DNA of 64,000 bases. Origin: Parvibaculaceae bacterium PLY_AMNH_Bact1 (GTDB taxonomy: Bacteria > Pseudomonadota > Alphaproteobacteria > Parvibaculales > Parvibaculaceae). Below the pieces are notes generated by a model. It was not told where the DNA came from and ran no database searches. It saw nothing but the letters and a program-made list of their open reading frames with translations. Below are positions 1-64,000 of this stretch, one piece after another (within the stretch, counting starts at the first letter, position 1; each line of letters starts with the position of its first letter). The DNA lies in the NCBI GenBank assembly GCA_032881465.1, contig CP126168.1, positions 3,659,501 to 3,723,500 on the forward strand, in the 5' to 3' direction. The position numbers and the translations under genes were made by a program.

Positions 1-1332
1 TGCAGGGTCGACAACGACTGGCCCGTTGCGGCGAAGCTCTAGCACGGCGAGCCCGCGTTCATTCCGACCATCGGGGAGAAACCGGAATATGCCGTCGACG
101 CCCGCGAAGCCATCAGGATTGCCGAGGATCTGTTCGTTGAACCGTTGGCTGGAAGGCCGAGCTGCAAGCGCAGAGGCAAGACTGGTCGCATCATAGCCAA
201 GGCTTGCGATCCGCGGCGGTTCAGAGCCGAAGGCCCGCGCATAGCGTTGTTTGAAAGCACGATGGGCTTCTCGTGGCGGTGCAGCAAACCACCCGCCCAC
301 AAGGCTGGGCTCGCGACCAAGCGAGGCGTCATCCCACTGGCCGGTGCCGAGAAAGCGTACTTTCCGTGGGTCGACGTCAAAATAGGGCAGCAGGGGAGCA
401 ACGGAGCGCAGTTCGGTGCCACCAGCAGGCACAAAGACCGCCTGATAGGGAACATCGCCCAGTGTCTCGCGGTTTTCGAGCGCTTTCAGGGCAGCTTTGG
501 CGTCGGGATCATCGCCGAGCGCCTGAAGGCGGGCCTTCTCAGATGCCAGAGCGCGCTTGCGATCATCATAAAGCGCAAGCCGCCGGGCAGGCTCAAACAT
601 CGCTTCTGCCCGGTTGGGATAACTCTCAATCCTGTACACTTCACCAGCACGGGCGGTGACCGCATTGGTCAGCGCCTGGCGCATCAGGCTGCCATAGCTG
701 GTCTGCGGCACCATGCCGGCGAAGACGGTGAGGCCTTGCAGACCCGCATAGTCCACCACGCGATCGACATCCTGCTCAGGCAGGAAGGAGAGGAGATAGA
801 CTCCGTTTCCAGCGACAGAGCTGTCACTTGAGAAGGCGATGACCGGTACATTTCGCTGCGCCGCGATCGGGCGGACCGCCGTAACAGAACCTGCAAAGAG
901 GGGTCCAAGAATGAGCTCAGCCCCTTCCTGAAGGGCTTCTCGTGCAGCCCCTTCCGCGCCGGAATTGGTGCCCTGCGTGTCTTTGGGGATGAGAAGAACA
1001 TTCGGGTTCCCAAATTCAAACAGCGCGAGTTGAGCGGCATTCAAAAGAGATTCAGCGACGGCACGCACAGAAGGTTGCCGAGCGCTCAGCGGCAGCAGGA
1101 CTGCAATGCGAACGGCTTCGCGATCCCCCATATGCGGCGGGCGTAGAAAGAGAGTGCGGTCTTGCTGCGTCGCAGGCGGCGGCGTCACCGCAATCGGGGT
1201 TTCTGTCCGTGGTTGCGAAACGGGAGGCGGCGTGCTGTTGGAGGCACAGGCTGCCAGCGCAAACGTCACGGTGACAAAGAGTGCGAAGCGGGCAATGGAG
1301 CCGGAACGGCGACCAGAACGATAGATCGACAA
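1..1332 (-). CDS. LpoA-like penicillin-binding protein activator lipoprotein (3' end cut by window)
   Basis: Reading the minus strand from 1332 gives an open frame of 444 codons to the window edge, so the C-terminus is missing but probably nearly complete. It starts with TTG; a GGGG-containing ribosome site lies just upstream, and no in-frame ATG exists nearby. The N-terminus is a signal peptide ending in a lipobox (LAAC, Cys about residue 29), followed by a Pro/Thr/Gln-rich linker and a periplasmic-binding-protein fold (IAVLLPLS, LILGPLF, VPVIAFSSD). This is the COG3107/LpoA type, lipoproteins that in gammaproteobacteria stimulate PBP1 peptidoglycan synthesis. It is divergent from rsmI, the same neighbour as E. 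coli lpoA. The family call is firm; a PBP-activating role here is inferred. Confidence 0.85.
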   Translation of the reverse strand, partial: MSIYRSGRRSGSIARFALFVTVTFALAACASNSTPPPVSQPRTETPIAVTPPPATQQDRTLFLRPPHMGDREAVRIAVLLPLSARQPSVRAVAESLLNAAQLALFEFGNPNVLLIPKDTQGTNSGAEGAAREALQEGAELILGPLFAGSVTAVRPIAAQRNVPVIAFSSDSSVAGNGVYLLSFLPEQDVDRVVDYAGLQGLTVFAGMVPQTSYGSLMRQALTNAVTARAGEVYRIESYPNRAEAMFEPARRLALYDDRKRALASEKARLQALGDDPDAKAALKALENRETLGDVPYQAVFVPAGGTELRSVAPLLPYFDVDPRKVRFLGTGQWDDASLGREPSLVGGWFAAPPREAHRAFKQRYARAFGSEPPRIASLGYDATSLASALAARPSSQRFNEQILGNPDGFAGVDGIFRFLPDGRNERGLAVLELRRNGPVVVDPA

Positions 1333-1410
1333 CCTAAATCCCCTTGAGTGCGGTAAACATAGACAGAGCCTGCCGTGGCATATCTGCGACCACGCCAAAT
1401 TCAAACGCGA

Positions 1411-1464
1411 CTTTATACAGAAACCCAACTTTATATAGAAACCCGAACTTATATAGAAACAATG
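1411..1464. repeat. Three tandem 18-bp units in the LpoA-like/rsmI intergenic region
   Basis: Three head-to-tail copies of an 18-bp unit, core TTATAYAGAAAC, start at 1411, 1429 and 1447. The third copy is diverged at its ends. Each holds a TATA-rich, -10-like core, so the array could place promoter elements at 18-bp phase for either divergent gene. No function is shown; it is a sequence observation. Confidence 0.75.
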
Positions 1465-1573
1465 GCTAGAGACACGGCGGAAACGGCTTTTTTGTGGCGC
1501 TGATGCTATCCGCATAGACAAAGAGGGTGTGAGCGCGGCACTTTGGCAACATCACCAAGGATAGAAAAGCCGA

Positions 1574-2419
1574 TTGAGAGATATGGAACCAGGCCTCTAC
1601 ATCATCGCAACCCCCATCGGGAACGCTCGTGACATCACACTGCGCGCACTTGATGTGTTGGCAGAGGCGGATCTTGTACTGTGCGAGGACACACGGGTTA
1701 CCTCGAAACTCTTTGCGATCCACGGGCTGAAGACGCCACTTCGCGCCTACCATGAGCACAATGCAGCAGCGGAGCGTCCGAAAGTGATTGCCCGTATCCA
1801 GGAAGGCGCTGCTGTCGCACTGGTCTCCGACGCAGGCACGCCCCTGATTTCCGATCCCGGCTACAAGCTTGTTCAGGCGCTCCTGGAAGAAGGTTTGCCC
1901 GTTACCACGCTCCCCGGCGCAAGCTCGGTCATGGCCGCACTGACCCTTGCCGGGTTGCCCACGGATCGATTTCTATTCGCGGGGTTTTTACCCCCAAAAC
2001 AGGCAGCGCGGCGCACTGCTCTTGAAGAAGTGCAAAGCCTCACAGCAAGTCTCGTGTTTCTGGAAAGCCCGCGGCGGCTGGCGGCCATGTTGGCAGACGT
2101 CGTAACTGCTTTAGGGGACCGACAGGTCTCCGTTGCCCGGGAGCTTACAAAGAAGTTTGAAGAGGTGCGCCGTGGCACGGCCGGGGAGCTCGCGGCACAC
2201 TATGATGAAGCCGGAGCACCCAAAGGCGAAGTTGTGGTCATTATTGGGCCACCAGAGGGAGAGACCGTGATGGATGAAACCTCTGTTGATGACATGCTAC
2301 GCAAAGCGCTCGCCCAACACTCGCTGAAAGATGCCGTTGCGGCTGTGACCGGCGCGACAGGGTTGAAACGCCGGGAGGTCTATGCTCGTGCCCTTGATCT
2401 CTCTAAGGACGAGGTCTGA
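1574..2419 (+). CDS. rsmI: 16S rRNA (cytidine1402-2'-O)-methyltransferase RsmI
   Basis: RsmI uses S-adenosylmethionine to methylate the ribose of C1402 in the decoding centre of 16S rRNA. The 281-residue product shows the tetrapyrrole-methylase fold: LYIIATPIGNARDITLRAL at the N-terminus, VLCEDTRVTSKL near residue 36, ALVSDAGTPLISDPG near 80 and LPGASSVMAAL near 112. Length is normal. The frame opens with TTG at 1574; an ATG at 1583 is an equally good start. It is followed after 5 bp by yraN, so the two are co-transcribed. The LpoA-like gene is divergent upstream, as in many proteobacteria. Confidence 0.95.
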   Translation: MRDMEPGLYIIATPIGNARDITLRALDVLAEADLVLCEDTRVTSKLFAIHGLKTPLRAYHEHNAAAERPKVIARIQEGAAVALVSDAGTPLISDPGYKLVQALLEEGLPVTTLPGASSVMAALTLAGLPTDRFLFAGFLPPKQAARRTALEEVQSLTASLVFLESPRRLAAMLADVVTALGDRQVSVARELTKKFEEVRRGTAGELAAHYDEAGAPKGEVVVIIGPPEGETVMDETSVDDMLRKALAQHSLKDAVAAVTGATGLKRREVYARALDLSKDEV

Positions 2420-2424
2420 GGTCA

Positions 2425-2793
2425 ATGACGCGCCTCTCTAAACAGGAAAGAGGGGCACTGGCCTACGACCGTGGCCTGTGGGCGGAACGCATTGCGTGCT
2501 GGTTGCTCCAAGCCAAATTCTACCGGATTGTGGGGAAACGGGTGAAAACACACGGGGGTGAGGTCGATATTGTCGCCCGGAAGGGCAAATCGCTGATCAT
2601 CGTGGAAGTGAAGGCACGTCAGACCCTTCAGGGTGCGGCAGAAGCGGTTTCCTCTAAACAATGGGCCCGCCTGCTGCGGGCGGGAGAAATCCTCCTGGCG
2701 CGCGAGCCTGAGGGGACCTCACTCAGATTTGACGTGGTTCAGCTAGCCCCCGGTCGCTGGCCGCGGCATATCAAGGATGCCTGGCGACCTTAA
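2425..2793 (+). CDS. YraN family protein (UPF0102)
   Basis: A 122-residue member of the YraN/UPF0102 family, which has a restriction-endonuclease-like fold related to Holliday-junction resolvases. The typical core is visible: GLWAERIACWLL, then GGEVDIVARKGKSLIIVEVKAR near residues 44-65, carrying the D/E-x-K type putative active site. The biological role is not established. It begins 5 bp after rsmI, the conserved rsmI-yraN arrangement. No anomaly in length or motif is seen. Confidence 0.92.
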   Translation: MTRLSKQERGALAYDRGLWAERIACWLLQAKFYRIVGKRVKTHGGEVDIVARKGKSLIIVEVKARQTLQGAAEAVSSKQWARLLRAGEILLAREPEGTSLRFDVVQLAPGRWPRHIKDAWRP

Positions 2794-2861
2794 TCTCGGG
2801 GGTAGCGCGTGATACCAATAGATGTGCGGATGATTCGCCCGCACAACCGGCGGAGGTTGAG

Positions 2862-3485
2862 ATGCGGTTCAACAGGTTCAGCCAAAGATCTGTCTATCGA
2901 GCAGCAGTGAGCATAGGGGGATTGTGCGTCCTCGGCGCCTGTTCGGTTCCAGGCATGGTGATTGGGGCGGGTGCCACAGCAGGCATCGCAGCCGCTGAAG
3001 AGCGCGGCATGGAGACCGCCCTCGATGACCTGCAGATTGATGTCGAAATAAAGCGACAGTTTCTGGAGCAGGATGAAGCACTGCTTGCGGCGGTGTCTAC
3101 CGAAGTTCATGGCGGCAGAGTGTTGCTAACCGGAGTGGTCGATGAGCCTGAAATGCGGATGACGGCAACCCGCCTTTCGTGGGGCGTGGATGGGGTGGTT
3201 GAGGTCATCAATGAAATCACGGTCGCCGGTGATGCCAGCATCGCGCAGGCGTCCAAGGATATCTTCATCTCAACCGAGCTTCGCGCGCGTCTCATGGGGG
3301 ACGGCGATGTCTCAGCCATCAACTATTCAATAGAGACTGTCCGAGGCACGATCTATCTCCTCGGAATTGCTCGTTCAGAAAGTGAACTTCGACGGGTCAT
3401 CAATCATGCCCGCAACGTGTCGGGCGTGCGCAATATCGTCCCTTACGTCCGCGTCAAACCGCATGAAGAAGACCAACCTGTCTGA
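2862..3485 (+). CDS. BON-domain lipoprotein (OsmY/DolP-like)
   Basis: The 207-residue product has a signal peptide ending in a lipobox (LGAC, Cys about residue 27) and two BON domains, about residues 60-125 and 130-200 (VLLTGVVDEPEMR; TIYLLGIARSESELRRV). BON domains bind phospholipid; E. coli DolP (YraP) of this build supports outer-membrane integrity. The order rsmI-yraN-BON lipoprotein matches the E. coli yraL-yraN-yraP region, with diaA missing. ATG at 2862 follows a GGAGG-type ribosome site. Outer-membrane anchoring is inferred from the lipobox lacking Asp at +2. Confidence 0.88.
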   Translation: MRFNRFSQRSVYRAAVSIGGLCVLGACSVPGMVIGAGATAGIAAAEERGMETALDDLQIDVEIKRQFLEQDEALLAAVSTEVHGGRVLLTGVVDEPEMRMTATRLSWGVDGVVEVINEITVAGDASIAQASKDIFISTELRARLMGDGDVSAINYSIETVRGTIYLLGIARSESELRRVINHARNVSGVRNIVPYVRVKPHEEDQPV

Positions 3486-3585
3486 AAAAGGCGCCCGTTA
3501 GCGTTGCCTTGGCGCTTGTCATCCGCGCCTGCCCGCCCCATCTTGCAAGCCAACAAGAACAAACATCTTACAGAGGGCGTATCTC

Positions 3586-4524
3586 ATGAGCTTGGACGTA
3601 GCGATCCAAATGGACCCGGTCGATGCCATCGACATTAACGGGGATTCAACATTTGCCATGGCGCTGGAAGCTCAATCCCGCGGACATTCGCTGAGCTTCT
3701 ATGAACCCCGCCACCTTTCGATGCGGGACGGGCGTGTCTATGCCAAGACAAAACCGATTACGCTCCGCCGGGAAGTCGGCAATCATGTCGACATTGGCGA
3801 AGAGCGCATTGTCGATCTCGCCGACACTGATGTGGTGCTCATGCGCCAGGACCCACCTTTTGACATGAGCTACATCACCGCGACCCATCTGCTTGAGAAA
3901 GTACATGGGCAAACGTTGGTGGTGAATGACCCGGCTCATGTGCGCAATGCGCCTGAGAAAATCTTTGTCACAGAATTTGACGGAGTCATGCCACCAACCC
4001 TCATCACGTCTGACGAGGCAGAGATCAAAGCCTTTCGCGATGACTACAAGGACATCATCGTCAAGCCGCTCTACGGCAATGGGGGGGCCGGTGTCTTCCG
4101 CCTGCAGCCCGGCGATCAGAACCTCAACTCGCTGCTGGAACTCTTCACTGACCTTTATCGCGAACCGCTCATCGTGCAGCAATATTTGCCGGATGTCCGC
4201 AAAGGCGATAAGCGCATCATCCTCGTGGACGGAAAACCAGTGGGTGCCTTGAACCGGGTGCCGGCAGAAGGTGAAAGCCGCTCCAACATGCATGTGGGTG
4301 GCCGTCCGGAAAAATCAGAGCTCACAAAACGCGAGCAGGAAATCTGCGAACAGATCGGCCCGTCGCTGAAAGAGCGCGGCCTCATCTTTGTCGGCATTGA
4401 TGTGATCGGAGATTATCTCACCGAGATTAACGTGACGAGCCCGACGGGCATTCAGGAGATCGCCCGCTTTGGGGGCGCAGATATCTCGGCACTGATCTGG
4501 GATGCCATTGAAGAGAAACTCTAA
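3586..4524 (+). CDS. gshB: Glutathione synthetase
   Basis: GshB ligates gamma-glutamylcysteine and glycine with ATP, the second step of glutathione synthesis, in the cytoplasm. The 312-residue protein has the N-terminal substrate domain ([19 protein letters not shown]), the central [11 protein letters not shown] motif, and the ATP-grasp domain with [12 protein letters not shown] near residue 162 and [13 protein letters not shown] near 280. Length is typical. It lies downstream of the rsmI-yraN-BON genes with a 100-bp gap, and the nitrile hydratase genes follow 29 bp later on the same strand. Confidence 0.96.
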
Positions 4525-4553
4525 CGTACGAACGCGGACAAGGGGGGACAAGC

Positions 4554-5189
4554 ATGGACGGCATTCATGACCTGGGTGGCATGGCGGGCTTCGGCGCCAT
4601 CTCTTATGAGGAAAATGAGCCGGTCTTTCATGAACCCTGGCAGGCAACCGCTTTTGCGTTGAACATTGTCGGCATTGGGGTGCTCCGCAACCACAATGCG
4701 GATGAGTACCGGCATTCCATTGAGCGCATGCCGCCGGTCCATTATCTCCAGGCTTGTTATTACGAGCGCGTCCTAACCGGAGCTGCGACCCTTTTTGTCG
4801 AAAAAGGCGTTGTGACCAAAGAGGAGTTGGAGGAACGCGCAGGCGGCGTCTTTCCGCTGGCCAGCCCCAGCGCGCCTGATCCAATGGCAGAGCTCGAACC
4901 GCAACCCGTCGCCCGGTTTAAAAAGGGTGATCGGGTCTTGGTGAAAGACATTCACCCGGCAGGCCACACGCGGGTACCGCGCTTCTGTCGCGGCAAAACG
5001 GGCACGGTGCTTCATGTCGCCCCTGCTTTTTCATTTCCTGATGCTGCAGCTCATGGAGGCGCGTTCCGAAAGGAACACACCTATCATGTCGAGTTCGCCT
5101 CGACCGACCTCTGGGCGGATGCAGGTGCCGATAATGAAAGCGTCATCGTCGACCTTTGGGACTCTTACCTGGAAGGAGCGGACGCATGA
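4554..5189 (+). CDS. nthB: Nitrile hydratase subunit beta
   Basis: Beta subunit of nitrile hydratase, the metalloenzyme that hydrates nitriles to amides in the cytoplasm. The product (211 aa) opens with MDGIHDLGGMAGFG, the hallmark of the family. It carries IERMPPVHYL with the conserved Arg that contacts the metal centre in known structures, and ends with the SH3-like domain containing GHTRVPRFCRGKTG and VDLWDSYLE. A strong AAGGGGGG ribosome site precedes the ATG. The stop overlaps the start of the alpha gene in an ATGA, implying coupled synthesis. Beta-before-alpha order is that of cobalt-type enzymes. Confidence 0.95.
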   Translation: MDGIHDLGGMAGFGAISYEENEPVFHEPWQATAFALNIVGIGVLRNHNADEYRHSIERMPPVHYLQACYYERVLTGAATLFVEKGVVTKEELEERAGGVFPLASPSAPDPMAELEPQPVARFKKGDRVLVKDIHPAGHTRVPRFCRGKTGTVLHVAPAFSFPDAAAHGGAFRKEHTYHVEFASTDLWADAGADNESVIVDLWDSYLEGADA

Positions 5190-5776
5190 GCTCATCGTCC
5201 AACATCGCCTCAGCCAAGGCGCGCACCGAAGCGCTGCAGGGCGCGCTCGCCGACAAGGGGTTGATCCCCGAAGGTGCGGTGGAAGCGGTGATCCATACAG
5301 CTACTGAAGAATGGGACCCCAAAAACGGTGCCCGGGTTGTGGTGCGCGCCTGGGTTGACGCGGAATTCAAAAAACGTCTTTTGGAAGATGCAACGTCCGC
5401 CTGCGCCGAACTTGGTTATGAAGGCATTCAGGGCGAATATATCGTCGCGCTGGAAGATGAGCCGGAGCGCCACAATGTGATCGTTTGTACCCAATGTTCC
5501 TGCACGGCCTGGCCGGTGCTGGGGCTGCCGCCTGATTGGTACAAGAGCCCTGAATATCGCGCCCGCGTTGCGCGCGAACCCCGCAAGGTTCTGAAAGAAA
5601 TGGGCCTTGATCTGGCAAAGAACATCGCCATCCGTGTCTGGGAGACAAGTGCGGAGACCCGTTACATGGTGATCCCGTGCAGGCCGGAAGGCACAGAGGG
5701 CTGGAGCGAAGATGAGCTCGCCAGCCTCGTCACCCGAGAGGCACTGATCGGAATTGCTCTCGCCAATCCGGCCTGA
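5186..5776 (+). CDS. nthA: Nitrile hydratase subunit alpha, cobalt-type metal motif
   Basis: Catalytic alpha subunit (196 aa from the ATG at 5186 that overlaps the beta stop). The metal-binding claw reads VCTQCSC near residue 104; Thr after the first Cys is the rule for cobalt rather than iron enzymes, and Gln replaces the usual Leu. The downstream PVLGLPPDWYKSPEYRARV and EPRKVL match the family. No activator/metal-insertion gene (p14K type) follows: the next gene is convergent 8 bp away. The protein could also be compared with thiocyanate hydrolase gamma, but the beta subunit is a full NHase beta. Confidence 0.93.
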   Translation: MSSSSNIASAKARTEALQGALADKGLIPEGAVEAVIHTATEEWDPKNGARVVVRAWVDAEFKKRLLEDATSACAELGYEGIQGEYIVALEDEPERHNVIVCTQCSCTAWPVLGLPPDWYKSPEYRARVAREPRKVLKEMGLDLAKNIAIRVWETSAETRYMVIPCRPEGTEGWSEDELASLVTREALIGIALANPA

Positions 5777-5784
5777 TTATCATG

Positions 5785-6846
5785 TCACGACGGCGCTGCG
5801 TCACATCCTTCGTCACCGTCCGAGCAGTCGACTGTCTCTAGCTTTTCACCTGCAACAAGAGCACCCAGCCAGTCAACAAAAGATGTTCCGTTAGCAGAAT
5901 ATGAGTAGAGATAGGGTGCGCGCAGGATTGTGTGTTCTGCACCACCAGCTGTGAAACTTGCAAAGCCTGGTATGACGTCACTCAAGGCTGCACGATTGGC
6001 AATCATCTGCTCGTGCAGAGCTGTCCCGCCATTGAGCGCCTGTTGAAACCCGATCTGTACCCCATCGTGGGCCGCGTCATATTGCGCGAAGGATACTTCC
6101 GGGAAGGCTTTCGCGGCTCCCTCGTAAAGTGCATTGAAACTGGTGACAGTGTCCGCCTCAAGCGGAAGCCAGCTTGGCAAAATGTCAGTAACGCCCCAGT
6201 TGGTGAGAAGTCCACCAATCTCCGGCGAGCTGTAGCCGCCCGCCCCATCGCCCAGCTGCTGCACGCTCGCTGCCGGGTAAATCTTGGAGACAACACCGGC
6301 ATAGACAGGAGCGGCAATGGCACCTGCGCTGCTGCCCGCGACCAGCACCTGTTTGGCATTGCCAATATTCTCTTTCATCCAGGTAAGAGCTGCGTGAGCG
6401 TTCACATGCCCCCGATGGTGGATCGTAACCTCACTACCATCGGGCTTTGCATAGGTCTTGTCAGTTTCGCCAAGATGCACATCGCCCGTGCAATAAGAGA
6501 CAAAGAGCATGCTCCAGTTGCCAACCGGGTTCGCCGGATTGGCGAGATCAAAAATGCCTTTGTGATTGCGCGGATCATTGTGGCCCATCTGAGCTGACGG
6601 CACATAAGTGGTTGGCTCAACGGATGGGTCACATGTTTGCCCTGCCCAGCAGGCACCCCCACCATTAAAGAACACCACCAGCTTTTCGGGGTCAGCTTTG
6701 CGCGCATGGAAGCTATAGGGCGTTCCCAGCGCGCAGGATGTTTCGCCGCCGGGCTCAATTGTCTCCCAGGCGTCTGCTGCAAGGGCTGGAGCCGTGAAGA
6801 GGCTAAGAGTGAGCAGGGTGATGATGGCAGGCAGGCGGACGGGCAT
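5785..6846 (-). CDS. Secreted pectin acetylesterase/Notum-family hydrolase
   Basis: The 353-residue product has a clear signal peptide (MPVRLPAIITLLTLSLFTAP, cleavage near ALA-A) and is therefore exported. The body is of the pectin-acetylesterase (CE13)/Notum family: FFNGGGACW oxyanion region, nucleophile motif GSSAGA near residue 170, LGDGAGG with the likely acid, and AEHTIL with the likely catalytic His near the C-terminus. Several Cys (TSCAL, ACWAGQTCDP, YCTGDV) would form disulfides. Substrate is unknown; an O-acetyl or other ester is inferred. It is convergent with the nitrile hydratase genes. Confidence 0.85.
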   Translation of the reverse strand: MPVRLPAIITLLTLSLFTAPALAADAWETIEPGGETSCALGTPYSFHARKADPEKLVVFFNGGGACWAGQTCDPSVEPTTYVPSAQMGHNDPRNHKGIFDLANPANPVGNWSMLFVSYCTGDVHLGETDKTYAKPDGSEVTIHHRGHVNAHAALTWMKENIGNAKQVLVAGSSAGAIAAPVYAGVVSKIYPAASVQQLGDGAGGYSSPEIGGLLTNWGVTDILPSWLPLEADTVTSFNALYEGAAKAFPEVSFAQYDAAHDGVQIGFQQALNGGTALHEQMIANRAALSDVIPGFASFTAGGAEHTILRAPYLYSYSANGTSFVDWLGALVAGEKLETVDCSDGDEGCDAAPS

Positions 6847-7018
6847 GAGAAGATATCCTCAGATCTGAGACAGAAAGCACGACCATTCCCTTAGCAGAAC
6901 GGGTGGCTTAACGCACTTGTTCTTTTTTTGTTCTTGACTGAAATGATCAACTCAGACAGGCTTTTGAGTGCAGGCTCAGGGAGCTTGTGCTGGGGATCAC
7001 ATCAGGCGGGGCACGCCC

Positions 7019-8554
7019 ATGGTTGCGCATATTGAAACCGTTGCCTTTCTGGGACTTGAGGCCAAACCCGTCGACGTGCAGGTCCAAATCTCCGGTGGGG
7101 TGCCGAACTTCACCATTGTCGGTCTCCCGGACAAAGCCGTGGGGGAAAGTCGCGAGCGGGTGCGCGCGGCGCTGAGCGCCATTGGGTTGGGCCTGCCGCC
7201 GAAAAGGATCACCGTCAATCTGGCCCCAGCAGATCTGCCCAAGGAGGGCAGCCATTTCGACCTGCCAATCGCGCTGGGACTGCTGGTGGCGATGGATGTC
7301 GTTCAAAGCGCTGATCTCGACCGGTACGTGGTCTTAGGCGAACTCTCTCTCGACGGCACCATCACAGCGGTTGCGGGAACGCTGCCCGCCGCGATGGCCG
7401 CAAATGGCCGCGACAAAGGCCTCATCTGCCCTGCCCCTTGTGGGGCGGAAGCGGCCTGGGCAGGCTTTGATGAAACCAATCCAGGCGTTCTCGCCCCAGC
7501 GTCAATTATTCAGCTGATCAACCATTTGAAAGGCAATCAGCTTCTCTCAGAACCTACACCCATGAAGGCCGTGTTGGGTGACGCGCTCCCGGATATGAAA
7601 GACATTAAGGGTCAGGAGAGTGCCAAGCGCGCGCTGGAAGTGGCCGCTGCAGGCGGCCATAACATGCTGATGGTGGGCCCGCCAGGCGCCGGAAAATCCA
7701 TGCTGGCAGCCCGCCTGCCGGGTATTCTGCCCCCGCTTGAGCCCAAGGAAATGCTCGACACGTCCATGATCGCCAGCATTGCGGGTGAACTGTCGGAAGG
7801 GCGACTGACCCAGCGACGGCCCTATCGCGCGCCCCACCATTCAGCTTCCATGGCCGCCCTGATTGGCGGTGGCTTGCGCGTCCGCCCAGGCGAGGTGTCG
7901 CTCGCTCATTCCGGCGTGCTCTTTCTGGATGAGCTGCCGGAATTTCCCAGACAGGTGCTCGACAGTTTGCGCCAGCCCATTGAAACCGGAGAGGCCGTCG
8001 TTGCCCGCGCCAATGCCCACATCACCTTCCCCGCCCGCTTTCAACTGATCGCTGCAATGAACCCCTGTCGCTGCGGCCAGGCAGGCGATCCCGGTCGCGC
8101 CTGCGCCCGGCTTCCAAAATGCGTGCTGGACTATCAGGCAAAGCTCTCCGGTCCTCTGGTAGACCGGATTGATCTCCACATTGACGTGCCGCCCGTAAGC
8201 GCCCGGGATCTGGCTCTCCCGCCCCCTGCCGAAGGCAGCAGCGAGGTGGCGGCGCGTGTTGCGGCAGCGCGCGCCCTTCAAGGAAAGCGATATGAGGGAA
8301 CCGATATTCTGCTCAACGCCCACGCGGACGGTGACCTGCTGGAAACCACGGTCAAATTGAGCAGTGCCGGACGGGATCTTCTGATGGAGGCGGCAGACAG
8401 GACAGGCCTCACCGCACGGGGATATCACCGGGTTTTGCGTGTTGCGCGAACCCTCGCAGATCTCGATCAGGTCCCAAATGTTGAGCGCCTCCATATCGCT
8501 GAAGCGCTCTCCTACCGCAATCAGAACGGAAACTCGCTGGGGGCGGCGGCCTGA
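7019..8554 (+). CDS. comM: YifB/ComM-family Mg chelatase-like AAA+ ATPase
   Basis: The start is set at the ATG at 7019, which gives the usual MVAHIETVAF N-terminus (511 aa); an upstream in-frame start would add an unsupported leader. Domains: N-terminal ribosomal S5-like/ChlI fold (residues 1-170), AAA+ core with Walker A GPPGAGKSMLAA near 219 and Walker B VLFLDELPEF near 300, and a C-terminal Mg-chelatase lid ending with YRNQNGN. ComM is a hexameric helicase promoting branch migration during integration of transformed DNA in Vibrio/Acinetobacter; the same role here is inferred. No other competence gene is in the window. Confidence 0.92.
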   Translation: MVAHIETVAFLGLEAKPVDVQVQISGGVPNFTIVGLPDKAVGESRERVRAALSAIGLGLPPKRITVNLAPADLPKEGSHFDLPIALGLLVAMDVVQSADLDRYVVLGELSLDGTITAVAGTLPAAMAANGRDKGLICPAPCGAEAAWAGFDETNPGVLAPASIIQLINHLKGNQLLSEPTPMKAVLGDALPDMKDIKGQESAKRALEVAAAGGHNMLMVGPPGAGKSMLAARLPGILPPLEPKEMLDTSMIASIAGELSEGRLTQRRPYRAPHHSASMAALIGGGLRVRPGEVSLAHSGVLFLDELPEFPRQVLDSLRQPIETGEAVVARANAHITFPARFQLIAAMNPCRCGQAGDPGRACARLPKCVLDYQAKLSGPLVDRIDLHIDVPPVSARDLALPPPAEGSSEVAARVAAARALQGKRYEGTDILLNAHADGDLLETTVKLSSAGRDLLMEAADRTGLTARGYHRVLRVARTLADLDQVPNVERLHIAEALSYRNQNGNSLGAAA

Positions 8555-8665
8555 GCGTGAAATTGGTCCACAAAATCGCTGATGTGAGACCCTTGAAGTA
8601 ACCCTTTCTCAAGCTTGGGCTCCGACAATCATGGCACGGTTTAATTCAGATTGTCTGGGCCGCCC

Positions 8666-10786
8666 ATGTTTGCCGCGTCGATTGTTTTTCCTGTTCTTGC
8701 TGTTGCCGCGGTCCTCGGCGGTGCTGCAACAGGGTGCGCGCTTTTTCTCTGGCGCAGGCTTCGTGAGCGCAGCATTGAAGTAAACGAACTTCTGGAAAAA
8801 GTAGAGCTCCTGAATGACTCAAACTGGGAGTTGAAAGAGAGCGCGGAACGCTATCGCGATCTCGTCGCCAATCAGGGCGACATCATCCTGCGAAAAGACC
8901 TGGATGGTCGCCTCACATTCGTCAATCAGGTCTTTTGCGACACGTTTGACACGACCCGCGGAACGGCGCTCGGAAATCCTTTCACACCTAAGCTCCCAAA
9001 GGGTGAGAAGCCACGTCTCCTCGGCGACTTTGCAGGTCTGGCACTTCCTCCCTACCGCGTTCGATATGATCAGCGTGTGGAGACCGTGCGCGGACCCCGC
9101 TGGTTTGTCTGGGAAGAGTTCGCAATCCGTGATGATGATGGTCGCCTCAGCGAAGTGCAGACTGTTGGGCGAGACATCACAGACAGAAAAGAAACAGAAG
9201 AGCGTCTTGGTGAGGCGCTTGATCAGGCGGAAGCTGCGAACAGGTCCAAAGGTCAGTTCCTGGCCACCATGAGCCACGAAATCCGCACACCAATGAACGG
9301 TGTGCTTGGCATGATCCGCTTTCTCCTGGACACAGACCTGTCGCCCGCACAGCGGTCTCATGCCCGTGCAGTGCAGCGTTCTTCAGAAGCCCTGCTGACG
9401 ATCATCAACGACATTCTGGATTTCTCAAAAATTGAGTCCGGCACCTTTGACCTGGCAACAGCGCCTTTTGATATTAATGCGCTGATCGAGCAGGCTTGCG
9501 AGTTGATGACGCCACGGGCATTTGAAAAGAACATTGATATTGCAGGCTATGTGCACGCTGACGTGCCGACCAACGCGATTGGTGATGAGTCCCGCCTGCG
9601 CCAGATCCTGATCAATCTGATCGGCAATGCGGTCAAGTTCACCGATGACGGCGGCGTTTTCGTTTCTGTGCGCGTTGGTGCGAAAGACGAGAATGGTGAG
9701 GTAGAGAGTCTCATCATTGATGTGGAAGACACAGGCATCGGATTGTCTGAGGAGGATTGTCAGTCAATCTTCGCTGAGTTCGCGCAGGCTGAGCAGGGGC
9801 ACGCCCGCCGTTTTGAGGGCACAGGCCTTGGTCTCACCATTACCAAACGCCTGGCGCAGGCCATGGGCGGCGATGTAACGGTCCGCAGCAAGCTCGGCCA
9901 GGGTTCCTGTTTTTCTGTTTCTCTCAGCCTCGCAACCGTTTCTGACGAAATGTCACGCCTGCCGCGCTTACTTGAGGGCAAGACTGCATGTGTGACTGTC
10001 TCTGCGCCCATGAGCGGACGCGCCGTCTCATCTATGCTGCGCGACATGGGAGCGGATGTAAAAATTACGGAGACGCCGCTGCCGGGCGCAGACGTCATTG
10101 TGACGCAATCCTCGCTTGCGGAAGAAAGTTGGAAAGTGGATGGAGCGTCTGTCTTTCTGCTGACCTCTCCCGGTGACACGCTGGCGGACGACTTAGGTCC
10201 TGGCTATGCGGGTTATTTGGTCCGTCCTGTGAGGGCCGAGTCATTTGCAAACCGCATCGCCACACCGCAACCAGAAGCCCGTCCGGAGGCTCAAGCGTCG
10301 CCAGTTCTCGACGGTAAGGTTGAAACAGCTTCGACCGAGGATGAGGATGCCAGTGTCCCAGCGGCAGCAATCCCTCAAGACAAATCAGGCGCACTTGCGG
10401 TTCTCGTCGCAGAAGACAATGAGCTCAATGCAACGCTGACCCGCATGATGGTGGAACGAGCGGGCCATGTGCCTCACATGGTGGAAAGCGGCGTGGAGGC
10501 GCTGGCGGCGCTGGAAGACGCAGCCCCCGGCACATACGATCTTGTTTTCATGGACTTACATATGCCGCTCATGGATGGCTATGAGGCGACCCGCCAAATT
10601 CGCAAACTGGGTCCGGCCAAGGGCGCCCTGCCTATCGTGGCGTTGACGGCCAATGTGATGGCGGAAGACCGTCAGGCCTGTATGGAAGCGGGCATGGATG
10701 ACTATCTCTCCAAGCCCGTTGATCCGTCTGATCTGGCCGCCATGCTTGAAACCTGGCGCGGCAAAAAATCTCACAAGGCTGCCTAG
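8666..10786 (+). CDS. Membrane hybrid sensor histidine kinase with PAS and receiver domains
   Basis: A TTG at 8651 or the ATG at 8666 could start it; the ATG gives 706 aa. Order: one membrane helix (about 4-28), short coiled segment, PAS domain (about 62-175), HisKA with MSHEIRTPMNGVLGM (His about 203), HATPase_c with NLIGNAVKFT, DTGIGL and GTGLGLTI (about 310-425), a divergent receiver-like segment without a phospho-acceptor Asp (about 430-535), and a full C-terminal receiver with VFMDLHMPLMDG (Asp about 628) and KPVD. The signal sensed is unknown. It stands alone; a 61-bp repeat array starts directly after its stop codon. Confidence 0.93.
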   Translation: MFAASIVFPVLAVAAVLGGAATGCALFLWRRLRERSIEVNELLEKVELLNDSNWELKESAERYRDLVANQGDIILRKDLDGRLTFVNQVFCDTFDTTRGTALGNPFTPKLPKGEKPRLLGDFAGLALPPYRVRYDQRVETVRGPRWFVWEEFAIRDDDGRLSEVQTVGRDITDRKETEERLGEALDQAEAANRSKGQFLATMSHEIRTPMNGVLGMIRFLLDTDLSPAQRSHARAVQRSSEALLTIINDILDFSKIESGTFDLATAPFDINALIEQACELMTPRAFEKNIDIAGYVHADVPTNAIGDESRLRQILINLIGNAVKFTDDGGVFVSVRVGAKDENGEVESLIIDVEDTGIGLSEEDCQSIFAEFAQAEQGHARRFEGTGLGLTITKRLAQAMGGDVTVRSKLGQGSCFSVSLSLATVSDEMSRLPRLLEGKTACVTVSAPMSGRAVSSMLRDMGADVKITETPLPGADVIVTQSSLAEESWKVDGASVFLLTSPGDTLADDLGPGYAGYLVRPVRAESFANRIATPQPEARPEAQASPVLDGKVETASTEDEDASVPAAAIPQDKSGALAVLVAEDNELNATLTRMMVERAGHVPHMVESGVEALAALEDAAPGTYDLVFMDLHMPLMDGYEATRQIRKLGPAKGALPIVALTANVMAEDRQACMEAGMDDYLSKPVDPSDLAAMLETWRGKKSHKAA

Positions 10787-11075
10787 AGCAATTCCAACAA
10801 AAGTTGCAGACTTTTGTAGTTCGGAAATGCGACCAGATTGGAATGCGAGCAATTCCAACATAAGTTGCAGACTTTTGTGGTTCGGAAATGCGACCAGATT
10901 GGAATGCGAGCAATTCCAACAGAAGTTGCAGACTTTTGTAGTTCGGAAATGCGACCAGATTGGAATGCGGGCAATTCCAACAAAAGTTGCAGACTTTTGT
11001 AGTTCGGAAATGCGACCAGATTGGAATGCGAGCAATTCCAACATAAGTTGCAGACTTTTGTGGTTCGGAAATGCG
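10787..11075. repeat. 61-bp tandem repeat array, 4.7 copies, hairpin-forming
   Basis: Units start at 10787, 10848, 10909, 10970 and 11031; the last stops after 45 bp. Copies differ at only a few sites, and copies 1/4 and 2/5 share variants, so a three-unit block may have duplicated. Within a unit CAAAAGT and ACTTTTG form a 7-bp stem around TGCAG, flanked by GCAATTCC and GGAAATGC (one mismatch). TTGGAAT and ATTCCAA pair across unit junctions. The array fills the gap between a kinase gene and a convergent GNAT gene. Open frames read through it on both strands only because the unit is stop-poor. Confidence 0.95.
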
Positions 11076-11078
11076 GTT

Positions 11079-11564
11079 CTAAAGATCCAGTCTGAGGCGC
11101 GGCAGTATGCGCCCAGAAATAGATGCTGACGGGGAAGAGCCTATCAGCCGATACCCACACTTTTCATAGAACCCTTGGGCATGTGGGTCTGCATCAACGT
11201 CAATATGCGCGGCTCCTTGCGCCCGCGCTATGTCCTCCGCATGCGCCATCAGGCGGGCCCCAAGCCCGCTGCCTATTAAGGGCGGGTCCACAAACATGTC
11301 CTCCAGCTCGCGCACCGCGTCGCTATCTCCTTGAGCAAGAGCAACCATGCCCGCGATCTCACCCCCTGCTTCCGCCACCGTTATGTCTTCGTTTGCGATC
11401 CGCTCGGGTGTGATGGTGAGTTCCGCGACACAGGCCTTCATGAAAGCGTCGTCATACCCCCAATAGGCTTTAGAGCTCAGCGCCAGCGCTGTCAGCGCAT
11501 TGGCATCATCCGGGACAGCGGGGCGCAGGGAAAACGCGTTGCGTGACGAAACCGACGAGGTCAT
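11079..11564 (-). CDS. GNAT family N-acetyltransferase
   Basis: A 161-residue single-domain GNAT protein. The acetyl-CoA loop is seen as IGSGLGARLMAHAEDIAR, with EDMFVDPPL before it and DADPHAQGFYEKCGYRLIG after it, typical of the C-terminal half of the fold. The substrate cannot be read from sequence. Its stop codon is only a few bases from the 61-bp repeat array, which therefore lies at its transcriptional 3' end as well as that of the kinase gene. It is divergent from the AmpG-like transporter gene. Confidence 0.85.
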   Translation of the reverse strand: MTSSVSSRNAFSLRPAVPDDANALTALALSSKAYWGYDDAFMKACVAELTITPERIANEDITVAEAGGEIAGMVALAQGDSDAVRELEDMFVDPPLIGSGLGARLMAHAEDIARAQGAAHIDVDADPHAQGFYEKCGYRLIGSSPSASISGRILPRLRLDL

Positions 11565-11689
11565 TGCCTCTCTTCCAATATGGTTGGGCTACCTTGTCGC
11601 CCATGATAGCAAATGACTCGGGATAGCGAGAGGCCGATTCGATTAGCGAACAGACACAAAATCGAGAGGACACGCCGCTGCTGAAAAAA

Positions 11690-13009
11690 TTGAATGCAGC
11701 CTGGCAGGTCTACACCGAGCGCAATGTGTTGATCATTTTGCTGCTTGGTTTTTCATCTGGTTTGCCGCTGGCCCTCACCGGTTCAACGCTCTCTCTTTGG
11801 ATGGCGGACGAGGGCGTAGACCTAGGCACCATTGGTCTCTTCTCGCTCGTTGGCTTGCCTTATGTGTTGAAATTTTTGTGGGCGCCATTGGTCGATGCGG
11901 CTCCGGTGCCCTTGTTCACACGCTGGCTTGGACGGCGGCGAGGGTGGCTCGTTGCAACCCAGCTCGCGCTGGCGTTAGCGATTGGCGCAATGGGCCTGGT
12001 TGATCCGGTTCGGGCGCCCTTGTTGATGGCTCTCGCGGCCGTCATCGTCGCGTTCCTGTCCGCAACTCAAGACATTGTCATTGATGCCTTTCGTGTCGAA
12101 ACACTCGACGAAACCGAGTATGCCGCGGGCATGGCAAACTACGTTGCCGCCTACCGCGTTGCCCTGCTGGTTGCAGGTGCAGGGGCTGTAGCAGCCCTGG
12201 GGCTCTTTGAAGGGCTGGGTGCCCCTTCAGCCACACTTTGGTCTTGGGCCTATGGCCTGATGGCGGCACTGATGGGCGTTGGGCTTGCGGCATCTTTCTT
12301 CGCAGCCGAACCTAAAGATAGCGAAAAGGTTGAAAGTCAGCGCAAAGCACTCAGCTGGGCGGAACGGTTCAATCACGCCACAGTTAGTCCTTTCGTGGAT
12401 TTTATGAAGAAGCCGGGTTGGCTGCTGATCTTGTCCTTTGTCCTTTTGTTCAAGTTTGGCGATGCCTTTGCAGGTGCCATGGTAACACCTTTCGCAATTG
12501 GGATCGGTTTTGAGAAGACCATCTACGCCTATGTCGCCAACGGTGTTGGGCTGCCAGCTGCCCTGATTGGTGGATTCGCTGGCGGATTTTTGGGTCGTAT
12601 GATCAGTATGCGGAACGCACTGTGGATTGGGGGCATTCTTCAGATGGTCTCAAACCTGGCTTTTTGCTGGCTGGCCTGGATCGGCCCGGCGACGGAAGCA
12701 CTCGCGGTCACAGTAGGAATTGAGGCTTTCACGGGGGGTATGGGCACGGTTATTTTTGTTGCTTACTTGTCGAGCCTCTGTGCCGCCCGGGAGTTTACGG
12801 CGACGCAGTTTGCCCTGCTGTCGGCCTTGGCAGCAGTTGGCCGGACCGTCCTGTCGGCAAGCGCGGGTTTTGTCGCCGCCGCCATTGGCTGGGTGCCGTT
12901 TTTCATTCTGACCACACTGGCAGCGGTTCCCGGTCTCGTTCTCCTTGCATGGCTTGGTCACAAAAAACTGCTTGATGGGGAAAACCCCTTGAGCGGAGGG
13001 AGAAAATAG
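11690..13009 (+). CDS. MFS transporter, AmpG-like permease
   Basis: The 439-residue product has about 12-14 hydrophobic segments and the AmpG/MFS_1-like pattern: LILLLGFSSGLPLALTGSTL at the N-terminus, GLPYVLKFLWAPLVD, and an RWLGRRRGWLV loop. AmpG imports anhydro-muropeptides from the periplasm for cell-wall recycling; that substrate is inferred from family only. The start is unclear: the frame begins with TTG at 11690, while a GAGAGGA ribosome-binding sequence at 11664-11670 is better spaced for a CTG at 11678. No other recycling gene is adjacent. Confidence 0.82.
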   Translation: MNAAWQVYTERNVLIILLLGFSSGLPLALTGSTLSLWMADEGVDLGTIGLFSLVGLPYVLKFLWAPLVDAAPVPLFTRWLGRRRGWLVATQLALALAIGAMGLVDPVRAPLLMALAAVIVAFLSATQDIVIDAFRVETLDETEYAAGMANYVAAYRVALLVAGAGAVAALGLFEGLGAPSATLWSWAYGLMAALMGVGLAASFFAAEPKDSEKVESQRKALSWAERFNHATVSPFVDFMKKPGWLLILSFVLLFKFGDAFAGAMVTPFAIGIGFEKTIYAYVANGVGLPAALIGGFAGGFLGRMISMRNALWIGGILQMVSNLAFCWLAWIGPATEALAVTVGIEAFTGGMGTVIFVAYLSSLCAAREFTATQFALLSALAAVGRTVLSASAGFVAAAIGWVPFFILTTLAAVPGLVLLAWLGHKKLLDGENPLSGGRK

Positions 13010-13191
13010 CAAGAAAATCAATAGGTTGAATGTGACACACTGTGGTCATAATGCGCCCCCACAAGTGCGATGATGCTTGCGAAAATGGTCACAACGGGGC
13101 AAGGATGATGCGACTGGGTGACAAAACAGATGCCCTCCCGGCCGGAAGAACGGCCAGAAGAATGGCCACAGGACGAGACGGCGACCCGCGC

Positions 13192-14079
13192 ATGACTGAC
13201 AGCACGACAAAAACAAAAATGACAGGTGAGACCGGCGCTGCGGCTGTGAGCCAGAGGGAGCGCTTCCCTGCGGGGCCTTTAAGCTTTGGGCGCCGCAAAA
13301 ACCTTGAAGTGCGGTTGGCAAGCACAGAAGAAGAAGTAAGAGCGGCCCAGGCGCTGCGCTATCACGTCTTCTACGAAGAAATGTCGGCGGAAGCCGACGC
13401 GGAGACACTGGCCACAAAGCTGGACGCCGACCGCTTTGATACATTCTGCGATCACCTTCTGGTCATCGACCATAATCTTGTGCCGGAAGGCGAAGGAGAG
13501 ACGCCGCCACTTGATGCAGTCGTTGGCTGTTACCGTTTGCTGAGGCAGGAAGTGGCTGAAGCAAATGGCGGCTTCTACACAGCCAGCGAATTTGAGATTG
13601 AGCCACTACTGAAGAGAGCGGGCCCCGACGTGCGCTTTCTGGAGCTCGGACGTTCTTGTGTTTTGGAGCCCTATCGCAACAAGCCGACCGTGGAGTTGCT
13701 CTGGCATGGCATCATGCACTATGTCGCCCATTACAACATGGATGTGATGCTGGGCTGTGCCTCTTTCGAGACGACAGACCCGTCAGTGCTCGATATGCCG
13801 CTTTCCTATCTTTTTCACGAGCACAAGACACCGGAAGAATGGTACGTCCGTGCCCGCGCCGACCAATATGTAGAAATGAACCGGTTGCCCAAAGACGATG
13901 TTGAACTTCGTCCCGCTCTTCGCGCCATGCCGCCCATGATCAAAGGCTATATTCGCGCAGGCTGTTTCATCGGAGATGGGGCTGTTGTCGACGAACAGTT
14001 TGGCACAACGGATGTACTGATCCTGTTTCCGGTGTCGCAGATCAACGAACGCTATTCATCCAAGTTCAAAAAAGACTGA
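13192..14079 (+). CDS. olsB: GNAT-type acyltransferase, OlsB-like (L-ornithine N-alpha-acyltransferase)
   Basis: From the ATG at 13192 the protein has 295 aa, the length of rhizobial OlsB; ATG codons at 13108 or 13162 are alternative starts. The core NLEVRLASTEEEVRAAQALRYHVFYEEM and FLELGRSCVLEPYRNKPTVELLW match the OlsB/hemolysin-like acyltransferase family. OlsB transfers a 3-hydroxyacyl chain from acyl carrier protein to ornithine, making lyso-ornithine lipid. OlsA is not adjacent; the PlsC-like gene at 36.8 kb could be unrelated. Ornithine lipids are common in alphaproteobacteria, so the role is plausible. Confidence 0.85.
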   Translation: MTDSTTKTKMTGETGAAAVSQRERFPAGPLSFGRRKNLEVRLASTEEEVRAAQALRYHVFYEEMSAEADAETLATKLDADRFDTFCDHLLVIDHNLVPEGEGETPPLDAVVGCYRLLRQEVAEANGGFYTASEFEIEPLLKRAGPDVRFLELGRSCVLEPYRNKPTVELLWHGIMHYVAHYNMDVMLGCASFETTDPSVLDMPLSYLFHEHKTPEEWYVRARADQYVEMNRLPKDDVELRPALRAMPPMIKGYIRAGCFIGDGAVVDEQFGTTDVLILFPVSQINERYSSKFKKD

Positions 14080-14084
14080 TGTGC

Positions 14085-14846
14085 TCAGGCGCGCCGCTGC
14101 AGGTGTGCAGAGCACTGTGCTTGAAACGCTGCTGCGTCATGGGCTGGAACGAAGATGTAGTTTTCGCTCACTGGGTTGGCGTGGTCGATTTCATCGAGCG
14201 GTATGACACGCAATGCCCGAGCATCGATTGAGAAGCCCTTATAGTTGAGAGCATCAAAAAAACTTGGCACACGGTTGAGCACCCCGGGTGCGTAGGCATC
14301 TACAAGTTCTGCCATAATGACGGGATAGGTGCGAGCGATCATGTCACGGGCACCCTGAAGAACGTTTTCCTCCCAGCCTTCAACATCGATCTTAATGAAG
14401 CCAACATCCTCGAGGCCAAATGAGTCGAGAGTTTTCGCTTTCACCTCGATCGCGAGCATATTGTCTTCATTCTGGTCGCGAAGAGAGGCTGACGGTGTGT
14501 CGAGCGCCCCCTTTTTCTTCGTATGGTAAGGCACACGAAGTGTTTGTGTTCCGGCTTTTTCACAAAGTACGCACTGATGAACGGTGACATTTTCATAAGC
14601 AGCTTGGTTTAGTGTCGATGCCAGTTGAGGAATTGGCTCGAATGCGACGACATCACCCCATCGGGCGAGCTGGTAGGTGTAGACACCCTTGTTGGCGCCA
14701 ATATCAACATTCAATGATCCAACCCGGGTTAGGATGCCCAAGAGGCTGAGTTCGATTTCGCCTTTTCCCGCTTCGCTCTGTCGCAGCATGCGCGAAGATC
14801 GATTGGCGACGTCCACCCGCGCCCGCCATTTTCCTAAAAATGACAT
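14085..14846 (-). CDS. FkbM family SAM-dependent methyltransferase
   Basis: A 253-residue protein with the FkbM layout: motif I NVDIGANKGVYTYQLAR near residue 46, VVAFEPIPQ, and the late motif VGFIKIDVEGWEENVLQGA near 147-165. FkbM enzymes usually O-methylate glycans or polyketides; no glycan cluster is nearby, so the substrate is unknown. It is convergent with the OlsB-like gene with a 5-bp gap and follows the DUF4399 gene by 5 bp, so the two minus-strand genes are likely one transcript. Confidence 0.9.
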   Translation of the reverse strand: MSFLGKWRARVDVANRSSRMLRQSEAGKGEIELSLLGILTRVGSLNVDIGANKGVYTYQLARWGDVVAFEPIPQLASTLNQAAYENVTVHQCVLCEKAGTQTLRVPYHTKKKGALDTPSASLRDQNEDNMLAIEVKAKTLDSFGLEDVGFIKIDVEGWEENVLQGARDMIARTYPVIMAELVDAYAPGVLNRVPSFFDALNYKGFSIDARALRVIPLDEIDHANPVSENYIFVPAHDAAAFQAQCSAHLQRRA

Positions 14847-14851
14847 AGGGT

Positions 14852-15280
14852 CTACTCAACCGTAATCGTTAGAGCATCCGAGTGTATCGGAGGATCGTGC
14901 GGGATATGGTTCTGGTCTCCGACCAGAAGCTGTAGCGTGTGTGTGCCAGGTGCAAGGTCAATGCTGGCCTCTGTTTGTCCACCACCAAAGTGAAGGTGAT
15001 TGTCGTCAGCGGGGATGGCGTAGTCGAGATCTTCCCCTGACAGCATCGGCGTATTGACGAGCAGATGATGATGACCGGTCTTCTCTTTAGCAATACCGGC
15101 AGGTGCAACGCCCATGCCTCTAAGGCCAAATACGATGCGCACGGGGTTTGAGACGGTTGCACCATCTTCGGGCGCAATGAAGTAGACCTCTGCACCCTCA
15201 GGGGCAGGCGTCTCGCCAGCAGACAGTGGTCCCGTTGCCAGTGTGATCAGCAGCACAATGGTCGCAGTGAATGCGCGCAT
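14852..15280 (-). CDS. DUF4399 domain periplasmic protein
   Basis: A 142-residue exported protein: signal peptide MRAFTATIVLLITLATGPLS with cleavage near SAG, then a single DUF4399 domain (VYFIAPEDGATVSNPVRIVFG, the GHHHLLVNT stretch, and GTHTLQLLVGDQNHIPHDPP). The conserved His-rich strand hints at metal or ligand binding, but no function is known. It lies 5 bp upstream of the FkbM gene on the same strand. Confidence 0.9.
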   Translation of the reverse strand: MRAFTATIVLLITLATGPLSAGETPAPEGAEVYFIAPEDGATVSNPVRIVFGLRGMGVAPAGIAKEKTGHHHLLVNTPMLSGEDLDYAIPADDNHLHFGGGQTEASIDLAPGTHTLQLLVGDQNHIPHDPPIHSDALTITVE

Positions 15281-15374
15281 GAGATTACCCCCCCAAAGAA
15301 CCTCTTCGCTCTATGACATAGCAAGCGGTGGCGTAACTCAAGCGCTTTGACGCGAATTCCGGGATATGCGGATT

Positions 15375-17654
15375 TTACCGAACGACCTTTGAGGTCTGAT
15401 CGAGATCATAGGCTGCAATGGCTGCCATATTAACCAGATCAGAGACAGTGGCTCCCATATTCACAATCTGTACCGGTTTAGACAGACCGGTAAGAAGAGG
15501 CCCCACAAGGTCAGCACCGCCCAGTTCCTGCAGCATTTTGGTTGAGATGGAGGCGGAATGAATGGCTGGCATGATGAGAACATTGGCCGGTTCCGTCAGA
15601 CGACAGAATGGATACATCGCCAAGGCTTCACGATTAAGCGCCACATCCGCCGCCATTTCGCCGTCATACTCAAAGTCGACGCTGCGCCCGTCCAGGATCT
15701 CAACGGCCTCGCGGCATTTTGTGGACCGTTCGCCGGTTGGGTGTCCAAATGTTGAATAGGCAAGCATAGCCACACGCGGCTCATAGCCGAGGCGCCGCGC
15801 AACTTCGGCCGACTGGACAGCGATGTCGGCAAGTTCGTCTGCCTCTGGCATATCATGCACGTTTGTGTCGCCAATAAGGACGGTGCGACCGCGCGAGATG
15901 ATCATGGAAAGACCCATGACGCATTTGCCAGGCAGCGGATCAATGACGCGACGGATTTCAGATAAAGCGACGGCATAGTTCCGGGTCACACCGGTGACCA
16001 TGGCGTCCGCATCGCCCATCTCCACCATCGCAGCGCCAAACACATTGCGATCATTATTCACCATGCGGGTGCAATCGCGCAGCAGGTAGCCTTTGCGCTG
16101 AAGCTTCTTGTAGAGAAACTCACCATAGACCGGTGCCCGATCAGACAGTCGCGAATTGATGATCTGAAGGTCGGTCGATGCATCAAGACCAATGGACTTC
16201 ATCGTTGTCCGAATGACTTCGTCTCGTCCGATCAGAACAGGTGTGCCGAGCCCACTATCGCGGAAGCTGAGCGCAGCCCGGATTACCCGTTCTTCTTCAC
16301 CCTCTGCAAAGACCACACGTTTTGGATCGCGCTTTACATGTTCATGAATGACTTGAAGTGACCCAGCGGTAGGATCAAGGCGGGCCGACAGTTCGTGCTT
16401 GTAGCCCTCCATATCGACAATGGGCTTGCGGGCAACACCGCTGTCCATCGCAGCGCGCGCTACAGCTGGTGGGATCTCGCGGATAAGCCGTGGATCAAAC
16501 GGCACAGGAATAATATAGCCCGGACCAAAGCGCGGCCGCTCGCCTTGATAGGCAGCGGCGACCTCATCAGGCACATCTTCCCGCGCAAGAGCAGCAAGTG
16601 CTTCCGCGCAGGCGATTTTCATCTCTTCATTGATGGTGGTGGCCCGCACATCCATTGCGCCACGGAAGATGTAAGGGAACCCAAGAACATTGTTCACCTG
16701 GTTCGGATAATCTGACCGCCCTGTCGCGACGATCGCATCGTCACGAATGGCTGCCACTTCTTCCGGCGTAATTTCTGGATCAGGGTTGGCCATGGCAAAA
16801 ATGATCGGCTGGTCCGCCATGCTCGCAACCATCGGTCCGGTGAGTGCTCCCTGCACAGAGAGCCCGAGGAACACGTCTGCACCCCGCACGGCATCTTCCA
16901 ATGTCCGGTCCTCGGTGGCTGCCGCATGCGCACTCTTCCACTGGTTCATACCTTCAGCGCGACCTTGATAAATTACCCCTTTGGTGTCGCACAAAAGAGC
17001 ATTGTCGTGTGGCAGCCCCATTGCCTTAATGAGCTCAAGGCAGGCGATGCCCGCGGAGCCTGCGCCGTTCACCACAACCTTAATGTCTTTGATATCGCGT
17101 CCCGTCAGGTGAAGCGCGTTGATAAGGCCCGCGGCAGTGATGATCGCCGTGCCGTGCTGGTCATCATGAAAGACGGGAATGTTCATCATCTCACGCAGCC
17201 GCTCTTCAATGATGAAGCAGTCTGGTGCTTTTATGTCTTCGAGATTGATGCCCCCGAAGGTTGGGCCAAGATAGCGAACCGCTCCCACAAACTCGTCGAC
17301 GTCTTTTGTATCGACTTCAAGATCGATGGAGTCGACATCTGCAAACCGTTTGAAGAGAACCGCTTTCCCTTCCATGACCGGCTTCGACGCAAGAGCGCCG
17401 AGATCGCCAAGGCCCAGGATCGCTGTTCCATTTGAGATGACGGCGACCATATTGCCTTTAGACGTGTAGTCGTAGGCGCAGTCAGGGGATTCTGCGATGG
17501 CACGAACGGGCACGGCCACACCTGGCGAATAAGCAAGCGATAGGTCGCGCTGTGTCGCCATGGGTTTGGTGGGGGTGACCTCCAGCTTGCCGGGTTTGCC
17601 ACGCGAGTGGAATCGCAGGGCTTCTTCGTCACTAAGCTGTCTTTTCTTTCCCAT
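15375..17654 (-). CDS. maeB: NADP-dependent malic enzyme with C-terminal phosphotransacetylase-like domain
   Basis: MaeB oxidatively decarboxylates malate to pyruvate with NADP in the cytosol. The start is the ATG at 17654, with GGAAGG six bases upstream; a TTG 18 bp earlier is less likely. The 759-residue product has the malic N-terminal domain (AYSPGVAVPVRAIAESP), the NAD(P)-binding domain (VVVNGAGSAGIACLELI) and a PTA-like domain from about residue 430 (VFAEGEEERVIRAA to GLSKPVQIVNMGATVSDLVNMA). In enterobacterial MaeB the PTA part is regulatory (acetyl-CoA inhibition) rather than catalytic; the same is inferred here. Confidence 0.95.
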   Translation of the reverse strand: MGKKRQLSDEEALRFHSRGKPGKLEVTPTKPMATQRDLSLAYSPGVAVPVRAIAESPDCAYDYTSKGNMVAVISNGTAILGLGDLGALASKPVMEGKAVLFKRFADVDSIDLEVDTKDVDEFVGAVRYLGPTFGGINLEDIKAPDCFIIEERLREMMNIPVFHDDQHGTAIITAAGLINALHLTGRDIKDIKVVVNGAGSAGIACLELIKAMGLPHDNALLCDTKGVIYQGRAEGMNQWKSAHAAATEDRTLEDAVRGADVFLGLSVQGALTGPMVASMADQPIIFAMANPDPEITPEEVAAIRDDAIVATGRSDYPNQVNNVLGFPYIFRGAMDVRATTINEEMKIACAEALAALAREDVPDEVAAAYQGERPRFGPGYIIPVPFDPRLIREIPPAVARAAMDSGVARKPIVDMEGYKHELSARLDPTAGSLQVIHEHVKRDPKRVVFAEGEEERVIRAALSFRDSGLGTPVLIGRDEVIRTTMKSIGLDASTDLQIINSRLSDRAPVYGEFLYKKLQRKGYLLRDCTRMVNNDRNVFGAAMVEMGDADAMVTGVTRNYAVALSEIRRVIDPLPGKCVMGLSMIISRGRTVLIGDTNVHDMPEADELADIAVQSAEVARRLGYEPRVAMLAYSTFGHPTGERSTKCREAVEILDGRSVDFEYDGEMAADVALNREALAMYPFCRLTEPANVLIMPAIHSASISTKMLQELGGADLVGPLLTGLSKPVQIVNMGATVSDLVNMAAIAAYDLDQTSKVVR

Positions 17655-17827
17655 TTCGGGCCTTCCACGCAATAAATGAACTCAAACGGCGCGTAGGCGT
17701 ACCTCATATTGCGTAGGCTGGCTAGCCCTGATTCCGAAATTCCGACAGAAAGTGGGGCTTTTCATCCAGTTTTCGCCTTGTTGAGCAACAAATACGGCCT
17801 TATCCTCGGGTTTTGCGGGTACCCCAC

Positions 17828-18571
17828 ATGAAAAACGACTTTCTCTGGCGCGTTGAAAACGCGTGCTGGACTGCGTGGCCGTCAGTTGAGGACAAGATGA
17901 TCAGCGGCTGGCTATGCCGCACATCCGGTGGCGAAACCAGGCGCACAAACTCAGTAAATGCCACCCTAGAGTCATGCTCTATTCGTGATGTCATCGGTCC
18001 CGCCGAGAAGTTCTATACGAGCAGGGGGCAGCCTCTTCTTTTTCGGACACTTTCTTTCATGCCCGAGGTCGAGCGCGAGCTGGCGGCGATAGGATTTGAA
18101 CCCGAGGGAGAGACCTGCACTTTACACGCCGATTTGAGCAAGGTCAGTGCAATGGAGTGTGCGGGAGTAGAGTCACGCTCTAATCCTTCAGATGAATGGA
18201 TTGCCGACAAATTGAGGTTGAGCCCCATGGTGCCTGCGCAGCAACAGGCCTATCGCGCAATGCTGGCGCGAATATCTGTTCCAGCCTGCTTTGCGCGATT
18301 TGTCGAGAGTGGAACAGGGGTCTCGCTGGCCTATGGCGCCATTGTTGATGGTATTCTTGTGATCGAGTCTGTGGTGACAGATCCGGCTCATAGAGGCAAA
18401 GGGATGGCTCTTAAGGTTGTCGGTTCACTCATGGCCTGGGCGAAAGACCAGGGTACTGATCTCTCCTGTCTTCAGGTGGAGGCATCGAATGCCCCTGCTC
18501 ACAGCGTCTACAGGAAACTGGGTTTCGAGGCGGAGCTTTATCGCTATCGATATTGGCGAGCTATACAGTGA
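17828..18571 (+). CDS. GNAT family N-acetyltransferase
   Basis: A 247-residue protein from the ATG at 17828. The N-terminal half is not recognisable; the C-terminal half is a GNAT domain with LVIESVVTDPAHRGKGMALKVV and ASNAPAHSVYRKLGFEAELYRYRYW. The RYRYW ending is common among GNAT proteins of the type annotated as acetyl-CoA-dependent enzymes with an N-terminal extension. Substrate unknown. It is divergent from maeB across about 170 bp. Confidence 0.85.
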   Translation: MKNDFLWRVENACWTAWPSVEDKMISGWLCRTSGGETRRTNSVNATLESCSIRDVIGPAEKFYTSRGQPLLFRTLSFMPEVERELAAIGFEPEGETCTLHADLSKVSAMECAGVESRSNPSDEWIADKLRLSPMVPAQQQAYRAMLARISVPACFARFVESGTGVSLAYGAIVDGILVIESVVTDPAHRGKGMALKVVGSLMAWAKDQGTDLSCLQVEASNAPAHSVYRKLGFEAELYRYRYWRAIQ

Positions 18572-18659
18572 AAGTCATCGGTAAATGGCAAGATCAATCG
18601 GCGTAGTATCTATGGAAGTCGTGGCTAAGTTATTGATCTGATTCGATAATATTAAGACA

Positions 18660-18687
18660 TTGATTCTTAAGGAAAAATCCCTATCTT
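18660..18687 (+). promoter_or_regulatory. Candidate promoter giving a leaderless Panacea transcript
   Basis: TTGATT at 18660-18665 and TATCTT at 18682-18687 are spaced 16 bp. A start six to seven bases after the -10 would fall on the A of the ATG at 18694. No Shine-Dalgarno lies at a working distance; AAGGA is about 20 bases away. A GATTC methylation site overlaps the -35 and another lies at 18640. The match to consensus is modest and the call is inferred. Confidence 0.45.
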
Positions 18688-18693
18688 CAACGT

Positions 18694-19227
18694 ATGTCCA
18701 AGATACGCTTTAAGTTTGCACCCGACAAAGCATGGGACGCAATTCACTGGATGGTAATCCAGCGTCCAAACATAGATCTGCATACCCTGCTCAAAGCATG
18801 CTACTTCGCCGACAAGGAGCATCTTAATAAGCACGGTCGTCCGATTTTTGGGGCTTCGTATCGCGCAATGAAATTTGGTCCAGTGCCGCTCGAAGTATAT
18901 GAGATGGCGAAAGCTGATCCAATTTGGTTGGCTGATTTGGGCCAGGACAGATATCCGTGGGGAATAGATGGATACCGGCTTTCGTTGCTTGATAACGATG
19001 AACCGCTCATGGAATCTCTCAGTGAGTCAGACAGAGAGGAAATAGCGGCGGCGCTAAAGAAGTCTACGGCAATGTCATTTACCCAAAGAACCGCGGCTAC
19101 TCATGGCCGTGATTGGCAGTCTGCCAGACTGGGTATGATGAAATACGAAGATATGATCGAAGAGTCAGATGAGAAGAGTGATCTTGTTGCATATCTCAAA
19201 GAAGCCGCCCCAGTTCTTAGGCTTTAG
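18694..19227 (+). CDS. Panacea domain protein (SocA/DUF4065-like antitoxin)
   Basis: A 177-residue protein of the Panacea (DUF4065) family. Visible marks are LHTLLKACYFADKEHLNKHGRPIFGASYRAMKFGPVP around residues 30-70. In Caulobacter the relative SocA is an adaptor that delivers the toxin SocB to ClpXP; Panacea proteins are now known as antitoxins paired with many unrelated toxins. The next gene starts 5 bp after this stop, the expected partner position. The pair sits alone between a GNAT gene and a small outer-membrane protein gene, and its DNA looks more A+T-rich than its neighbours, suggesting transfer. Confidence 0.85.
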   Translation: MSKIRFKFAPDKAWDAIHWMVIQRPNIDLHTLLKACYFADKEHLNKHGRPIFGASYRAMKFGPVPLEVYEMAKADPIWLADLGQDRYPWGIDGYRLSLLDNDEPLMESLSESDREEIAAALKKSTAMSFTQRTAATHGRDWQSARLGMMKYEDMIEESDEKSDLVAYLKEAAPVLRL

Positions 19228-19232
19228 TCGCT

Positions 19233-19598
19233 TTGCAAATTCAGCCTCTCGAAGTGATCTATGTTCATGATCGTCTGATCAGGCCGCCAGGCCCAAAGAT
19301 GATGGTATGTGTAGAACCTGATTTGGGCTTTTTCTTTCGTATCAATACCAAAGGCCATTGGCCCGCCTCGATCCTGATAGAGAAGAGAAGCAATCCGTTT
19401 TTGCACCATGATAGCTATCTACAGTGCGGTGAGTTGATTGAATTAGATGAATTTGTCGTTGATGAAATTCTTGACGACAAAGGGTTATATGGCGAGCTCG
19501 ATAAGTCATATGCCGCAGCTATCTGTCGAATGCTTGACTCTATCTCCACCATTAGGCAGTCAGACAAAGATGCAATTCGCCAATGTCTTGGCAAATAA
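19233..19598 (+). CDS. Putative toxin partner of the Panacea protein, unassigned family
   Basis: A 121-residue protein starting with TTG 5 bp after the Panacea gene; ATG at 19299 would lose the IYVHDRLIRPPGPK segment, so TTG is preferred. The middle, PASILIEKRSNPFLHHDSYLQCGELIELDEFVV, suggests a small beta-barrel like MazF/PemK toxins by general look only. The C-terminal 45 residues look helical. I cannot name the family. Position in a two-gene unit with a Panacea antitoxin is the main argument for a toxin role. Confidence 0.6.
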   Translation: MQIQPLEVIYVHDRLIRPPGPKMMVCVEPDLGFFFRINTKGHWPASILIEKRSNPFLHHDSYLQCGELIELDEFVVDEILDDKGLYGELDKSYAAAICRMLDSISTIRQSDKDAIRQCLGK

Positions 19599-19662
19599 GC
19601 TCAGCTTTAGGACAAAAGCACATCCTTGGTGTAAACGCGGCCTGTCAGGGGAATAGCAAACC

Positions 19663-20220
19663 TTAGAACTTGATGGAAACGCCTGTTTCCACTGCGTCTT
19701 CGCCGTCCAGGTCGCGATTGGCCCCGCTGACCACCTCTTTCCGTGTATAGCCAACCCGCAAGTCAATCTGATCATTTACGTTGACTGTCGTGCCACCGCC
19801 AAGCGATGCGTTTGCGTCTGTAGCAAAGCTGGAGCCCCCATTGACGAGGTGATCGTCGCGGGCTTCCATGTCGGCACCGAGCTCAATATAGGGCTGAACA
19901 TTCACAGCCTGGTCGGCGGCCTGGTGATCACCAAGGTCAAGGCGTTGTGTGGCGCCCACGCCGTTTTCGCTTGCGCTGACAGCTGGATCCAGGCCGTTTC
20001 GCTGAAGAATTGTGGTTTCTTCCGGGGCGTCCCCTGGTTTGGCGACATCCTGCGTAAGACCATAAGAAGTAGAGTCATGCTCCAGCGGTGTCGTGGCGCC
20101 GAGGTCAAGGAGGAGCGGCGCAGTAGGTTCTTGCGTGTTGACAGAGTCGTCAGCGTGGAGCGACGTCGAAAGGGAGAAAGCCGCCAGAAGGGCGGTGATC
20201 GTGAGGGTTCTAGTTTTCAT
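19663..20220 (-). CDS. Small exported, probable outer-membrane beta-barrel protein of unknown function
   Basis: Start set at the ATG at 20220 because a signal peptide follows at once (MKTRTLTITALLAAFSLSTS, cleavage near HAD), giving 185 aa; the frame stays open further upstream into mutS but without meaning. The second half alternates polar and hydrophobic residues in strand-like stretches (VQPYIELGADMEA, TVNVNDQIDLRVGYT) and ends in Phe (VETGVSIKF), the outer-membrane insertion signal. The middle is disordered-looking. Family not recognised. It is divergent from mutS across about 90 bp. Confidence 0.7.
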   Translation of the reverse strand: MKTRTLTITALLAAFSLSTSLHADDSVNTQEPTAPLLLDLGATTPLEHDSTSYGLTQDVAKPGDAPEETTILQRNGLDPAVSASENGVGATQRLDLGDHQAADQAVNVQPYIELGADMEARDDHLVNGGSSFATDANASLGGGTTVNVNDQIDLRVGYTRKEVVSGANRDLDGEDAVETGVSIKF

Positions 20221-20313
20221 GGAAGCTGTTAAACCGCGCGAATATGACCAGAATAAGGATTTTGCCGGGGATCTCGTTTCAGATCGTACCTGTATCTGAT
20301 ACCTTCCCGGCCC

Positions 20314-23031
20314 ATGAGTACGCCTGAGAAAAACAAAAACCCGACCGCCAAAAAGGCCGACGCTGTCACACCTATGATGGCGCAATACATGGAGCTGAAA
20401 GCTGATCAGCGGGACGCTCTTCTGTTCTATCGGATGGGCGATTTTTACGAGCTCTTCTTTGAAGACGCGGTGAAAGCGGCAGGTGCCCTCGACATCACGC
20501 TGACCAAACGCGGCAAGCACCTTGGCGAAGATATTCCCATGTGCGGCGTGCCAGTCCATGCGGCCGATGCCTATCTGGAGCGCCTCATTCGCAAAGGTTT
20601 CCGGGTTGCCGTCTGCGAACAGACCGAGGACCCGGCAGAGGCAAAAAAGCGCGGCTCCAAGTCGGTGGTGCGGCGTGAGGTTGTGCGACTGGTGACCCCG
20701 GGCACGCTGACTGAAGAAACGCTTCTTGATGCGCGCGCGCATAACTACCTTGCCGCGTTATCGCGCACAGCTGCAGGTGGCGTGCTGGGGCTGGCTTACG
20801 CAGACGTTTCCACGGGCGATTTTTCTGTCACGGAAGTGAACGCCGAAAACCTGGGGGCAGAACTCGCGCGGCTGGATGCCAGCGAATTGATCCTGCCTCA
20901 GGCTTTGCTCGCCGATGAACAGATCGCGTTCACCCTGTCGATGCAAAACGCGGTGACACCCCTGCCAGGCGAACGGTTTGAGTCAACGCGCGCTGAGCGT
21001 CGCCTCAAAGAAACACTGAATGTTGGCGCGCTTGATGCCTTTGGAACCTTTACACGTGCGGAGCTTGGCGCAGCTGGCGCGTTGGTTGATTATCTTGACC
21101 TGACGCAGGTTGGTCAGATGCCGGCACTTAAGCCGCCCACCCATTTAGGGCAAGGGGCTGCAATGGCAATGGATGCGGCCACCCGCGCTAACTTGGAACT
21201 CACGAAGACGCTTGCCGGGGAGAAACAGGGGTCGTTGCTCGCCACGATCGACCGCACAGCAACAGGGGCAGGGGCACGGGAACTGGCAAGCCGCCTGGCG
21301 GCACCGCTTACGAGCGTCGCTGGTATTCGCGCGCGCCAAGATGCCGTCAGTTTCCTGGTCGACGGCCGCGAGCTGCGGGGAAATCTGCGTCGTGATCTGA
21401 CAGCTGCTCCTGATATGGCGCGATCTCTCTCCCGTCTTTCAGTTGGGCGCGGGGGGCCGAGAGATATTGCCGCCATTCGTGATGGGCTCGCCCAGGCTCA
21501 CGAGATTGCAACGCGCCTGCGAGCCTTGGACAGTGGTGTTGACGGGTTGCCGGAAGAGATCGAAAGCGCCTGTCTGTCCCTACACGCCTGTGCGGCCGCA
21601 CTGAAGGATGAGCTGTCCCGTGCGCTCGGTGTGGATCTGCCTTTGCTTGCCCGCGACGGTGGTTTTGTGGCGAAAGGCTATCACCCACCTTTGGATGAAA
21701 CGCGGTTGCTCCGTGATGAAAGCAGGCGGGTAATTGCCGGTCTGCAATCGAAATATGCCGCAGAGACATCCATCTCTGCCATGAAGATCAAGCACAACAA
21801 TGTATTGGGCTATTTCATAGAGGTGGCCCCTCGACATGCAGACGCACTCATGTCTGCGCCTCTCAATGAAACCTACATTCATCGGCAGACCATGGCGAAC
21901 GCCGTTCGCTTCACCACGGTGGAACTCTCAGAGCTTGCGGAAAAACTCTCCCGCGCAGGCGCTCAGGCGCTGGAGATGGAGCTGGAGGTTTTTGGAAAGC
22001 TTTCCGCCCGCGTCCTTGATAACACGCAAACGATTGCGGATGCTGCCGATGCCCTTGCCGTCCTTGACGTAGCCGCTGGCCTTGCAGAATTGGCGGAAGA
22101 ACAGCGCTGGACCAGGCCTCATGTGGATGGTTCTCTGGTGTTTGACATCAAAGGTGCGCGCCACCCGGTTGTGGAGGCGGCGCTCGAAAAAGCAGGCGAC
22201 GGGCCTTTTGTTGCAAACGACTGTGATCTCTCAGCAGACACAGAGGATGCAAGACGTCTCTGGTTGCTGACCGGCCCGAACATGGCAGGTAAGTCGACAT
22301 ATCTTCGCCAGAACGCGCTGATCGCCATTTTGGCCCAGATGGGAAGTTTTGTACCAGCCGCGGAAGCCTCCATCGGCATTGTGGATAGGCTCTTCTCGCG
22401 TGTGGGTGCGGCCGATGATCTGGCGCGGGGTCGTTCTACCTTTATGGTCGAGATGATTGAGACCGCCGCAATTCTTAATCAGGCGGGTGCCCACGCATTG
22501 GTCATCTTGGATGAGATCGGGCGTGGCACTGCTACCTTTGACGGGCTCTCCATCGCCTGGGCGGCGGTGGAGCATCTCCACGAGGTCAATAAGTGCCGGG
22601 CGCTGTTCGCGACCCACTATCACGAGCTGACCGCGCTCAACGAAAAACTTGCCTCTCTGGCGAATGCCACCATGAAGGTAAAGGAGTGGCAGGGCGATGT
22701 AGTGTTTCTCCACGAAGTGGCAGCAGGCGCCGCAGATCGCTCCTACGGCATCCAGGTGGCGAAACTCGCCGGGCTCCCGCCGGCGGTGATTGAACGGGCC
22801 CATGAAGTGCTCGCCGCACTCGAAGAAGGCTCAGAGAACAGTGGCGCGACGACATTGGTGGAGGACTTGCCGCTCTTCTCAAGCGCCCCCAGACCTCAAA
22901 GTGGACGGTCATCGGAGCCAAGTGTGGTGGAGCAGGAACTCGCTGCGCTCAATCCGGATGACTTGAGCCCGAAAGAGGCATTGGAGCTTATCTATCTGCT
23001 CAAAGGCAAAATTCCCGATTCAGATAATTGA
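20314..23031 (+). CDS. mutS: DNA mismatch repair protein MutS
   Basis: MutS recognises mismatches and starts repair with MutL. The 905-residue protein has the mismatch-binding domain with [11 protein letters not shown] near residue 42 (the Phe-x-Glu wedge), connector and clamp regions, and the ATPase with Walker [14 protein letters not shown] near 653, [14 protein letters not shown], the [18 protein letters not shown] Walker B/signature, and [11 protein letters not shown]. The C-terminus ([19 protein letters not shown]) is the usual helical tail. Length is normal. GANTC sites cluster from its last codons into the gap before glnD. Confidence 0.98.
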
Positions 23032-23228
23032 ATCAACAGCTTGGCAGCTAAAGATTCGCTAGAATCTTATTTTCACAGGAATGCAGATTCGCCAGCAGAG
23101 TCAGGCACTTAACATGGTTAAGAAGAGCTAAAGGATTATGTTTGTTAATATTTGCTGCAAGCGAACATTTGGAGCTTCCAGTAACCAGCTGAAACTTAAG
23201 GATAATTTTTGGTCAGCAATATTGACTC
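23017..23228. promoter_or_regulatory. Cluster of seven GANTC (CcrM-type) sites upstream of glnD
   Basis: GANTC occurs at 23017, 23030, 23053, 23062, 23086, 23098 and 23224; chance would give about one per 256 bp. The segment is A+T-rich and lies between the end of mutS and glnD, 135-346 bp before the glnD start. In alphaproteobacteria CcrM methylates this site with the cell cycle and clusters mark methylation-sensitive promoters. No ORF of note is present in the gap. A regulatory role is inferred. Confidence 0.6.
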
Positions 23229-23362
23229 ATTTAGATCGAAATTATTGTCCCAGCTGTTAGAGTGATTGGCATGGGTTGCGGGTGAAGCACCCTGCTATAG
23301 ATCATGAGACAAGGACCAAAGGCCCGGATGCGGTGCCATCAGACCAGTTGAAAGGAACGTCC

Positions 23363-26140
23363 ATGGGCCGAAGCCTGCCAAGCATGCTTGAGATTGCCGA
23401 TCCCGCTGCCATTCGCAGCACGCTGGACGCGACCTATGAAGCTCATGCAGGCAATGAGACGGCCCAGCGTCAAGCCATGATGGAGGTCCTGAAAACGGCC
23501 CAGGCAGAGGGGCGGACGAAAGCGCGGGAGCGCCTGGAACAGGGCGCGCATCGAGGCAGGGTCTGTGCGGAAAGTCTCTCCTACCTCCAAGACACCATCA
23601 TCCGGGAATTGTTCGGCTTTGCGACCCGAACCCAGTTTCGCGCAACCAACCCCACTTCATCTGAGCGGCTTAGCATCGTTGCCACCGGCGGCTATGGGCG
23701 CGGAGCGCTGGCCCCGGGTTCTGACGTCGACCTGCTCTTTTTGCTACCCTACAAACAGACCCCCTGGGGAGAAAGCCTCGCAGAGTTCATCCTCTATGCG
23801 CTTTGGGATTTGGGGCTGAAGGTTGGCCACGCCACCCGCTCCATTGCTGATTGCATTCGCCTTTCCAAAGAAGACATGACCATTCGAACGGCCCTCCTGG
23901 AGTCTCGCTACCTCTGCGGCGACAAGGCGTTGTTTGACGATATGGAAGTGGCGTTCGACAAGGATGTGGTTAAAGGGACCGCCAATGAGTTCGTGGAGGC
24001 AAAACTCGCCGAGCGCGATGACCGTCATCAACGCACGGGCATGTCCCGCTATCTGGTTGAGCCCAACGTGAAGGAAGGCAAGGGGGGTCTCCGCGATCTC
24101 CACACGCTCTTCTGGATCGCGAAATATGTTTATCGCGTCAAAAAGCCAAGCGACCTGGTAAAGGTCGGTGTGTTCTCAAAACAGGAATACAATCTCTTCC
24201 GTAAGGCAGAGGACTTCCTTTGGGCCGTACGCTGTGAACTGCACTTTGTGACGGGCCGTGCTGAAGAACGCATCTCCTTTGATGTTCAAACGGAGATGGC
24301 AGAGCTATTGGGCTACCAGGAACATCGGGGCCTCCGTGGCGTCGAGCGCTTCATGAAGCACTATTTCCTGGTTGCAAAAGACGTGGGAGATCTCACCCGT
24401 ATCCTCTGCTCGATCCTTGAAGATCAGGAGCAGAAGAAAAAACCCGGCATTGGCCGCTTTATGGCGGTGCTGCGCCGAAAGAAAGATGTGCAGGGCTTCG
24501 AAGTTGCCGCCGGCCGTCTCTCCGTCAAAAGCGAGAACTTCTTTAAAGACGATCCGGTCAATATTCTGCGCCTCTTCCATGTGGTGGATGAGCATGGATT
24601 GCAGATCCATCCAAGTGCGCTTCAGTTGCTCACGCGCTCACTGAAACTGATCGATGCAAAGCTGCGCAAGAATGAAGAGGCGAACCGTCTCTTTTTGGAG
24701 ATCCTCACCTCGCGCAAAAATCCGGAACGGACTTTGCGCAAGATGAATGAAGCAGGCGTGCTTGGCCGCTTTGTGCCGGACTTCGGGCGCATCGTGGCGC
24801 TCATGCAATTCAACATGTATCACCACTACACCGCGGACGAGCATCTGATCCGCGCCATCGGTATCCTGTCTGAAATTGAGCGGGGCGACCTGGCGGAAGA
24901 ATACCCGCTCGCCAATGAGCTCATGTCGAAAACGGGCAAGCGCGATGTGCTCTTTGTTGCCATGTTCCTGCACGATATTGCCAAAGGCCGCCCGGAAGAT
25001 CATTCCGAAGCGGGTGCTGCGATTGCTCGCAAACTCTGTCCGCGCCTCGGCATGAGCAAAGGCGACACGGAGACGGTTGCCTGGCTTGTGGAAAATCATC
25101 TGGTGATGAGCGACATCGCCCAGAAGCGCGATCTGTCCGACCCTAAGACCATTCAGGATTTTGCGAACATCGTGCAAAGCCCGGAACGCCTGAAACTACT
25201 ATTGGTTTTGACAGTTGCCGACATCAAGGCCGTGGGCCCAGGCACCTGGAATGGTTGGAAGGCGCAGCTTTTGCGCGAACTCTATTTCGAAACTGAAGGT
25301 GTGCTGTCGGGCGAAACAAGCGTGAACCGCGAAGGCCGCATCGCCGCGGCCAAAGAAGCGCTCGCAGGGGCACTCGAAGGCGATTGGCCGAAAACGCGGA
25401 TCGACAATCAGCTGCGCCGACACGCGCCGGGCTATTGGCTGGGTTTTGATGCAGACACCCATGTGCGCCATGCAAATCTCATGTGGGAAGGCCGCGAGGA
25501 GCCACTGGTAGTTGAAACGCGCCCGGATACTGAGCGGGCGGTTACGGAGATCACGCTCTTTACGCAAGACCATCCGGGCCTCTTCTCGCGTTTCGCGGGC
25601 GCTTGTGCGGCGGGGGGTGTCACCATTGTAGATGCCAAAATTTTCACGACCCGCGACGGCATGGCGCTTGATACGCTCTGGGTTCAAGACGATCAAAAGA
25701 CGGCCCTTCACGAGCCACGTCGGCTGAAGCGGCTCGAAGACACCATTCGCAAAGTCTTGGCCGGCGACATCCTGCCCCCAGATGCGATTGAGCAACGCAA
25801 CAAGCGCCAGTCCATGCTGGACGCCTTCACCATTGCGCCCAATGTCTATATCGACAATGAGGCGTCAGAAGAATTCACGGTGATCGAGGTAAACGGTCTC
25901 GACCGGCCAGGCCTGCTTCATGCACTCACCCGCACCTTCTTCCATTTGGGCCTCACCATTGGCTCAGCCCATATCGCAACCTTCGGGGAGCGGGCGGTGG
26001 ACGTTTTTTATGTGAAGGACCTGATCGGCCAGAAAGTGACGAATACCAACAAGAAAAAAGCTGTGGAACGCCAACTGCTCGAAGCCCTGGAAAACCCGAT
26101 CAAAAAATCCCGCCCCCAGCGCCGTGAGGCCGCTGCGTGA
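23363..26140 (+). CDS. glnD: Bifunctional [protein-PII] uridylyltransferase/uridylyl-removing enzyme
   Basis: GlnD adds UMP to PII proteins when glutamine is low and removes it when high, setting nitrogen control. The start is the ATG at 23363 with AAGGA six bases ahead, giving 925 aa; an upstream TTG at 23276 is unlikely. Domains: nucleotidyltransferase with GGYGRGALAPGSDVDLLF near 109-126, HD domain with MFLHDIAKGRPEDHSEAG near 533, and two C-terminal ACT domains (EITLFTQDHPGLFSRFAGA; VIEVNGLDRPGLLHALTRTF) that sense glutamine. In related genomes glnD is directly followed by murJ; here a three-gene cassette intervenes. Confidence 0.97.
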   Translation: MGRSLPSMLEIADPAAIRSTLDATYEAHAGNETAQRQAMMEVLKTAQAEGRTKARERLEQGAHRGRVCAESLSYLQDTIIRELFGFATRTQFRATNPTSSERLSIVATGGYGRGALAPGSDVDLLFLLPYKQTPWGESLAEFILYALWDLGLKVGHATRSIADCIRLSKEDMTIRTALLESRYLCGDKALFDDMEVAFDKDVVKGTANEFVEAKLAERDDRHQRTGMSRYLVEPNVKEGKGGLRDLHTLFWIAKYVYRVKKPSDLVKVGVFSKQEYNLFRKAEDFLWAVRCELHFVTGRAEERISFDVQTEMAELLGYQEHRGLRGVERFMKHYFLVAKDVGDLTRILCSILEDQEQKKKPGIGRFMAVLRRKKDVQGFEVAAGRLSVKSENFFKDDPVNILRLFHVVDEHGLQIHPSALQLLTRSLKLIDAKLRKNEEANRLFLEILTSRKNPERTLRKMNEAGVLGRFVPDFGRIVALMQFNMYHHYTADEHLIRAIGILSEIERGDLAEEYPLANELMSKTGKRDVLFVAMFLHDIAKGRPEDHSEAGAAIARKLCPRLGMSKGDTETVAWLVENHLVMSDIAQKRDLSDPKTIQDFANIVQSPERLKLLLVLTVADIKAVGPGTWNGWKAQLLRELYFETEGVLSGETSVNREGRIAAAKEALAGALEGDWPKTRIDNQLRRHAPGYWLGFDADTHVRHANLMWEGREEPLVVETRPDTERAVTEITLFTQDHPGLFSRFAGACAAGGVTIVDAKIFTTRDGMALDTLWVQDDQKTALHEPRRLKRLEDTIRKVLAGDILPPDAIEQRNKRQSMLDAFTIAPNVYIDNEASEEFTVIEVNGLDRPGLLHALTRTFFHLGLTIGSAHIATFGERAVDVFYVKDLIGQKVTNTNKKKAVERQLLEALENPIKKSRPQRREAAA

Positions 26141-26273
26141 CGCACAAATAAAAGTTATCCTCGTTGATTTTAAGCCGAAATTTCCAATTTATTAGGGGAT
26201 TCACAGTGATGTTAATCAATGCTAGAAGAGTATAAATGGAAAGGCACGTTCCGGGGGCAACGCGTAAACTAGA

Positions 26274-27089
26274 ATGGCAAAAGGTCTGCCTTCATATGAA
26301 AACCCACCGATCATTGAGGTCGTGTGCGGTGTCCAGTTTGAGACGATTTATGACTTGCACGCGCCGTTGACCGGCAAATTCTGGGCGGAAATTGAGGAAG
26401 AATTTCCTACAGTCCAGATGCAGCCAACATTGGAACCTGTGCGGGAGAATTTGTCGGGTGAAGGGTCGCCGCAGACCATGACCCTCGCATTGTCGCCGTT
26501 ACCGCCGCTTCCTCGAATATGGTTTGTCTCATCAAATGAGACCGAGTTGGTACAGCTGCAACCTGACCGGTTTTTGTTTAATTGGAGAAAACAAGATGCG
26601 GCTCCAGTTTATCCAAGATTCGATGCTGTATTTGGAAGATTCATGCAGACCTTCGAGACGTTCGAGGGTTTTCTGGACAAAAACAAAATTGTCCGTCCAA
26701 AGATTAACCAGCTGGAGTTGACCTACATAAATGGCATAGACAGAGAAGAGGTGAACGGGCAAATAAAAAGCGTCCATTCCATTCTTCCAGACTTAGCTTG
26801 GCGCGATTCCGCTTCGCGGCTCCTCCGGGAGCCGGAACATATGGCACTGAATTCAAGCTTTTTATTGCCCGATAGTTTAGGTCGGCTTCATTTGACAGCG
26901 GCCAGTGCACTGAATGTAAAAACCGGGCTACCCGCGTTGCGGCTTGAGCTTACGGCGCGTGGGATTGATGCTAGCGGAGATTCTAGTCTCGAAGAGTGGT
27001 TCGCAATTGCACACGAGTGGATCGTCAAAGCCTTCGCAGATGTAACAGACGAAGAGCTTCAAACAGGACCATGGAACAAACATGAATGA
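26274..27089 (+). CDS. TIGR04255 family protein
   Basis: A 271-residue protein recognised as TIGR04255 by its opening YENPPIIEVVCGVQFE, the RFLFNWRK segment near residue 97, FDAVFGRFMQTFETF, and LELTYIN near 143. The family is sporadic in bacteria and has no known function. It is the first of three overlapping genes placed between glnD and murJ, overlapping the next by 8 bp. The cassette looks more A+T-rich than its surroundings, which points to acquisition. The start has no clear ribosome site. Confidence 0.85.
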   Translation: MAKGLPSYENPPIIEVVCGVQFETIYDLHAPLTGKFWAEIEEEFPTVQMQPTLEPVRENLSGEGSPQTMTLALSPLPPLPRIWFVSSNETELVQLQPDRFLFNWRKQDAAPVYPRFDAVFGRFMQTFETFEGFLDKNKIVRPKINQLELTYINGIDREEVNGQIKSVHSILPDLAWRDSASRLLREPEHMALNSSFLLPDSLGRLHLTAASALNVKTGLPALRLELTARGIDASGDSSLEEWFAIAHEWIVKAFADVTDEELQTGPWNKHE

Positions 27090-27645
27090 TTTTGCGTATA
27101 GTGACGCGTCCTCAGACAGTAGTCTCCAACAAATGACTTGGTCGACAGTGTCCTCCACGTCTGATGTTGGTGTTATTGAGAGGGCGGAAAACGAAAAGGC
27201 CGCCCCGGTCGCTGTGGCTGAAGGTGCTGGCTATTTCTCGTCGTCAGAAATTATGTCAATCAATGATCCTCGTGCACTAATCATCCGTTCTCTTCGGGCC
27301 GACCCTTCGTTGAAGGTGAAGAGTGGTGATGGATCATTTGTTGAAAACGGAGCGATCGAAACGTGCGTTAGGTTCATCGCCAACCTTCCGGTAGACCTAG
27401 CAGAAACAAAGTATGCTCCCGATGGTGAGGGGGGGATTATGTTATTATGGGGTAAGAAGCGCGCTTCTGTTTTGACAATTGAAAAAGATCAGCTTCATTT
27501 TTCAGTTTGGCCTGCTAGCTCCGAAGAGCATTATTTGCATGACATCCAATACAGAAAGTCTACCATTCCGAGTGAAATCCTGATTCGACTAAGAACACAT
27601 CACCAGGCAAAAAGTGACTCCGCCGGACGAACCGATCCTCGATAG
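27082..27645 (+). CDS. Hypothetical protein, second gene of TIGR04255 cassette
   Basis: A 187-residue protein that I cannot assign with confidence. The first 60 residues are Ser/Ala-rich and look disordered. The remainder has CVRFIANLPVDLAETKYAPD followed by GEGGIMLLWGKKRASVLTIE and a strand-rich end. The 'PDG..GI.L.W' pattern resembles one seen in many small accessory bacterial proteins encoded next to another short gene; this is recollection, not a search result. Its ATG overlaps the end of the TIGR04255 gene by 8 bp and its end overlaps the third gene by 32 bp, so the three are translated as a unit. Confidence 0.7.
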   Translation: MNDFAYSDASSDSSLQQMTWSTVSSTSDVGVIERAENEKAAPVAVAEGAGYFSSSEIMSINDPRALIIRSLRADPSLKVKSGDGSFVENGAIETCVRFIANLPVDLAETKYAPDGEGGIMLLWGKKRASVLTIEKDQLHFSVWPASSEEHYLHDIQYRKSTIPSEILIRLRTHHQAKSDSAGRTDPR

Positions 27646-28072
27646 CGACCATGTTAGTCGACTAATCCTTAAGCCACATATGTTGCAGGGAAACGAGCTG
27701 CATCGAGAGAACGTTTTTCAATTCCAAAATCGAAACGGTGGTCGAAAAGAATCCGTTGTTTGGCGCGCAATCGCAATAACATCAACAGATGTGCATGACA
27801 TCGGTCGAGCGAAAGCGGAGAAAGACAACTCCGCGGACCCTAAACGGGGAATTGTGTACGTGGGTTTCCTCTCTGCGGAAGTCAAAGCAATTAGAGATAT
27901 CCAAGGAATGGACGGGCATAGATTCGAGGTTGTTCATTTTCCATCTGAAGGCCGTCATCACGCTCATATTGAGTTGTTGACTGGGCCGGGCGTCTCGCGA
28001 AAACAGTTTAGGAACGCTATAAAGGTGCGTCTCTTTGAGTTGTTCCAGGAAACAGATCTCATCGCGGCGTAA
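27614..28072 (+). CDS. Hypothetical protein, third gene of TIGR04255 cassette
   Basis: A 152-residue protein with GTG start inside the end of the preceding gene (ATG at 27680 is an alternative). Features: VVWRAIAIT, GIVYVGFLSAEVKAIRDIQG, and a His-rich segment FPSEGRHHAHIELLTGPG near residues 107-124 before a helical C-terminus. No signal peptide or membrane segment. The family is not recognised; the clustered His/Glu could be catalytic or metal-binding, but that is only a guess. murJ begins 77 bp downstream. Confidence 0.7.
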   Translation: MTPPDEPILDSDHVSRLILKPHMLQGNELHRENVFQFQNRNGGRKESVVWRAIAITSTDVHDIGRAKAEKDNSADPKRGIVYVGFLSAEVKAIRDIQGMDGHRFEVVHFPSEGRHHAHIELLTGPGVSRKQFRNAIKVRLFELFQETDLIAA

Positions 28073-28149
28073 GTTTTTAAGTATAGTTTTGTCTTTGGCG
28101 CCTTACTCTCAGAGCAATCGAATCGCCGCACCGGAGCTGAGCGCGCCCC

Positions 28150-29691
28150 ATGAACCTCGTTAAATCTGCCATGACCGTGGGCGGCATGACCATGATAAGC
28201 CGGGTGCTGGGCTTCATCCGGGACATTTTCATTGCGGGGGTCTTGGGCACCGGGCCGATTGCCGATGCGTTTTTTGTCGCCTTCAAATTCCCAAATCTCT
28301 TCCGGCGCCTCTTTGCGGAAGGGGCGTTTAACTCTGCTTTTGTGCCGCTCTTTGCCAAACGGTTGGAGGGGGAGGGTGAAGCGTCCGCCAAGCGCTTTGC
28401 AGAGGAAGCGCTTTCTGTGTTGCTCACAACCCTGATCCTGCTCACGCTTGCAGCACAGCTTGCCATGCCCTGGCTCATGTATGTGATCGCGCCGGGTTTT
28501 GCTGACACGCCGGACAAGTTCGAGATGGGCATTCTCTTTACCCGAGTCGCCTTTCCCTACCTCATGTTCATGTCGCTGGTGGCGCTCTTGTCAGCGGTCC
28601 TCAATTCCGTTGGTCGGTTCACCGCCGCCGCCGCCGCGCCCATCTTGCTCAATATTGTGCTCATCGTGGCGATCTGGTTTGCGGCCCCTCATTTTGAGAA
28701 CCCGGGCCTGGTGCTCTCCTGGGGTGTGGCCATTGCAGGGGCTGCGCAGTTCACTTTGATGATGATTGCGGTGAAGCGCGCGGGCTTTTCCATTCACTTA
28801 CGCTGGCCGCGTATGACACCCGGCGTGAGGCGGCTCATCACCCTTGGCATCCCCGGTGTGATTGCCGGCGGCATCACACAGATCAATCTCCTGATCGGCT
28901 CTATCATTGCGAGCCTCCAGGATGGGGCGGTCTCGCTTCTCTATTACGCGGACCGCATCTACCAACTGCCATTGGGCGTGGTGGGCATCGCCATTGGCAT
29001 TGTCTTGCTGCCGGACCTTTCCCGTCGTCTGCGCGCAGACGACACCAGCGGTGCCAACAATGCGCAGAACCGGGCCTTTGAGTTTGCCATGTTGCTGACC
29101 GTGCCTGCTTCCGTGGCGCTGGCCGTCATACCAGCACCCATCATTCAGGTTCTGTTCGAGCGCGGCGCTTTCACCGCAGCAGACACGGCAGGGACGGCGC
29201 TCGCGCTTTCAGCCTTCGCCATTGGCCTGCCCGCCTTCGTGTTGACCAAAGTCTTTTCGCCTGGCTTCTTTGCCCGCGAAGATACAGTGACGCCCATGCG
29301 CTATGCAGCGATCGGGATCGCGGTGAACATTACAGGCTCTCTCATCCTCTTCTATTGGATTGGCTATGTGGGCATTGCGCTCGCAACGTCTGCCGCTGCC
29401 TGGGTGAATGCCGGGCTTCTGGGGGGACGGCTTATGAGCGAAGGCCACTATCAGATGGACGCAAGATTGAAGTCGCGCTTGCCTCGGCTGCTGGCCTCAT
29501 CAACGGCCATGGGGTTGGGGCTCTGGTATGGTATGGGTGTCGCCGCGCCCTATCTTGCCGCAAGCTTCTGGGAAGGCGTCATCGCCCTTGGTTTCCTGAT
29601 TACCGGCGGCGGGCTCCTGCTGGGTCTGGCCATCATAGCGACAGGCACCGCCCAGCTTGGTGAGCTGAAGGCGATGTTCCGACGCGGTTAA
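28150..29691 (+). CDS. murJ: Lipid II flippase MurJ
   Basis: MurJ moves lipid II across the inner membrane for peptidoglycan synthesis. The 513-residue protein has about 14 membrane helices and the MATE/MOP-type pattern: TMISRVLGFIRDIFIAGVLG at the N-terminus with the conserved Arg pair, FFVAFKFPNLFRRLFAEGAFNSAFVP, and QVLFERGAFTAADT mid-protein. Length fits the family. In related genomes murJ directly follows glnD and precedes trpS; here the TIGR04255 cassette splits glnD from murJ. Confidence 0.97.
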   Translation: MNLVKSAMTVGGMTMISRVLGFIRDIFIAGVLGTGPIADAFFVAFKFPNLFRRLFAEGAFNSAFVPLFAKRLEGEGEASAKRFAEEALSVLLTTLILLTLAAQLAMPWLMYVIAPGFADTPDKFEMGILFTRVAFPYLMFMSLVALLSAVLNSVGRFTAAAAAPILLNIVLIVAIWFAAPHFENPGLVLSWGVAIAGAAQFTLMMIAVKRAGFSIHLRWPRMTPGVRRLITLGIPGVIAGGITQINLLIGSIIASLQDGAVSLLYYADRIYQLPLGVVGIAIGIVLLPDLSRRLRADDTSGANNAQNRAFEFAMLLTVPASVALAVIPAPIIQVLFERGAFTAADTAGTALALSAFAIGLPAFVLTKVFSPGFFAREDTVTPMRYAAIGIAVNITGSLILFYWIGYVGIALATSAAAWVNAGLLGGRLMSEGHYQMDARLKSRLPRLLASSTAMGLGLWYGMGVAAPYLAASFWEGVIALGFLITGGGLLLGLAIIATGTAQLGELKAMFRRG

Positions 29692-29762
29692 CGGTGAGAA
29701 AAAGCGGCCAAGTGGGTTCAGGGGGTATTGCAAGGCCAGTCTCGGCAGCGCATACCCTCCCT

Positions 29763-29823
29763 AAGCGTTTCTAGGAAAAGTGCCAAATCTGACTTGGCGG
29801 TTTTCCGTCCGGAAACGCGACGA
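29763..29823. repeat. Intergenic palindromic repeat, copy A (murJ-trpS gap)
   Basis: A hairpin with outer arms GCGTTTC (29765-29771) and GAAACGC (29812-29818) and inner arms GGAAAA and TTTTCC. It matches, over about 60 bp, the copy at 63686, and is followed about 40 bp later by a diverged copy B. The layout is that of short intergenic palindromes common in rhizobia. There is no T-run, so it is not a plain terminator. Confidence 0.9.
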
Positions 29824-29859
29824 AATAAGCGCGTGTCGTGGTCCAAAGCGACAGCAGTA

Positions 29860-29908
29860 AAGCGCTTCCAGGCGAAGTGTGTGCGGTTCGCCGCCCGGGA
29901 AGCGCGAT
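29860..29908. repeat. Intergenic palindromic repeat, copy B with compensatory stem changes
   Basis: Outer arms GCGCTTCC (29862-29869) and GGAAGCGC (29898-29905), inner arms GGCGAA (29871-29876) and TTCGCC (29887-29892). Relative to copies A and C, one outer and two inner base pairs have changed on both sides so pairing is kept. It lies just before trpS. Confidence 0.9.
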
Positions 29909-29933
29909 GAGAGAGCAAGGATGAGTAAAACAA

Positions 29934-30950
29934 ATGGAACAGCCAACTAATCGTGTGTTTTCCGGGGTTCAACCCACCGGGAACCTGCATCTGGGGAACT
30001 ATCTGGGCGCGATCCGCAATTTTGTCGGACTGCAGGAAACCCATGAATGCATTTATTGCGTCGTCGATATGCACGCGATTACGGTCTGGCAGGATCCAAA
30101 AGAGCTCGCTCACAACACACGTGAAGTTGCTGCCGCCTATATCGCTGCGGGCGTTGATGCCGAGAAACAGGTGATCTTCAACCAGTCCAAAGTGTCCGCC
30201 CATGGCGAACTCACCTGGGTGTTGAATTGCGTGGCGCGCATGGGGTGGTTGAACCGCATGACCCAGTTCAAGGAAAAAGCAGGCAAGAACCGCGAAAACG
30301 CGTCCGTGGGTCTTTATGACTATCCGGTCCTGATGGCCGCCGACATTCTGGCCTACCGCGCGACCCATGTGCCGGTGGGCGATGATCAGAAACAGCATCT
30401 GGAACTTGCGCGCGACATCGCCCAGAAGTTCAACAATGATTTTGGCGACTTCGGAGGCGAAGACTTCTTTCCGCTGCCGGAGCCTTTGATCATGGGGGCA
30501 GCGACACGGGTCATGAGCCTGCGTGATGGTTCAAAGAAAATGTCAAAGTCTGATCCCTCAGACATGAGCCGGATTACCTTGACCGATTCCGCCGATGATA
30601 TTGCCAAGAAAATCCGCAAAGCACGCACCGACCCTGAACCATTACCATCAGAGCTTGAGGGACTGAAAGAACGTCCGGAGGCGGATAATCTTGTGGGCAT
30701 TTATGCAGCGCTCGCGGACGTCACCAAAGAAGCGGTGCTTCAGCAGCATGGCGGGTCGCAATTCTCAAGCTTCAAGCCAGCCCTTGCAGAACTCGCCAAT
30801 GAGAAGCTCTCACCTATCACCGGCGAGATGGCACGCCTGATGGAGGACACCGCTTACATTGACACGGTTCTTAAAAGTGGCGGTGAGCGTGCGGACGCAA
30901 TCGCACAGCCGGGTCTGGCCAAAGTCAAAGAGATTGTTGGATTTATTTAA
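29934..30950 (+). CDS. trpS: Tryptophanyl-tRNA synthetase
   Basis: Class I aminoacyl-tRNA synthetase that charges tRNA-Trp. The 338-residue protein shows [19 protein letters not shown], containing the HIGH-type motif (HLGN), near residues 9-27, [40 protein letters not shown] near 125-155, and the KMSKS loop near 202. Length is normal. Two palindromic repeats precede it and a hairpin at 30983-31015 follows. Confidence 0.97.
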
Positions 30951-30982
30951 GGCGTGGTGCAATCAGCATTGGCAAAATTGTG

Positions 30983-31015
30983 CCAAAAGATGCGCAACCT
31001 TGGCGCAACTTTTGG
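30983..31015 (+). other. Long hairpin between trpS and kdsA
   Basis: CCAAAAG (30983-30989) pairs with CTTTTGG (31009-31015), and inside it TGCGC pairs with GCGCA around AACCTTG, giving a 7+5 bp stem with one A/A mismatch. No T-run follows, so it may be a processing or mRNA-end structure for trpS or a kdsA leader element. Confidence 0.6.
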
Positions 31016-31069
31016 TTCTCATACGAGCAACGCGCCTGAGGCGCGAGTCATTGGTCAGGAGAGAGCGTG

Positions 31070-31909
31070 ATGAACACAGTCACCGTTGCAGGCATTGAAA
31101 TCGGAAATGACAAACCGCTCACCCTTATTGGAGGGGTGAATGTCATTGAGTCTCGCGACATGGCCATGAAGGCAGCAGAGATCTATATCGAACAGGCAAC
31201 AAAGCTTGAGCTGCCCTATATCTTCAAAGCCTCTTTTGACAAAGCCAACCGCTCGTCAGTGGACTCGTTCCGCGGTCCCGGTCTGGATGAAGGACTGAAG
31301 ATTTTCCAGGAGATCAAAACGACCTTCGGCGTGCCGGTAATTTCTGACATTCATGAAATCGAGCAGGTGAAGCCTGCGGCGGAAGTCTTAGACATTCTTC
31401 AGATCCCCGCTTTCCTGGCGCGGCAGACAGACCTTGTACGCGCCATTGCTGAAGCCGGCTTGCCGATCAATGTGAAGAAACCGCAATTCCTAAGCCCGCA
31501 GCAGATTCCGAACATTGTTGACAAGATTAGGGCCTGTGGAAACGACCAGATCATGGTCTGCGAACGCGGGTCGAGCTTTGGTTACGACAACCTGGTGGTC
31601 GACATGCTGGGTTTCGGTGTCATCAAGAATGAAAACAACGATGTGCCGATTGTCTTTGACGTGACCCATGCACTGCAGACCCGTGCGCCAGGGTCAAAAG
31701 CTTCTGGTGGCCGCCGCGAACAGATTTACGATCTGGCACGTGCTGGTGTTGCCGTTGGGGTGGCTGCCCTCTTCCTCGAAGCCCATGAAGACCCGGACAA
31801 TGCGAAATGCGACGGGCCAAGCGCTCTGCCGTTTGATGATCTTCCCAAGCTGCTGGGTCAGGTAAAAGCGGTGGATGATCTGGTTAAGCCCATCACCAAT
31901 GGCAACTAA
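31070..31909 (+). CDS. kdsA: 3-deoxy-8-phosphooctulonate (KDO-8-P) synthase
   Basis: KdsA condenses phosphoenolpyruvate with arabinose-5-phosphate to KDO-8-P for the lipopolysaccharide core. Start ATG at 31070 with AGGAG seven bases ahead (GTG at 31067 also possible), 279 aa. Motifs: [20 protein letters not shown] near residue 53, [21 protein letters not shown], and [20 protein letters not shown] (Asn before the Lys pair region) and the lack of an early Cys point to the metal-independent type, by family rules. The enzyme implies an LPS-bearing outer membrane. Confidence 0.96.
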
Positions 31910-32058
31910 GTATTTTCAGGTGACGCGGGCTTAGGTCTCACCATCCGGAAACAGGACAAAAGTGGACGACCCGCTTTTTGACCATTTGGGGGCAGCGCTT
32001 GAACCAGAGAGTTAAAGCGCCCACATTTCACTAAACCGGTAGGTAAAAAGGAAGCCAC

Positions 32059-33090
32059 ATGACCCTCCGCGATACGCTCGGTGGTTACAAAGATCGTCTG
32101 AAACATCGTTGGATGTACCGCAAAGGCGGTTCCTTCCCCTCATTCAAGATCGGCAATCTTGGACGGTTTTTTAAGGGCGGTGCGGCGCGCAAGACTGGTA
32201 TTGGCGTCCTGATTTTTCTCTTTCTCTATTATGTGGTCGGTGGCCTTTGGATCAACGACATTGAAGATGATCCGAATTTCCGTCCGGCAGCCGAAGATAT
32301 CGTGCCTGGCGGCTCTCATGCCGTCGCCATGACGGCAGCGCTCATTCAGCGGGAAGTGAACGACAAACGCTGGACATCAAACGATCCCTGGTTTGTCCCC
32401 TCCGCTTTCCTCGACAACATGCCCAACTATCAGCAGGGCATGGTGTCTGCGCTCGCGCGTTTTTCGTTTGAGCTGACCGATCAGCTGGGCCGGACACGCG
32501 GCTCAAGTCAGGCAGACCCGGATCTGCAGTCTGCCTCAGGCCTGCTGCAATATGCGGGCGATGTTTGGGTTTGGGACCCGTCTGTGTCGCTGATGCCTCG
32601 CGCCTCATCCGAAGCGCAATATCGCGAAGCCCGCAGCGCACTGCTGAAATACAATGTCCGTTTGGCGGCGGGCGAAGCAGTGTTTGAACGCCGCGGCGAT
32701 AATCTCATGGCAACGCTAGATCGTATTGCGCTCGACATCGGCTCATCATCTGCTGTGCTCGATCAAGCGGTGGTGGAAAACTCCGGCAGCTTTATCGACA
32801 CATCCGCTGACGATCACTTCTACAATGTGAAGGGTCAGCTTTACGCCTACTACTTGCTTCTGGATGCGCTGGGCAAAGACTTCGATACGCTCATCACTGA
32901 GCGAGAGTTAAACACCGCCTGGGAGCAGATGCTCGACAGCATGCTGAAAGCGGCCATGCTCTCTCCCATGGTTGTTGTAAACGGTGCGCCGGACGCACAG
33001 ATTCAGCCAAGCCATTTGGCGTCACAGGGCTTCTACTTGCTCCGCGCACGCACGCAACTTCGCGAAATCACGAATATTCTTTTGAAGTAA
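32059..33090 (+). CDS. DUF2333 family membrane-anchored protein
   Basis: A 343-residue protein with a cytoplasmic basic N-terminus, one membrane helix near residues 47-66 (TGIGVLIFLFLYYVVGGLWI) and a large soluble domain of the DUF2333 family (VPGGSHAVAMTAALIQREV, WTSNDPWFVPSAFLDNMPNYQQGM, RFSFELTDQLGR). Function unknown; the topology suggests a periplasmic domain. It stands alone between kdsA and a universal stress protein gene, each separated by 50-150 bp. Confidence 0.88.
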   Translation: MTLRDTLGGYKDRLKHRWMYRKGGSFPSFKIGNLGRFFKGGAARKTGIGVLIFLFLYYVVGGLWINDIEDDPNFRPAAEDIVPGGSHAVAMTAALIQREVNDKRWTSNDPWFVPSAFLDNMPNYQQGMVSALARFSFELTDQLGRTRGSSQADPDLQSASGLLQYAGDVWVWDPSVSLMPRASSEAQYREARSALLKYNVRLAAGEAVFERRGDNLMATLDRIALDIGSSSAVLDQAVVENSGSFIDTSADDHFYNVKGQLYAYYLLLDALGKDFDTLITERELNTAWEQMLDSMLKAAMLSPMVVVNGAPDAQIQPSHLASQGFYLLRARTQLREITNILLK

Positions 33091-33143
33091 GGCTGCTTTG
33101 GTGCGTTTTTGGCCGTAGACGTGCCGCCTGAAAGGGTGGCAGC

Positions 33144-33665
33144 ATGTCACCCATGACAGCCAAAGAAACAGAAATGGCGAAAGACACGGACGCTGCCCCG
33201 ATCAAGCGGCGGAAGTTTCTGGTCGTCGTCGATGAGACATCTGAATGCGAAGTGGCGATCCACTTTGCCGCGCGTCGCGCTCGCCATACAAAAGGCGGCC
33301 TCGTCTTGCTGGCAGCACTGGAGCCAGGTGGCTTTGAGCATTGGCTCGGCGTTGAAAACATCATGAAGGAAGAGGCGCGGGAAGAAGCAGAGCGTATTCT
33401 CCACCGCCACGCGGCTCGGGTGAACGAGGTTTCTGGTCTGATGCCGGAGCTTGAAATCCGCGAGGGAACAAAACCGGATATCGTGCAAGCCATGATCAAG
33501 GAAGACCCAGCGATTTCGATCCTTGTGCTTGCGGCTGGCACCGGCAAAGAAGGCCCGGGCCCTCTGGTGCAAATGGCCGCAGGCGGCGTTGGGGCTGGTT
33601 TCTCCATCCCTGTGACCGTGGTTCCAGGATCGCTCACAGAAGACGAAATTCACGATCTGGCGTGA
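33144..33665 (+). CDS. Universal stress protein (UspA-like)
   Basis: A single Usp domain protein of 173 aa with FLVVVDETSECEVAIHFAARRA near the N-terminus and ILVLAAGTGKEGPGPLV / IPVTVVPG at the end. The ATP-binding glycine signature of classical UspA is only loosely met, so nucleotide binding is uncertain. ATG at 33144 is used; ATG at 33174 would also fit. Role in stress survival is inferred from the family. Confidence 0.82.
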   Translation: MSPMTAKETEMAKDTDAAPIKRRKFLVVVDETSECEVAIHFAARRARHTKGGLVLLAALEPGGFEHWLGVENIMKEEAREEAERILHRHAARVNEVSGLMPELEIREGTKPDIVQAMIKEDPAISILVLAAGTGKEGPGPLVQMAAGGVGAGFSIPVTVVPGSLTEDEIHDLA

Positions 33666-33825
33666 GATTTCGCTAGTTTCTTGCTGATTCTGCCGCAGAA
33701 ATACCTGAGTACACCACTTGGGCTTGAATACCGGCGCCATTTCCGCCATTTAGAGGTGAGAAACGGTCCAAAATCCCATGTCATCCAAGGGGTTATCGGA
33801 TTCACCCCCTTCAAGGAGCAGGCGC

Positions 33826-34380
33826 ATGTTTATTCAGACGGAATCAACGCCAAACCCCGCAACTCTCAAATTTCTGCCGGGACAAGATGTGCTGGGTGAC
33901 GGCCACGCGGCTGACTTCCCGAATGCTACCGCCGCTGAGCGCTCGCCGCTCGCAAAGGCGCTGTTCGACGTGGACGGTGTTGCTGGTGTCTTCTTTGGCG
34001 CGGATTTTGTCACCATCACCAAAGGTGATGTGGAATGGCAGCATATTAAGCCGGCACTCTTAGGCGCCATCATGCAGCACTTCACCTCCGGCGCGCCGCT
34101 CATGAACGATAGTATTGAGAACACGGACCCGAATGAGGTTACGGAAGACGATTCCGAGATTGTCGGTCAGATCAAAGAATTGCTCGATACCCGTGTGCGA
34201 CCTGTCGTGGCGCAGGACGGTGGCGACATTACCTTTCAGGGTTTTGACAAAGGCATTGTCTATCTCAACATGGTCGGCGCCTGCGCGGGCTGCCCCGCAT
34301 CAACACAGACGCTCAAGCATGGCGTTGAAAACATGCTGAAGCATTTCGTGCCGGAAATCGAAGAGGTTCGTGCAGTCTAA
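33826..34380 (+). CDS. NifU/Nfu-type iron-sulfur scaffold protein
   Basis: Start ATG at 33826, set by an AAGGAG ribosome site just upstream (184 aa). It has an Nfu N-terminal domain (MFIQTESTPNPATLKFLPG) and a C-terminal NifU domain with DTRVRPVVAQDGGDI and the cluster-binding CAGC motif (GACAGCPAS) near residue 147. Such proteins carry and deliver [4Fe-4S] clusters to enzymes in the cytoplasm. This eukaryote-like Nfu1 layout is usual in alphaproteobacteria. The protein would support Fe-S enzymes such as MiaB in this window. Confidence 0.95.
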   Translation: MFIQTESTPNPATLKFLPGQDVLGDGHAADFPNATAAERSPLAKALFDVDGVAGVFFGADFVTITKGDVEWQHIKPALLGAIMQHFTSGAPLMNDSIENTDPNEVTEDDSEIVGQIKELLDTRVRPVVAQDGGDITFQGFDKGIVYLNMVGACAGCPASTQTLKHGVENMLKHFVPEIEEVRAV

Positions 34381-34415
34381 GCGCGACACTGGTTACACAA
34401 ACACAAGGACGAGCT

Positions 34416-35009
34416 ATGGGGACGTTGGACGGAGCAGCGCTGGATACGATTTTCCGCGATGCCAGATCATTTAATGCGTGGACGGATAAAACTGTTTCCG
34501 ATGAAACGCTGAAGGAACTTTATGATCTCATGAAAATGGGACCGACCAGCGCGAATTGTTCTCCTGCAAGAATTGTTTTTGTGCGCTCTGATGAGGCAAA
34601 AGAAAAGCTGATGCCGGCGCTCCTGCCACAGAATCAGGGCAAGACCAAAGAAGCGCCGGCTTGCGCGATCATCGGCTACGATCTTGAGTTCTTTGAAAAA
34701 ATCCCGGAGCTCTTTCCGCACAATCCAGATGCGCGGAACTGGTTTGCGGGCAATGACCCGCTCATTCAGGAAACAGCGTTCCGCAATTCCAGCCTGCAAG
34801 GGGCCTATTTCATGATCGCGGCCCGGTCGCTGGGTCTTGATTGCGGGCCTATGTCTGGCTTCGACCCGATTGCAGTCAATGAAGCGTTTTTCCCGGACGG
34901 CAAGGTGAAGGCAAACTTCATCTGCAATATTGGGTATGGCGACGCGGGTAGAGAAATGTTTGACCGCTCGCCACGCCTCGCATTTGACGATGCCTGCTCC
35001 ATCGTCTGA
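34416..35009 (+). CDS. RutE/HadB-like nitroreductase, putative malonic semialdehyde reductase
   Basis: A 197-residue FMN nitroreductase-fold protein. FNAWTDKTVSDETLKELYDL, MGPTSANCSPARIVFV near residue 43 and SLGLDCGPMSGFD near 147 match the RutE subfamily, which reduces malonic semialdehyde to 3-hydroxypropionate in pyrimidine breakdown. No other rut gene is present, so a broader detoxifying or reductase role is possible. It lies 35 bp after the Nfu gene and 23 bp before tsaB. Confidence 0.85.
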   Translation: MGTLDGAALDTIFRDARSFNAWTDKTVSDETLKELYDLMKMGPTSANCSPARIVFVRSDEAKEKLMPALLPQNQGKTKEAPACAIIGYDLEFFEKIPELFPHNPDARNWFAGNDPLIQETAFRNSSLQGAYFMIAARSLGLDCGPMSGFDPIAVNEAFFPDGKVKANFICNIGYGDAGREMFDRSPRLAFDDACSIV

Positions 35010-35032
35010 CGAGCGGCGCTGAACACAAAAAC

Positions 35033-35731
35033 ATGACCACTCTTCTCGCCATTGATACCGGACAGGCAGCTTGCTCCGTCGCGCTATGGCGAGATGGTGC
35101 TGTCGCAGCGCATCGCTGGACACCCCTGCCCAAGGGTCATGCCGAAGCCCTGGTGCCGATGATCGAAGAAGTTCAGGCAGAAGCGGCTTTTGCGTTTGAG
35201 GATCTGAATGCCTTTGCGGTAACGGTGGGACCTGGCACTTTTACAGGGCTTCGTGTAGGGCTTGCGACTGCGCGTGGACTGGCGGTGGCGGCGGACAAGC
35301 CCCTGATTGGGGTCACCACACTTGAGGCGATTGCCCGGCCTGTGAGGCAAGAGGCAAAGGGCGGCGCGGCAATTGTGGCCAGCTTCGATGCGAGGCGCAA
35401 CGAAGCCTATCTCCAAAGTTTCGCAGCCGACGGCGCAAGTCTCACGGAGCCCGCTTTGGTGTCTCTAGATGATCTAGCTGCCCATGTCCCTGATCAGACG
35501 CTCATATGTGTTGGGACGGGTGCGGCCCTTGTTCGCGATCGGTTGGCGTCACACGCCCACAATATTAGCCTTGCTTCAGCCGCAGCTCTTCCCGACGCGC
35601 GTATCGTTGCAGAGATTGCGGCGGACCGTCCTGCCAATACCGATAGAATGCCAGGCCCGCTCTACCTGCGTGCGCCCGACGCAAAACTGCCAGCCAACCC
35701 ATTGGCGGCATCCCCCAGTGGCTTGTTGTGA
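35033..35731 (+). CDS. tsaB: tRNA threonylcarbamoyladenosine biosynthesis protein TsaB
   Basis: TsaB partners TsaD and TsaE to make t6A37 in tRNAs reading ANN codons. The 232-residue protein is an ASKHA-fold member with LLAIDTGQAACSVALW at the N-terminus, KGHAEALVPMIEEV and VTVGPGTFTGLRVGLATARGLA near residues 63-83. Length is normal. The stop overlaps the GTG start of rimI (GTGA), a conserved pair in this phylum. Confidence 0.95.
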   Translation: MTTLLAIDTGQAACSVALWRDGAVAAHRWTPLPKGHAEALVPMIEEVQAEAAFAFEDLNAFAVTVGPGTFTGLRVGLATARGLAVAADKPLIGVTTLEAIARPVRQEAKGGAAIVASFDARRNEAYLQSFAADGASLTEPALVSLDDLAAHVPDQTLICVGTGAALVRDRLASHAHNISLASAAALPDARIVAEIAADRPANTDRMPGPLYLRAPDAKLPANPLAASPSGLL

Positions 35732-36180
35732 GCGACGCACTTCGCACAGAGCAGGTTAGCGGCGCCCATGCTGAGATATTGTCAGCTTTGCACAGCCGTT
35801 GTTTCTCCGAAGCCTGGTCGCCCGAAAGCATGGCGTCTCTTTTCTCAACACCTGGCATGCTTGGCGCTATCGCGACGGACGGCGCATCAGACCAACCTGT
35901 CGGTTTTGTTCTGATGCGCGCCATTGATGGCGAAGCGGAGATCCTCGCCATTGGCGTTCTGCCGGAGGCTCGTGGAAAGCGCATTGGCACATTTCTTCTG
36001 GGAATAATGCTTCAAGAGGCCATATCGACGGTCTTTTTGGATGTGGCAGAGGATAATGAGGCGGCGCTCAAACTCTACAAGGGCCTTGAATTTGAGGTAG
36101 TCGGACGGCGTTCGGCGTACTACAAGCGGGCAGATGGAACGCGCGTCGATTCCCTGACAATGAAGCGCGTCGTTGGGTGA
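35728..36180 (+). CDS. rimI: Ribosomal-protein-alanine N-acetyltransferase RimI
   Basis: A 150-residue GNAT enzyme overlapping tsaB by 4 bp. Motifs: CFSEAWSPESMASLF, ILAIGVLPEARGKRIGTFLL (acetyl-CoA loop) and FLDVAEDNEAALKLYKGLEFEVVGRRSAYY. RimI acetylates the N-terminus of ribosomal protein S18. The tsaB-rimI coupling is conserved. GTG start at 35728. Confidence 0.9.
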   Translation: MSDALRTEQVSGAHAEILSALHSRCFSEAWSPESMASLFSTPGMLGAIATDGASDQPVGFVLMRAIDGEAEILAIGVLPEARGKRIGTFLLGIMLQEAISTVFLDVAEDNEAALKLYKGLEFEVVGRRSAYYKRADGTRVDSLTMKRVVG

Positions 36181-36243
36181 CAAGGAAGACCCAAAAGACT
36201 AAACTTGAGCGACTTTTAACAGTGGCGGCCGGAACGACAAGAG

Positions 36244-36714
36244 ATGCCTGAAACAGAACGCATCAAATCTGCAGACGATGATCCTCAGCGCATCGAGGAC
36301 CTGTGTGTCAAAAAGGGCATGCGGATGACGGAACAGCGCCGGGTGATCGCACGTATTCTGTCCATGGCGAGCGACCATCCAGATGTGGAAGAGGTCTATC
36401 GCCGGTCAGCGGCCATTGACAACAAGATTTCGATTGCCACCGTCTATCGCACGGTACGTCTTTTTGAAGAGGCGGGCATTCTTGAACGGCATGATTTTCG
36501 AGATGGTCGCTCTCGCTACGAGCAGGTCACCGAAGAACATCATGATCATTTGATCAATTTGCAGACGGGGGAAGTCATTGAGTTTCACAATGACGAAATC
36601 GAACGACTTCAGCAGATTGTTGCGCGTGAGCTTGGTTTCAATCTGGTGGATCACCGGTTGGAGCTTTATGGCATTCCACTCGCCGATTCAAAAAAGGCTC
36701 CCAGCACCAAGTAA
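36244..36714 (+). CDS. Fur family transcriptional regulator (Fur/Mur type)
   Basis: A 156-residue Fur-type repressor: winged helix with RMTEQRRVIARIL and the recognition helix SIATVYRTVRLFEEAG, followed by a metal-binding/dimer domain HHDHLINLQTGEVIEF. The CxxC zinc pair of classical Fur is absent, as in alphaproteobacterial Fur/Mur proteins that respond mainly to manganese. The position between rimI and plsC-miaB is the usual place for this gene in rhizobia. A separate Irr at 61.3 kb probably handles iron, so this one may be the manganese regulator; inferred. Confidence 0.9.
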   Translation: MPETERIKSADDDPQRIEDLCVKKGMRMTEQRRVIARILSMASDHPDVEEVYRRSAAIDNKISIATVYRTVRLFEEAGILERHDFRDGRSRYEQVTEEHHDHLINLQTGEVIEFHNDEIERLQQIVARELGFNLVDHRLELYGIPLADSKKAPSTK

Positions 36715-36751
36715 GCGGTGAACATACCGCGCGGCGTGTTGGGACGGGAGG

Positions 36752-37639
36752 ATGGGTCTCGTGAAAAATGTTCGCGCTGGAAGCAAACTCTTCCTTTTTG
36801 TCTTGTCTGCCTTGATGGTGACGCCAGTCCAGTGGTTGGGCGTGAAGTTCAACCGTCCTTATTCCAAAAAACTGCCTGTTCGGTTTCACCGCATTCTATG
36901 TGGGATAATAGGCATCGAAGTCACTGTGCGTGGGACGCCTTTCAATGACGGTCCCTGCCTCATCGCCTCCAATCATAATTCTTACCTGGATATTCCGGTA
37001 CTGGGCTCGGTGACACCGCTGTCTTTCGTTGCAAAGAAAGAGGTCGCTGCATGGCCCTTCTTTGGCACGCTCGCGCGGCTGCAGGAGACGGTTTTTGTTG
37101 ACCGGGAGCGTCGGACGAAAGCTGCCGCCACGGCAAATGAAATCCATGACCGGATTTCTGGCGGCGACACGCTGGTTCTCTTTCCCGAAGGGACATCAAG
37201 CGATGGCAACCGGGTTTTGCCGTTCAAGAGCGCTCTCATGGCCGTTGCCCAAATGGCGGTTGGGGCAGGCGAAGACGCCAAGCCTGTCCATGTTCAGCCC
37301 GTTTCCATTACCTACACAAAGCTCTGTGGCATGCCTATGGGTCGGCAGTTTCGCCCCTATTTTGCGTGGTATGGCGACATGGATCTAGGGCCCCACCTCT
37401 GGGAGGCTTTTGGTCTTGGACCGTTTGAGGTCGTGGTGGAGTTCCACGAGCCGGTTACACTGGACACCCATGACAACCGCAAAAAGCTCGCCGCCTATTG
37501 TGAGGCGCAGGCGAGCATGGGCATGAAACGGGCCCTTGCCGGGGAGCTCCTGGCCCCTGAGGCAGAGCTCGATGGTGAAAACCCGACCCCTTCCGGGAAT
37601 TCTGAGAAAAAAAGCCAGCCCACCATCGCAGCTGAATAG
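36752..37639 (+). CDS. plsC: 1-acyl-sn-glycerol-3-phosphate acyltransferase (PlsC-like)
   Basis: A 295-residue membrane-associated acyltransferase with an N-terminal hydrophobic segment (FLFVLSALMVTPVQWLG), the catalytic HNSYLD (H-x4-D) near residue 73, FVDRERR, and the FPEGTSSDGN motif near 146. PlsC acylates lysophosphatidic acid to phosphatidic acid. OlsA (ornithine lipid synthesis) is of the same family, so that role cannot be excluded. The C-terminal 40 residues are polar and probably disordered. It follows the Fur-like gene by 37 bp. Confidence 0.9.
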   Translation: MGLVKNVRAGSKLFLFVLSALMVTPVQWLGVKFNRPYSKKLPVRFHRILCGIIGIEVTVRGTPFNDGPCLIASNHNSYLDIPVLGSVTPLSFVAKKEVAAWPFFGTLARLQETVFVDRERRTKAAATANEIHDRISGGDTLVLFPEGTSSDGNRVLPFKSALMAVAQMAVGAGEDAKPVHVQPVSITYTKLCGMPMGRQFRPYFAWYGDMDLGPHLWEAFGLGPFEVVVEFHEPVTLDTHDNRKKLAAYCEAQASMGMKRALAGELLAPEAELDGENPTPSGNSEKKSQPTIAAE

Positions 37640-37701
37640 GCCTGCCGAAAACCCTTCCGTCATGGTAATATCATGCGATTGGCTCTATATGATCCGGTCC
37701 G

Positions 37702-37751
37702 GAGCGTTTTCGGCTGAGGGTGAAGCACTAATGTGCCCGGAAAAGCGACGA
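37702..37751. repeat. Intergenic palindromic repeat, diverged copy D (plsC-miaB gap)
   Basis: GAGCGTTTTC at 37702 and CCGGAAAAGCGAC at 37737 form imperfect outer arms; GCAC-TAAT-GTGC is a perfect inner hairpin. The spacing and the AGCG/GCGAC ends agree with copies A-C, so it is taken as a degenerate family member. Weakest of the four. Confidence 0.55.
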
Positions 37752-37832
37752 AGTAGAGATCTAGAGTGGAGTGTCCCAGGCAAGAGCTGCCCCCAGGCAG
37801 AACTATAATGGGATGATGAAAATCGAGCGGAG

Positions 37833-39296
37833 TTGAAAGCGCCGACAGTGCCAGAGCATCTAAGTGAGACCCCAGACAGGCAGACTGACCAGCAGTCCGC
37901 GCAGTCTACCGAGGGGATCGAAAAGAAATCGGTTTTCATTAAGACCTATGGCTGCCAGATGAATGTCTATGACAGCGACCGCATGGCGGACGTTCTGGCA
38001 CCGGCGGGCTATGCGGAAACGCTGGACCCGGCAACCGCTGATCTTGTCATTCTGAATACCTGTCACATCCGCGAAAAAGCGGCCGAGAAGGTTTACTCCG
38101 AGCTAGGACGTCTGCGTGCCCTGAAAGAGGAGCGAGAGCGACACGGTGGGTCAATGACCATCGGCGTTGCTGGTTGTGTCGCCCAGGCTGAAGGGGAAGA
38201 AATGGTCCGCCGCGCGCCGGTCGTTGACCTTGTCTTCGGTCCTCAGAGCTATCACCGCCTGCCTGACCTCCTAAAGCGCACCGACAATGGCTCGCGTGGG
38301 ATTGTCGAAACAGACTTCCCCGTAGAAGACAAGTTCGATGCGCTGCCAGCACCTGCTAAGAAAAAAACCATTGCACGTGGTCGAACGGCCTTTCTCACCG
38401 TGCAGGAAGGCTGTGACAAATTCTGTGCCTTTTGTGTCGTTCCCTATACGCGCGGCGCAGAGTTTTCACGGCCCGCTGCCAAGGTCATTCAGGAAGCCAA
38501 GGAACTGGTGGCAGGTGGCGTCCGCGAAATCACGCTCCTCGGCCAGAACGTTAATGCCTATCACGGTGAAGGGTCGGATGGAAAAGACTGGTCCCTCGGC
38601 CGCTTGATTTATGCGCTGGCGGAGATCGATGGCATTGACCGACTTCGATACACGACGAGCCATCCGCGTGACATGGATGAGGAACTGATCCGCGCACATG
38701 GAGCTGTGGATGTTTTAATGCCTTACCTTCATTTGCCTGTGCAGTCAGGCTCAAACAATATTCTGGCCGCGATGAACAGGCAGCATGACGCGGCTTCCTA
38801 TCTGCGCCTGATTGAGCGCATTCGTGAAGCGCGTCCCGATATTGCTCTGTCGTCTGACTTTATTGTCGGCTTCCCAGGCGAGACAGACCAGGATTTCGAA
38901 GACACTTTGTCATTGGTTGGCGAGGTTGGGTACGCGCAGGCCTATTCGTTCAAATATTCGCCGCGGCCCGGGACACCGGCAGCAGGAGAAACAATACAGG
39001 TCGAAGAGGCCGTTAAAGCTGAACGTCTGGCGCGCCTGCAGGATAAATTGAACATCGATCAGGCGGCATTCAATCGATCTTGCGAGGGCCGGACAATGAG
39101 TGTGCTCTTGGATCGCCGCGGAAAGAAAGACGGGCAACTCGTCGGTCGATCACCCTATCTTCAGTCCGTCCATGTAGAGGCGCCGGAAGATACATTTGGG
39201 CATTTCGCTGACGTGACGATTGACCAAGGGTTTGCGAACTCGCTGTCTGCGACGCTTGTAACAACTCAACTCGACCAAGGAGCCAGCCAGACTTGA
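37833..39296 (+). CDS. miaB: tRNA-2-methylthio-N6-dimethylallyladenosine synthase MiaB
   Basis: Radical-SAM methylthiotransferase that converts i6A37 to ms2i6A37. The 487-residue protein has the MTTase N-terminal domain with three cluster Cys (TYGCQMN, LNTCHIR, VAGCVAQ), the radical-SAM triad CDKFCAFC, and a C-terminal TRAM domain. The start is TTG at 37833, preceded by a GAGCGGAG-type site; no ATG lies before the essential KTYGCQMN. It overlaps phoH by 4 bp, starting a tightly coupled run miaB-phoH-ybeY-corC-lnt. Confidence 0.96.
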
Positions 39297-40318
39297 CCTT
39301 ATCGACCGAAGGACGCCCTGATGAGAAAAAGGGAAGTCTCGTTATCAACTTTGATGACAACCGGCTGTTGAGTGAATTGTTTGGTGAACATGATCGTCAC
39401 CTTGCGCGTCTGGAACAAGAGCTTGGCGTCATGGCAACCTCGCGCGGCAACGAGCTGGTCTTGACGGGCACGGTGCATGCGCGGGAGCGGGCCGAAGCTG
39501 TCATCAAGGATCTCTATGCACGGTTGAAATCGGGGCTCGAAGTGACACCCGGCGAAGTAGATGGGGCAATCCGAATGGCCAATGCGCCAAAGGCAGAACG
39601 GGAACGCGGATCTGGGGCAAACAAAAAACTGCAGATCACAACCCGTAAGCGCGTGATCTCACCTCGGTCTCCAACGCAAGGGACCTATCTGGAGTCCCTT
39701 TTGGAGAATGAGCTCGTTTTCGGCATTGGTCCTGCGGGTACTGGCAAGACATACCTTGCGGTTGTCGTCGCCGTTTCAATGCTGCTCCAGAAAAAGGTCG
39801 ACCGGATCATCCTGTCGCGCCCTGCCGTAGAAGCGGGTGAGCGCTTAGGCTTTCTGCCAGGCGATATGCGCGAAAAGATCGATCCTTACCTGCGCCCGCT
39901 ATATGACGCTCTCTATGACAGCCTTCCTGGGGAGCAGGTGATGGCCGGGCTTGAATCCGGAGAAATCGAAGTGGCGCCGCTCGCCTTCATGCGCGGTCGA
40001 ACGCTTGCCAACTCGTTTGTCATCCTGGATGAAGCACAAAACTGCACACCGGTGCAGATGAAAATGTTCCTGACCCGCCTTGGTGAAAACAGCCGCATGG
40101 CGATTACCGGCGACCCAAGTCAGGTTGACCTTCCTTTGGGGGCGAAATCTGGTCTGGGAGACGCGTTACGTGTTCTCAAAGGAGTCAAGGGAGTTTCCAC
40201 CGTTCAATTCACCGCAAGGGATGTCGTGCGTCATCCATTGGTGACCCGCATCGTTCAAGCCTATGGGGCGGATGAGAAAGACCTGCTTTCCAACGGTGGC
40301 AAGAAGGCGAGCGATTGA
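39293..40318 (+). CDS. phoH: PhoH family ATPase (YbeZ-like)
   Basis: A 341-residue PhoH protein with an N-terminal KH-like segment, Walker [17 protein letters not shown] near residue 146, Walker [11 protein letters not shown] near 242 and [10 protein letters not shown]. YbeZ associates with the endoribonuclease YbeY and is thought to act in rRNA maturation; the partner gene follows directly. TTG start at 39293 overlaps the miaB stop (TTGA) with AAGGAG upstream; its own stop overlaps ybeY the same way. Confidence 0.95.
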
Positions 40319-40872
40319 TCGTGAGCGCGGAACCTACGAATGATGAAGTCGGGTTGAGCGGTGAGCCTCCTTACCTGTCTGTCGAGATCTCCCGCGCTGG
40401 GGGCTCATGGGATGCTGCAGCTGAAGAGATTGTACTCCGCATGGCACAAACGGTTTTTGAACATGATGGAACCTCTCCAGTGGCGGAGCTCAGCGTGCTT
40501 TTGGCAGATGACACATTCGTACGATCTCTCAATCGGAAGTTTCGAGGAAAAGACAAACCCACAAATGTCCTCTCTTTTCCCAATGCACCCACGCCTGCAG
40601 GTGCGCTTTACGCCGAACCCTCGTCCCTGGGTGACATCGCCCTTGCCTATGAGACAGTGAAAGCCGAGGCAAAAACCCAGCACAAGAGTTTTGATGACCA
40701 TCTCGCGCATCTTGTTGTACACGGCGTTCTGCATCTTTTGGGGTATGATCACATAAACGACAAAGACGCGGAAAAAATGGAAAAGCGCGAGCGAGAGTTG
40801 TTGAAGCTTTTCGGGATCGCAGATCCTTATTTTGTTGGACCGGATGAAAGGCCCCGGGAAGAGAAAAGATGA
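40315..40872 (+). CDS. ybeY: Endoribonuclease YbeY (rRNA maturation)
   Basis: Zinc-dependent single-strand endoribonuclease needed for 16S rRNA 3'-end maturation and ribosome quality control. The 185-residue product has the SVLLADD start of the fold and the metal motif HLVVHGVLHLLGYDH (H-x3-H-x5-H) near residue 127-141. TTG start overlapping the phoH stop, or GTG at 40321. The C-terminus is a little longer than in E. coli and charged. It is part of the miaB-lnt unit. Confidence 0.95.
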   Translation: MIVSAEPTNDEVGLSGEPPYLSVEISRAGGSWDAAAEEIVLRMAQTVFEHDGTSPVAELSVLLADDTFVRSLNRKFRGKDKPTNVLSFPNAPTPAGALYAEPSSLGDIALAYETVKAEAKTQHKSFDDHLAHLVVHGVLHLLGYDHINDKDAEKMEKRERELLKLFGIADPYFVGPDERPREEKR

Positions 40873-40900
40873 GCGATATGGGGACAGGAAAGAACGTCAC

Positions 40901-41893
40901 ATGAGGACGAAGGATGTTGGGCGCGCGCGCCAGCCAAGTACCTGGACACGCCTAGTGGGCTGGATTGTGAAAAAGCTTCCTGGCCAGCCGGAAGATCAGA
41001 GCTTGCGCGAAAGCATTGAGACAGTCATCGGGGGCCATGAGGCGACCGAGGAGCTGGGGCCGCAGGCGCGCCATATGTTGATGAACATTTTGAGCTTCGC
41101 CGAACAGCGGGTAGACGACGTAATGGTTCCGCGTGCTGACATTGTCGCGGTAGATATTTCAGCCACGCTGGATGACTTGCTCTCTCTTACGCGAGAAAAA
41201 TCCCATTCACGCTTACCCGTCTATCGCGAGACGCTCGATGAGCCGATCGGCATGGTGCATATCAAGGACGTATTAGCGTGGATGGCGTCTCACCCAAACG
41301 ACCGTGGTTCCTTTGATCTGAGAGCGATCCGCCGTCAGGTCCTGTTTGTGCCACCGTCAATGCCAGCTCGTGACCTTCTGTTGAAAATGCAATCATCGCG
41401 CATTCATATGGCGTTGGTAGTTGATGAATATGGCGGCACCGATGGTCTTGTGTCGATTGAAGACTTGGTTGAGGAAATCGTGGGTGACATTGAGGACGAG
41501 CATGATGTGGCAGAACGTGCTCCCCTTATTCGATTGAGCGACGGGTCCATTGATGCGCTGGCCCGCGCCCCTATCGAAGATCTTGAAGACATGTTGCAGT
41601 TAACACTGGTCGACAGAACGGAAGATGATGATTCTGACACGCTCGGTGGTCTGGTCTTTTCGTTGGTCGGGCGTATCCCGCAACGTGGTGAGCTGATTTC
41701 ACACCCGGCAGGCATCGAATTTGAGATACGTGATGCAGATCCGCGAAGGATCAAGCGTCTCCATATTCATCAAGACGCCAATGCGCCGAAAGAGGCATCT
41801 GGAGGAGGGAGTGCAGACGCAGCCTCCGGAGCTGATGATGTCTCGCGTGCTGATCCAACTGAAGCTTCGTTCGATCTCAATGAAAAGTCCTGA
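40901..41893 (+). CDS. CorC/HlyC-type hemolysin family protein with CBS pair
   Basis: Start taken as the ATG at 40901, with AGGAAAG upstream; earlier in-frame starts lie inside ybeY. The 330-residue protein has VDDVMVPRADIVAVD opening a CBS pair (about 65-180), then EEIVGDIEDEHD and the CorC_HlyC domain (GGLVFSLVGRIPQRGE). It lacks the membrane DUF21 part, as in CorC, and has been linked to magnesium/cobalt efflux; function here is inferred. The lnt start lies inside its last codons. Confidence 0.88.
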   Translation: MRTKDVGRARQPSTWTRLVGWIVKKLPGQPEDQSLRESIETVIGGHEATEELGPQARHMLMNILSFAEQRVDDVMVPRADIVAVDISATLDDLLSLTREKSHSRLPVYRETLDEPIGMVHIKDVLAWMASHPNDRGSFDLRAIRRQVLFVPPSMPARDLLLKMQSSRIHMALVVDEYGGTDGLVSIEDLVEEIVGDIEDEHDVAERAPLIRLSDGSIDALARAPIEDLEDMLQLTLVDRTEDDDSDTLGGLVFSLVGRIPQRGELISHPAGIEFEIRDADPRRIKRLHIHQDANAPKEASGGGSADAASGADDVSRADPTEASFDLNEKS

Positions 41894-43577
41894 CGCGAAC
41901 AATCTGGTCGAGCTTGTCGGCCGCGGATTCATCGTGCTTGAGCGATGTGCAGTCCGGTTGCAGGCGCTGAGGGGGTGGCAACGCTTTGCCGCTGCATTCG
42001 TGTTTGGCTTGCTGACAGTCACAGCACACGCACCAATCCATCTTTTTGCGATTTTGCTCATCACATTGCCATGTGTGGTTTGGCTCCTTGATGGCACCGA
42101 CACACCGACCCGGGAAAACTGGAAACCCGCACGGGCAGCGGCTGCCATCGGTTGGTGGTTTGGTTTTGGATATTTTCTTGGAAGTCTTTACTGGATTGGC
42201 GAAGCCTTTCTTGTGGAAGCCGAAATGTTTGGCTGGCTCTTGCCCTTCGCGGTCACAGGCCTCCCTGCGGGCCTTGCGCTTTTCACCGCCGCGGCGTTTG
42301 CAGCTGCGCGCTACCATTGGGGTGCAGGGTATCGTCGAACGCTGACGCTGGCGGTTACATGGGCCGTCGCCGAATGGTTGCGCGGGCATGTTCTGACGGG
42401 GTTCCCATGGAACCTGCCGGGCCATGTCGTAACCGCATCAGATTCGCTGATGCAGAGTGTTGCCTTGTTCGGCTCTTATGGAGCAACGCTTCTTGTCCTG
42501 GGGACGTTCCTGACAATCGCGTCTTATGATCCGCGTCGGAGACAGGCGCGTGATGACAGGGGCATCAGGGAATTGGGTGTTTGGCGTCCAACAGCCGTTG
42601 CCTTCGCCGTCTTGGGCCTCGTCTGGTTTGGTGGAGCTGTTCGTCTTATGGCCTCGAGCGAGGCATGGGTCGAGGGGATGTCCCTCAGGCTTGTGCAGCC
42701 AAATGTCCCGCAGCGGGAAAAATGGAAACCGGAAAACCGACAAGAGATTGTCGGACAGTTTTTGCGCATGAGCGATGCGCCTGTCGATCAAGGCACCCAA
42801 GGCAATCAGGGAAGCCAGGGCGCGCAGCCAACACACATCGTGTGGCCGGAATCCGCCTTGCCCTTCATCGTTAACCGGGAGCCAGTTTTACGTTCCGCGA
42901 TTTCGCGCGTATTGGCCCCGGGTGGTGTGTTGCTCTTGGGCTCAGTCCGCGGTGAGCCGGATGAAGCCAGGCCAGGCCGCGAGCTCGGAAAGTTCTTCAA
43001 CGCTTTTCATATCATCGGCCCGGATGGCGAAATCCGGGAGACCTATGACAAAGCCCACCTAGTTCCTTTTGGGGAATATCTGCCGTTCCAATCTGTGCTG
43101 GAGGCGATCGGGCTCCGACAGCTCACTCAGCTGCGCGGTGGGTATCAATCCGGACCCGGTCCGAGGACCTTGGCAGTTCCAGGTGCCCCCTCGGTTAGTC
43201 CGCTGATTTGTTATGAGGTTATCTTCTCTAGTGGCGTTGTTGCCGCCGAGCGTCCTGGTTGGATGGTCAACGTGACCAATGATGCCTGGTTTGGCAGTTC
43301 TGCCGGGCCGTATCAGCACCTGGCGCAGGCACGGCTTCGTGCCGTCGAGCAGGGACTGCCTGTCGCGCGCTCCGCCAACACCGGCATTTCAGCGATGATC
43401 GACCCTTTTGGGCGTGTTTTGGCAGAGATCCCGCTCAATCAGGAAGGGGTGATCGATACCAGGTTGCCCAAGGCGCTGCCGCCGACTCTCTATGCGCGCA
43501 TAGGCGATTGGCTCTTTCTCATCCTGTTGGGCGCGATAGCGGCCCTGGCCCGGACAAGACCCGCAGGGGTGGGGTAG
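41880..43577 (+). CDS. lnt: Apolipoprotein N-acyltransferase
   Basis: Lnt adds the third acyl chain to lipoproteins at the periplasmic face of the inner membrane. Start ATG at 41880 overlaps corC by 14 bp (565 aa); an open frame continues further upstream only as a shadow. About seven membrane helices, then the nitrilase-type domain: catalytic Glu in WPESALPF, Lys in YDKAHLVPFGEYLPF and Cys in ICYEVIF. A QG-repeat (QGTQGNQGSQGAQ) sits just before the Glu motif, a low-complexity insertion. Several lipoproteins in the window are potential substrates. Confidence 0.94.
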   Translation: MKSPDANNLVELVGRGFIVLERCAVRLQALRGWQRFAAAFVFGLLTVTAHAPIHLFAILLITLPCVVWLLDGTDTPTRENWKPARAAAAIGWWFGFGYFLGSLYWIGEAFLVEAEMFGWLLPFAVTGLPAGLALFTAAAFAAARYHWGAGYRRTLTLAVTWAVAEWLRGHVLTGFPWNLPGHVVTASDSLMQSVALFGSYGATLLVLGTFLTIASYDPRRRQARDDRGIRELGVWRPTAVAFAVLGLVWFGGAVRLMASSEAWVEGMSLRLVQPNVPQREKWKPENRQEIVGQFLRMSDAPVDQGTQGNQGSQGAQPTHIVWPESALPFIVNREPVLRSAISRVLAPGGVLLLGSVRGEPDEARPGRELGKFFNAFHIIGPDGEIRETYDKAHLVPFGEYLPFQSVLEAIGLRQLTQLRGGYQSGPGPRTLAVPGAPSVSPLICYEVIFSSGVVAAERPGWMVNVTNDAWFGSSAGPYQHLAQARLRAVEQGLPVARSANTGISAMIDPFGRVLAEIPLNQEGVIDTRLPKALPPTLYARIGDWLFLILLGAIAALARTRPAGVG

Positions 43578-43798
43578 GCCCTTTTCAAGAATAAGCCTTT
43601 TAGCTCAGCCCAAAAGGCTTTAACCTATGGTTGCATTTGGAGTGCAATGCGTTTTTTTCAAAGAATTCGGTTATACATGGCAGAAACTGTCGGTTTTTGA
43701 ACCATGAGAACCAGTTTTTTTGAGAATTAGCGGATGCGGGTTCATTGCCTTTTTGGGCGCGACGGAACATCCGAAAAACAAGAATAAAGAGGTCAGAA

Positions 43799-44215
43799 TT
43801 GCCGCAAAAAACGCCCAATCCCGTCGATATTCACGTTGGCTCTCGGGTCCGTATGCGACGTATGTTGGTCGGTATGAGCCAGGAAGCGCTCGGGGAGCAA
43901 TTAGGACTGACGTTCCAGCAAGTGCAAAAATACGAAAAAGGCTCGAACCGCATTGGCGCGAGCAGGCTTTATCACATCGCCCAAACACTCAATGTGCCAG
44001 TCGACTATTTTTACGAGGGCCTGGCACAAAATGGCGAGCGCTCAGCATCAGGGTTTTCAGACGCGCCTGCGGCGGATTTCAACTTGGATTTTCTCTCAAC
44101 TGCTGAAGGAGTGGCGCTGGTAGCGGCGTTTTCCTCGATCGAAGATGCAGATGTAAGGAAACGGGTCCTCGAATTGGTTAAAGTGCTGGCGCAGAACCCA
44201 TCCGGCCAGCATTGA
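43799..44215 (+). CDS. XRE-family helix-turn-helix regulator
   Basis: Start is TTG at 43799, with AAGAGGT six bases before it; the frame stays open upstream but the conserved N-terminus PNPVDIHVGSRVRMRRM begins here (138 aa). HTH: MSQEALGEQLGLTFQQVQKYEKG, followed by a helical C-terminal part (DADVRKRVLELVKVLA). This short regulator sits between lnt and metK throughout rhizobia, so it is a conserved housekeeping regulator rather than phage-derived; targets unknown. The 220-bp gap before it holds a GGTT/AACC-based hairpin with a T-run near 43690-43720. Confidence 0.9.
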   Translation: MPQKTPNPVDIHVGSRVRMRRMLVGMSQEALGEQLGLTFQQVQKYEKGSNRIGASRLYHIAQTLNVPVDYFYEGLAQNGERSASGFSDAPAADFNLDFLSTAEGVALVAAFSSIEDADVRKRVLELVKVLAQNPSGQH

Positions 44216-44224
44216 GGCATTTCA

Positions 44225-44247
44225 GGGTCAATGTCTCACCTTGACCC
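44225..44247 (+). other. Perfect 7-bp hairpin between XRE gene and metK
   Basis: GGGTCAA (44225-44231) and TTGACCC (44241-44247) form a 7-bp stem with a 9-base loop. No T-run follows. It may end the XRE transcript or belong to a metK leader of about 90 further bases. No known SAM riboswitch fold could be confirmed in this leader by eye. Confidence 0.5.
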
Positions 44248-44339
44248 CACCCTAAAACCTTGCAAGAACAGCCACCGCACTAAAGCGCGCCTGCAACAAG
44301 CCAAGGACAAGAGCTTTTGCGAGCAAATATGGGAGACGT

Positions 44340-45515
44340 ATGAGCGTGCCACGATCAGACTATCTATTTACCAGTGAGTCAGTTTCTGAAGGCCATCCGG
44401 ATAAGGTCTGCGACCGAATTTCCGATGCGGTATTGGACCTCTTCTTGGAAGCGGACCCGCTCTCACGTGTCGCTTGCGAAACACTGACAACGACCAATCG
44501 GATTGTGTTGGCTGGAGAGGTTCGCGGACCTGATACCATTACGCCCCAGAAGATTGAAGAAGTTGCACGCGCTGCGGTCAAAGACATTGGCTACGAGCAG
44601 GATGGTTTCCACTGGAAGAACGCTGACGTTGCAGTTCATCTCCATGCTCAGTCCGCTCACATCGCACAGGGTGTTGATGCAGCTGGCAATAAGGACGAAG
44701 GCGCAGGCGACCAGGGCATCATGTTTGGCTATGCCTGTAAGGAAACGCCTGTATTGATGCCGGCGCCGATTTACTACTCGCACCTGATCCTGAAGCGCAT
44801 GGCTGAGCTTCGCCATAGCGGTGAGGTGAAAGGCTTTGGTCCGGACTCCAAGAGCCAGGTCACGCTGAAATATGTAAACGGCCAGCCTGTGGGGGCCGCA
44901 TCTGTAGTGGTATCGACCCAGCATGATGAAGGCCTGGACCAGGCTGCCATTCGTGAGCTTGTGCGCCCGGTTGTGGAAGAAGTATTGCCAGATGGCTGGA
45001 TGTGTCCGGAAGACGAATTCTATGTGAACCCGACCGGTCTTTTTGTGATCGGTGGACCTGATGGCGATGCAGGCCTTACAGGCCGCAAGATTATCGTTGA
45101 TACCTATGGTGGTGCGGCCCCTCATGGTGGCGGTGCTTTCTCCGGGAAAGACCCGACCAAGGTTGACCGCTCGGCCGCCTATGCAGCCCGCTATGTGGCC
45201 AAAAACATCGTGGCAGCGGGTCTTGCAGACAAGTGTACTTTGCAGCTTGCCTATGCGATCGGCGTATCCAAGCCGCTCTCGATCTATGTGGACACTCATG
45301 GCACTGGCAATGTCGAAGAAGCAGCGCTCGAAACAGCCATCTCCAAAGCGATGGATCTAAGTCCTCGCGGCATTCGTGAGCATCTCAATCTGTCGCGCCC
45401 AATTTATGCGCGCACCGCAGCCTATGGCCACTTTGGCCGGGAACCAGATGCAGACGGCGGGTTCTCTTGGGAGAAAACGGACCTGGTTGACGCCCTTAAG
45501 GCAGAATTGCCTTAA
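44340..45515 (+). CDS. metK: S-adenosylmethionine synthetase
   Basis: MetK makes SAM from methionine and ATP. The 391-residue protein has [20 protein letters not shown] at the N-terminus, the [12 protein letters not shown] hexapeptide region near residue 121, and [26 protein letters not shown] near 262-287. It supplies the SAM used by RsmI, TrmB and MiaB encoded nearby. trmB starts 20 bp after its stop. Length is typical. Confidence 0.98.
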
Positions 45516-45535
45516 GGCACTTGAGCTAAAAACCA

Positions 45536-46258
45536 ATGTCAGAAAAACAAGCGCCGCCTGCCGATAGTACCGGTCGGCGGCGTCTTCTTTACGGGCGCCG
45601 ACAGGGCCATAAGCTGCGCAGCCATCAGGAAAACTTGATGGAGAACCTGCTGCCAAAGCTTGCCGTGCCGCTTGATCAGCACAGTCTTTCCCCGGCCTCT
45701 TTGTTTCACCCCCCTGTGGAGCAGGTCTGGTTGGAAATAGGGTTTGGCGGCGGTGAACATCTTGTGGCCCAGGCGGTGGCAAACCCGACTGTGGGGTTGA
45801 TCGGCTGCGAGCCATTCATCAACGGCGTTGCGAAGCTTCTGGCTGAGGTGGAGGCAAAAGAACTCACAAACGTGCGGATCCACCACAATGACGCGCGCGA
45901 CGTGCTTGAACGGTTGGAAAACGCCTCTTTAGACCGGGTTTTCCTGCTTTTCCCCGACCCCTGGCACAAAAAAAGACACCATAAGCGCCGCTTTGTGTCG
46001 TCAGAGACCCTGGATCATCTGGCGCGGATCATGAAAGACGGTGCTGAGTTTCGGGTCGCAACCGATATTAAGAACTATAGCCGATGGACGCTTCGCGAAA
46101 TCCGCGCCCATGGGCTCTTTGAGTGGCAGGCAGAATGCGCTGATGATTGGCGGACCCGTCCGGATGATTGGCCAGGGACCCGCTATGAAGCAAAAGCGGG
46201 CCGCGAAGGCCGGGTCCCGGTCTATCTGACCTTCCGACGCAAACCGCGCCAGACTTAA
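45536..46258 (+). CDS. trmB: tRNA (guanine46-N7)-methyltransferase TrmB
   Basis: Forms m7G46 in the tRNA variable loop using SAM. The 240-residue enzyme shows RRRLLYGRRQGHKLR and VWLEIGFGGGEHL near residue 62, NDARDVLERL, and the family signature FLLFPDPWHKKRHHKRRFV near 137-155. Short gap to metK suggests co-transcription. It precedes the rimP operon leader. Confidence 0.96.
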   Translation: MSEKQAPPADSTGRRRLLYGRRQGHKLRSHQENLMENLLPKLAVPLDQHSLSPASLFHPPVEQVWLEIGFGGGEHLVAQAVANPTVGLIGCEPFINGVAKLLAEVEAKELTNVRIHHNDARDVLERLENASLDRVFLLFPDPWHKKRHHKRRFVSSETLDHLARIMKDGAEFRVATDIKNYSRWTLREIRAHGLFEWQAECADDWRTRPDDWPGTRYEAKAGREGRVPVYLTFRRKPRQT

Positions 46259-46376
46259 ATCGAGGCCGAGGCGGAATAGAGACAAGGCCCGTTTCAATAA
46301 ACCGCTTGAAAGGCCCCCTTTCTGAGAGTAATGTGCACACGAATTTTCACATAGCAGGCCTAGCCTGATTGTTGAA

Positions 46377-46410
46377 AGTGGGAACTCCAGACCGGGGCCC
46401 CGCTTTTTTT
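46377..46410 (+). terminator. Intrinsic terminator/attenuator in front of rimP-nusA operon
   Basis: AGTGGG (46377-46382) pairs with CCCGCT (46399-46404, one G-T), and CTCC inside pairs with GGGG, capped by AGACC; seven T residues follow. It lies about 47 bp before the rimP start and about 120 bp after trmB, so it may end metK-trmB transcription, or work as an attenuator within a leader of the rimP operon. Confidence 0.8.
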
Positions 46411-46456
46411 GTTATCTGGGCTCCTGTTTTAGGGACCAGCCAAGGTTATTTGACGC

Positions 46457-47029
46457 GTGCAAAGCGAGAACAACATAGGAAAAACAAGCGACCGCAGCCA
46501 TCTGGTTGCGCCGGGCGCTGTTGCGAGCAGGATTGCAGACCTTCTCGAACCTGCCATTGTTGATCTGGGATTTGAGCTTGTGCGCGTGCGCCTGACGGGC
46601 GAAGGCGGCTCAGTCCTGCAGCTCATGGCAGAGAAGCCAGACGGCACCATGCAGGTTGAGGGGTGCGAAAGCGTCAGCCGCGCCGCATCGGCGATCCTCG
46701 ATGTGGAAGACCCGATCAAGAACAACTACACGCTGGAAGTTTCCTCTCCTGGCATTGGTCGTCCATTGACACGGGAAAAAGACTTTGACGTCTGGGCGGG
46801 CTTTGAAGCCAAGCTTGAACTTTCGGAAATGCTGGCAGGGCGGAAACGGTTCCGCGGTGTTTTGCAGGGCATGGAAGATGGTGAGGTGCTGCTGCGCATG
46901 GAGGTTGAAGGCCATGACGAACCTCAGATTGTGGGCCTGCCTTTCCGGCTTGTGAGTGATGCCCGGTTGGTGATGACCGACACATTGATTGAAGAAAGTG
47001 GAAAACGGCTCTCGGGAGCTGACACCTGA
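46457..47029 (+). CDS. rimP: Ribosome maturation factor RimP
   Basis: RimP assists assembly of the 30S subunit. GTG start at 46457 (190 aa). Two domains are visible: the N-terminal one with FELVRVRLTGEGGSVLQLMAEKPDG and the conserved LEVSSPGIGRPLTREKDF, and a C-terminal SH3-like one. It heads the rimP-nusA-ylxR-infB-rbfA-truB-rpsO-pnp run. A terminator-like hairpin precedes it. Confidence 0.94.
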   Translation: MQSENNIGKTSDRSHLVAPGAVASRIADLLEPAIVDLGFELVRVRLTGEGGSVLQLMAEKPDGTMQVEGCESVSRAASAILDVEDPIKNNYTLEVSSPGIGRPLTREKDFDVWAGFEAKLELSEMLAGRKRFRGVLQGMEDGEVLLRMEVEGHDEPQIVGLPFRLVSDARLVMTDTLIEESGKRLSGADT

Positions 47030-47085
47030 CGGTCAGGTGAAACTGACATAACGAATGCCTCTGAAATCGGACTGGAACGTCCTGG

Positions 47086-47143
47086 GGCTTAACATTAGCG
47101 CCTTCGGCGCGAGGCTTAACATTAGCGCCCTCGGCGCGAGGCT
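47086..47143 (+). repeat. Two tandem 27-bp units forming TTCG-type hairpins before nusA
   Basis: Units at 47086-47112 and 47113-47139 plus four bases of a third. Each has GGCTTAACATTA then GCGCC-YTC-GGCGC, which would make very stable short hairpins in RNA. They end about 20 bases before the nusA start and near its ribosome site, so they could shape nusA translation or termination in the rimP-nusA gap. Confidence 0.85.
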
Positions 47144-47160
47144 AAAACGGAGACGAGACA

Positions 47161-48825
47161 ATGGCTCAGGCTGTGAGCGCGAATAGATTGGAACTTCTGC
47201 AGATTGCTGATGCGGTCGCGCGGGAAAAATCGATCGAACGCGAACTGGTTCTTGAAGCAATGGCCGAGGCGATCCAGAAAGCGGCCAAGTCTCGCTACGG
47301 AGCGGAAAATGAAATTCGTGCCCGCATCGATCCAAACACCGGCGAGATCCGTCTTGTGCGGTTGCTCGATGTTGTGGACGTCATCGACAATGACGCAACA
47401 GAGATCACGGTTACAGATGCGCAGCGCCGGAACCCGGCAGCGCGCGTGGGCGACCTGATCGAAGATGAACTGCCACCGGTTGATTTCGGACGGATCGCAG
47501 CCCAGACCGCCAAGCAGGTCATCGTGCAGAAAGTGCGTGACGCCGAGCGGGAGCGCCAGTTTGAAGAGTACAAAGATCGCATCGGCGAGATCGTCCACGG
47601 CATCGTTAAGCGTGCTGAATATGGCAATGTCATTGTCGACCTGGGCCGCGGTGAGGGCATTGTTCGTCGTGATGAAGGCCTGCCGCGCGAAGCTTTCCGC
47701 GCAGGCGACCGTATCCGTGCCTACATTTACGATGTGCGCCGCGAACAGCGCGGACCACAGATCTTCCTGTCAAGAACGCATCCGCAGTTCATGGCGCAGC
47801 TCTTTGCTCAGGAAGTGCCGGAAATTTATGACGGCATCATTGATGTGCGTGCGGTCGCTCGCGATCCCGGTTCACGCGCAAAGATTGCCGTGACCTCAAA
47901 CGATCATTCCATTGACCCTGTCGGCGCCTGCGTGGGGATGCGCGGTAGCCGTGTGCAGGCCGTGGTGAATGAACTGCAGGGCGAGAAAATCGACATCATC
48001 CAATGGACGGATGATTTTGCAGGCTTCATCGTCAATGCACTGGCGCCGGCTGAAGTTGTGAAAGTTGTGCTCGACGAAGACGCGCAGCGTATTGAAGTTG
48101 TGGTTCCGGATGAACAATTGTCTCTGGCGATTGGTCGTCGTGGACAGAATGTGCGCCTGGCTTCACAGCTTACAGGTTGGGACATTGATATCCTGACCGA
48201 GGCTGAAGAATCTGAACGTCGTCAGGCTGAGTTCCTGCAACGCTCCGAAACCTTTATCCAGGCTTTTGATGTAGATGAAGTGATCGCGCAGTTGCTGGCG
48301 TCGGAGGGCTTCTCCACCGTTGAAGAAGTCGCATACGTGCCAGTAGAAGAAATTGCTGAGATCGAAGGTTTTGATGAAGAAACCGCGCAGGAAATTCAGA
48401 ACCGTGCCCTCGACTTTATCGATCGTCAGAATGCCGAATTCGATACCAAGCGTCGTGAATTGGGTGTGCAGGATGAAGTAACCGAAGTTCCAGGTGTGAC
48501 GACAGCGATGCTTGTTGCCTTCGGTGAAAACGAGATCAAGACCGTTGAGGACGTGGCGGGCTGTGTCACCGATGATCTGATCGGCTGGTATGAGCATGTT
48601 GACGGCGAGCGGACCCGGATGGATGGCATCCTGGACGGCTTCGACCTCGGTGCGGAAGAAGCCCAAGCTATGATCATGGCAGCCCGCGTGAAAGCAGGGT
48701 GGGTGACAGAAGAGGAGCTCGCTGCAGCTGCTGCGGCAGAAGCTGCTGAAGCAGAGGCGGAAGCTGAAGGAGAAGCAGATGGCGAAGCTGCCGAAGGTGA
48801 AGCGACACCGGAGGCTGAGGCATAG
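47161..48825 (+). CDS. nusA: Transcription termination/antitermination factor NusA
   Basis: NusA binds RNA polymerase and modulates pausing and termination. The 554-residue protein has the N-terminal RNAP-binding domain ([23 protein letters not shown]), S1 domain (about 137-200), KH1 and KH2 ([34 protein letters not shown]) and two C-terminal helix-hairpin-helix repeats. It ends with an Ala/Glu tail of about 30 residues, usual in alphaproteobacteria. Strong ribosome site with tandem hairpins just upstream. Confidence 0.97.
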
Positions 48826-48848
48826 GTCGAAGGTTGAGGGGCGCGGCA

Positions 48849-49529
48849 ATGACTGCGACCCCGGCAAACGACCGTCCATCAGACGGGCCTGGTAAGGACA
48901 CACCTGGTCGGGGAAAACCCGGCACGGAAAAGTCTGAGCGTCGGTGTATCGCGACGGGCGAGAGCCACCCGAAGGCAGGGCTTATTCGCTTTGTTGTTGG
49001 GCCTGACGGCACTATTGGGCCAGATTTGGCGGAAAAGCTGCCCGGGCGCGGCATTTGGGTCACAGGGACCCGAGAAGCGCTCGATCAGGCAATCGCCAAG
49101 AAGGCATTTGCCAGAGCGGCAAAGCGACAGGTCACGGTCCCAGAAGGATTGGCAGACCTCGTAAAACGGCTTTTGGAGGCGCGTGCAGCAGAAACCTTAG
49201 GGTTGGCGCGGCGCTCAGGAGAGCTGATCATGGGCCTTGAACGGGCGTTCGAGACCCTCGACCGGGAACCGGTCGCATTGATGATTGAGGCGGTGGATGC
49301 AGGCCGAGATGGGGCCCGTAGGCTCCGCGCAAAGCTAAAAGCGGCGGATTTTAACGACCTGCCGGTGATACGAGGTCTCAGTTCTGCCCAAATGGGCTTG
49401 GCATTGGGGCGGTCAAATGTGGTACATGCAGCCCTGAAAACGGGACGTATGCAAGAAAAGGTGCTGGCGGACTTTGCCAGACTGGCAGCCTGGAACGATC
49501 AGACAGATCCGGGCGACGTAAAGGAATAG
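48849..49529 (+). CDS. YlxR-type RNA-binding protein fused to L7Ae-like domain
   Basis: From ATG at 48849 (TTG at 48834 also possible), 226 aa. N-terminal DUF448/YlxR domain ([24 protein letters not shown]) and a C-terminal L7Ae/eL30-like part ([29 protein letters not shown]). This two-domain form is common in alphaproteobacteria and lies between nusA and infB. It probably binds RNA; exact role unknown. Confidence 0.92.
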
Positions 49530-49530
49530 A

Positions 49531-52128
49531 ATGAGCGATCAGACGGACGACGGCGAACGGAAGCCAGCAGGCGGGAAAACTCTCAGCCTGAAGCGGACGG
49601 TGGACTCTGGCCATGTGCGCCAGAACATTTCGCATGGCCGCTCCAAATCGGTTGTCGTTGAGACAAAGCGGAAGCGCACGATCAAGCCAACAGGCAAGGC
49701 AGCACCGGCGACAGAAGAAAAGAAAGTCGCGACACCAACGCCGAAAACTGTGGTGAAAAAACCGGCTGCGCCGAAACCCGCAGCGCCGAAGGCAGCCGCA
49801 CCTGCACCTGCTCCGAAAAAAGATCGCAGCGGCATGGTGCTACGCACCCTGACGGAAGAAGAAAAGAAAGCCCGTGGTCGTGCGCTTGATATGGCGCGCG
49901 TGCGGGAAGAAGAAGATCGTAAACGCGCAGAGATTGAAGCTGTTCGACGTGCCGAAGAAGACAAAGTCCGGGCAAAAGAACAAGCCGAAGCTGCTAAGCG
50001 TGAAGCTGAAGAAGCAAAGCGGCTTAAGGCTGAAGAAGAAGCCAAGAAGCAGGCCGAAGTTGAAGCACAAAAGCGCCTCGATGCGACGCCACCACCGCCG
50101 CCAGGTGAAGAGACAAAACCTGCTGCGAAGACAGCACCGAAAACCGCCAAGGCAGACGACAAGAAGCCTCGGGGTCGTCCAGGCGACGCGCGTCCGACGC
50201 CAACGCCTACACGTCGCAACGAGCCTCGCCGTCGTACCGGCAAGCTGACCATCGATAGTGCACTTCGTGGGTCAGATGGGGACCGACAGAAATCTCTTGC
50301 TGCCATGCGCCGTCGCGCAGAGCGTGAGAAAAAGAAAGCGATGGGCCAGACTGGTCCTGCTGCCAAAGTTGTCCGCGAAGTTGTGATCCCCGAAGCGATC
50401 ACAGTTCAGGACCTTGCCAACCGGATGGCTGAGCGCGCCGTTGACGTGATCAAGATCCTGATGAAACAGGGTGAGATGGTCACCATCAATGATGTGATCG
50501 ACAGCGACTCTGCACAACTCATTGCCGAAGAGCTCGGTCATACTGTGAAGCGTGTGTCGGAGGCAGACGTTGAAGAAGGTCTGGTGACCGATGACGACAC
50601 GGATGAAGTGAAACAGCCGCGTGCACCGGTTGTCACCGTGATGGGTCACGTTGACCATGGTAAGACCTCGCTGCTGGATGCGCTTCGCCAGACAGATGTC
50701 GTTGCCGGTGAAGCCGGTGGCATCACCCAGCACATCGGCGCCTATCAGGTGAACATGGAGTCCGGGGACAAGATCACGTTCCTGGATACGCCGGGTCATG
50801 AAGCCTTTACCTCCATGCGTGCGCGTGGTGCAAAATCAACCGATATCGTCATTTTGGTGGTTGCCGCCGACGATGGTGTGATGCCTCAGACAATTGAGGC
50901 GATCAATCATGCCAAAGCGGCTGAGGTGCCGATCATTGTTGCCATCAATAAGTGCGACAAGCCGGCAGCTGAGCCACAGCGTGTGAAGAATGAACTTTTG
51001 CAGCACGAAATTTTCGTGGAAGACATGGGTGGGGACATCCAGGCGGTTGAAGTTTCAGCGCATACGAAAGAGGGTCTCGATAAGCTGGAAGAAGCCATCG
51101 TGCTTCAGGCTGAAATTCTTGAACTCAAAGCGAACGCGGAACGTCCGGGCGAGGGCGTGATCGTGGAAGCCAAGCTCGACAAGGGCCGGGGCCCCGTGGG
51201 CACACTGCTTGTTCAGCGCGGCACACTCGCGGTTGGCGATATTCTCGTGGCGGGCGCTGAATGGGGTAAAGTTCGTGCGCTCATTAATGACCGCGGTGAA
51301 AGCGTTGAAAGTGCAGGACCATCACAGCCGGTGGAAGTGCTCGGTCTGAACGGCACGCCGGAAGCTGGTGACGTCTTTGTTGTCGTCGAAAATGAAGCCC
51401 GTGCCCGCGAAGTGGCTGACTATCGTCAGCGCATGCAACGCGATAAGCGTGTGGGCGGTTCTGGACGGACGTCACTTGATCAGATGTTGACCCAGCTTAA
51501 GGAAGCAGATCGTCAGGAACTTCCGATTGTTGTGAAGTCTGATGTTCAGGGCTCTTCAGAAGCCATCGTTCAGGCCATGGAGAAACTTGGAACTGACGAA
51601 GTCTCTGCCAAAATCGTCCATTCCGGCGTTGGCGGGATCACGGAAGCAGACGTCACCTTGGCCGACGCCTCGGGTGCACCCGTAATCGGCTTTAACGTGC
51701 GCGCAAATGCACAGGCAAGAAGCGCTGCGCGCGCAACAGGTATTGAGATCCGCTACTACTCGGTGATCTACGATCTGGTTGACGATGTGAAAGCGGCCAT
51801 GTCTGGCCTCTTGTCGCCGGAGATACGCGAAACATTCAATGGCAACGCCGAAATTCTCGAAGTGTTCAACATTTCGAAAGTGGGCCGCATTGCAGGGTGT
51901 AAAATCACGGAAGGCACCGTGAAGCGCGGATCGAAAGTACGCCTCATTCGCGACGATGTTGTGATCCATGAAGGCACACTGTCTACGCTGAAGCGCTTCA
52001 AGGACGAAGTGAAAGAAGTTGGTGGCGGCCAGGAATGTGGCATGAGCTTCGAGAACTATCAGGACATGCGTGTTGGTGATGTGATCGAGTGCTTCGATGT
52101 GGAATCGATTGCTCGCTCGCTCGAGTAG
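49531..52128 (+). CDS. infB: Translation initiation factor IF-2
   Basis: IF-2 brings fMet-tRNA to the 30S subunit and promotes subunit joining. The 865-residue protein has a long basic/charged N-terminus (Lys/Ala/Glu-rich, about residues 20-270), the IF2_N-type helix, the GTPase with [14 protein letters not shown] near 371, DTPGHEAF near 418 and NKCD near 471, then domains II-IV ([19 protein letters not shown]). It starts 1 bp after the ylxR stop. Confidence 0.97.
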
Positions 52129-52203
52129 CGGCACTCGATTTGAGGCGCCCGATTGGAGGCCTCGAGCTGATCTAGTTCGTAACTGAGAGTAAAGTTACAT
52201 GAG

Positions 52204-52240
52204 GGCTGCCTGGCTGGAGCTGGGCAGTCTTCTCCTTTTT
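52204..52240 (+). terminator. Hairpin and T-rich stretch between infB and rbfA
   Basis: GGCTGCC (52204-52210) pairs with GGCAGTC (52223-52229, one G-T) and is followed by a T-rich run. It looks like a weak intrinsic terminator inside the operon. GTAAC/GTTAC just upstream (52179-52198) form another small stem. Partial read-through into rbfA is inferred. Confidence 0.55.
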
Positions 52241-52253
52241 GAGATGAAGAGAT

Positions 52254-52715
52254 ATGAGCCAACGTCGTAAAGGCACCATCAAAGCCCCATCAGGCAGAGC
52301 CCCAAGCCAGCGACAGCTGCGCATTGGAGAGTTATTGCGGGCTGCCCTGTCGGAGATCTTCACCCGTCGCGATGTGCTGGACCCTGTTTTGAGAGAAGCC
52401 ATTATCACTGTGTCGGAAGTCCGGGCGAGCCCGGATCTGAAAAACGCGGTGGCTTACGTCGTGCCTTTGGGCCACGACGATCCCACATCGGTGGTAGATG
52501 CCCTCAATAAGGCGAAGAGGTTCTTTCGCGGAGAGGTTTCGCGGGCAGTAACCCTGAAGCACATGCCTGACCTCACCTTTGCAGCGGACACGACGTTCGA
52601 TTATGCCGAGAGCGTCGACGCCATGCTGAGTTCCCCGAACGTTGCACGTGATCTGAAAGACCCGGCATTTGACCCAGAATCTGATCCAGAATCAGATATT
52701 GGCGGTGAGGGCTAA
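52254..52715 (+). CDS. rbfA: Ribosome-binding factor A
   Basis: RbfA binds the 30S subunit during late maturation and cold adaptation. The 153-residue protein has SQRQLRIGELLRAALSEIF at the start, VSEVRASPDLKNAVAYVVPLG near residue 60 and KHMPDLTFAADTTFDYAESVDAML near 103. The C-terminal Asp/Glu tail repeats PESD. Ends 3 bp before truB. Confidence 0.95.
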   Translation: MSQRRKGTIKAPSGRAPSQRQLRIGELLRAALSEIFTRRDVLDPVLREAIITVSEVRASPDLKNAVAYVVPLGHDDPTSVVDALNKAKRFFRGEVSRAVTLKHMPDLTFAADTTFDYAESVDAMLSSPNVARDLKDPAFDPESDPESDIGGEG

Positions 52716-52718
52716 GGC

Positions 52719-53690
52719 GTGGGGCGACGCAAGAAGGGTGATCCGGTTTCTGGCTGGGTGATTGTCGACAAGCCTGTGGGCCCGACATCCACTCAAGTTG
52801 TGGGTGCTGTACGCCGTGCGTTTAACGCCCAAAAAGCCGGTCATGCGGGGACGTTAGACCCCTTGGCCGAAGGCATCCTGCCTATTGCACTTGGCGAGGC
52901 CACCAAAACCATTCCATTCGTGGTCGACAGCGAGAAGGTATACCGCTTTACCGTGAAATGGGGGGCGGCCACGACCACTGACGATGCCGAAGGGGAGATT
53001 GTCCAATCAAGCGACGAACGGCCTGAGAGAGGCGCCATAGAGGCCGCTTTGGAGGGTTTTTTGGGCGATATCGAGCAGGTGCCGCCCCAATTCTCCGCCA
53101 TCAAGGTGGACGGCGAGCGGGCCTATGATATCGCTCGAGACGGTGAGAGGGTGGAGTTGAAATCGCGACAGGTCTCCATCTATGAAGCAGAGCTTCTGGA
53201 GGTACCCGACCTAGACCATGCCGCCTTCGAGATTGTGTGCTCAAAGGGCACCTATGTGAGGGCGCTCGCCCGCGATTTAGGGGAGGTTTTGGGCTGTTTT
53301 GGCCATGTTGTGGCCTTGCGGCGCCTCTCGACCGGACCTTTTGGCGAAGACCTGTCGATTTCGCTGGATAAACTCAAAGAGTTCGGCAATAGTGCCGCCG
53401 CTCGCCCGACCTTGTGGGCCCATCTTCATCCGCTTGAGACCGCGCTGGACGACATCCCGGCGGTGGCCGTAAGCGATCAAGATGCAGCTCGATTGAAGCA
53501 GGGACAGGCGATTTTGTTACGCGGCCGTGATGCTCCGGTATTGGAGGGGGTAGCCCTCACCGTTGCAGGCGGCACGCCGGTTGCCCTGGCAGAGTATGAC
53601 CGGGGTGAATTGAAGCCGGTCCGCGTTTTTAACCTGACCGATCAGGGCTTTACTCGGACGTCGCATGCGGCATCCGGCGAAGGGTCCTGA
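52719..53690 (+). CDS. truB: tRNA pseudouridine55 synthase TruB
   Basis: Makes pseudouridine-55 in the T-loop of tRNAs. The 323-residue enzyme has [17 protein letters not shown], the catalytic motif [21 protein letters not shown] (Asp near residue 48) and [13 protein letters not shown] near 174. GTG start 3 bp after rbfA. The truB-rpsO-pnp order is conserved across proteobacteria. Confidence 0.96.
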
Positions 53691-53731
53691 AGTCTCCCGG
53701 GAATTTCCCGGTCTATTTTAAGGAGTTGCCG

Positions 53732-54001
53732 ATGTCGATCTCAGCCGATCGCAAGCAAGAACTGATTAAAGAATTCGCCCAAGGTGAGGGTGATACCGGT
53801 TCGCCGGAAGTACAGGTTGCTATCCTCACAGAACGGATCACCAATCTGACCGACCATTTCAAAACTCATGGCAAGGACAATCATTCCCGCCGTGGCCTTC
53901 TGAAAATGGTGAGCCAGCGCCGTCGTTTGCTCGACTATGTAAAGGGCAAAGAACAGGCGCGTTACGAAGCGTTGATCAAACGCCTCGGTATCCGGAGATA
54001 A
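53732..54001 (+). CDS. rpsO: 30S ribosomal protein S15
   Basis: S15, a primary 16S rRNA-binding protein. ATG at 53732 with AAGGAG seven bases ahead gives 89 aa, the exact family length. Motifs: [43 protein letters not shown] and the ending RLGIRR. It lies between truB and pnp. Autoregulation by an mRNA pseudoknot is known in E. coli; not visible by eye here. Confidence 0.98.
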
Positions 54002-54311
54002 GAGAGGGGCCTTGGCTTCTCGAACCATGAAACAGCGTTCGCTCCAAACTGGACCGAGCGCTTTTCGTGTTTCTCTACTGTCTAGTGATTACGAGTAAAA
54101 GAGACTCTGTCAGTTTGACGCGGACCCATTCGAAACTGCCCTCAACGCTTCAGTCTCTTGAGCATCTGGGCAAACGAAATTTCGGAAGGTTCTCGTCCAC
54201 AATCCGGCCGCTGACATGAAAGCGGCATAACCGACGCGCCACACATTCGGCCAAACAAACCGACCCGGATGTGATGATATGAAAACTGAAGGCGCAAATT
54301 AGGAAACTGAA
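54002..54311 (+). promoter_or_regulatory. rpsO-pnp intergenic leader with hairpins
   Basis: A 310-bp gap without a convincing gene. Near its start CGCTC (54040) pairs with GAGCG (54056) followed by TTTT, a possible weak rpsO terminator. A GACTC site is at 54103 and a TTGACG box at 54115. A perfect GCCGCT/AGCGGC hairpin (54207-54226) lies 85 bp before pnp. In E. coli RNase III cuts a pnp leader hairpin for autoregulation; a like role here is only an idea. Confidence 0.5.
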
Positions 54312-56516
54312 ATGTTTGATATTGTCCGAGAGGAAATTGAATGGGGCGGACGGCCCCTCATCATCGAAACGGGTAAGGTAGCCCGTCAGGCGGATGGCGC
54401 CGTGATGGTGACGTATGGCGAGACAACAGTGCTCGCAACTGCGGTGGCTGAGCGTCAGCCAAAACCGGGATTGGACTTTTTCCCGCTTACCGTGAACTAC
54501 CAGGAAAAAACATATGCTGCCGGTAAGATCCCTGGCGGCTTCTTTAAGCGTGAAGGTCGCCCGAGTGAAAAAGAAACGCTCGTCTGTCGTCTGATTGACC
54601 GGCCAATCCGCCCGCTCTTCCATAAGAGCTTCAAAAACGAAACGCAGATCATTGCGACTGTGATCTCTCACGACATGGAAAACGATCCAGATATCGTTGC
54701 CATGGTCGCAACCTCTGCAGCGCTCACCATTTCTGGGATCCCTTTCATGGGCCCGATTGGTGCTGCACGCGTTGGGTACACAGACGGTGAATATGTCCTC
54801 AACCCAATGATCGACGATCTTGGCGAGAGCGATCTTGATCTCGTGGTGGCAGGTACAGAAGACGCGGTTCTGATGGTTGAATCAGAAGCGAAGGAACTGC
54901 CAGAAGACGTCATGCTCGGCGCGGTGATGTTCGGTCACGAAGGCTTCCAGCCTGTGATCGATGCAATCATCCGACTTGCAGAGAAAGCTGCAAAAGAACC
55001 TCGTGCGATTGCCGAAGAAGACACAAGCGAACTTGATGGCAAGGTTACAGCTCTCGTTGAAGCAGACCTCGTAGCGGCATACTCTATTGCCGATAAGATG
55101 GAGCGTCAGGCCAAAGTGTCTGAAGCCCGCGATAAAGCAATGGCGGCGCTCGCAAACGAAGAAGACGAAAATGCCTACCCTGCCAACAAGGTGGGTGGAT
55201 CCTTTAAGGGCGTCGAAAAGAAAATCGTTCGTGGCTCTATCATCAAAACATCCAAGCGTATTGATGGTCGTGACCTTGATACTGTGCGCCCGATTGTTTC
55301 AGAAGTTGGCATCCTGCCACGTACACACGGTTCAGCGCTCTTCACACGCGGTGAAACACAGGGTCTTGTTGTTGCAACTCTGGGAACAGGCGATGATGAG
55401 CAGTTCATTGACGCCCTGGAAGGCACGTACAAAGAGAACTTCCTGTTGCACTACAACTTCCCGCCTTACTCCGTTGGGGAAACAGGTCGTGTGGGTTTCA
55501 CAGGCCGTCGCGAAGTTGGGCACGGCAAGCTCGCCTGGCGGGCGCTCCGCGCTGTTCTGCCAACACGCGAAGACTTCCCTTACACAATTCGTCTCGTTTC
55601 TGAGATCACGGAGTCCAACGGATCGTCTTCCATGGCAACCGTTTGCGGATCATCTCTTGCGATGATGGATGCTGGTGTGCCTCTGGTACGCCCTGTGGCC
55701 GGTATTGCCATGGGTCTCATCAAGGAAGATGACGGCGTAGCTGTTCTCTCTGACATTCTGGGCGACGAAGATCACCTCGGCGACATGGACTTTAAGGTTG
55801 CTGGGTCTGAAGACGGCATCACGTCCCTGCAGATGGACATCAAGATCACCGGGATCACCAAAGACATCATGCAGACCGCACTTGACCAGGCGAAGGGTGG
55901 CCGGCTGCATATTCTTGGTGAGATGGCGAAAGCGATCTCCGAAGGCCGTGAAGAACTTGGTGAATATGCACCGCGCATTGAAACCATGACGGTTCCAACG
56001 GACAAAATCCGCGACGTCATCGGCGCTGGCGGTAAAGTCATCCGTCAGATCGTTGAAGAAACCGGTGCCAAGGTCGACATTAATGACGAAGGCATTGTCA
56101 AAGTGTCTTCCTCTGATGGCGCAAGCATCAAGGCGGCGATCGACTGGATCACCGGCATCACAGCTGAGCCAGAAGTGGGCGTCATCTACAAAGGCACGGT
56201 CGTAAAGACAGTGGACTTTGGCGCATTCGTGAACTTCTTCGGACCAAAAGACGGCCTGGTTCACATTTCGCAGCTTGAGCCGCGCAAAGTGGCCCAGGTC
56301 ACCGACGTGGTGAAGGAAGGCGACGAAGTCTTTGTGAAGCTCTTGGGCTTCGACGATCGTGGCAAGGTTCGCCTCTCCATGAAGGTCGTTAATCAGGAAA
56401 CGGGTGAAGAAATTCCTCGCGAAGAAGGCGACAAAGCCGAAGGGGGCGAAAAGTCCGATGGTGATAAGCCACGCCGTCCACGTCGTCGGAAACCTGCGGA
56501 AGAAAAATCCGAATAA
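54312..56516 (+). CDS. pnp: Polyribonucleotide nucleotidyltransferase (PNPase)
   Basis: Phosphorolytic 3'-to-5' exoribonuclease and degradosome member. The 734-residue protein has two RNase PH domains ([18 protein letters not shown]; the second active core with [17 protein letters not shown] near 433), a helical linker, a KH domain ([22 protein letters not shown] near 572) and an S1 domain ([18 protein letters not shown]). The C-terminus is a basic Arg/Lys-rich tail. A strong terminator follows. Confidence 0.98.
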
Positions 56517-56550
56517 GTCTTGGCGACATGACGCCAACGCGACAAGATAA

Positions 56551-56578
56551 AGGGCTCCCTTGCGGGGGCCCTTTTTTT
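56551..56578 (+). terminator. Rho-independent terminator after pnp
   Basis: GGGCTCCC and GGGGGCCC pair around TTGC (one G-T), followed by seven T residues. A separate perfect stem TTGGCG-ACATGA-CGCCAA lies just before it (56520-56537). This closes the long rimP-pnp transcription unit. Confidence 0.93.
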
Positions 56579-56671
56579 CGTTGGGGGAGACGTTTCTAGA
56601 CAGTTTGGAAACGGTTCCTGATGGAAAATGATAGCGACGCAAAGGCTCGGGAATTAAGAGGGATGTGGGGC

Positions 56672-57358
56672 ATGAGGTCCAGTTTCGCGATCACACTGGT
56701 CATAGCAGTGGCTCTAATAGGTGGGGCACATGCGGAAACACCGCAGGAAACGGCGCAAGAAGGCGCGGCTGACACGCCCCAACCAGAGACGAATCAGGGG
56801 ATTCCGCCCGAATATTTGTGGACCAATGTGGTCACGGAGTTCGACCGTGATCGTTTAGCGCGTCTTGATGAGGCCGTAGCGCTTGGCACCGAAGAATCCT
56901 ACGGCGCGTCGGCGACCATTCGGGAGCGCGCCGCCTTTCACAAAGTGATGGACGCGGAAACAAATCCCGTCAACGACGCGGACTTGCTTGGCTGGTGGGC
57001 ATGCCGAACCATCAAAGTGGGTGGCAAGTTCTCTGGTCTCGTCGTCTATAGCTGGTTTGACTGCAAGGTGAGCGTTCGGGACGGGTTCCTGTTCTTTGAA
57101 AAACGCTCTGGCTCGCAACGGCTGTCCGGCCGTCTTTATCAGGACGGGCCAGATCGCCGTGTCCTGCTGGCAGCCCCCACCTATAATGATGAGCCTCAGC
57201 GCACATATTCCGGGCCAGAAGGCGGGATCACTGACCCGCAACGCCAGGATAAGGCGGGCATTTTGAGCCAGCTGGAAGATGGCAGGCTGCGGGTGGTCTT
57301 CCCCTGGTCGGTTCTGGAAAGTACCTATGATGTGTTGGAGTTGAGGCGGCCAGACTAG
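56672..57358 (+). CDS. DUF4893 domain exported protein
   Basis: Start placed at ATG 56672, with AGAGG upstream and a signal peptide directly after (MRSSFAITLVIAVALIGGAH), 228 aa. The mature part matches DUF4893: FDRDRLARLDEAVALG, LLGWWACRTIKVGG, WFDCKVSVRDGFLFFEKRSG, and the closing VFPWSVLESTYDVLELRR. The two Cys (WWACR, FDCKV) may bond. Function unknown; periplasmic. It follows the pnp terminator. Confidence 0.85.
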   Translation: MRSSFAITLVIAVALIGGAHAETPQETAQEGAADTPQPETNQGIPPEYLWTNVVTEFDRDRLARLDEAVALGTEESYGASATIRERAAFHKVMDAETNPVNDADLLGWWACRTIKVGGKFSGLVVYSWFDCKVSVRDGFLFFEKRSGSQRLSGRLYQDGPDRRVLLAAPTYNDEPQRTYSGPEGGITDPQRQDKAGILSQLEDGRLRVVFPWSVLESTYDVLELRRPD

Positions 57359-57386
57359 GCCGATCAACCACCACGCCGGAGGGCAC

Positions 57387-58112
57387 GTGGCGACATTCAT
57401 CTTAGTTCATGGCGCCTGGCATGATGCAGGCTGTTGGGACCGCCTCGCGTTAAACCTGCGCGGCGCCGGCCATGATGTGCACGCACCAACATTACCGGGA
57501 CATGGTGCCGATCAGCTAAGCCCCTGGGTCATTACCATGGAAAAATACGCAGCCGCCATCATAGACGTTGCCGCTCAGCTGGAAGAAAAGCCGATCTGTG
57601 TTGGCCACTCCATGGCGGGATTTGTGCTCGCCATGGCCGCGGAGAGCCGTCCTGACCTCTTTCAAAAGCTCATCTTTCTGACAGCTTTCGTACCCAACAA
57701 AAGAGGCAGATTGCTGCCCATGATCATCGCCGACCCCTCTTTGCGCAAAAGGATACTCCACAGCGATTTCAATTTGTTTGCGGGGACGAACTCTGTGCGC
57801 CCTGCGACGGCGCCGGACTTCCTATACACGGACTGCGCAGCCGATCTTCAGCAGGAAGCGACTGCGGTTCTTATTCCGCAGCCAGTACGGCCTCTGTTTT
57901 CAAGTGTGGAAGTGACACCAGCACGCTTTGGTTCTGTCCCAAAGGCCTTCATCGAATGTACGGGCGATCAGGCGATCCCCATTGCTCTGCAACGCAAGAT
58001 GCAGCGTTTCTCAAAGTTTGATCAGGTAAAGACCCTTGAGGCCGCACACTCCCCGTTCCTCTCAATGCCGGAGAAAACAGCAGATGTTCTGGAAGAACTG
58101 GCGAATGTGTGA
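57387..58112 (+). CDS. Alpha/beta-fold hydrolase (esterase-like)
   Basis: A 241-residue serine hydrolase of the pyrethroid/salicylate-esterase-like group: FILVHGAWHDAGCWDRL at the N-terminus, nucleophile motif GHSMAG near residue 73, and the catalytic His in AAHSPFLSMPE near the end. GTG start at 57387 with GGAGGG ahead. No signal peptide. Substrate unknown. It converges with fabI (2-bp gap). Confidence 0.88.
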   Translation: MATFILVHGAWHDAGCWDRLALNLRGAGHDVHAPTLPGHGADQLSPWVITMEKYAAAIIDVAAQLEEKPICVGHSMAGFVLAMAAESRPDLFQKLIFLTAFVPNKRGRLLPMIIADPSLRKRILHSDFNLFAGTNSVRPATAPDFLYTDCAADLQQEATAVLIPQPVRPLFSSVEVTPARFGSVPKAFIECTGDQAIPIALQRKMQRFSKFDQVKTLEAAHSPFLSMPEKTADVLEELANV

Positions 58113-58114
58113 CT

Positions 58115-58969
58115 CTACTCAGCGGCTTTTTTTGTCGGTGCCGGGGCTTCCTCGGCTTTTATGTCTTCCCATTGCGGCATACCAACAATGTTGAAGCCTG
58201 AGTCCACATGATGGACTTCGCCGGTCACCCGTTTGGAGAGGTCTGACAGCAAATAGAGGGCTGAGCCGCCCACATCGTCGAGTTCAACGGTTTCTTTAAG
58301 CGGTGAGTGGGATTTGTTCCACTTGAACACATAGCGCGCAGATCCGATCGCAGAGCCTGCCAGTGTCCGCATGGGACCGGCAGAAAGGGCGTTCACACGA
58401 ATGCCTTTGCGGCCAAGATCGACGGAGAGATAGCGCACGCTGGCTTCCAGCGCCGCTTTTGCTACACCCATGACATTGTAGTTCGGCATCACCCGCTCAG
58501 CGCCTGCATAGGTGAGCGTGATCATCGACCCGCCGTTGGGCATCATTTCAGAAGCGCGCCGGGCAATGTCGGTGAAGGAGTAGCAGGAGATTTCCATGGT
58601 CTGACGGAAATTGTCCCGCGTCGTATCGACATACTGGCCTTTTAGCTCGCTCTTGTCGGAGTAAGCAACGGCGTGAACGATGAAGTCAATCTCGCCCCAT
58701 TTTTCTTTGAGCGCATCAAACAGCGTATCAAGGCTTGCTTCATCCATGACGTCGCAGGGCAAGAGCAGGTCTGAACCAAGCGACTCAGCCAACGGTTTCA
58801 CCCGGCGTCCAAACGCTTCCCCCTGATAGGTAAAGGCGAGTTCTGCGCCATGGGCAGCAGCTGCTTTAGCAATGCCCCAGGCAATGGAATGGTCGTTTGC
58901 GACGCCCATAATGAGGCCTTTTCGGCCCGCAAGCAGGTCGCCCGACTGAAATGCACTTCCGCGTGTCAT
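58115..58969 (-). CDS. fabI: Enoyl-[acyl-carrier-protein] reductase FabI
   Basis: FabI reduces trans-2-enoyl-ACP with NADH in each round of fatty-acid elongation. ATG at 58969 (GTG at 58981 possible) gives 284 aa. It is an SDR-fold enzyme with GLIMGVANDHSIAWGIAKA at the cofactor site, VHAVAYSDKSEL, and the catalytic Tyr/Lys region YNVMGVAKAALE. The C-terminus has a short Ala/Pro/Lys tail. Same strand as fabB and fabA upstream; a 6-bp hairpin (59057-59081) lies in the gap. Confidence 0.96.
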   Translation of the reverse strand: MTRGSAFQSGDLLAGRKGLIMGVANDHSIAWGIAKAAAAHGAELAFTYQGEAFGRRVKPLAESLGSDLLLPCDVMDEASLDTLFDALKEKWGEIDFIVHAVAYSDKSELKGQYVDTTRDNFRQTMEISCYSFTDIARRASEMMPNGGSMITLTYAGAERVMPNYNVMGVAKAALEASVRYLSVDLGRKGIRVNALSAGPMRTLAGSAIGSARYVFKWNKSHSPLKETVELDDVGGSALYLLSDLSKRVTGEVHHVDSGFNIVGMPQWEDIKAEEAPAPTKKAAE

Positions 58970-59056
58970 CTCTGATGCCACTCCTCAAATATTCTGTTGC
59001 GGCCCCCAATGAAGAACGGGTGTGCCGAAATGAGACGTTCTGGTCACTCAACTACT

Positions 59057-59081
59057 AGGGGGAGCAAGCTCTGTGCCCCCT
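59057..59081 (-). other. Perfect 6-bp G/C hairpin between fabB and fabI
   Basis: AGGGGG (59057-59062) and CCCCCT (59076-59081) form a stem with a 13-base loop in the 150-bp gap between fabB and fabI, oriented equally for the minus strand. No T-run is obvious. It may tune read-through or stability. Confidence 0.5.
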
Positions 59082-59122
59082 TAACGATTGGGGCTTCAGA
59101 TCGTATTACCTACCACTGCCGA

Positions 59123-60340
59123 CTAACCGTTATACCGTTGGAAAACCAGAGATCCGTTGGTTCCGCCAAATCCAAAACTGTTAGACAGGATTGTGTTCAG
59201 CTCCACATTATCAATCCGTCCTCGGACAATGTTTGCGTGAGCCACTTGCGGATCGATTTCCTTGATGTTGGCAGATTCTGCAATAAAGCCGCTTTCCATC
59301 ATCAAGAGAGAATAGATAGCTTCATGCACGCCAGCAGCCCCCTGCGCGTGTCCGCTCAGAGACTTGGTCGCACTGATGGGCGGCATGTCATCGCCAAACA
59401 CTTCAGTGATCGCCGTGATCTCTGGAATATCCCCCACTGGCGTCGATGTGGCATGGGGGTTGATGTAGTCGATCTTTTCGCCAACGCCTTCAAGCGCGAG
59501 CTTCATCGCGCGAATGGCGCCTTCACCTGAGGGCGCCACCATATCGGCACCATCAGATGTGGCCCCATAGCCAACGACTTCGGCGTAGATCTTCGCACCG
59601 CGGGCTTTTGCATGTTCCAGTTCTTCAAGTACCACTGTGCCGCCGCCGCCTGTGATGACAAAGCCGTCCCGGTTCACATCATAAGCACGGCTGGCTTCTG
59701 CAGGCGTGTCGTTATACTTGGACGACATGGCACCCATGGCATCGAAGAGAGATGAGAGAGACCAATCCAGCTCCTCACCGCCGCCAGCAAACATCATGTC
59801 TTGCTTGCCCCATTGAATCTGTTCGACAGCGTTGCCAATACAGTGGGTCGATGTGGTACACGCAGAGCTGATGGAGTAGCTCGGGCCCTTGATCTTGAAG
59901 AGGGTCGAAAGGTTTGCAGAAACCGTGCTCGACATGGCTTTCGGTACGCTCGTTGGCCCGATACGTTTTGGGCCTTTTTCCCGCGTGATGTCAGCAGCGG
60001 CAACAATCGCTTTTGTCGACGGCCCGCCGGAGCCAAGAATGGCGCCCGTGCGGTCATTGCTGACTTCATTATCTTCAAGGCCCGCGTCACGGATCGCCTG
60101 ATCCATCGCGATATAGGTGTAAGCCGCACCGTCACCCATAAAGCGGCGCGTCTTGCGGTCGAGCACTTCTTCCAGATCCAGCTTCAGGGATCCGTGCACC
60201 TGGCTTCGAAAGCCGAGTTCTGTGTATTTCTCAGCTTTGACAATGCCTGACTTGGCTTCGCGAAGGCTGGAAACTACTTCCTGCACATTATTGCCAAGGC
60301 TGGACACAATGCCCATTCCGGTAACGACAACACGCCTCAT
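59123..60340 (-). CDS. fabB: Beta-ketoacyl-ACP synthase I
   Basis: FabB elongates acyl chains and is needed, with FabA, for unsaturated fatty acids. ATG at 60340 (GGAG upstream, [16 protein letters not shown]) gives 405 aa. The catalytic triad is visible: Cys in [14 protein letters not shown] near residue 163, His in [11 protein letters not shown] near 299 and His in [11 protein letters not shown] near 334. It follows fabA by about 120 bp on the same strand. Confidence 0.96.
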
Positions 60341-60458
60341 GGTTCTACTCCATGGCTGGGCGGGGGAACCCGCAATCAATTTCGGTTACCTCTTATGTAA
60401 CCCGAAAGTGGCTTTTGTGAGAAATCGCAATCTTGCTGATTTTACTTAAGCCAGCTGC

Positions 60459-60971
60459 TTAGTCAGACGGGCCTTCTACGACAACACGCAGATCTTCTGC
60501 TTTGTAGATGGGTTCGCCGTCGGCTTTCAAAACACCGTCCGCGGTCAACATGACGATCTTGCGGTTGATGACCCGCTTCAGGTCGATCTCATATTCGATC
60601 TTCTTGACCTCAGGTGTCACCATGCCGGAAAAGCGGACCGATCCCACACCAATGGCCCGACCCTTGCCCTGTGCACCCATCCAGCCAAGATAAAACCCGA
60701 CCAGCTGCCACATGCCATCAAGACCAAGACAGCCTGGCATAATCGGGTCGCCTTCGAAGTGGCACGGGAAGAACCAGCGGTCCTCGGTGATGTCGTATTC
60801 GGCTCGGATAAGGCCTTTATCGTTGGCACCGCCTGTATCTGCTATTTGTGTGATGCGGTCCATCATCAGCATAGGCGGCAGCGGCAGCTGCGCATTTCCA
60901 GGACCAAACAAGTCCCCATGCGCACATGCCAACAGGTCTTCATATGAATAGCTCGACTTTTGCTCAGCCAT
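60459..60971 (-). CDS. fabA: 3-hydroxydecanoyl-ACP dehydratase/isomerase
   Basis: FabA dehydrates 3-hydroxydecanoyl-ACP and isomerises the product, starting anaerobic-type unsaturated fatty-acid synthesis. The 170-residue hot-dog-fold enzyme shows [12 protein letters not shown] near residue 29, the active-site His in [23 protein letters not shown] near 69-91. Length fits. It is divergent from irr across 300 bp. Confidence 0.97.
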
Positions 60972-61190
60972 GTCCGTTCAATCACCCCGCCCGTTTGTTT
61001 GCTGACATATGTAGTGTTTTCCGGATCGCGCCGGGTCAGCATCTGTTGAGCGCTTGGTAACATACGCGGCAAGCCCCGCAAACCCTTGATTTTTATGGCA
61101 AGAATGCCATTTTGCCGGAATCCGAGCGCTAGGAGGCCGGTAGGTCGACCACTTGACAAGACGCCCGCAATTCCCACATGGTAGAGTATT

Positions 61191-61209
61191 GTTTGTAATC
61201 GTTACAAAC
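61191..61209. promoter_or_regulatory. Perfect 19-bp palindrome (8-3-8) upstream of irr
   Basis: GTTTGTAA (61191-61198), TCG, TTACAAAC (61202-61209): a perfect inverted repeat 62 bp before the irr ATG, shortly after a TTGACA box at 61153-61158. It has the size of a dimer-binding operator. It does not match the Irr-box or the Fur box as I know them. The regulator is unknown; it could act on irr or the divergent fabA. Confidence 0.75.
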
Positions 61210-61270
61210 TGGAACCCGGTATCTGGTGACCCCAATTGGGCACCGGTCGCGTAGAAAAGACAGGTTGGAC

Positions 61271-61687
61271 ATGACAGATCGTCCGTATAGTCAGACTTTG
61301 GCCCGGCTCCGTGAGGCAGGACTTCGGCCCACCCGCCAGCGCCTGGCGCTTGGACGCCTGCTTTTTGACGAAGGCGATTGTCACGTGACCGCTGAACGCC
61401 TCCACGAGCAGGCACAGGAAGTTGGCGTCTCAGTATCGCTGGCCACCGTCTACAATACCCTGCATCAGTTTACCGAGGTGGGCCTGCTGCGTGAGGTTGT
61501 CGTCGACAGTTCACGAACCTATTTCGATACCAATATTTCTGATCATCATCATATCTTCCACGAAGACGAGGGCAGTCTGACGGACATTTCAGGCCAGATG
61601 ATCGATGTGGCGGGTCTGCCTGACGTGCCAGAAGGCACCGAACTGTCCCGTGTTGATGTTGTTGTTCGGGTCCGCAACAGCTCCTGA
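61271..61687 (+). CDS. irr: Iron response regulator Irr (Fur family)
   Basis: Irr is the heme-responsive Fur-family regulator of alphaproteobacteria. ATG at 61271 gives 138 aa. The winged helix has GLRPTRQRLALGRLLF and SLATVYNTLHQFTEVGLL; the HHH heme-related stretch is DHHHIFHED near residue 93. The short heme regulatory Cys-Pro motif of Bradyrhizobium Irr is absent; Cys is found in GDCHVTAE. Irr adjacent to fabA-fabB-fabI is a rhizobial arrangement. Confidence 0.95.
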   Translation: MTDRPYSQTLARLREAGLRPTRQRLALGRLLFDEGDCHVTAERLHEQAQEVGVSVSLATVYNTLHQFTEVGLLREVVVDSSRTYFDTNISDHHHIFHEDEGSLTDISGQMIDVAGLPDVPEGTELSRVDVVVRVRNSS

Positions 61688-61717
61688 TCGTTGAAGTTGT
61701 TTTTGCAACTCATTCTC

Positions 61718-61734
61718 TTTAGAAGAATTATAAA
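61718..61734 (+). promoter_or_regulatory. Iron control element-like (Irr box) upstream of rubrerythrin gene
   Basis: TTTAGAA-GAA-TTATAAA differs from a perfect TTTAGAA-N3-TTCTAAA palindrome at one base. It lies 3 bp upstream of the -35 box of the rubrerythrin promoter and next to irr itself. The consensus is recalled from published Irr regulons. The position fits activation rather than simple blocking. Confidence 0.65.
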
Positions 61735-61737
61735 GAG

Positions 61738-61766
61738 TTGACGAACCTGTTGGTGCGTCTTAACTT
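61738..61766 (+). promoter_or_regulatory. Candidate rubrerythrin promoter
   Basis: TTGACG (61738-61743) and TAACTT (61761-61766) with 17-bp spacing, about 58 bp before the ATG at 61824. The -35 is one base off consensus and the spacing is ideal. Confidence 0.65.
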
Positions 61767-61823
61767 CTTTGCGACTACGTCCTGGGAGGCGTGTGGAAAA
61801 GCGCAAAGGCGAGGAGAACGCAA

Positions 61824-62243
61824 ATGTCGCTAGCAGGGTCTAAGACCGAAGGTAATCTCAAAGATGCGTTTGCAGGTGAAAGCCAGGCAAACCGCCGCTA
61901 TCTCTACTTCGCCCAAAAGGCGGATGTAGAAGGCTACAACGATGTGGCAACCGTATTCCGCTCAACTGCGGAAGGCGAAACGGGCCACGCGCACGGCCAT
62001 CTGGAATTTTTGGAAGCTGTTGGTGACCCGGCAACGGGTGAGCCAATTGGCAGCACCGATCTGAACCTCAAAGCAGCAATTGCTGGCGAAACGCATGAAT
62101 ATACGGACATGTATCCGGGCATGGCGCGCACAGCACGCGAAGAAGGTTTTGACGAAATCGCAGACTGGTTCGAAACGCTTGCAAAAGCTGAAAAGAGCCA
62201 CGCGGGTCGTTTTCAAAAAGCCCTCGACAATCTCGACGACTAA
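61824..62243 (+). CDS. Rubrerythrin (di-iron domain only)
   Basis: ATG at 61824 with GAGGAG upstream, 139 aa. The ferritin-like four-helix bundle shows paired metal motifs: [25 protein letters not shown] (ExxH), AIAGETHEY and AEKSHAGRF (ExxH). The C-terminal rubredoxin domain of classical rubrerythrin is missing, so electrons must come from another protein. Rubrerythrins reduce hydrogen peroxide. It is followed by a strong terminator and the Fe-S protein gene. Confidence 0.93.
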
Positions 62244-62252
62244 AGTAAGTGC

Positions 62253-62289
62253 AGGGCGGTCTAAACAAATAGACCGCCCTCTTTCTTTC
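62253..62289 (+). terminator. Rho-independent terminator after rubrerythrin gene
   Basis: An 11-bp perfect stem (AGGGCGGTCTA / TAGACCGCCCT) with loop AACAAA and a pyrimidine-rich tail with T-triplets. It lies between the rubrerythrin stop and the Fe-S oxidoreductase start 30 bp later, so the two genes may be uncoupled in part. Confidence 0.9.
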
Positions 62290-62318
62290 ATGCGCAAGAG
62301 AAACAGAGAAAGCCTGGC

Positions 62319-63686
62319 ATGAGCAGAGAAGGCAGCTTGGATGCGCCGACGCGTCATCCGATAGATTGGCAGAACCCCGACTTTTACAATCGTGATCAGC
62401 TGGACGAAGAGCTTCGTCGCGTTTTTGACATTTGTCATGGCTGCCGGCGCTGTTTCAATCTCTGCGATAGTTTTCCGCGGCTCTTTGATCTGATCGATGA
62501 CAGCGACAGCGGCGAGCTGGACAGTGTCTCCAGCGATGATTTTGGTTCAGTTGTGGATGCCTGCACGCTCTGCGACATGTGTTTCATGACCAAATGTCCT
62601 TATGTGCCTCCGCACGAGTTCAATCTTGATTTCCCCCATCTCATGTTGCGTTACCGCGCCATCGAAACCAAAGCTGCTGGTGGTCCACCATTCGTGCCGG
62701 GCCAGTTGGCTAAGATGGATCGCAACGGCAAGCTTGCAGCACCCGTTGCCGGGCTCGCGAACTGGGGATCAAAACGCTCCAACAAATTGACGCGACCGTT
62801 GATGGAAAAAGTCGCCGGCATTGATGCTCGCGCTGAGCTCCCAAAATTTGCAGGCAAGACTTTCATGATGCGCGCCAAAGCAGAAGACGCCGCAGGCACG
62901 CTGACTGTGAACACAGACGCACCAGGCATGGGCCGTAAGGCAGCGCTCTTTGCTACATGTTTTGTGAATTACAACAACCCCACAGTCGGTGAGGCAGCGC
63001 GCAAACTGCTCGCGCATATCGGTGTCGACACGCGGCCTGCCTATCCAGGCTGTTGCGGCATGCCCCACCTTGAGAGCGGTAATATCGAAAAGGTCGCCGA
63101 GCAGGCGCGCAAGGTTTCAACCGAACTGAAACCACTCATCGATGAGGGCTATGACGTTATCGCGCTCACCGCATCCTGCGGCTTGATGCTGAAATTTGAG
63201 TGGCCGCTTATTCTGCCTGATGACGAGAATGTAAAAGCCTTGTCAGAAGCGACATTTGATGTGGATGAATATGTTGTCGATATCGCCAAGAAAGAAGGCC
63301 TGCCCGACGGCATGACCCCCGTTGAAGGGGGCGTGACAGCACATCTTGCCTGCCATGCACGCGCTCAGAATATGGGGCCGAAATCTGCTGAGATGATGCG
63401 CCTCATCCCCGATACAAAAATAGATGTGGTCGAGCGCTGTTCCGGCCACGGCGGTACGTTTGGCGTCATGAAGGAGACGTTTGATCTTGCAATGAAAGTC
63501 GGTAAGACGGCTGCGCGCAATGTCGCCAAAACGGAAAATAAATATGTGACGTCTGATTGTCCGCTCGCCGCCAAGCATTTGGTGCACGAAGTCGAAACGC
63601 TGAAGGACGATGCAGATCCCAAACCTCTGCCGCAAGCCCAACACCCCATTGAAATTATGGCCCGTGCATATGGCCTGATTGAATAA
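62319..63686 (+). CDS. Heterodisulfide reductase/GlpC-type iron-sulfur protein
   Basis: A 455-residue protein with two four-Cys [4Fe-4S] motifs at the N-terminus (CHGCRRCFNLC and CTLCDMCFMTKCPYVPP, about 38-98) and two CCG-type domains (PGCCGMPH near 248; HLACHARAQ and RCSGHGG, in which the second CCG is altered). Such proteins move electrons between cofactors. It sits between rubrerythrin and DUF3501, a trio seen in many proteobacteria; a peroxide-reducing electron chain is inferred. A palindromic repeat begins at its stop codon. Confidence 0.92.
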   Translation: MSREGSLDAPTRHPIDWQNPDFYNRDQLDEELRRVFDICHGCRRCFNLCDSFPRLFDLIDDSDSGELDSVSSDDFGSVVDACTLCDMCFMTKCPYVPPHEFNLDFPHLMLRYRAIETKAAGGPPFVPGQLAKMDRNGKLAAPVAGLANWGSKRSNKLTRPLMEKVAGIDARAELPKFAGKTFMMRAKAEDAAGTLTVNTDAPGMGRKAALFATCFVNYNNPTVGEAARKLLAHIGVDTRPAYPGCCGMPHLESGNIEKVAEQARKVSTELKPLIDEGYDVIALTASCGLMLKFEWPLILPDDENVKALSEATFDVDEYVVDIAKKEGLPDGMTPVEGGVTAHLACHARAQNMGPKSAEMMRLIPDTKIDVVERCSGHGGTFGVMKETFDLAMKVGKTAARNVAKTENKYVTSDCPLAAKHLVHEVETLKDDADPKPLPQAQHPIEIMARAYGLIE

Positions 63687-63745
63687 AGCGTTTCCAGGAA
63701 AAGTGGCCAGGTCAGACTTGGCGGTTTTCCGTCCGGAAACGCGAC
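63686..63745. repeat. Intergenic palindromic repeat, copy C
   Basis: GCGTTTCC (63688-63695) pairs with GGAAACGC (63735-63742), and GGAAAA (63697-63702) pairs with TTTTCC (63725-63730). It begins at the stop codon of the Fe-S protein and is closely alike, over about 60 bp, to copy A 34 kb away. It could form a stem-loop at the 3' end of the Fe-S gene message. Confidence 0.92.
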
Positions 63746-63812
63746 AAACATACTGATCGATTTGAAGGTCAAACTTGAAACACATAGCAATTTGTCTAGC
63801 TGGAACGAACTT

Positions 63813-64000
63813 ATGAGTGCTGCTCGCAAATCAATTTCACCCGACGATATTCTCGATATGAAGACCTATGAGGGTGAGCGGGATGATCGTCGTGCACACC
63901 TGCGCGATATCAAACGCGACCGCCGTGTCGAGGTTGGTCCCTGCGCGACATTCTATTTCGAGAACTACGACACCATGCTGCACCAGATCCACGAGATGCT
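63813..64000 (+). CDS. DUF3501 family protein (truncated by window end)
   Basis: The first 62 codons are present. The start SPDDILDMKTYEGERDDRRAH and RDRRVEVGPCATFYFENYDTM matches DUF3501, a family of unknown function that travels with rubrerythrin and the GlpC-like Fe-S protein. The remainder lies beyond the window. Start ATG at 63813; the ribosome site (GGAA) is weak. Confidence 0.88.
   Translation, partial: MSAARKSISPDDILDMKTYEGERDDRRAHLRDIKRDRRVEVGPCATFYFENYDTMLHQIHEM

What the first reader, a model, noticed from the sequence alone, without database searches (positions are those of the whole stretch)
26141..28149. Three-gene TIGR04255 cassette inserted between glnD and murJ, partners unassigned
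The sequence shows three overlapping genes (8-bp and 32-bp overlaps) starting with a TIGR04255 protein, followed by two soluble proteins whose families I cannot name. Gene 2 has an 'PDG..GI.L.W' patch after a disordered N-terminus; gene 3 has a His/Glu-rich patch (EGRHHAHIE). As I recall, glnD and murJ are neighbours in related genomes, so this is a lineage-specific insertion, and it looks more A+T-rich than its surroundings. Tight coupling of three unknowns in an accessory slot suggests one system, possibly toxin-antitoxin or anti-phage; that purpose is inference.
Basis: partly seen in the sequence, partly recalled or inferred. Interest (0 to 1): 0.7.

Follow-up and report, generated by a model that had tools for sequence, protein, structure and literature searches.

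The report
Mobile three-gene toxin-antitoxin-like TIGR04255 operon
Three small overlapping genes, inserted between two household genes in this one genome but carried together by many distant bacteria, a plasmid and phage-like contigs, look like an unstudied toxin-antitoxin-type system whose third gene is predicted to have the fold of ADP-ribosyltransferase toxins.

Summary
In detail: three overlapping genes (8 and 32 bp) lie between glnD and murJ. The 6 congeners searched lack them there, and the stretch is the most A+T-rich 2 kb of the window. Hosts include Proteobacteria, Planctomycetota and Actinobacteria. The three proteins diverge in step. Two viral-collection contigs hold full triads, one inside a phage tail module. 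The window's g2 and g3 have no Pfam, NCBIfam or PADLOC match. A relative of g3 gives a confident model (pLDDT 96) whose leading structural neighbours are ADP-ribosyltransferase-fold proteins (Tpt1/KptA, AvrPphF), below the level of proof; R, S and H are invariant. In the core clade g2 ends in a degron-like Ala-Ala, as does the antitoxin CmdA, and codon choice in the overlap indicates selection on that tail. Best reading: a tripartite toxin-antitoxin system resembling CmdTAC, with TIGR04255 in the chaperone's place. No function was tested, and the window's own g2 lacks the tail.

The parts
26274..27089 (+). gene 1 (g1): TIGR04255 family protein, 271 aa; model shows a duplicated alpha/beta layout, loosely like TBP and the guanido-kinase C-terminal domain; proposed scaffold, stabiliser or sensor
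   Evidence: 79.9 bits, cut-off 30; model pLDDT 87.1; folds, none of them conclusive
27082..27645 (+). gene 2 (g2): 187 aa, variable N-terminus, short core with P..G.I.L.W; proposed antitoxin; a divergent member that lacks the WDGY motif and the Ala-Ala tail of the core clade
   Evidence: leave-window-out profile E 0.09, first among all window ORFs but weak
27614..28072 (+). gene 3 (g3): 152 aa, GTG start; proposed ADP-ribosyltransferase-fold toxin; keeps R16, S47 and H116 (H118 in another alignment) of the family
   Evidence: leave-window-out profile E 2.3e-5, first among all window ORFs; invariant columns; fold of a relative
27614..27645 (+). 32-bp g2/g3 overlap; overlaps of about 20-32 bp are common in the core clade (start codons chosen by rule), suggesting translational coupling
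26141..28103 (.). inserted, A+T-rich segment between glnD and murJ; empty site in 6 of 6 congeners searched

Best explanation
A horizontally moving, three-component toxin-antitoxin-type operon that works like TAC systems such as CmdTAC. Shown: the three genes form a conserved, co-diverging unit found on chromosomes, a plasmid and phage-like contigs. Inferred from the fold of a relative: g3 is an ADP-ribosyltransferase-like toxin that uses NAD+; RNA is the likeliest target, because most of its nearest structural neighbours are RNA enzymes. Inferred from the tail, the coupling and the position: g2 is the antitoxin, unstable in the core clade through a C-terminal Ala-Ala degron. Inferred only: g1 (TIGR04255) binds and stabilises g2 or senses a phage product; when g1 is diverted, g2 is degraded and g3 halts the cell, aborting infection or punishing loss of the element.
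For: Triad in order in 28 of 28 loci found by g1 (27 genome contigs, 1 viral contig; 3 are the same places as training triads). Independent plasmid triad beside a mobF gene: g2 5.9e-15, g3 9e-8. In 26 further TIGR04255 loci of the phylum sample, g2 is found in 12 (E<=1e-4) and g3 in 9 of those 12 (E<=0.01). Distances correlate: Spearman 0.83-0.86 over 27 loci, 0 of 999 permutations as high. g3 relative: pLDDT 95.7; the first 12 rows are 11 Tpt1/KptA entries and AvrPphF ORF2 (Z 4.8-7.1). R, S, P and H invariant in 29 of 29 g3. g2 ends in AA in 19 of 28; the last two Pro codons of g3 in the overlap are CCG in 39 of 40 against 15.7 expected (sd 3.0). CmdA, degraded through ClpP, ends in LAA, and CmdT is an ADP-ribosyltransferase (PMC11618068, passages). 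Phage-type carriage. One TIGR04255 locus has a PemK/MazF toxin gene two genes downstream.
Against: No toxicity, binding or defence was tested. Foldseek found nothing at E<=0.001 for g3 (best ART-fold row E 2.7), and Z below 8 can be a common arrangement (tool's note). The modelled g3 is a relative; the window's g3 is 24% identical to it, and the core profile alone gives it E 2.7, behind another window ORF. The usual ART glutamate is not conserved: H is invariant and the E two residues on is present in 19 of 29. The window's g2 and 9 of the 28 relatives' g2 do not end in AA. g1 has no SecB hit, and its Foldseek matches superpose badly (TM about 0.25). PADLOC has no significant match for any of the three. 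A g3-like gene occurs without TIGR04255 in view at a contig edge, and another with g1 gone and g2 truncated in a prophage-like contig.
Confidence: 0.5

Rival explanations
1. A three-part phage-exclusion module that is not a toxin-antitoxin system: g1 or g2 senses infection and g3 modifies a phage target, with no self-toxicity to neutralise.
For: A triad lies between tail genes in one viral-collection contig; two further such contigs hold a full and a decayed copy. The decayed one keeps the g3 frame intact without g1 and with g2 truncated. A few neighbours match restriction or helicase families (first 25 of 176 families shown).
Against: The selected Ala-Ala tail and the tight g2/g3 overlap fit a labile antitoxin better. 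Whether the decayed copy is expressed is unknown.
Confidence: 0.2
2. A stability (addiction) cassette of mobile elements without any defence role.
For: Location beside mobF on a plasmid (PLSDB types that plasmid as non-mobilizable); 3 Phage_integrase and 2 Resolvase genes among 144 flanking genes of 27 loci (first 25 of 175 families shown); a gene with Phd and ParE domains sits in the glnD-murJ spacer of another genome of the family.
Against: Recombinase genes are few among the flanks scanned; a third component is more than addiction needs (inference).
Confidence: 0.15
3. A non-toxic nucleic-acid or protein processing complex: g3 works like Tpt1/KptA (phosphate removal) and g1 is an enzyme of guanido-kinase-like shape.
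For: Closest folds of g3 are Tpt1/KptA and of g1 guanido kinases (Z 9.6, 191 aligned, 4.3 A).
Against: Sporadic distribution (17 of 289 class genomes, 30 of 398 phylum genomes have TIGR04255); mostly the C-terminal lobe of Tpt1 is matched; no guanido-kinase active-site feature was shown.
Confidence: 0.1

Closest known systems
CmdTAC (toxin-antitoxin-chaperone, E. coli; PMC11618068, abstract and passages seen)
   Same: Three genes; ADP-ribosyltransferase toxin (there shown, here predicted from a relative's fold); antitoxin with an Ala-Ala C-terminus (here in 19 of 28 relatives, not in the window)
   Different: Third component is TIGR04255, with no SecB hit; the putative toxin gene comes last; g3 has invariant R, S and H rather than H-Y-[E,D,Q]; no Pfam or PADLOC link
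TAC of M. tuberculosis (HigA1-SecB-like chaperone; PMC6377645, abstract and passages seen)
   Same: A third protein works beside an antitoxin and a toxin
   Different: SecB-like chaperone and a ChAD extension on the antitoxin; neither was seen here
Tpt1/KptA tRNA 2'-phosphotransferase and AvrPphF ORF2 (HopF)
   Same: Best structural matches of the g3 relative (rows 1-11: Z 6.1-7.1, 89-96 residues, 2.9-3.8 A)
   Different: 7-12% identity; mostly the C-terminal lobe of Tpt1; AvrPphF is a secreted effector, g3 stands in a three-gene operon
TIGR04255 (NCBIfam, uncharacterised)
   Same: g1 is a member
   Different: TIGR04255 genes also have other partners: 14 of 26 new phylum loci show no g2 at E<=1e-4

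Membership tests
TIGR04255 | score above the curated cut-off of 30 bits | tested here: met
   79.9 bits over residues 8-263
TIGR04255-g2-g3 triad family (defined here) | g2-like and g3-like genes directly downstream of g1 | tested here: met
   same order as in 28 of 28 loci; window g3 E 2.3e-5, g2 only E 0.09, with the window left out
TAC (toxin-antitoxin-chaperone) | SecB-like chaperone | tested here: not met
   by sequence: no SecB hit for g1 in Pfam at E<=5. By structure the question stays open
TAC (toxin-antitoxin-chaperone) | antitoxin with ClpXP-type LAA end or chaperone-addiction extension | tested here: inconclusive
   AA end in 19 of 28 relatives and under selection; absent in the window; no addiction segment tested
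TAC (toxin-antitoxin-chaperone) | toxin neutralised by antitoxin plus third component | not testable with these tools
   needs expression experiments
ADP-ribosyltransferase superfamily | ART fold | tested here: inconclusive
   the 12 best rows are Tpt1/KptA or AvrPphF but Foldseek E is not significant; superfamily labels recalled
ADP-ribosyltransferase superfamily | catalytic triad R-S-E or H-Y-E (recalled) | tested here: inconclusive
   R and S invariant, third invariant residue is H; E two residues later in 19 of 29 rows; no coordinates to superpose
ADP-ribosyltransferase superfamily | NAD+-dependent activity | not testable with these tools
   needs an enzyme assay
defence systems modelled in PADLOC-DB 2023 | profile match of any of the three proteins | tested here: not met
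   only g1 against 'control protein' at E 0.028

The most novel reading that the evidence does not exclude
TIGR04255 is the common third component of a large, unrecognised class of tripartite toxin-antitoxin or abortive-infection systems, a non-SecB counterpart of TAC: one hub fold controls interchangeable antitoxin-toxin pairs (the ART-like g2-g3 pair here, an HTH protein plus a '(S/T)xxC(D/N)' protein, a PemK toxin, a HEPN-looking protein).
Probability: 0.3. Interest if true: 0.82.

Novelty: new variant of a known kind. Interest (0 to 1): 0.62.

Why it matters
TIGR04255 is a named family without a known function; one full-text search of a library of 5.39 million open papers for that name found none. 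If the reading is right it gets a role, two nameless protein families become an antitoxin and an ART-like toxin, and a second, unrelated protein is seen in the place that SecB-like chaperones hold in TAC systems. The claim can be tested directly by expression in E. coli K-12.

Tried and rejected
Searches without usable result: the window's g2 and g3 in NCBIfam, Pfam and PADLOC at E<=5; 12 g3 in Pfam (best E 0.055) and NCBIfam (best 0.028); 13 g2 in Pfam (one member against DUF5797 at 0.0017, otherwise >=0.15); profile searches of PDB sequences (best 0.11 for g1, 0.57 for g3, none for g2). The window's g1 as a single query in genome contigs found nothing. BFVD gave one weak unnamed match for g3 (E 0.033). 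With g1 of L086, no match in 50,697 phage records and one in 72,556 plasmids; g3 of L107 had no match in either.

Rejected: 'g3 never occurs without TIGR04255'. In 278 class genomes a g3 profile hit 5, four at triads and one beside a winged-helix-like fragment at a contig edge. The profile is insensitive: it shows no match in G038 and G039, which hold divergent triads (L010, L009), and found only 2 of 398 phylum genomes, both in its training set, while sees nine more g3. So absences say little. Rejected: a strong defence-island claim; among 144 flanking genes of 27 loci the listed restriction and helicase families match one to three genes each, only the first 25 of 176 families are shown, and no control set was run. 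Rejected: a dedicated promoter or terminator; 2 promoter-like sites against 2.2 in shuffles, 4 terminator-like against 2.6. The HEPN-looking third gene of L073 was not confirmed by Pfam. SecB homology of g1 was considered and found no support. The fold of g1 stays unsettled: the two best Foldseek rows (one titled TBP, one a Pol III complex chain) have E 2.5e-3 and 3.3e-3 but rmsd of 10-12 A.

Dropped from counts: L106 left out of the distance test because its g1 match is partial; two TIGR04255 places had no locus and were not classified; 144 of 188 flanking genes were scanned.

Full report
What is there. Three overlapping genes lie between glnD and murJ: g1 26274-27089, g2 27082-27645, g3 27614-28072. 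g1 is a TIGR04255 protein (79.9 bits, cut-off 30). g2 and g3 match nothing in NCBIfam, Pfam or PADLOC. In all 6 congeners searched, glnD and murJ are neighbours with 30-105 nt between aligned ends, and the g1 protein was found in only 2 of 61 genomes: this one and a distant copy (32% identity) in the same family. The insert runs from about 26141 to 28103, with a GC of 0.481 against 0.557 for the window and no 2-kb window as low. No repeat pair was found at its ends.

A conserved triad. The nearest relative in the family has the same three genes (L002; core profiles 8.9e-41 and 1.2e-29). TIGR04255 searches (17 of 289 class genomes; 30 of 398 phylum genomes) gave many divergent copies with the same layout. 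A scan of genome contigs with g1 of three such loci returned 27 loci, and of viral contigs one. Profiles of g2 and g3 built from earlier triads hit the next two genes in 28 of 28, in order (g2 E<=3.1e-9; g3 E<=0.013, the weakest being L106). The hosts are mostly Alphaproteobacteria, with Chromatiaceae, Methylomagnum, Rugamonas, two Planctomycetota and one Actinobacteria MAG. A plasmid of Mycobacterium paragordonae, found separately by tblastn, carries the triad next to a mobF relaxase gene, although PLSDB types it as non-mobilizable (g2 5.9e-15, g3 9e-8 with core profiles). Distances among g1, g2 and g3 rise together (Spearman 0.83-0.86 over 27 loci, 0.51-0.67 in the 22 core loci, 0 of 999 permutations as high), so the genes travel as a unit.

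How well the window fits. With the window left out, a profile of all other triads finds its g3 at E 2.3e-5 and its g2 at E 0.09, each ranked first among the window's ORFs. The profile of the 28 core loci alone does not find g2 and gives g3 E 2.7, second to another ORF. The window is therefore a divergent member: g3 is secure, g2 rests on position and on the P..G.I.L.W pattern.

g3. A model of a core-clade g3 (L095) on 29 sequences has mean pLDDT 95.7. Foldseek against the PDB gives no significant match. The finer aligner, a second look at Foldseek's own list, puts 11 Tpt1/KptA structures and AvrPphF ORF2 in its first 12 rows (Z 4.8-7.1), then at Z 2.5-3.2 an anthrax lethal factor region, an NADase and the RhsP2 toxin, and last a cyanophage protein at 2.0. 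From recalled knowledge all but the last have the ADP-ribosyltransferase fold; that consistency, more than any single score, is the argument. R32, S65, P110 and H117 of the modelled protein are invariant in 29 of 29 sequences, the window's included; in the window R, S and H are R16, S47 and H116 (another alignment pairs H118; S47 also by eye against L022). The usual final glutamate is not conserved (19 of 29), so the chemistry is uncertain.

g2. The core consensus is a GWDGY motif followed by P.IVPG..GDLQ.EWH. In 19 of 28 loci g2 ends in Ala-Ala. The tail lies in the g2/g3 overlap, so it could be a by-product of g3's Pro-Pro. The codons speak against that: the last two Pro codons of g3 in the overlap are CCG in 39 of 40 (20 loci), against 15.7 expected from each locus's own codon use (sd 3.0), including loci of 41-48% GC. 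Read by eye, L080, L093, L094 and L096 carry changes that are silent in g2 but alter g3, and L097 keeps the tail without any overlap. RNA-level selection on the overlap is not excluded. In CmdTAC the antitoxin CmdA ends in LAA, is degraded through ClpP and is protected by its chaperone (PMC11618068, passages). The window's g2 ends in DPR, so this feature belongs to the core clade.

g1. The window's g1 model (pLDDT 87.1) is a duplicated alpha/beta fold. Foldseek's best rows are a 178-residue chain of a Pol III complex (TBP by my reading) and a TBP-TAF1 structure, at E 2.5e-3 and 3.3e-3 with poor superposition; the finer aligner prefers guanido kinases (Z 9.6, 191 residues, 4.3 A, 10% identity). 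This suggests a binding or scaffold role and does not prove one. TIGR04255 also heads other layouts (ORF reading): an HTH-like protein and/or a protein with a (S/T)xxC(D/N) motif, a peptidase-like neighbour, and in one locus a PemK/MazF toxin two genes downstream (PF02452 1.1e-18). In the 26 new loci of the phylum sample, g2 is found in 12 and g3 in 9 of those.

Mobility. In a viral-collection contig (L107) the triad sits between a gene with a weak NlpC/P60 match (E 0.0044, below cut-off) and a 1007-aa tail gene (Phage-tail_3 3e-26), with a DUF2460 gene upstream. A second such contig (L117) has a full triad. A third (L116) has g3, the end of g2 and no g1, between genes that look like an integrase and a repressor by eye. 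The glnD-murJ spacer of another genome of the family holds a gene with Phd and ParE domains.

Reading. Together this points to a tripartite toxin-antitoxin-type system with g3 as ART-like toxin, g2 as antitoxin and g1 in the role that SecB-like chaperones have in TAC. The unit and its mobility are shown; the fold of g3 is a good but unproven prediction from a relative; the roles are inference. If right, it works like CmdTAC, but it is not filed as a TAC member, since the SecB component is not met by sequence.

Noticed in passing
window 18694-19598: A SocA/Panacea antitoxin-domain gene (PF13274, 1.4e-13) followed 5 bp later by a 121-aa ORF (19233-19598, TTG) with no Pfam hit, in a second low-GC stretch of the window: a candidate PanAT-type toxin-antitoxin pair.
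   Followed up: partly
L005, L011, L020, L056, L057, L060, L063, L067, L071; looser in L059, L065, L079: TIGR04255 genes near a 190-310 aa protein with a (S/T)xxC(D/N) motif; none of the four scanned (L011, L057, L059, L071) has a Pfam match at E<=0.01. In L005, L056, L059, L065 and L079 the gene between looks HTH-like by eye; L006 shows only such an HTH gene.
   Followed up: partly
L003, L004, L055: TIGR04255 near a 214-233 aa protein with a G(D/K)GLTCATF motif that looks cysteine-peptidase-like; no Pfam hit for the two scanned, L004 and L055.
   Followed up: no
L058:2511-2858: PemK/MazF toxin gene (PF02452 1.1e-18) two genes downstream of a TIGR04255 gene, with a 95-aa ORF between.
   Followed up: partly
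L073:544-1495: TIGR04255 followed by a 188-aa protein and a 125-aa protein that looks like HEPN by eye; not confirmed by Pfam.
   Followed up: partly
L017 and L072 third genes: A different third protein after TIGR04255; the L017 copy matches the wider g3 profile weakly (E 1.5e-5 in a two-sequence search, 0.0036 with the core profile), hinting at a remote g3 branch.
   Followed up: partly
L040:745-1314: Single ORF with a Phd/YefM antitoxin domain and a ParE-type toxin domain in the glnD-murJ spacer of another genome of the family.
   Followed up: yes
L113:72-560: g3-like gene (profile E 1.7e-9) at a contig edge, preceded by a fragment resembling a winged-helix regulator rather than g2.
   Followed up: partly
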